Shown here piece after piece: positions 1 to 20,349 of a DNA stretch of 20,349 nucleotides. How positions within the stretch are numbered: position 1 is the stretch's first letter; every line of letters begins with the position of its first letter. A program made the position numbers and the translations under genes. The DNA comes from a virus: the IMG/VR virus record IMGVR_UViG_3300045932_000273, positions 1-20,349 of that record, one strand, 5' to 3'. Under the pieces are notes generated by a model that worked only from the letters and a program-made list of their open reading frames with translations, did not search any database and was not told the origin of the DNA.

Positions 1-111
1 GTCGGATCGGAACATCGGAACATAGCAACTTGTGTCATTTCATGACAGCTTGGCGCAGGTCCTACCGGTAGTCTCTTCCAATCACGTGATCGGTCTGCGA
101 ATCTGCCGCGC

Positions 112-744
112 ATGCCTGGTGCAAGCGCGGCAGCCAAAACGCAGATGGTCGATCTCTTCCCGTTGTGCATCCGCGCGGCCGTCCGGAGTGCCAACGACGA
201 TGAGCGCACCGTGGAGTTGGTCTTCTCCACTGGCGCCGCCGTCGAACGCATGGACTGGTGGACTGGCAAGCGCTACCTCGAGAAGCTCTCGCTCAAAGCC
301 GAACACCTTCGCCTCGATCGTCTGAACGCCGGCGCGCCGCTGCTCGATGCGCACTCTGCCTGGAGCATCACCGATCAGATCGGCGTCGTCGAGTCCGACA
401 GCGTGCGGCTGACCGCGAAGGAAGCGCGCGCCACCGTCCGGTTCTCGAAGCGCAAGTCGGTCGACGAGATCTGGGGTGATGTCCGCGACGGCATCATCCG
501 GAATGTTTCAGTCGGCTACCGGGTCCACAAGTTTGAGGAGGACGTCTCGAAGGGCAACGCCCTCCCCGTCCGCACGGCGGTGGACTGGGAGCCCTACGAG
601 ATCAGCATGGTGCCGATGCCGGCCGACGCGGGAGCGCAGGTGCGGAGCGGTGACAAGAGCAACACCAATCAGTGCGTCATCGTGCGGATGACGCAGGACG
701 AAGACCGGATGCGCCGTTTCAGGCTCGCGCTCGCTCGCGGGTGA
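112..744 (+). CDS. HK97-family prohead protease
   Basis: A 210-residue serine protease that would cleave the capsid precursor during prohead maturation. The family's catalytic pattern is visible: His81 in LLDAHS, Ser133 in NVSVGYRV, and acidic residues Glu160 and Glu163 in the WEPYEISMVPMPADAGA block that closes the fold. The length fits the family. The ATG at 112 is the first start after an in-frame stop at 43-45. No clear Shine-Dalgarno precedes it, so the ATG at 145 (residue 12) is an alternative. The major capsid gene follows after 12 bases, the usual order. Portal and terminase are expected just upstream, outside the window. Confidence 0.93.
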   Translation: MPGASAAAKTQMVDLFPLCIRAAVRSANDDERTVELVFSTGAAVERMDWWTGKRYLEKLSLKAEHLRLDRLNAGAPLLDAHSAWSITDQIGVVESDSVRLTAKEARATVRFSKRKSVDEIWGDVRDGIIRNVSVGYRVHKFEEDVSKGNALPVRTAVDWEPYEISMVPMPADAGAQVRSGDKSNTNQCVIVRMTQDEDRMRRFRLALARG

Positions 745-756
745 GAGGACTCAGAC

Positions 757-2358
757 ATGAATCTCAAGAAACTTCGTGCCAAGCGCGCCAAGCTGATGAA
801 AGAGGCCGAGGCGCTCAAGGGGCGTGATGGCTCGTTCGCCAGCGACGAGGCGCGTGCCGCATTCGACGGCAAGATGGCCGAGATCGACACCATCGATCAG
901 CAGATTCGTGACCTCGAAGAGGCCGACAACGAGACCGCGCCCTCGGCGACCCTGGTGGAGCAGCCGGTCGCTCGACGTCGGACGTCGGCCGTCGAGGACG
1001 ACGAGGACGACGACGATGAGTCAAACGAGCACGACGCCGGCGTCGATTCCGAGCGCGCGCGTGTGCAGGGCATCCTGACGGCGACCCGCGCCGCGCGCCT
1101 GCCTCAGCGCTTCGCCGACAAATTGATCGCCGATGGCGTAGCTCTGGTCGACGCGCAAACGCGCGTGTTCAACGAGCTCGCCAAACGCGATCGCGCCAGC
1201 GACGGGCCGCGACCGGGTGCCGGGCCCGAGATTCGGTTCGGCGACGACCCGCTCGTGCACGTGCGGTCTGGCATCGAGAACGCGCTGCTGCATCGCATCC
1301 GGCCCAAGAACGCCGGCGACGAGAAGGGCTTTGAGCTCTCGGATGAAGGCCGCGAGTATCGCGGGATGACGTTGCTGCGCGTCGCCGAGGTCTATCTCAA
1401 TGGCATCGGTGTGCGCACGACGTCGCTCTCCAAGATGAAGATCGCGGCGCTCGCGCTCGGCCTCGAGTCGCGCGCACCCGGGATGCACACGACCTCGGAC
1501 TTTGCGAACCTGCTGGCGGACGTCGCCAACAAAACGCTGCGCCGTGCCTACGACGAGGCGCCGCAGACCTGGCGCCCAATCTCGCGGCAGACCACGCTGC
1601 CGGATTTCAAGCCGGTCAAGCGCCTGCAGATCGGCGAAGCGCCGCAACTCGTGGAGGTCGGCGAACACGGCGAGTTCACCTTTGGCACCATCGGTGAGGG
1701 TAAAGAGCAATTCCAGCTCGCGACCTATGGCCGCCGGTTTGCCATCACGCGCAAGGCACTGGTCAACGACGACACCGACGCGTTCTCGCGCGTGCCGACG
1801 CTGTTCGGGCGCTCGGCGCGCAACCTCGAGTCGAATCTGGTGTGGCAGCAGATCACCACGAACCCGACAATGGGCGACGGCGTCGCGCTGTTCCACGCCA
1901 CGCACGCCAACCTCTCGGGCACGAGCGACGCCATTGCGATCGCGCCGATCGGCGCGGGTCGCGCGGCCATGCGGGTGCAGAAGGGCGTCGACGGTACGAC
2001 GCTGCTGAACATCGCCCCGCGCTATCTGATCGTGCCGGCCGCCAAGGAAACGATCGCCGATCAGTTTGTCAGCACGAATCTGCTGGCGAGCCAGTCGAGC
2101 AACGTCAATCCGTTTGCCGGTCGTCTCAGCGTGATTGCTGAGCCGAGGCTCGATGCGGCGAGCGCGGTGAGCTGGTATCTGGCGGCATCGCCGGATCAGA
2201 TCGACATCATCGAGTACGCCTACCTCGAGGGCGAGGAAGGCCCGATCGTCGAGAGCCGCGTGGGCTGGGAGGTGGACGGGCTCGAGATCAAGTGCCGCGA
2301 GGACTTTGCGGCGAAGGCGATCGACTTCCGCGGCCTCTACAAGAACCCCGGCGCGTAA
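757..2358 (+). CDS. Major capsid protein with N-terminal coiled-coil/acidic domain
   Basis: A 533-residue shell protein. Residues 1-55 are a charged, heptad-rich helical region, followed by an acidic tract (about 80-93, almost all D/E) and a linker. That layout resembles the delta or scaffold domain removed by the prohead protease in HK97-type phages. The capsid fold occupies the C-terminal half. The segment around residues 369-386 (NPTMGDGVALFHATHANL) is typical of capsid proteins otherwise found in protease/capsid fusions and of the Mu gpT-like group. Here the protease is a separate gene immediately upstream. Family assignment is by recalled motif similarity, and cleavage after the acidic tract is inference. 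Confidence 0.9.
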   Translation: MNLKKLRAKRAKLMKEAEALKGRDGSFASDEARAAFDGKMAEIDTIDQQIRDLEEADNETAPSATLVEQPVARRRTSAVEDDEDDDDESNEHDAGVDSERARVQGILTATRAARLPQRFADKLIADGVALVDAQTRVFNELAKRDRASDGPRPGAGPEIRFGDDPLVHVRSGIENALLHRIRPKNAGDEKGFELSDEGREYRGMTLLRVAEVYLNGIGVRTTSLSKMKIAALALGLESRAPGMHTTSDFANLLADVANKTLRRAYDEAPQTWRPISRQTTLPDFKPVKRLQIGEAPQLVEVGEHGEFTFGTIGEGKEQFQLATYGRRFAITRKALVNDDTDAFSRVPTLFGRSARNLESNLVWQQITTNPTMGDGVALFHATHANLSGTSDAIAIAPIGAGRAAMRVQKGVDGTTLLNIAPRYLIVPAAKETIADQFVSTNLLASQSSNVNPFAGRLSVIAEPRLDAASAVSWYLAASPDQIDIIEYAYLEGEEGPIVESRVGWEVDGLEIKCREDFAAKAIDFRGLYKNPGA

Positions 2359-2435
2359 GAAGGCCGAGGAAACGAATCGGCATCGGGTGAGTCGCCAGTC
2401 GCGGGCGTCCAATACGCGGCTTCGAGGGAGAGGCT

Positions 2436-2786
2436 ATGAAGACATTCGTGCAAGAGGGTGACACGCTCGAGTTCACGGCGCCGTCTGGCGGGGTCACCGC
2501 CGGCACAGGCGTGAAGATCGGCGACGTCCTCGTGATCGCGCTCGACACCGCCGCCGTCGGCGTGAAGTTCCGCGGCCGGCGCACGGGGGTGGTCGAACAC
2601 GCCAAGCTGAGTGCGCAAGCGTGGACCGAGGGCCAGCAGGTCAACTGGGACGACACGAACAAGCGCTTCACGACCGTCACGACCGGGAACTTCAAAGCCG
2701 GCGTGGCCGCGGCCGTGGCGGCGAACCCGTCAGCGACCGGGCAGGTGGTGTTGGCGGGCGTGAATCTCGGGGCCGCGCTGGCGTAA
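2436..2786 (+). CDS. Capsid decoration/stabilisation protein, DUF2190-like
   Basis: A 116-residue beta-rich protein. The start MKTFVQEGDTLEFTAPSGGV, the VKIGDVLVIA segment and the alanine-rich C-terminus are typical of DUF2190 proteins. These follow major capsid genes and are thought to decorate or stabilise the capsid surface. A strong ribosome site (GAGGGAGAGG) precedes the ATG. The 77-base gap from the capsid gene could allow high independent translation, as expected for a protein made in about equal copy number to capsid. Some DUF2190 members are misnamed RecA-like in databases; nothing here suggests recombinase activity. Confidence 0.8.
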   Translation: MKTFVQEGDTLEFTAPSGGVTAGTGVKIGDVLVIALDTAAVGVKFRGRRTGVVEHAKLSAQAWTEGQQVNWDDTNKRFTTVTTGNFKAGVAAAVAANPSATGQVVLAGVNLGAALA

Positions 2787-2796
2787 TCGGTCGCTG

Positions 2797-3162
2797 GTGA
2801 TGGACCTGGCGCCCCTGCGGGCCCGCGTGACGCAGCTTGGGTTTGCTGCGCATGGCGTGCCGGCGACGGTCACCAGGCCGCTGCCGGATGACACGCCGAT
2901 TTCGACGCGAGGCATCTGGATCACGCCGGGGCTGTCGCGGCCGTTTACCGACCCGCTGCCGCGGGACTTCGCGCTGCAGCGACGGGAACCCGAACGCGTG
3001 ATCGCCTTGCCTCGATCGGAGGTGCCGACGCTGCCGACGGGCACGCGGGTTGACGCGCCCGAGCAGCTCGGTGGTGCAGTGAGGGCCTGGCGCGTCGACG
3101 CGATCGACTACGTCGACGCAGCCCAATATCGCGCCTTTGTCGTGCTCGAAACGGAGCCGTAG
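2797..3162 (+). CDS. Probable head-tail joining protein
   Basis: A 121-residue protein without a decisive motif. Position is the main evidence: it lies between the decoration protein and the tail terminator, where siphophages encode a small head-completion or joining protein. The sequence is beta-rich with several prolines and ends in a strand-like FVVLETEP. Translation can begin at GTG 2797 or at the adjacent ATG 2800. The next gene's ATG directly abuts this stop codon, suggesting coupled translation. Confidence 0.6.
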   Translation: MMDLAPLRARVTQLGFAAHGVPATVTRPLPDDTPISTRGIWITPGLSRPFTDPLPRDFALQRREPERVIALPRSEVPTLPTGTRVDAPEQLGGAVRAWRVDAIDYVDAAQYRAFVVLETEP

Positions 3163-3624
3163 ATGGCCACCGACCCATCGCTTCGTGAACGCGTGCTCGA
3201 GGAGCTCGAGCGCCGCGCCTCGATGATACGCACGGCGAACGGCTTCAGCACGGACGCCGGCTTCACGGTCGTCGTTGGTGATCACGTCGTGCTGGGGCCC
3301 GAGGATCCCGAGTCAGCCGTTGCGATCGTGCCCAAGGACGACCAGGCACCAACTTACCAGGGCGAGAACATCGCCTTCGAGTGGCCGATCGAGGTTCAAG
3401 CGCATACGAAGGCGGACATCAATCGGTCCTTCGTCGCGGTGGAGCGGCTGGTCGCGGACATCAAGCGGGCGATTGAAAGTCCCGATCGAAACCTCGGTGG
3501 ATTGCTCGCCAATCGCTTCTATCGAGGCGGTGCGCGGCAGATTGGTCGGGAGCCAGGGAGCACAACGGTTGGCGCGGCGCTGATCTACTTCGTGCCGCTG
3601 ATCGAGAAATGGGGGGAACCCTAG
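3163..3624 (+). CDS. Probable tail terminator protein
   Basis: A 153-residue protein with a helical N-terminus (SLRERVLEELERRASMI), a central strand region and the C-terminal block RQIGREPGSTTVGAALIYFV. In lambda-type tails a protein of this size and position caps the tail tube and joins it to the head, and the alternating alpha/beta pattern fits that fold. The start abuts the preceding stop, and one base separates it from the GTG of the GpZ-like gene. Assignment rests on synteny plus the recognisable C-terminal block, not a diagnostic active site. Confidence 0.65.
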   Translation: MATDPSLRERVLEELERRASMIRTANGFSTDAGFTVVVGDHVVLGPEDPESAVAIVPKDDQAPTYQGENIAFEWPIEVQAHTKADINRSFVAVERLVADIKRAIESPDRNLGGLLANRFYRGGARQIGREPGSTTVGAALIYFVPLIEKWGEP

Positions 3625-3625
3625 C

Positions 3626-4159
3626 GTGACGTCGCTGACGTTGGACACCAAGGGGTGGGTGCGAGGGCTCGCGAATCTGCAGGCCAACGCGCCGGCGGCG
3701 ATCGCGCGCGCGCTCAATCGCTCGGTGACGAGCGCAAACGTCGTGATGGTGCGTGCGGTCGCGACCGATCTCGCGTTGAGGCAGTCCGACGTCAAGGAAC
3801 GCATCTCCGTGAGAAATGCGTCGCCGGCGCACCTGGTGGCACAGCTCATCGCCACGGGCATGCGGATCCCGCTGATCAAGTTCAATGCGCGCGAGCGCCG
3901 CGGCCGCGGCGTCACGGCGCGATTGCCTGGCGGTCAAGGCAGCTATCCGCGAGCGTTCATCGCCACGATGTCCAGCGGCCATCGCGGCGTCTTCATCCGG
4001 AAGGGCAAGCCACGGCTCCCCATCGCGGAGCTGTTCGGGCCGTCGATTCCGCACGTGTTCCAGAAGCACATCCCGCAGGGTCTCGCGCGCGGGCTCGAGC
4101 AGCTCGGGAAGAACCTGGTGTCCGAAATGCGATTCGCGCTGCGCCGGAGCGCAGGCTAG
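3626..4159 (+). CDS. Prophage minor tail protein Z-like (tail completion)
   Basis: A 177-residue basic protein. It carries the features recalled for the GpZ family: an ALNRSVTSANVVMVRAVATD helix, the hydrophobic strand IPLIKFNARER followed by an Arg/Gly turn, then AFIATMSSGHRGVFIRKGKP and LPIAELFGPSIPHVF. GpZ-type proteins act in tail completion at the head-proximal end. The start is GTG at 3626, one base after the previous stop. The tail tube gene follows 10 bases downstream, matching usual tail-module order. Confidence 0.8.
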   Translation: MTSLTLDTKGWVRGLANLQANAPAAIARALNRSVTSANVVMVRAVATDLALRQSDVKERISVRNASPAHLVAQLIATGMRIPLIKFNARERRGRGVTARLPGGQGSYPRAFIATMSSGHRGVFIRKGKPRLPIAELFGPSIPHVFQKHIPQGLARGLEQLGKNLVSEMRFALRRSAG

Positions 4160-4169
4160 GAGAAGAGCC

Positions 4170-4775
4170 GTGAGCAACGCCATTCCCTATGAAGTGATCG
4201 CCGCGCCGTACACGATCTGGCATGCGCCGGTCGGTGAGGCGTTTCCGGCGATCAACGCGACGCCGGCTGGCAACTGGGCGAAGCTCGGCACCTCGGGCGA
4301 TCTGAACTACAACGACGAAGGCGTCACGATTGCGCACCCCCAGTCAATCGAGAAATGGCGCTCGCTCGGAGACACGGGCACGCGGAAGGTGTTCAGGACC
4401 GAAGAGGACCTGATCATCCGCGTCATGCTCGTCGATCTGACGCTCGAGCAATATCGCCACGCACTCAACCTGAACACCGTGACCACGACGGCCGCGGGGT
4501 CGGGTACGGCCGGCTACAAGAAGCTAGGCCTCTCGCGTGGCCCGGACGTGGCGCAGCGTGCCCTGCTGATCAAGGGGCCCTCGCCCTACGGCGCCGATTG
4601 GTTCATGCAGTACGAGATCCCGATCGCGTTCCAGACCGGGAGCCCCGAGCCTGTCTCCAAGAAGGGCACGCCGGCGATGCTGTCGCTCGAATGGAGCGCC
4701 ATCATCGACCCGAACGCCGTCACGCCAACGGAGCGGTTCGGACGCCTCATCGCGATGCACGCGGATCCGCTGTAA
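4170..4775 (+). CDS. Major tail tube protein
   Basis: A 201-residue protein (MSNAIPYEVIAAPYTIWHAP...) with the long beta-strand pattern of siphophage tail tube subunits, which stack as hexameric rings around the tape measure. I chose GTG at 4170 because AGGAGAAGAG lies just upstream and the same frame farther upstream only overlaps the preceding gene. Its position after terminator and completion proteins and before the chaperone and tape measure supports the assignment. A degenerate beta-sandwich like this has no catalytic residues to verify, so synteny carries much of the weight. Confidence 0.72.
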   Translation: MSNAIPYEVIAAPYTIWHAPVGEAFPAINATPAGNWAKLGTSGDLNYNDEGVTIAHPQSIEKWRSLGDTGTRKVFRTEEDLIIRVMLVDLTLEQYRHALNLNTVTTTAAGSGTAGYKKLGLSRGPDVAQRALLIKGPSPYGADWFMQYEIPIAFQTGSPEPVSKKGTPAMLSLEWSAIIDPNAVTPTERFGRLIAMHADPL

Positions 4776-4793
4776 AGGCAGCGGGGGTGGTTT

Positions 4794-5009
4794 GTGGATG
4801 AAACGGGCGTGCAGACGTCTGCACACACTGGCGGCGGGGCTGAGGGCGGCGGGCTCGGGGCGCAGGTTCTGGCGCTCCGGGAAGTGGCGGCCAGCCACAA
4901 GCGCGCGATCCGGCAGCACCGCGAACGACTGGCCTCCACGATGGAGGCGTTGAACGAACTCGAGGCGCGATGCCGTGTGCTGGGCATCCGCCTGATCGTC
5001 CAGGAGTAG
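4794..5009 (+). CDS. Small coiled-coil protein of unknown function
   Basis: A 71-residue protein starting at GTG 4794. A glycine-rich first 25 residues lead into a regular helical stretch from about LREVAASHKRAIRQHRERLA to the C-terminus, with leucine, alanine and isoleucine at heptad spacing. It probably self-associates or binds a tail protein. It lies four bases upstream of the next ATG, so it is in the tail operon. The N-terminus contains the perfect palindrome GTGCAGACGTCTGCAC. No known family recognised. Confidence 0.55.
   Translation: MDETGVQTSAHTGGGAEGGGLGAQVLALREVAASHKRAIRQHRERLASTMEALNELEARCRVLGIRLIVQE
4809..4824. repeat. 16-bp perfect palindrome, copy 1
   Basis: GTGCAGACGTCTGCAC, identical to the copy at 13386-13401 and one base from the core of the copy at 19476-19495. 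This copy lies inside the small coiled-coil gene. Confidence 0.8.
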
Positions 5010-5013
5010 ACCG

Positions 5014-5346
5014 ATGGCGCGCACCGCACTGACCGTTCAGCAGATCGTTCGGGCCGGACTCACCCCCAGCTACAGCGCCGCCAACGTCGACGGCCATTCG
5101 ATTGCGAACGGAGGTGAGCGGGAGTTCCTGCACGTCAAGACCGGCAGCACCGCCTGCGACGTCACGATTGTGACGCCGGGTACGGTCGACGGCCTGGCGG
5201 TCGCCGATCGCACCATCTCGCTCGGCACGAGCTCCGAGCGCATGATCGGCCCGTTCCCTCGGGGGCAATACAACCAGGCCGACGAAACCGTGCACGTCAA
5301 TTTCAGCGCGGTCACTCAGGTCACCTGCGCCGCCGTCCGGATCTAG
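5014..5346 (+). CDS. Small structural protein, beta-sandwich type
   Basis: A 110-residue protein. It begins MARTALTVQQIVRAGLTPSY and has the pattern FLHVKTGSTACDVTI, then TVDGLAVADRTI, then MIGPFPRGQYNQ. Small proteins with this layout are common in phage structural modules, where they are usually left hypothetical or called head/tail decoration proteins. The alternating strands suggest an immunoglobulin-like or jelly-roll fold exposed on the virion. It lies between the tail tube and the chaperone gene, after which a 43-base gap contains an AGAAGGA ribosome site. Confidence 0.65.
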   Translation: MARTALTVQQIVRAGLTPSYSAANVDGHSIANGGEREFLHVKTGSTACDVTIVTPGTVDGLAVADRTISLGTSSERMIGPFPRGQYNQADETVHVNFSAVTQVTCAAVRI

Positions 5347-5389
5347 CGGCGGCGCTTCCCCACTGTCACCGGCGGAGAAGGACTCCTTC

Positions 5390-5830
5390 ATGGCCACCGA
5401 CAAAGAGCAATCGGTTCTTGACATCGACACCGTCGTCGAGCGTCTCCATGTGCGGATCGACGGTGTCCCGCACCTGCTGTCGCATCCCAACGCGCTCTCG
5501 CTCCAGGGCCACTTGCGGATGGAGAAGATTGGTCCGCGCATGGGCGAGCTGCTGATCGCCTCCGCGCAGCGTGAGCTGAACGGGGACGAGGCGGGGGAAC
5601 TTGATCGCCTGCTCAAGGAAGGCTGTCGCTTGGTGCTGGAGGCGCCGGACAGCGTGCATGCGAAGTTGAGGGACACGCACCGTGTGTTGATTCTGCAGGT
5701 TTTTACGCAGCTCCAGTCCCGATCGGTGACTGGAGTGGCACAGACGGTGACTCCGCCGAGGCGCACTGGGGGGAAATCCTCGCGCGGCTCACGCGCTTCT
5801 ACCCGGGCTGCTCTCCGGCCGACTGGTTGA
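5390..5830 (+). CDS. Tail assembly chaperone, short (0-frame) product
   Basis: A 146-residue protein directly before the tape measure, the position of lambda gpG and its equivalents. Residues 1 to about 104 look like a genuine mixed alpha/beta/helical chaperone (VVERLHVRIDGVPHLLSH, then MEKIGPRMGELLIASAQREL). The last 40 residues are low-complexity Arg/Ser/Thr, as expected when a frame is read past its useful end. From 5605 a second frame at -1 is open and overlaps this tail, continuing to 6084. In siphophages this arrangement produces a short and a frameshifted long form that bind the tape measure during tail assembly. Confidence 0.75.
   Translation: MATDKEQSVLDIDTVVERLHVRIDGVPHLLSHPNALSLQGHLRMEKIGPRMGELLIASAQRELNGDEAGELDRLLKEGCRLVLEAPDSVHAKLRDTHRVLILQVFTQLQSRSVTGVAQTVTPPRRTGGKSSRGSRASTRAALRPTG
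5698..5705 (+). promoter_or_regulatory. Candidate -1 ribosomal frameshift site
   Basis: GGTTTTTA, read in frame as GTT TTT. The run of five T lets the A-site Phe tRNA re-pair perfectly after a -1 slip; the P-site re-pairing GTT to GGT is imperfect. Slipping here joins the well-behaved part of the chaperone to the -1 frame, avoiding the low-complexity tail. A second, weaker candidate is T GGG GGG A at 5767-5774. Confidence 0.4.
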
Positions 5831-6084
5831 CCACGGTGCCGATGGGACTGATTCGAGCGCTCGTCGCCATGGTGCCGCGCCTGCAGGCCGAGGAGGCCAT
5901 GACCGCCATGACTTCGGTCGCATTGGGCACGGGCTCGCTCGCCAAGGCTGAGGCCTCCTCGCTGCTCAAGTCGTTGTCCAGGACCGCAACGGGCGGCAAG
6001 CGGACACGCGCGAAACCAGCCAGCCCGCACCAGCTCGCGATGATGGGTATCGGTTATCACGAGGTGACCGTCGATGGCCACTGA
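5827..6084 (+). CDS. Tail assembly chaperone, -1 frame extension
   Basis: This frame is open from 5605 to 6084. The coordinates start at the first usable codon (TTG 5827; GTG 5836 and ATG 5842 are alternatives), but more likely it is reached by a -1 frameshift from the upstream gene. The upstream part of the frame reads like real protein, including HWGEILARLTRFYPG and ADWLTTVPMGLIRALVAMV. An Ala-rich helix and a basic C-terminus follow. A frameshift near 5700 would give a fusion of about 231 residues, like gpG-T of lambda. It overlaps the tape-measure start by 11 bases. An ordinary indel or sequence error would look the same. Confidence 0.6.
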   Translation: MTTVPMGLIRALVAMVPRLQAEEAMTAMTSVALGTGSLAKAEASSLLKSLSRTATGGKRTRAKPASPHQLAMMGIGYHEVTVDGH

Positions 6085-8317
6085 GCGGATTGGCCGTGCG
6101 GTCCTCGAGCTCGTCACCGACAGCAAGGGCTTCTTCGCCGATGTTGCGGCGGCCAAGAACGTCGCGCAGAACGAATTGCCATCCGCGTTCAAGCAATCGA
6201 AATCCTCGCTGGACGCCCTCGCGCAGGGGATGACCACTGCGGGTAAAGAAGCGAGCGCCTCGAGCAAGTTGATCGCTGGCATGAGCCTGGCCGGCAAAGA
6301 GGCAGCGACCGGTCTCGGCGAGGTGCCGCCCAAGTTCTCGCTGATGCAAGCCGGCGCCGACGCTGTCCGCACCTCGGTGGGCAACATGGTGGCCGGATTC
6401 ACGGCGGCCAACATCGTCACGAACATCGTCATGAGTCTTGGCGCAGCGCTCGCCGACGCCGCCAAGGACGCGCAGCGATTGCCGGCGGTCTCGAGGTCGT
6501 TCGATCAGCTCACGAAGTCCGTGGGGGAAACCAACGACGCCATGCTCCAGGCGGCCAAGCAGGGGACGAAGGGCCTTGTCACCGAGCTCGATCTGATGCT
6601 CGCGACGAACAAAGCCGTTCTACTCGGCCTGCCTGTCACTGCGTCTGAGATGGGGAAGCTCGCCGAGACGGCCACCGTGCTCGGCCAGGCAATGGGCTCG
6701 GACGCGACGACGGCGATGAACGACCTGATCACGGCTCTTGGCCGGTCGTCGCCGCTCATCCTCGACAACTTGGGTCTTACGGTGAAAGCCGGTGAGGCGA
6801 ACGAGAGATACGCCGCGCAGCTCGGGAAGAGTGCCAGCGAGCTCACCGAGACGGAAAAGAAGACGGCGTTCTACAACGCTGCGATGGAGGCTGCCGAAGC
6901 GAAGGTTACCGAGCTTGGTGGAGCGCATCTGACGTTGATGGATCAGGTCTCGAGACTCGGCGTGCTGTTGAAAGACAACGCCACGCACATGATCGCGAAC
7001 GTCAACAATACCGGCGCGCTCTCGAAGGCGATCGGCGCGCTCGTCGATGAATACGAGCGCTACAGCAACGCCATGAAGGACATCGACGAGGCGCAGCGGC
7101 GCGTCCTCGAGAGCGGCGGGAAACTGAATCCGCGTGACGTCGCTGATCAGATTGAGCGGGACCGCATGCTCCCCAAGAACCTCCCGCTGCCCAAGTCGCC
7201 AGGCCTACCTGACGTCGGTCCGACATCCGCTGAGATTGCGAAGCTCGAGAAGGAGTCGGAGAAACTCGCCAAGACGATCGAGAAGAAGCTGAATCCCACG
7301 CTGCTCACCACGACGCAGCACATGAAGGACTGGACGTTCTTCGCCGCGCAGGCCGGAATGGCGATGACGTTGTCGATCGAGAACCAGAACGCGTCGCTCA
7401 CCGCCTATCTGCCGAACTTCTCGCAGTTCGACATGATGATGACGGGGCTGCCTGGGAAGGTTGACAACTACAACTCCAGTGTCGAGGCCGCCGCGATCGC
7501 GCAGGAGCAGGCCGCGAAGAGGACGGAGCAATGGCATGAAAGGGTCATTGGGCTGGGCTCTGCGTTCCTCGACCTCGGGTTCACGGTTGGCGGCGTGCTC
7601 GGCGACATTCTCGGTGGCATCGGCGCAACGATTCAGGGCGTCAGCATCGCGCGCGAGAGCGTCAAGAGTCTCAAGGACGGCTTCAAGCTCCTGAGCGGCG
7701 GAGACGTCCTCAGCGGACTGACCAGTATCGTCGGCGGCATTGCCGGCATCGTGCAGGCGGCGCAGGCGGCCGTCGCCATGGTCAAGAGCCTCTGGATGGG
7801 TCTGAAGATGCTCTTCGGCGGCGGTGAAGAGGGCGTGATCGTAAATCCCTGGCGCGACAAGTTCTTCCAGCAGTTCCAGGATCGTTATGGGCTCGGCCCG
7901 TACGAGTCGCTCGTGGCGGCGTTCAACGAGGCGATCGCCGGCGGGCTGAAGATGGACGGCAATCAGATCTCCGCCCTCATCAAGCGCTTGTACGACTCCA
8001 AGACGATCAAGGATGCCGAGTTCGCTGCGCAGAACATCCTCGACGCGCTCGCCGAGGGCGGCGTGCGGTGGCCGAAGCTCCCGCCGCTCGCGAAAGGCGG
8101 GATCGCGATGAAGCCCACCTGGCGGCTCTTCGGCGAGGCCGGTCCAGAGGCCGTCATCCCGCTGCATCGGTTGAAGGACGTCATGGGCGGCCTCAACCTG
8201 CGCGAGAGCGCGCTGACCGGAAAGCTGGATCGATTGATCGGGCTCCAGGAGCTCGTCCTGCGCGAGTTCAAGATGCAGCCGACCATGGTGGCCTCGGCGG
8301 TCATGGGACGAGGCTAA
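6074..8317 (+). CDS. Tail tape measure protein
   Basis: A 747-residue protein that sets tail length and occupies the tail tube lumen. It is Ala/Lys/Glu-rich and mostly helical, with hydrophobic segments near residues 104-130 (MVAGFTAANIVTNIVMSLGA), 495-530 and 544-582 that could insert into the host membrane during DNA entry. Near residue 670-697 it carries the common tape-measure ending LAKGGIAMKPTWRLFGEAGP followed by EAVIPL. The start ATG 6074 overlaps the chaperone -1 frame, the standard arrangement. At about 0.15 nm per residue the implied tail is of the order of 110 nm, a rule-of-thumb inference. Confidence 0.92.
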   Translation: MATERIGRAVLELVTDSKGFFADVAAAKNVAQNELPSAFKQSKSSLDALAQGMTTAGKEASASSKLIAGMSLAGKEAATGLGEVPPKFSLMQAGADAVRTSVGNMVAGFTAANIVTNIVMSLGAALADAAKDAQRLPAVSRSFDQLTKSVGETNDAMLQAAKQGTKGLVTELDLMLATNKAVLLGLPVTASEMGKLAETATVLGQAMGSDATTAMNDLITALGRSSPLILDNLGLTVKAGEANERYAAQLGKSASELTETEKKTAFYNAAMEAAEAKVTELGGAHLTLMDQVSRLGVLLKDNATHMIANVNNTGALSKAIGALVDEYERYSNAMKDIDEAQRRVLESGGKLNPRDVADQIERDRMLPKNLPLPKSPGLPDVGPTSAEIAKLEKESEKLAKTIEKKLNPTLLTTTQHMKDWTFFAAQAGMAMTLSIENQNASLTAYLPNFSQFDMMMTGLPGKVDNYNSSVEAAAIAQEQAAKRTEQWHERVIGLGSAFLDLGFTVGGVLGDILGGIGATIQGVSIARESVKSLKDGFKLLSGGDVLSGLTSIVGGIAGIVQAAQAAVAMVKSLWMGLKMLFGGGEEGVIVNPWRDKFFQQFQDRYGLGPYESLVAAFNEAIAGGLKMDGNQISALIKRLYDSKTIKDAEFAAQNILDALAEGGVRWPKLPPLAKGGIAMKPTWRLFGEAGPEAVIPLHRLKDVMGGLNLRESALTGKLDRLIGLQELVLREFKMQPTMVASAVMGRG

Positions 8318-8318
8318 C

Positions 8319-10562
8319 GTGCGACACGAGATCTCGATCGCGCGCTTCGGCCGCTATCTCGAGCATCTGATCAACCTCGAGCAGGTCGTCGCCGCCTACG
8401 GACTCAGTGAGCAAATCCAGCCGCGGGCGAAGTGCATGGTCTTCGACCGCAATCACGGAACGTGGGAAGGCACCGGCGCGGTGCGAGGCCAGGCGTTTAC
8501 CTCGATCCCGGGTGGTCATCTCGGGGTGCAGCTCAATGGCTCGGCACGCGTGCGCATCCCGCACGATGGCTCAGGTTTCGTGATGGAAGGCGACTCCGGA
8601 GGCCGCACGCTGTCTGGTGCCTTCGGCGACTTCGACATCTTCTCGCTGATTTGCACGACGCAGAACGATTCGACGCTTCGGCCCATTGTCCAGAAGCAGG
8701 AGACGAACAGCAGCGGCAACGGCTGGCACAAGGCGATGAAGGATGGGCAGCTGCGCGGATACGGGAAAGTGGGTGGCGTGGAGCTGTTCAACTTCGGCCG
8801 GGACTATCCCATCACCGACGGTCTCGAGCACATTGTGCAGTTGCACATCAGTGTCGCGAACGGTTTCGCGCGCTTGATCGTGGACGGCGTGCCACTCGGC
8901 GCGGACGAGCCGTTCAGCGGCGAGCTCGAGATCAACGGCGGCGACTGCCTCATCGGCATGTTCAACGACGTCGTGCCCGGTGATGGGTTCATCGGGCGCG
9001 TTGCCATGGTCGCGATGAGCCGAGAGGGAAATCCCGACATCTGCGCGGATCTCCACCGCACGCGCACGTGGCACGACATCACCAAGGATGTGCGCGTCGA
9101 CACGGCGCCGGCGCAGGCCAAGCACGGCACGTGGGATCAGTCTCCACTCGCCTTTACGGCTGCGCCTGGTCTGATGATGTTCTCGCTCGACAACTCGAAT
9201 CTGAACGATGCCGGCAAGCAGGGGGGCTTCACGCCCGGCCATGCGAATTGTCTGCCGGGGTTCAAGGAAGGGATCCCGATCAAGTGGGACATCCGGGATG
9301 ACGCCGGCGCGCTTCACCCGCAATTCCGAGGGTTCATCGAATCGATCGACATCGAGACCGGGACCGCTCGAGGGCAGCGCGTGGAACTGCTCGCCGCGAC
9401 GTGGTTCAAACGCGCGATGGAAGCGTGGGTTCGTCAGCTCCCGGTGCAAGTCAACCTTCGTTCGGACGATGCGCTGCGCTGGGTGATGGACCAGTGCGAG
9501 CGGCCGCCGATGGCCGTCGATCTCGCTGTAGGCGAATCGACGTTCCCGATCGTGTTCGACGACATTGATCCGGAAGAGTTCGTCTACACGGTGATGGCGC
9601 GCGTCACCGTGAACGAAGGCGGGCGCCTGTATGAGCGTCTCGACGGCACCGTTGCGTACGAGGCAAGGCCGACACGGTTCCTCAAGATCACGCCGGATGC
9701 CGTGTGGAGCCAGTACGAGCTCGAGGCGCTCGATGCGAAACGCGCAAAGGAACAGGTCGTCAACCTCGCGAGGGTGAGCTACCGCCCGGCGCGGGTTGGT
9801 GCCACGGCGACGACCGAGTTGGCGTCGATGTCCCAGCGCGTCGAGGTGCCGCCGAATCGCTCGCTGCCAGTGACGGTGGAGCTGACCTATCGCGACCCGA
9901 CCCAGCCGAGCGCAGAGGTTGGCGGGATGGATATTCAGACGCCTGTGGCCAATACCGACTACACGATGAACACGCAGGCTGACGGCCAGGGCGACGACAT
10001 CACGGCGTTCGCGGAAGTATCGATGCCGGATGCGGTGCGCGGCGGCTCGAGCGTGAAGGTGACTGTGCGAAACACGCATCACGTCTTCGTTGGGTATTTC
10101 ATGACACGCATTCGCGGGCGTGACCTCAAGCGCTTCGACGAGCAGCAATTCGAGGTGCGCGACGACGCGAGCATTTTCCAGAACGATCCGAAGCCGCTTG
10201 GCATCGCCTTCGACTATCAGACGAACGAGGATGAGGCCAAGGCGATCGCCGGCCAGGTCGTGGCGCTGCGCAAAGAGCCCTTCATGGCGCCCCGCATCGC
10301 GACGCGGCGCAACATCGATCCCGACATCCTCGAAGACATGCTCGTGCGCGAGATGGGCGACATGGTCAGCCTGTCCGAGGACATGTCCGGCCTCGACGGC
10401 AGCCAGCGGACGTTCATCGACGGTCGAGAGCTGATCGCCGGCGGTCCGGACGGCGAGCTCGTGGCGACGTACGCCGTCACGCGTGCGCCGGCAGCGCAGT
10501 CCTTCTGGATCCTCGAGGAAGAGGGTTACTCGGAGCTCGACGAAACGACGGTGCTTGGATGA
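8319..10562 (+). CDS. Tail-tip protein with N-terminal LamG/concanavalin-like domain
   Basis: A 747-residue protein starting at GTG 8319, one base after the tape-measure stop. Residues about 60-245 alternate strands with patterns such as LGVQLNGSARVRIPHDGSG, HIVQLHISVANGFARLIVDG and a closing FIGRVAMVAMS, matching LamG/concanavalin-like sandwiches that bind carbohydrates. A tail-protein core follows: FSLDNSNLNDAGKQGGFTPG and a stretch (about residues 325-345) ending in a FRGFIESIDI strand resemble phage tail-tip hub proteins. The C-terminal third is beta-rich with a final DGELVATYAVTRA. In this position it is likely the central tip or adsorption protein, the sandwich contributing surface glycan contact. 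Exact homology to Dit or Tal is not established. Confidence 0.75.
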   Translation: MRHEISIARFGRYLEHLINLEQVVAAYGLSEQIQPRAKCMVFDRNHGTWEGTGAVRGQAFTSIPGGHLGVQLNGSARVRIPHDGSGFVMEGDSGGRTLSGAFGDFDIFSLICTTQNDSTLRPIVQKQETNSSGNGWHKAMKDGQLRGYGKVGGVELFNFGRDYPITDGLEHIVQLHISVANGFARLIVDGVPLGADEPFSGELEINGGDCLIGMFNDVVPGDGFIGRVAMVAMSREGNPDICADLHRTRTWHDITKDVRVDTAPAQAKHGTWDQSPLAFTAAPGLMMFSLDNSNLNDAGKQGGFTPGHANCLPGFKEGIPIKWDIRDDAGALHPQFRGFIESIDIETGTARGQRVELLAATWFKRAMEAWVRQLPVQVNLRSDDALRWVMDQCERPPMAVDLAVGESTFPIVFDDIDPEEFVYTVMARVTVNEGGRLYERLDGTVAYEARPTRFLKITPDAVWSQYELEALDAKRAKEQVVNLARVSYRPARVGATATTELASMSQRVEVPPNRSLPVTVELTYRDPTQPSAEVGGMDIQTPVANTDYTMNTQADGQGDDITAFAEVSMPDAVRGGSSVKVTVRNTHHVFVGYFMTRIRGRDLKRFDEQQFEVRDDASIFQNDPKPLGIAFDYQTNEDEAKAIAGQVVALRKEPFMAPRIATRRNIDPDILEDMLVREMGDMVSLSEDMSGLDGSQRTFIDGRELIAGGPDGELVATYAVTRAPAAQSFWILEEEGYSELDETTVLG

Positions 10563-10990
10563 CCGCGATCGGCACCTGCGTCATGTTCGCGGAGCGGTTG
10601 ATCTCGTCTGAAGCCGTGTATCGCGCCTTTCAGGCGGCGCGCCTGAGGAAAAGCCGACGGCAGCTGCAACTGCAGTCGGAGCCGCTCAGGGCTGGCCTCG
10701 ATTGTGGCGTCTGGTTGGCGTGGTGTCCCTGCGGCAACGGCGTCGGCGTCGATCCGCGCTGGGCATTCGCTGGCTGCGCCTGCGGTCGCACCTGGGAGCG
10801 TATTGAGTTTCCCGATCAGGCGATGCTCGAGCAACTTGATGCCGTGCTCGCGCTTCGGCCCGCGGGGTCCATCAACAAATCGCCTGTGCGCTGGTACAGC
10901 TGGCGGCCTGGCGAGACGGTCGGCGATCTGATTCGCGAGAACCTTCGTCATGGCTGGCCGATTCCTGATGGAGCGTTGTCGTGGCAGTAA
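10559..10990 (+). CDS. Small tail-module protein with paired CxC motifs
   Basis: A 143-residue protein whose ATG overlaps the previous stop by four bases (ATGA), so translation is probably coupled. A basic N-terminal helix leads to WCPCGN and, 17 residues later, GCACGRTW. These paired CxC motifs could hold one zinc ion in a ribbon-like fold. The C-terminal half contains WYSWRPGETVGDLIRENLRHG, a tail-module pattern without a named function. Likely a tail-tip or assembly accessory protein. The metal site is inferred from cysteine spacing only. Confidence 0.6.
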   Translation: MTAIGTCVMFAERLISSEAVYRAFQAARLRKSRRQLQLQSEPLRAGLDCGVWLAWCPCGNGVGVDPRWAFAGCACGRTWERIEFPDQAMLEQLDAVLALRPAGSINKSPVRWYSWRPGETVGDLIRENLRHGWPIPDGALSWQ

Positions 10991-11331
10991 CCGCGCGTAC
11001 GTGGGTGTCTGGCGAGTTCGTCACGGCCGCCAAGATGAACACGTTGCGTGACGACATCCTGGAGCTCGATGCTGTGGCTGGATTCAACGACGCTCAATAC
11101 GGGACGGTGACGATCGCGGACGGAAATACGTCTGGCACGGCGACGATCACGGCCGTGAGTGACCGCGCGATGGTGAACATGAACGGGTGGTCGACGAATG
11201 CGAACGAGGCCAACTATCCCGGCGCGACGCCCCGGCTCACGAAGACGAATTCGACGACATTGACGGCGAACCGTGGCTCGAACAACGGCGACACCGTCGT
11301 GTCCTTCTGTGTCTCGGATCCTCGAGGGTGA
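10981..11331 (+). CDS. Probable small tail fibre or tip protein
   Basis: A 116-residue protein beginning at GTG 10981 inside the previous gene's end. The N-terminus ARTWVSGEFVTAAKMNTLRDD is a familiar start of phage tail-tip/fibre proteins, where this helical segment is thought to trimerise or attach to the tip. The rest is Ser/Thr/Asn-rich beta structure (about residues 40-110), typical of a receptor-binding or fibre shaft domain. It is short for a fibre, so it could be an attachment stub or a truncated fibre. Confidence 0.6.
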   Translation: MAVTARTWVSGEFVTAAKMNTLRDDILELDAVAGFNDAQYGTVTIADGNTSGTATITAVSDRAMVNMNGWSTNANEANYPGATPRLTKTNSTTLTANRGSNNGDTVVSFCVSDPRG

Positions 11332-11338
11332 TCTGCGC

Positions 11339-11785
11339 ATGCCGATGACCCATCTCGTTGAAGTGGACGAAGCGACCGGACAGATCGTCGGTGAATGGAG
11401 GAATGACACCGACAAGATTCGTCCGCCTGTCGCGCCGGCGGGTCACCGGTTCATCGATGTGACCGATCGCCGCGTCGAGCCAGGCGCGCTGTCGCTCTCG
11501 CACCGGGTCGTAGATGGTCAGCTCGTGGCGCGACCGCCGAAGTCAACCGTCGTTGACAACCGCGCGTTCCTGCGATTGCTCACGCGCGACGAGCGCCTGG
11601 CGATCGCGGCGCAGCGTGACTCTGACCCGGAGATCGCCGACTTCTGGTTGCTCTTGTCGGTGGGCCAGTCCGTCGATCTGGGGCATCAGGATACCGCGGC
11701 TGGTTTGGCGCTCCTGGTCGAACGACGGCTGATCTCTGAGGAGCGTCGGACCTCTATCTTGGCCAATGAATCCCCGTCGAAATGA
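11339..11785 (+). CDS. Hypothetical phage tail-module protein
   Basis: A 148-residue protein; ATG 11339 has a GAGGGTG ribosome site and begins seven bases after the previous stop. The N-terminal part (HLVEVDEATGQIVGEWRND) is beta-rich. The C-terminal part is a helical module (FLRLLTRDERLAIAAQRDSD, then LVERRLISEERRTSILA). Proteins with this helical ending are often encoded just after tail fibres in prophages and may help fibre assembly, but the role is unproven. The overlap with the next gene depends on which start that gene uses. Confidence 0.6.
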   Translation: MPMTHLVEVDEATGQIVGEWRNDTDKIRPPVAPAGHRFIDVTDRRVEPGALSLSHRVVDGQLVARPPKSTVVDNRAFLRLLTRDERLAIAAQRDSDPEIADFWLLLSVGQSVDLGHQDTAAGLALLVERRLISEERRTSILANESPSK

Positions 11786-11810
11786 GTTCGAAACCGAAGG
11801 GAGTCTCACC

Positions 11811-12218
11811 GTGATCCGTGCTCTTTGTGTTCTCGCGCTGCTGGTGAGCCTGTGGGCGTCGGTTGCATGGGCACAGACAGCCCCCGCGCCGACATCGTAC
11901 GTGCTTCGCATCTACGCCCCCGGACAGCCGGTATCAGCGGTCACGATCCAGGCGAGTGAAGCCGAGTGCAACCAGCCGAGGGTCACCGGCTCCAATGTCA
12001 ACCCGACCACATGGCGATGGTTCGACCCCGCCAATCCCGAGCGGGATTGCATGTATCGGGGTGATGCGCCGCGGCTCGCGGCACTACCTGATGGCGGCTA
12101 CGAGGGAGCCATCGTCGCCGTCGCTGTGATCGAGGGCCCGGAGAGTGCGCGATTCCCTTTCGGGCGTCGGCGGCCGATTCCACCGGCTGCCGTGACGGGG
12201 GTGCGAGTTATCGAGTAG
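11811..12218 (+). CDS. Secreted protein with signal peptide, unknown function
   Basis: I prefer GTG 11811 over the ATG at 11766. The GTG follows a GAAGGGAG ribosome site and opens directly with a signal peptide: MIRALCVLALLVSLWASVAW, then A and QTAPAP, with an AxA-like cleavage site after residue 21. The mature protein is about 114 residues with strands (SYVLRIYAPGQPVSAVTIQA) and two cysteines about 28 residues apart that could form a disulfide in the periplasm. Placed after the tail module, it might be a superinfection-exclusion, lysogenic-conversion or lysis accessory protein. No known family recognised. Confidence 0.6.
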   Translation: MIRALCVLALLVSLWASVAWAQTAPAPTSYVLRIYAPGQPVSAVTIQASEAECNQPRVTGSNVNPTTWRWFDPANPERDCMYRGDAPRLAALPDGGYEGAIVAVAVIEGPESARFPFGRRRPIPPAAVTGVRVIE

Positions 12219-12252
12219 GCGCGGAACGATTGCGCATGGTGTGGGGTGGTGG

Positions 12253-12429
12253 ATGGGTCTTGCTGATTCGCTGCGAACCGTGACGAAGTCGTGCGGGAAG
12301 ACCTCCGACGAGATCGCCGCGATCGAGGCGGAACAGGTGCGACTGATTCGGGTGTATCGCCGGCGCTGGCGTCTGCGTCAGGCGCGCGTGCGGTATCGGG
12401 AAAAGGTCAGGAGGGCGCGAGCGGCATGA
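12253..12429 (+). CDS. Small basic protein, unknown function
   Basis: A 58-residue protein from ATG 12253 (GTG 12241 is possible). The second half is strongly basic, alternating Arg with Val, Tyr and Leu (VYRRRWRLRQARVRYREKVR), preceded by a short acidic helix. It could bind nucleic acid or lie on a membrane face. Its stop overlaps the next gene's ATG (ATGA), implying coupling with the membrane protein downstream and hence a possible lysis or anchoring role. This inference rests on context only. Confidence 0.45.
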   Translation: MGLADSLRTVTKSCGKTSDEIAAIEAEQVRLIRVYRRRWRLRQARVRYREKVRRARAA

Positions 12430-12707
12430 CGACGGCCACGGTCGAGAACGGCCATCGGCAACGGTGGACGCTGGAACGCTGGATCACGGTCTTGACGTTC
12501 GTCGCGACCTTGGTCACGTTGGCGTTCACAGGTGGCGTGAGCTGGGCGCGGGTGACGTCGCTCGAGCAGAAACAGGGCGAGCACGAACGACACGCGCAAG
12601 CGCAGTTCCAGGACTTCGTTCGCAAGGACGTCATGGAAAAAGAGCTCGCCCGCATTTACGACAAGCTCGAAGACCTCGAAGAGAAATTGGATCGCATGCA
12701 ACGCTGA
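12426..12707 (+). CDS. Membrane-anchored coiled-coil protein, holin/XhlA-like
   Basis: A 93-residue protein with one predicted transmembrane segment (about residues 18-40, WITVLTFVATLVTLAFTGGV) followed by a long charged helix. The helix ends in a heptad coiled coil (ELARIYDKLEDLEEKLDRMQ). One membrane helix plus a coiled coil at the end of the late operon fits a holin accessory of the XhlA type or a spanin-like piece. No endolysin gene is seen nearby, so the lysis assignment is tentative. This is the last + strand gene of the prophage module. Confidence 0.55.
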   Translation: MTTATVENGHRQRWTLERWITVLTFVATLVTLAFTGGVSWARVTSLEQKQGEHERHAQAQFQDFVRKDVMEKELARIYDKLEDLEEKLDRMQR

Positions 12708-12741
12708 CCGATTGGAGGCGAGCTTTCGGAGGGAGACAGGG

Positions 12742-12951
12742 TCATTCGCCCCGACGCTCGCATCTCTTAGGTGTGAACTGGTGCTTCGGCTTCGGCGGCT
12801 TTGGCTTGGCCCTATTCATAAGTCGACGATGCGAGCTTCGAGCGATCAAGTCGCCGATCATCACGGCGAGCAGGACACAAATCCCCAGCCAGAAGAGGTC
12901 GAAGAAGGTCCAGTCGCTGAACCCTCCGAGGTTCGCCGCGCCCGCCGCCAT
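12742..12951 (-). CDS. Small membrane protein, unknown function
   Basis: A 69-residue minus-strand protein with one clear transmembrane helix (FFDLFWLGICVLLAVMIGDL) and a highly basic, proline-rich tail (RAKPKPPKPKHQ). Its ATG at 12951 immediately follows the stop of the upstream zinc-binding gene, so the pair is translationally coupled. It runs against the late operon, at the prophage end where lysogenic-conversion genes often sit. Overlapping + strand frames are low-quality shadows. Confidence 0.5.
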   Translation of the reverse strand: MAAGAANLGGFSDWTFFDLFWLGICVLLAVMIGDLIARSSHRRLMNRAKPKPPKPKHQFTPKRCERRGE

Positions 12952-13116
12952 TTACGGCCTGCCTGCAGCGCCTTGGCGCTTGTCGCGACTGAAAAGCGCA
13001 TAGACGGGGGCCCAGCGCTCGCAATGCGTACAGCGAACCAGATTGTCATCGCAGTTGTCTTGGTTGGCGGAGAACCACTGTTGGCAGAAGAAACAGAACG
13101 CTCTCACTCGACCCAT
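12952..13116 (-). CDS. Small zinc-binding (CxxC...CxxC) protein
   Basis: A 54-residue minus-strand protein, ATG at 13116. Two CxxC pairs are visible: C8-F-F-C11 (in RAFCFFCQQW) and C29-T-H-C32 (in VRCTHCERWAP), with another Cys22 between them. This is a zinc-ribbon arrangement. The stop codon abuts the start of the membrane protein gene, supporting both as real genes. No Shine-Dalgarno is seen. Possible roles include a regulator or an adaptor of the adjacent membrane protein. Overlapping longer minus-strand frames across the tRNA remnant look spurious. Confidence 0.55.
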   Translation of the reverse strand: MGRVRAFCFFCQQWFSANQDNCDDNLVRCTHCERWAPVYALFSRDKRQGAAGRP

Positions 13117-13204
13117 GTGCGGTCGGCGTTCCCGATGGGTGCCCGGAGGCTTCGCTCGTGTGGAAAAACACCGACTCTTTACGAGGTGCTTTCGTGATCA
13201 CGGG

Positions 13205-13253
13205 CCGCCCTTTCAAGGCTGAAACCCGGGTTCGAATCCCGGTGGGGACGCCA
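13205..13253 (+). other. Attachment-site remnant: 3' part of tRNA-Glu(TTC)
   Basis: Tail end of a glutamate tRNA gene: anticodon arm with loop CTTTCAA (anticodon TTC at 13212-13214), a perfect 5-bp T arm around TTCGAAT, then the acceptor 3' strand TGGGGAC, G and CCA. The 5' acceptor strand expected near 13178 (GTCCCCA) is missing, and the anticodon stem has one C-T mismatch. This is the fragment left at the far end of an element that integrated into the tRNA 3' end. The intact tRNA should lie upstream of the prophage, outside the window. Confidence 0.8.
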
Positions 13254-13573
13254 TCTCCTTTCGCGGCTAATATACACAATCCAAACGAGTAGTACAAGCG
13301 GGCATTCTCATCGCTGTTCACGAGTGTTCACAGCTCTTGAGCCCTCTTGGCCGATCTGGTTCCCGCTTCGTTCCCGGTAACTGCGGTGCAGACGTCTGCA
13401 CTAACCGCCTGCAAGGGCCCTGCGCTTTGACCGCGTCTGTCCGTGCGCGCGGCTATGCTCGATACGGTACGAAACGTGATAATTTCATGCGACCGCTTGA
13501 TCCTCGATTTCACAAGGCGTTCGTCACGACCGTCGTCATCGTTACTACTCGGTAACGTTGCTGCCGCCGCGCT
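13254..13573. other. Intergenic region with palindrome and short tandem motifs
   Basis: No convincing gene in 320 bases. It contains TGTTCAC twice in direct orientation (13315 and 13325), GTTCCCG twice (13359 and 13370), the 16-bp palindrome at 13386, and possible promoter boxes for the downstream operon: TTGACC at 13427, and TATGCT at 13454 or GATAAT at 13478. None of the box pairs has ideal spacing, so the start of transcription is not fixed. Confidence 0.5.
13386..13401. repeat. 16-bp perfect palindrome, copy 2
   Basis: GTGCAGACGTCTGCAC, identical to the copy at 4809-4824. It is intergenic, about 170 bases upstream of the three-gene operon, and could act there as an operator. Confidence 0.8.
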
Positions 13574-14368
13574 ATGAGCTTCCCTTCTTCCGAGCGCGTC
13601 GTGTACGACACAAACCCGCTCGAGGAGGTCATCTGTCAGCTGAAGTTTCCGCCGATTCTGCGGATCGACTCCAGCGTCGCCGAGTTTCAGGAGGCGATCA
13701 GAGGCGACTATCCCCTCTATGAAGAGGAGCAGGTCAGCCTTCCGGGAGTCCAATTGCCGGCGGAACTCGTTGAAGTGATTCGAGTGGGGCGCAGTGGGCC
13801 CAAGCCCGCTCAGAAGTTTCTCTCTGAGAATCGCGATTGGACAGTCTCGATCACGCGCGAGTTCATAGCGTTGACGACGCGTCGCTATACCCGTTGGGAA
13901 GACTTTCGCGTGCGGCTCAGGCAAGTTCGCGCAGCCGTCGAGCGCGTTTACTCACCGGCGTTTTACACGCGCATCGGGCTGCGATATCGGGACCTGATTC
14001 GACGCTCAGCGCTGCCGACCGTCGCAGATGATCCGTGGGTGAATCTGCTGAAGCCGCACATCGCGGCCGAGCTGGCCACCGACTTGGCTGGGAATGTCAA
14101 GGAGGCGGAGCACGTTGTGCTGATTGCCCTGGAGCACGGAAATGTTCGGGTTCGCCACGGCTTGACGAAACCGGCGGGCTCGGAGGAGCAGTCCTACACC
14201 ATAGATGCCGATTTCTTCGCTGGTGACAGGACGGAGCTGAAAGATGCCGACGACAGACTTGATTTCTTCAATCAGCAGGCGGCGAGGCTATTCCGGTGGT
14301 GTATCAGCGACCGGCTCCATGAGGCCATGGGGCCTCACGCCATCATGGATGGAAGAGACCTCCCCTGA
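13574..14368 (+). CDS. TIGR04255-family-like protein, first gene of a three-gene operon
   Basis: A 264-residue cytosolic protein. The opening VYDTNPLEEVICQLKFPPIL, the short RGDYPLYEEEQV block and FYTRIGLRYRDLIRR are the pattern I associate with TIGR04255, a sporadically distributed family of unknown function seen in accessory regions. No catalytic motif is visible. The C-terminal part (LDFFNQQAARLFRWCISDRLHEAM) is helical. The start ATG 13574 has no strong ribosome site. The next gene starts 20 bases before this stop, implying coupled expression and probably a joint function. The position next to the tRNA attachment site suggests island cargo such as defence or toxin-antitoxin, which is inference. 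Confidence 0.7.
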   Translation: MSFPSSERVVYDTNPLEEVICQLKFPPILRIDSSVAEFQEAIRGDYPLYEEEQVSLPGVQLPAELVEVIRVGRSGPKPAQKFLSENRDWTVSITREFIALTTRRYTRWEDFRVRLRQVRAAVERVYSPAFYTRIGLRYRDLIRRSALPTVADDPWVNLLKPHIAAELATDLAGNVKEAEHVVLIALEHGNVRVRHGLTKPAGSEEQSYTIDADFFAGDRTELKDADDRLDFFNQQAARLFRWCISDRLHEAMGPHAIMDGRDLP

Positions 14369-14999
14369 TCGCTTTTCGGTGATCCGCTGGCAGGGCCTAT
14401 TCGTTGACGACATGGGCGAGACTGCATCAGAGCCGTCTGTGGATGATACGAAGGATGCGATTCTTCGCCAGCTTTATCACGTGTACTTGGATCGATGCCT
14501 GGATGCCCGTCCGAGGTTTCATGTCCTCGACGATTCAAAGTGGCCGCGTGTTCACACATACGGCATGACCGTCGCCGGCGTCGGGTCGATCGTGTTCACC
14601 ACTGGTCCGTTGATGGTGCCCGTTGCCCACTTGCTAAAGCCCTCTTTCAGGGCCCACGTGTTCGCCGAGCTCGAGCGACTGCAGTCGCTTCGCGCCGGGT
14701 GGGACGGTTATCGCGCGCCGGCGCTCAATGCTGATGTGATCCGGTCGGCTCGAGAGCTCGTTATGCAGTTGTCGGACGCGCTCCCCGTGCCAAGTGTCGT
14801 GCCGTTAGCGTCCGGTGGCCTGCAGCTTGAGTGGAGCGACGGCCAGCTCGCTCTGGAGCTCGAATTCGAGACCGCAGACATTATCCGATTCTTGCAATGG
14901 AGTCCCGCGACCAGTGAGTCCCGGGAAGACACGGTCTCCGTCCGCGATCTCGCTCGCATCGAAGCCCTCATCGATTGGTTCGCGCAACGGAATGTGTAG
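14349..14999 (+). CDS. Conserved hypothetical, second gene of the operon
   Basis: A 216-residue protein. I chose ATG 14349 because it overlaps the previous gene and opens with a plausible N-terminus; ATG 14412 is the alternative, and the frame farther upstream is a shadow. The C-terminal half carries LRAGWDGYRAPALNADVIRS followed by SGGLQLEWSDGQLALELEFE. I recall this pattern in uncharacterised proteins from many phyla, often encoded beside a partner like the next gene here. The final strands look like a compact alpha/beta domain. No membrane segment or enzymatic motif is seen. The start codon of the third gene lies inside this gene's end. Confidence 0.65.
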   Translation: MEETSPDRFSVIRWQGLFVDDMGETASEPSVDDTKDAILRQLYHVYLDRCLDARPRFHVLDDSKWPRVHTYGMTVAGVGSIVFTTGPLMVPVAHLLKPSFRAHVFAELERLQSLRAGWDGYRAPALNADVIRSARELVMQLSDALPVPSVVPLASGGLQLEWSDGQLALELEFETADIIRFLQWSPATSESREDTVSVRDLARIEALIDWFAQRNV

Positions 15000-15408
15000 G
15001 CCAATCGCGGAACGCGGTCCTCAGGTGGCCGCGCTTGAGGACCTGTTTCGGATCGTCTCCGCTGAGTGGATCCATGAGGGCCGGGTTTCGTCCGGGGCGT
15101 TCACATTTCGAGACTGCTTTTCTGTTGAAATCTCCTCGCGAACCAGCGGCCCGCTCGAGAGTCTTTCGCGCGTCCCGGGCGCGTGCGCGGTCGTGCGGTT
15201 CAACTGCGGTCAGGCGCGAGCGATTGGTGGAATGGATACACGGGATGAGCGTGATGAGTTTCATCCGGAGAACCAGGCGCATGCTCATGTCTACACCGAT
15301 CCGACCGGTAACAGTCGCAGGAAAACGCTTGCGAAGGCGTTCGTCACGCAGTGCAAGCCGGAGATTGTCTTGAACCAGTGTGGCGCTGGCCGCGTGCAAC
15401 TGCTTTAG
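14992..15408 (+). CDS. Conserved hypothetical, third gene of the operon
   Basis: A 138-residue protein starting at ATG 14992, overlapping the second gene by eight bases. Visible blocks are HEGRVSSGAFTFRDCFSVEI, VRFNCGQARAIGG and a histidine-rich NQAHAHVY, ending in a helix with several basic residues and Cys. The conserved-looking His, Cys and Arg residues could form an active or metal site, so this is the best candidate for an effector. I recall similar GRVSS...F / AHA.V proteins as partners of GWDG-type genes, but no function. No signal peptide or membrane helix. Confidence 0.6.
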   Translation: MCRPIAERGPQVAALEDLFRIVSAEWIHEGRVSSGAFTFRDCFSVEISSRTSGPLESLSRVPGACAVVRFNCGQARAIGGMDTRDERDEFHPENQAHAHVYTDPTGNSRRKTLAKAFVTQCKPEIVLNQCGAGRVQLL

Positions 15409-15514
15409 AAAAAAGCCGATGCGTGCCGCGGCGGCCTGGCTGCGGGTCGGGCACTGAGCTCTCCAGGTAGTCCTCGCGAAAGATCTCGCCTGGGTGCGTC
15501 GGAGCCCGACGCAT
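15344..15514 (-). pseudogene. higA 5'-end duplicate, truncated
   Basis: From ATG 15514 the frame repeats the HigA N-terminus (MRRAPTHPGEIFREDYLESS, then VPDP and PGRRG), after which homology stops and unrelated sequence is read to 15344, overlapping the end of the upstream operon. The homologous 84 bases (15431-15514) match 15966-16049 with about eight mismatches, so the copy is diverged. The helix-turn-helix DNA-binding core is absent, so it cannot replace HigA. Confidence 0.75.
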
Positions 15515-15524
15515 CGCTCGTTGC

Positions 15525-15707
15525 TTATTTCTCAGGCTCGATGTCCTCAACGCGAAACGTAATAGTCCGAGGCAGCGGCGTCCAGCGGCCGCCTTCCCAT
15601 GAGCCAATCAGGGCTGAACCAGTCCATCTGTCGACCCTGATCATTGTGTTGCCCAAACCGTTGCGCCATTCGAAGCGAGGGAAAAGCGCGTGGAGCAGAA
15701 TCGCCAC
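15525..15707 (-). CDS. Small membrane protein, start probably frameshifted
   Basis: The frame is open from 15746 and reads a membrane helix (WWLGIGAVVVAILLHALFPR) followed by a polar domain (RVDRWTGSALIG, then WEGGRWTPLP). GTG 15707 is the only in-frame start but lies in the middle of the helix. An ATG at 15750 overlaps the higA stop as ATGA, the expected coupled start, but is one base out of frame (ATG ACT C, then CGT CGG GAC TGG). A single inserted base would therefore explain it, and the gene may be a recent pseudogene or the base an error. It lies between higA and the truncated higA copy. Function unknown. Confidence 0.45.
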   Translation of the reverse strand: MAILLHALFPRFEWRNGLGNTMIRVDRWTGSALIGSWEGGRWTPLPRTITFRVEDIEPEK

Positions 15708-15746
15708 AACGACCGCGCCGATGCCTAGCCACCAGTCCCGACGGAG

Positions 15747-16130
15747 TCATGGCTTTGTGCGCTGTCGGCGCTCCTGCATCGCGTGCCACAGGTCGTGGCG
15801 CAGCTGCAGCGTCGCCCAGAACTCGGCGCTCGTTTTCGTGAGCTCCGCCAAGTCGAGCGCGCCCTCGAGCGTGAGCGGCCGCTTCCCCAGCACGAACTCG
15901 TTCATGCGGTTCGCGCTCCAGCCCAATGCGCGCGCGGCCGCGGCTTGCTTCCCTTGCGCGCCGCGTCGGCCTGGCTCCGGATCGGGTACCGAGCTCTCGA
16001 GGTAGTCCTCGCGAAAGATCTCGCCCGGGTGTGTCGGAGCCCGACGCATGCGCGTCAGGCTCATGGGGTCGGTCGCGGGCCGCTCAGCGGCCGCGGCGTC
16101 CTGTGTGATCTTCTCCGATGATGCCGACAT
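15747..16130 (-). CDS. higA: HigA-family antitoxin (XRE helix-turn-helix)
   Basis: A 127-residue antitoxin that should neutralise HigB by direct binding and repress the operon through its DNA-binding domain. The family opening RRAPTHPGEIFREDYL is followed by a helix-turn-helix region (ARALGWSANRMNEFVLGKRP, then LTLEGALDLAELTKTSAEFW) and the usual ending LQLRHDLWHAM. ATG 16130 has an AAGGGAA ribosome site and overlaps higB by 47 bases. ATG 16064 is a shorter alternative, just after the higB stop. The gene order toxin-antitoxin is typical of hig loci. Confidence 0.88.
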   Translation of the reverse strand: MSASSEKITQDAAAAERPATDPMSLTRMRRAPTHPGEIFREDYLESSVPDPEPGRRGAQGKQAAAARALGWSANRMNEFVLGKRPLTLEGALDLAELTKTSAEFWATLQLRHDLWHAMQERRQRTKP

Positions 16131-16389
16131 CGTATGCGTTCCCTTCGTGGAACCGGAGGTGAATCCGGTATTGATCGTTCAGCCGTATCGCGAGATAGCC
16201 CGGCTTCGTCTCGGTCAGGGCTTCCACCTGCAGTGGGCTCAGGTCATGCGTCGTGGTCGCCGCGTGGATCGCGTCGAGCTTGCGCTGCGCCACTTTCCAC
16301 ACGCGCTGCGGTAGACGACGCGCGGCCTTCGTGTTGAGACCGGCCGCGACGTCCGCTGTCATCTGATCTGCGAAGCTCTTGATCGCCAT
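16084..16389 (-). CDS. higB: HigB-family toxin (RelE/ParE superfamily)
   Basis: A 101-residue small toxin; family members cleave mRNA on the ribosome. Visible features are a helical first half (KAARRLPQRVWKVAQRKLDA) and the C-terminal strands PGYLAIRLNDQYRIHLRF followed by AYDVGII. The family's basic residues are in the second strand (IRLNDQYRI) where the active site lies. ATG 16389 is preceded by GAGGAGAGAGC. Its promoter and leader belong to the three-copy regulatory module. The extension to 16431 in the same frame lies in the leader and is unlikely to be translated. Confidence 0.88.
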   Translation of the reverse strand: MAIKSFADQMTADVAAGLNTKAARRLPQRVWKVAQRKLDAIHAATTTHDLSPLQVEALTETKPGYLAIRLNDQYRIHLRFHEGNAYDVGIIGEDHTGRRGR

Positions 16390-16468
16390 CTGCTCTCTCC
16401 TCGTGTGAGGCGGCGTGATTGCCGAACGCACTTAATCATACATACGACGTATGTATGTGTCAAGTTCC
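16390..16468 (-). promoter_or_regulatory. higBA promoter, operator and leader (module copy 1)
   Basis: On the minus strand: -35 TTGACA (16458-16463), exactly 17 bases, then -10 TATGAT (16435-16440), a near-consensus sigma70 promoter. A perfect 21-bp palindrome (arms CATACATACG/CGTATGTATG around one base, 16437-16457) fills the spacer and part of the -10, so a bound repressor would block polymerase. The leader GGCAATCACGCCGCCTC ends in a small hairpin CCTC-ACAC-GAGG (16399-16410) containing the ribosome site. Confidence 0.75.
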
Positions 16469-16648
16469 ATCAGAACGGGAGAGCGAGCGTTTTTTCTGTG
16501 GTGGTCCGGTCGGCGTGATCCGGTTGCTGCCGTAGTCGTCCATCAGCCGCACAACGAGGGCGGGCAGGTCCCAGCCCTCCTGATCGCTTCGGGCCTTGCA
16601 CCGGTCCCAGACGTCCTGGGGCAAGTCATACAGCGTGAACTTGCGCAT
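16460..16648 (-). CDS. Small protein downstream of ardC, unknown function
   Basis: A 62-residue protein from ATG 16648 with an excellent AAGGAGG ribosome site that lies across the end of the ardC reading frame. The first 40 residues (MRKFTLYDLPQDVWDRCKAR, then a WDLPALVVRLMDDY helix) have the strand-helix-helix look of a ribbon-helix-helix DNA-binding protein. A basic, Ser/Pro-rich tail follows. Its last codons overlap the higB -35 box. It could be the regulator that binds the repeated palindrome, which is inference. Confidence 0.6.
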   Translation of the reverse strand: MRKFTLYDLPQDVWDRCKARSDQEGWDLPALVVRLMDDYGSNRITPTGPPQKKRSLSRSDGT

Positions 16649-16658
16649 GGGTCCTCCT

Positions 16659-17347
16659 TCATGCCGCGAGTTGCTCGGCGTCGACGACGCGGCCGGCGCG
16701 AAGGATCGCGTCGGCCGCCTTGAAGATGCGCTGCGCGGAGCGCTCCGGGACTTCTCCGCCGCGGAGCCAGTGCTGAATATACCCGCGGCAGTACTCGAGC
16801 CCGTCCTGGTTCAGCGCGCCAAGCACCAGCAGCGCGACCGATTCGGCCTCGACTTCGCGGATGTTGCGCGGCGTCAGGTCGCCGTCCACCATCGTGTGCT
16901 CGAGCGTGTGACCGAGCACGACGTGCGCGAGCTCGTGGACGAGCGTCTTGAACGGCACCGCGGCGATCGGCGAGACGGCCACTTCACGGCCGCGCGCGAA
17001 GCCCTGGCAGTTCCCGTCGGGCAGGTCAAATGCCGTTTCGGTGACCTGCAGCGCCTCGAGCGCCAGGGCCTTGCTCCACTCCGGCGGCGCCGGCGCCGCG
17101 TACGGCTGGCCATCGGTCTGCGACAGCACGAACCCTTGCGCACCTGGCGGCCCATCGCCTGCCATGCGGCGTAGGTGGCCATCGGCCCGAGCTCGAGGCC
17201 GCGCTCGATGCACTGTGCCCACGCGAGCAGCTGGTTGCCCAGGCTGTAGGTGTGGAACCGGGTGTAGGCCTCGTGCAGGCGGCCGGGCTCGGTGACGACG
17301 GTGTTCAGGAGGGCGGCGAACGATGGGGACTTGCTGGTCTCGGGCAT
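16659..17347 (-). pseudogene. ardC: ArdC-family antirestriction gene with internal deletion and frameshift
   Basis: Both halves of an ArdC-like protein are present but in different frames. The N-terminal half, from ATG 17347 (PSFAALLNTVV, HEAYTRFHTYSLGNQLLAWA, ending MGRQVRKG), is the ssDNA-binding-type domain. The C-terminal half resumes with FVLSQTDGQP and carries the zinc metallopeptidase motif HELAHVVLGH, then EVEAESVALLVL and YCRGYIQHWL. The frames meet near 17131-17135, and some 30-40 residues normally between RKG and FVLSQ are missing, so an out-of-frame deletion is the simplest reading. Intact ArdC protects incoming mobile DNA from restriction. Promoter and ribosome site remain good. 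Confidence 0.8.
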
Positions 17348-17430
17348 TGGCTCTCTCCTCGTGTGAGGCGGCGTAATTGCCAACCGAATGAACTAATTAT
17401 ACATACGATACATGTATGATGCAAGTTCCG
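17348..17430 (-). promoter_or_regulatory. ardC promoter and leader (module copy 2)
   Basis: On the minus strand: -35 TTGCAT (17419-17424), a 17-base spacer and a consensus -10 TATAAT (17396-17401). The spacer holds an imperfect version of the palindrome. The leader GGCAATTACGCCGCCTC and the CCTC-ACAC-GAGG hairpin (17357-17368) match copy 1. This promoter points away from copy 3, about 45 bases separating the two -35 boxes. Confidence 0.75.
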
Positions 17431-17465
17431 TCGCCTGACAAGGGATGTCGAGAGACGCCCGCGAT

Positions 17466-17545
17466 GGAACTTAAAGATACACACAACGTATGTATAATTA
17501 GTTCGACGTTGGCAATCACGCCACCTCGATTCGAGGAGAGAGCAG
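17466..17545 (+). promoter_or_regulatory. Divergent promoter and leader (module copy 3)
   Basis: -35 TTAAAG (17471-17476), a 16-base spacer and -10 TATAAT (17493-17498), then TAGTTCGACGTTGGCAATC. The leader ends in the hairpin CCTCG-ATT-CGAGG (17524-17536), which keeps the stem of copies 1 and 2 while extending it by one pair and changing the loop. It overlaps the ribosome site GAGGAGAGAGC of the gene at 17546. Confidence 0.72.
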
Positions 17546-17851
17546 ATGCAACTGACCGTCAAAATCATCCCGAACGATTCGAGCAATCCTCCGGGAAAAC
17601 TCGCAGACGCGGAACTGCACTTTGTCGAGGGTCCGCTCGCGGGCCTGAAACTGATCGGCTTCGCGGTCTGGGAACGCCGCGCCGGCGTTGGCCGGAACGT
17701 GACGTTCCCTGCCCGTCAGTATTCCGTCAACGGTGAGCGCCGCTCATTCGCGCTGCTCAGGCCTGTCGATGGGACTGCGGAGGCGCAGGAGCGCGTTCGC
17801 GAGATGATCGTCGCGGCGTACGCCGAGTACGAACAGGCGGCGGACGTGTAA
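17546..17851 (+). CDS. Small conserved protein sharing the ardC/higBA control module
   Basis: A 101-residue protein. The order of elements is strand (MQLTVKIIPND), LHFVEGPLAGLKLIGFAVWE, NVTFPARQYSVNGERRSFAL and a C-terminal helix (VREMIVAAYAEYEQ). This order resembles the SpoVG fold (beta sheet plus C-terminal helix, with an aromatic-basic surface that binds nucleic acid), but I cannot confirm homology. The conserved-looking RRSFALLRP block is the likely functional surface. Transcribed divergently from ardC with the same leader, it belongs functionally with the antirestriction/toxin-antitoxin cargo of the element. Confidence 0.65.
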   Translation: MQLTVKIIPNDSSNPPGKLADAELHFVEGPLAGLKLIGFAVWERRAGVGRNVTFPARQYSVNGERRSFALLRPVDGTAEAQERVREMIVAAYAEYEQAADV

Positions 17852-17861
17852 TTGGGCAGGT

Positions 17862-17891
17862 GGGGGGGAGGGGCTCTCGCCCCTCCCCCCC
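17862..17891. terminator. GC-only hairpin, terminator-like
   Basis: Perfect 13-bp stem GGGGGGGAGGGGC / GCCCCTCCCCCCC with a TCTC loop, 10 bases after the preceding stop. There is no following T run, so it is not a canonical intrinsic terminator. It could act by RNA structure or block 3' decay. Confidence 0.5.
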
Positions 17892-18627
17892 CTCGCCTCT
17901 CACTGCTTCCTTGTATCGCCGTGTCCTGGCTTCGGCACACGTTCAACGGTGTGCGTTGATGGATGCCGCTCTGCATCTCTTACCGTCGTGAACTCACCGG
18001 TCCGAGCGTCGCGTCCGCGTGGCGTGGTGCGAGACGTGTCTCGACCTCCGCCCGAACGTCCAGGCTTTCCTGACATGTGACCTCCTCATTGTTGTGAAAA
18101 TGCTGAACCCGGCGCGATCAGAGCAAGAAGCGAGCCGCATTTCCTTCAGTGATTGTGTTCAAATCGGCCATATTCCGACTCGGAGTGTCGGTTGATCCCA
18201 CAGTCGTGTCTTATTCGAGTCAGGGGTGTCGGCTGAAGCGACAGCTTGAGGACGGTGTTTGTTGAACCTGACAGTCACAGTTTGCCTCCGCGAGTTCGGT
18301 AATCGCGCACGGCCGATGAGCATGAATCCCGCAGCTCCCCCTTGAGCAGTCGCTCGATCACACGAGAGCAGTCGTCTGCGCTCTCATGTTCCTTCGAAAT
18401 CCCGCGAATTCCCGCAGATTCCCGGACACCGCTTTCCGTCCAGTAAGCCCGCGATACTAAGCAGCGACAGTCGCCCTGGCCTGAAATCCAAGGGCCGATC
18501 GCGACCCGGTGGTGTCGGCATCGATGCAATCGAGCAGTGAGATACCGGCGGCAGGAGTAAGTGTGGCTCGGTTCCTGCTGTCACTTCGTGTGTTCCAGCA
18601 ATTCAGGGGCGGATATCGGGAAAGTGG
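17892..18627. other. Gene-poor stretch with IS-end-like repeats
   Basis: About 740 bases without a convincing gene. Reading frames here start at weak codons and lack ribosome sites. A short motif GCAGTCGTCTGC at 18369-18380 is a partial version of the 16-bp palindrome. The 18172-18236 part holds two similar repeats. Composition is less GC-rich than the genes around, consistent with decayed mobile DNA. Confidence 0.5.
18172..18236. repeat. Two diverged direct repeats, possible insertion-sequence end
   Basis: Copies at 18172-18195 and 18213-18236 are 41 bases apart, both ending in GTGTCGG(T/C)TGA and sharing a CGA(C/G)TC(A)GG core. Downstream, TGAAGCGACAGCTTGAGGAC and then TGTTGAACCTGACAGTCACA continue the pattern. 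Multiple related repeats near an end are typical of IS21-like termini. No transposase is present, so this would be a solo remnant. Confidence 0.4.
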
Positions 18628-18918
18628 ATGCTCGCAGCGCTGATTGTCGTCGGGTACGTCCTGTGGCTGCTGGGTGTGGTCAGCTCGTACACCCTCGGTG
18701 GGTTCATTCAGGTCTTGCTGGTGCCCGCGCTCGTTGGTTTGCTGCGGCGGCTTTCGTTTGGAAATCTTCGAGGAGTGAATCGAATGACAGAGATCGTTGA
18801 TGCCTTGATCCCTTATGGCCTTCCCGGTGTGCTCCTTTTGGTCGCGACGGTGGTGGTCCTCAAACTCATAGAAAAGGGGTTCTTGGTCGTGGTCGGGCCA
18901 CGCCGGAAGCGCTCGTAA
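18628..18918 (+). CDS. lmo0937/DUF5670-like membrane protein with C-terminal extension
   Basis: The first 43 residues (MLAALIVVGYVLWLLGVVSS, then YTLGGFIQVLLVPALVGLL) match the short lmo0937/DUF5670 family: two membrane segments with the WLLG.V.S.T.GG motif. The family normally ends near residue 50, but here the frame runs on to 96 with a third membrane segment (LPGVLLLVATVVVLKLIEKG) and a basic tail. An internal ATG at 18784 (MTEIVDALIPYG) has its own GAGGAG ribosome site, so this may be two small proteins that share a frame, or a fusion created by loss of a stop. The role is unknown; family members are often stress-associated. Confidence 0.65.
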   Translation: MLAALIVVGYVLWLLGVVSSYTLGGFIQVLLVPALVGLLRRLSFGNLRGVNRMTEIVDALIPYGLPGVLLLVATVVVLKLIEKGFLVVVGPRRKRS

Positions 18919-18939
18919 GCTGGCGGCGTGGAGCAATGC

Positions 18940-20013
18940 TCAACCAGATTTGTTTGAGGCTGGTCCCAGGTCCAGCCCCAAGTACTCCGCCATCTGATCG
19001 AGCGATCGCCACGGGCCGAGCAGCTGCACGGTTCGAACGTCGATCCCGAACTCGCGAATCATCCGCGTGGCTCCGCTCGCGCGCGTCGCCGTATGCCAGA
19101 CGACGCCGCCGGCGCGGATGCCCCACGGGATGTCGGCGCGTTTGCAGGCTCGCCGGAAGATCTTCGCGAGGTAGCCACGCGCGTGCTGCTTCGGGTCTTT
19201 CTGGACCTTGGCGAAGCGTTCGCGCCACGTCGGGAAGAAGTAGCCGTTCGCCGACTTCGGCATGCGCGCGGCCAGCGCGGTCGCCGCGGCCGTCTGGAGC
19301 TCGGTCGGGCCCTCGAGGGAGATCTGGTGCGGCCCGGTCTTGGTCTGCACGACCAGGCGCGTGCCCTGGTGATGCTGGCGGCGGAGGCTGACGAGGGTCT
19401 CCTGACGCAGCAGCGTGCCGAGGCCGACGACGAACAGGTCGTGCAGCTCGGGGTCGTGCAGCTGCGCGATCAGGCGAGTGCAGTCGTCTGCACTCAGCGT
19501 CCGCTTCGCCGGCAGCCGCTCGGTGCGGCGCTTCAGATGCGCGAGCGGGCTAACCTCGATGTGCTCGCCGACGGCCGCGGCGAGGATGCTCTTCATCAGC
19601 GCGAGCTCGCGCCCGACCGTGTTCGCCTTCACGCCGGCTGCCAGGCGATCGGTCTCGTACTCCTTCCAGCGCGCGGGGCGAATGTCGCTGAGGCGGAATG
19701 CGTTGAAGTGCTCGCGCAGATGTCCGAGCATCACGAGCTCGCGGACCTTGCCGCGGTGTTTGTTCGTGTGGTGCGTCTCGTACCACGCCGACCAGGTCTT
19801 GAACGTCTCGCTGCTCGCGATCGGGAGGCCTACCCTGCCCTTCGCGAGCTGCGTCATTCGTGCGTGGTAGATCTCCTCGGCCTGGGCCGCCTGCTGCTTG
19901 CGAAGGGTCGCTGAACTGCCGTCGTGTCGAATCCTGGTGTTCTCTTTCTTGCGGCCCGTGCCCTCGAGGAGCATCCACCAGAACGGGCTGTCACTCCGCT
20001 TAAAGAGGCCCAT
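18940..20013 (-). CDS. Tyrosine recombinase/phage-type integrase
   Basis: Site-specific recombinase. I chose ATG 20013 (MGLFKRSDSPFWWMLL), a standard integrase opening; a TTG at 20079 would add 22 residues. The SAM-like core-binding domain spans TFKTWSAWYETHH to the HIEVSPLAHL region. Catalytic candidates are an Arg in TLLRQETLVSL (around 19410), Lys in VVQTKTGPHQISL (19322-19360), WHTATRASGATRMI (19060-19100), Trp in LLGPWRS and Tyr in MAEYLGL (codon 18982-18984). The usual HxxR box reads HTATR, with one more residue between His and Arg. It may belong to an element different from the prophage, whose own integrase should lie beyond its other end. Confidence 0.88.
   Translation of the reverse strand: MGLFKRSDSPFWWMLLEGTGRKKENTRIRHDGSSATLRKQQAAQAEEIYHARMTQLAKGRVGLPIASSETFKTWSAWYETHHTNKHRGKVRELVMLGHLREHFNAFRLSDIRPARWKEYETDRLAAGVKANTVGRELALMKSILAAAVGEHIEVSPLAHLKRRTERLPAKRTLSADDCTRLIAQLHDPELHDLFVVGLGTLLRQETLVSLRRQHHQGTRLVVQTKTGPHQISLEGPTELQTAAATALAARMPKSANGYFFPTWRERFAKVQKDPKQHARGYLAKIFRRACKRADIPWGIRAGGVVWHTATRASGATRMIREFGIDVRTVQLLGPWRSLDQMAEYLGLDLGPASNKSG
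19476..19495. repeat. Palindrome copy 3, one mismatched pair
   Basis: GAGTGCAGTCGTCTGCACTC: 8-bp perfect arms with a TCGT centre. Its 16-base core differs from copies 1 and 2 by one base (T for A). It lies inside the integrase coding region (reads SADDCT on the minus strand), so codon constraint alone could account for it. Confidence 0.6.
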
Positions 20014-20056
20014 CGGAAACGCTGGCAGCGAGTTGTTGGTCAGCGGCTTGAAACCG

Positions 20057-20248
20057 TTAGTCAGATTCTGGCTTGTCAAGCACTAGCCAACCGACCACGC
20101 CAGCTTCATTGATTTGGATCAACTGTCGCTTGTATTTCTTGGCCGCAATCTGGGCGGACTTCTTTGAGTGAAAAAACACACCGTCCCCGACAACGACAAC
20201 CTGAGATTTGCGAAACGGCTTTACTAGTGGACTGTACTCGCTGAAGTA
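20057..20248 (-). pseudogene. Truncated small ORF upstream of the integrase
   Basis: A 63-residue frame with no start codon at its 5' side, ending with a stop 44 bases downstream of the integrase ATG. It contains KSQVVVVGDGVFFHSKKSAQ, then IAAKKYKRQLIQINEAGVVG and WLVLDKP, a plausible beta-helix-beta domain. It runs into the end of the IS630-like transposase fragment, so its 5' part seems to have been replaced by the insertion. No family identified with confidence. Confidence 0.5.
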
Positions 20249-20349
20249 CTACTAATACGATGCGCCGGATTGCGATAGCTCCAGCGCACCGGTTTCGCCG
20301 TCTTGTTGTAGTGCCGGATGTAGCGACGAATCTTCCGTGCGAGATCCGC
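20224..20349 (-). mobile_element. IS630-like transposase, C-terminal end (runs out of window)
   Basis: The last 41 residues of a transposase on the minus strand. RYIRHYNKTAKPVRWSYRNP followed by AHRI is the standard C-terminal motif of IS630/Tc1-mariner-type DDE transposases (R.YI..YN..AKP..W.Y). The catalytic residues would be beyond the window edge. No inverted repeat was identified at the junction, so the boundary is unclear. Confidence 0.75.

Follow-up and report, generated by a model that had tools for sequence, protein, structure and literature searches.

Hairpins in 5' untranslated regions that sequester the Shine-Dalgarno (SD) sequence under the control of a protein are well known, and include the coat-protein operator of RNA phages, the targets of T4 RegA and the leaders of ribosomal-protein genes. 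In Aca2-type control, a phage helix-turn-helix (HTH) repressor reportedly binds promoter DNA as well as a hairpin at the ribosome binding site of its own mRNA. Proteins of the ribbon-helix-helix (RHH) type usually bind DNA, as the repressors Arc and CopG do. The leader described here was studied in a 20,349-nt stretch of DNA from a virus record (IMG/VR IMGVR_UViG_3300045932_000273), referred to as the window at its full length. It resembles the protein-controlled SD-sequestering leaders in that its hairpin holds the SD of the downstream gene and a conserved neighbouring sequence would suit a protein ligand. It differs from them in that the stem sequence is free and pairing alone is kept, and in that it stands before unrelated genes in many phages, with a ligand that is only a candidate. 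SD-sequestering leaders are a known kind, and the present one appears, from sequence comparison, to be a new, promoter-independent phage family of them. No covariance model of Rfam release 15 matched anywhere in the window at the gathering score, the matches at 17300-17560 were at chance level, and a literature search on the conserved 12-mer of the leader gave no relevant paper.

It had been proposed in a sequence-only reading of the window that a hairpin encloses the SD in three leaders and is preserved by a compensated change. All three hairpins were located where that reading had placed them and have the form it described. Leader 1 carries CCTC-ACAC-GAGG (CCTCACACGAGG; 16399..16410 (-)) before a HigB-like toxin gene, leader 2 the same hairpin (17357..17368 (-)) before an ardC-like antirestriction gene, and leader 3 CCTCG-ATT-CGAGG (CCTCGATTCGAGG; 17524..17536 (+)) before a gene of unassigned function, gene 3. 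The conserved 12-mer is GGCAATCACGCC in leader 1 (16412..16423 (-); a possible 3-bp hairpin, H1) and leader 3 (17511..17522 (+)) and GGCAATTACGCC in leader 2 (17370..17381 (-)). In each case a promoter is followed by GGCAATYACGCC, then by the hairpin, whose 3' arm holds the SD, and finally by AGAGAG and ATG. The pattern GGCAATYACGCC-N(4,30)-GAGAGAG has three occurrences in the window, where shuffles give an expectation of 0.00. As for the compensated change, copy 3 does gain one pair, but the argument is thin within the window, where copies 1 and 2 have identical hairpins; three homologous copies with one informative change make a weak case for a conserved structure. The folding energies are modest (1.3 to 1.8 sd better than the leaders' own shuffles), and when the fold is extended by 30 nt into the gene, the SD stem has a predicted probability of 0.98, 0.84 and 0.04 in copies 1, 2 and 3, the hairpin of leader 3 being predicted when the leader is folded alone.

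The HigB-like gene (16084..16389 (-); PF05015, E 2.5e-6) passes the curated cut-off of its family with 28.3 bits against 27, and is followed by a HigA-like antitoxin gene with an HTH (15747..16130 (-); weak HTH_31 match, phrog_1381 at E 4e-13). A 95-bp direct repeat (91%; 15420-15514 and 15955-16049) covers part of the higA-like gene, and its downstream second copy looks like a remnant. Leader 1 is like HigBA promoters in standing before a HigB-like toxin with a palindrome in the promoter; unlike in these, other genes lie behind the leader in most phages, and it is not a HigBA feature. The ardC-like gene (16659..17347 (-); ArdcN E 3e-8, Peptidase_M78 E 0.006) is split by a frameshift near 17150 into an ArdcN frame (16874-17347) and an M78-like frame (16659-17222), which is an assembly error or makes it a pseudogene; another leader phage (L007) carries the gene unsplit in a single frame. 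Gene 3 (17546..17851 (+); 101 aa) gave no PHROG match. It belongs to a family of ~100 aa that is common in environmental phages, with relatives in 34 viral loci at 59-83% identity. These 34 loci, together with 42 ArdC relatives, held no leader outside the leader set, and among the gene 3 relatives only L002 has one. Directly after gene 3 lies a long inverted repeat of a G-run and a C-run (17862-17893), which is terminator-like and has no T tail.

The promoter of leader 1, TTGACA-N17-TATGAT (16435..16463 (-); 11 of 12 matches), is near-perfect for sigma-70. A dyad with 10-bp arms, CATACATACG-T-CGTATGTATG, extends over the spacer and beyond it, and none of 300 shuffles reached it. Leader 2 has a promoter-like TTGCAT-N17-TATAAT (17396..17424 (-)) with an imperfect operator copy, whose dyad taken alone is not significant, and leader 3 has a TATAAT -10 box (17493..17498 (+)); both combine a perfect -10 box with a poor -35 box and a degenerate operator copy. 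Control of all copies by HigA through a shared operator fails for the leader phages with other promoters, and within the window only, such control may exist. In L007, the two leaders (2258-2297 and 4026-4069, (-)) have a common operator, ATACACGG-NAT-CCGTGTAT, which is unlike that of the window, while the leader is kept. The operator copies within this phage look as if they changed together with their repressor.

In total, 18 leaders were found in 13 phage records, 15 of them in 12 records other than the window, and they stand before different genes and behind different promoters. The scan patterns set no pairing requirement, and a model built from their matches was used to search further. A pattern with the 5' arm and loop free gave, in L002, a divergent pair before ardC and gene 3 and, in L007, a leader before higB; L007 has an additional leader before ardC. 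Patterns with the whole stem free gave leaders before other genes in L170, L173, L174, L175, L176, L177 (repeated as L179 and L182), L199, L204, L214 and L229. The covariance model R1 added one leader, the second copy in L175, where tandem leaders (9149-9191 and 9348-9389 (+)) each precede their own small gene. Membership was judged on the 12-mer, the gene start and the hairpin in combination. Within the leader records, GGCANTNACGCC occurs 18 times, each time immediately ahead of a gene start; in control loci totalling 388 kb it does not occur. The conservation of the flanks is in part a product of ascertainment and is inflated, as the scans used them; pairing, promoters and RHH linkage lay outside the patterns. 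The records are IMG/VR contigs, and structural genes common to G006, G007, G008 and G010 mean that the independent lineages are fewer than 13.

Several candidates were rejected. The 83 matches of the first pattern in genome contigs were judged to be chance, having no promoter and no gene start, and those in two bacterial genomes (L232 and L233) were chance as well. L171, L178, L180, L172, L219-L228, L231 and most of one wide scan lay in genes, had no ORF behind them or departed from the 12-mer. L230 (15.8 bits, no RHH gene) was left out, as was L181, the one clear exception, in which the 12-mer stands at a gene start with no hairpin. A covariance-model search of 754 genomes from two proteobacterial classes, weak owing to its strict prefilter, yielded no clear member. 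Neither did a search with the pattern through the Bryobacterales phylum (396 genomes) and the Gemmatimonadetes phylum (298 genomes), where one match (L255) was seen. Queries with short leader sequences turned up nothing convincing among annotated phages and plasmids.

Across the members, the architecture is GGCANUCACGCC, a variable hairpin and GAGAGCAG-AUG. The hairpin is mostly 3-6 bp long with a freely varying loop of 3-7 nt, and its 3' arm holds all or part of the SD, so that a conserved helix includes the SD of the downstream gene. When 17 leaders were given to RNAalifold unaided, two adjacent hairpins were predicted, the second being the SD hairpin of the sequence-only reading. Covariation across homologues, which that reading had named as its own check, was found: all four SD-stem pairs changed on both sides, occurring as CG/GU/AU/GC, CG/UA, UA/CG and CG/UA/UG, and the stem as a whole uses CG, GC, AU, UA, GU and UG pairs. 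In the 18 leaders, 94% of the SD-stem cells are paired. The whole structure has 24 cells with two-sided change, 20 of them in the SD stem, a count matched by none of 500 column shuffles, and when the partner was slid by one column, pairing fell to 36-44% from 93%. Restricting the count to a single leader from each record, as a guard against counting relatives, leaves 46 of 50 cells paired; whole-arm shuffles average 71% (0 of 20,000 as high), and among ten distinct stem types 39 of 40 are paired (0 of 100,000 shuffles). The structure of the leader is supported by covariation, and it is its function and ligand that we infer.

The first hairpin, H1, reads GGC-ANUYAC-GCC. Its core is invariant and covariation is thus limited to the outer pair, which is CG in 4 leaders, UA in 4, UG in 4 and unpaired in 6 (paired in 12 of 18). 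This pair lends mild support to H1, so that GGCANUCACGCC is possibly itself a 3-bp hairpin with the loop ANUYAC. Single-sequence thermodynamic folding with the coding sequence is equivocal for several members, with longer alternative folds among the predictions and the SD stem not being the dominant predicted fold in gene 3 of the window, G003, G006a, G009, G010, G011 and G012. In the last of these (L229), the stem is barely formed, with at most 2 bp.

On comparing the ORFs of the leader records, one family stood out, of 45-70 aa and longer in some, with the motif SYILRNIDPELWxRVKARAxxEGxxLRxLILxLLxxYA. In the window, this small, putative RHH (Arc/FitA-like) gene lies between ardC and the higB promoter (16460..16648 (-)). 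It provides the leader with a linked candidate regulator gene: it is present in 10 of 13 leader records vs 2 of 44 control phage records (Fisher p 4e-7), and in the leader records it lies 0.3 to 2.2 kb downstream of a leader, on its strand. In the three records that lack it, the contig stops shortly after the leader; all 10 longer ones have it. The RHH protein of G012, which was absent from the profile, was matched at E 1e-10, an independent confirmation. Most of the best profile matches of the linked protein are RHH families, among them an RHH antitoxin, AvtR and Mnt, below the curated Pfam cut-offs; an AF2 monomer (pLDDT 80) resembles CopG/Arc, with a Foldseek E of about 0.4. At this sub-threshold level the protein resembles regulators of the Arc/CopG/FitA type in profile and fold, and no common DNA operator was identified across the leader records. 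The L214 member had no relative among 50,697 annotated phages, and a literature search found no RNA-binding precedent for RHH proteins and no link between them and RNA leaders.

It is rather probable that the leader is a phage cis-regulatory RNA which gates translation initiation and whose conserved flanks bind a trans-acting factor, most likely the RHH protein; the translational effect, like the presence and identity of the factor, is what we infer. The SD hairpin would limit access of the ribosome to the SD, GGCANUCACGCC and GAGAGCAG on its two sides would form the putative binding site, and the bound factor would shift the balance between hairpin and ribosome. With the small RHH protein, encoded downstream in the same operon, as the candidate factor, control would be autogenous. 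It is the natural candidate because it is present in every leader record that is long enough, though promoters and genes differ. That this protein is the RNA ligand is less likely than not; it may act on promoter DNA alone, and a host factor is the alternative. Like Aca2, the system would possibly combine DNA and RNA control of a phage operon by its own small DNA-binding-type protein. In contrast to Aca2, an HTH protein, the linked protein is of the RHH type, the RNA motif bears no resemblance to the promoter dyads, and RNA binding is only proposed. It is somewhat unlikely, as a reading of the whole, that this is a new RNA family of environmental phages bound by a same-operon RHH protein, with RHH proteins as dual DNA/RNA regulators setting the expression of accessory genes (antirestriction, toxin-antitoxin).

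The leader could instead be an intrinsic element with no regulator of its own, giving a fixed moderate initiation rate or protecting the 5' end of the message, with the RHH protein on promoter DNA only. We regard this as possible and on the doubtful side. Most recognisable -10 boxes lie roughly 9-19 nt ahead of the leader, which would place it close to the 5' end of the mRNA. Repression by RHH proteins such as Arc and CopG is exerted on DNA, and some promoters have strong dyads (higB of the window, G002, G004). However, the near-invariant 12-mer behind different promoters suggests recognition, though it is inflated by the scans, and with one copy being intercistronic, 5'-end protection cannot serve as the general role. 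This copy, at 9353 in L175, lies a few bases past the stop of the 51-aa gene that the first leader precedes, and has no visible promoter. With promoters that are unrelated and once not visible at all, the leader does not depend on the shared promoter named in the sequence-only reading, and is more widespread than that reading assumed.

The same copy bears on whether the element acts as DNA, in which case GGCANTCACGCC would be bound by the RHH or a different DNA-binding protein as an operator or a site downstream of the promoter, and the hairpin would be incidental. In most copies, the 12-mer does lie directly downstream of a promoter, and it is an imperfect palindrome in DNA; yet the variable arms around loops of 3-7 nt covary as in a single strand, the position is fixed relative to the start codon, and one copy lacks a visible promoter, which makes this reading improbable. 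Action on the message is favoured, since both the intercistronic copy with no visible promoter and the constant placement relative to SD and start codon point to it. The stem is always CCTC/GAGG within the window and L002, as it would be if the SD arm were kept for ribosome binding only and the 5' arm were complementary as a by-product of descent from one leader copied with the higB/ardC modules; with about a dozen stem forms over 13 records, changes in both arms and different genes, such a by-product is very improbable indeed.

A structured leader kept by compensatory change in many phages, whatever the promoter or gene, points to unrecognised translational control of phage accessory genes, and the linked RHH gene offers a concrete and inexpensive way of asking if RNA, too, is read by a DNA-binding fold. 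Moreover, the motif offers a handle on co-regulated phage genes of unassigned function, some of them maybe involved in counter-defence.

The 3' end of 16S rRNA is GGUUGGAUCACCUCC, and the leader text GGUUGGCAAUCACGCC-CCUC (17376-17386 (-) in the window, and in homologues) resembles it, which could be anti-SD mimicry or chance. Elsewhere in the window, a perfect 16-bp palindrome, GTGCAGACGTCTGCAC, was observed at 4809-4824, 13386-13401, 19478-19493 and 18366-18381 (two exact copies, one with 1 and one with 3 mismatches; chance alone would give 0.18 matches), and is possibly the operator of another regulator.
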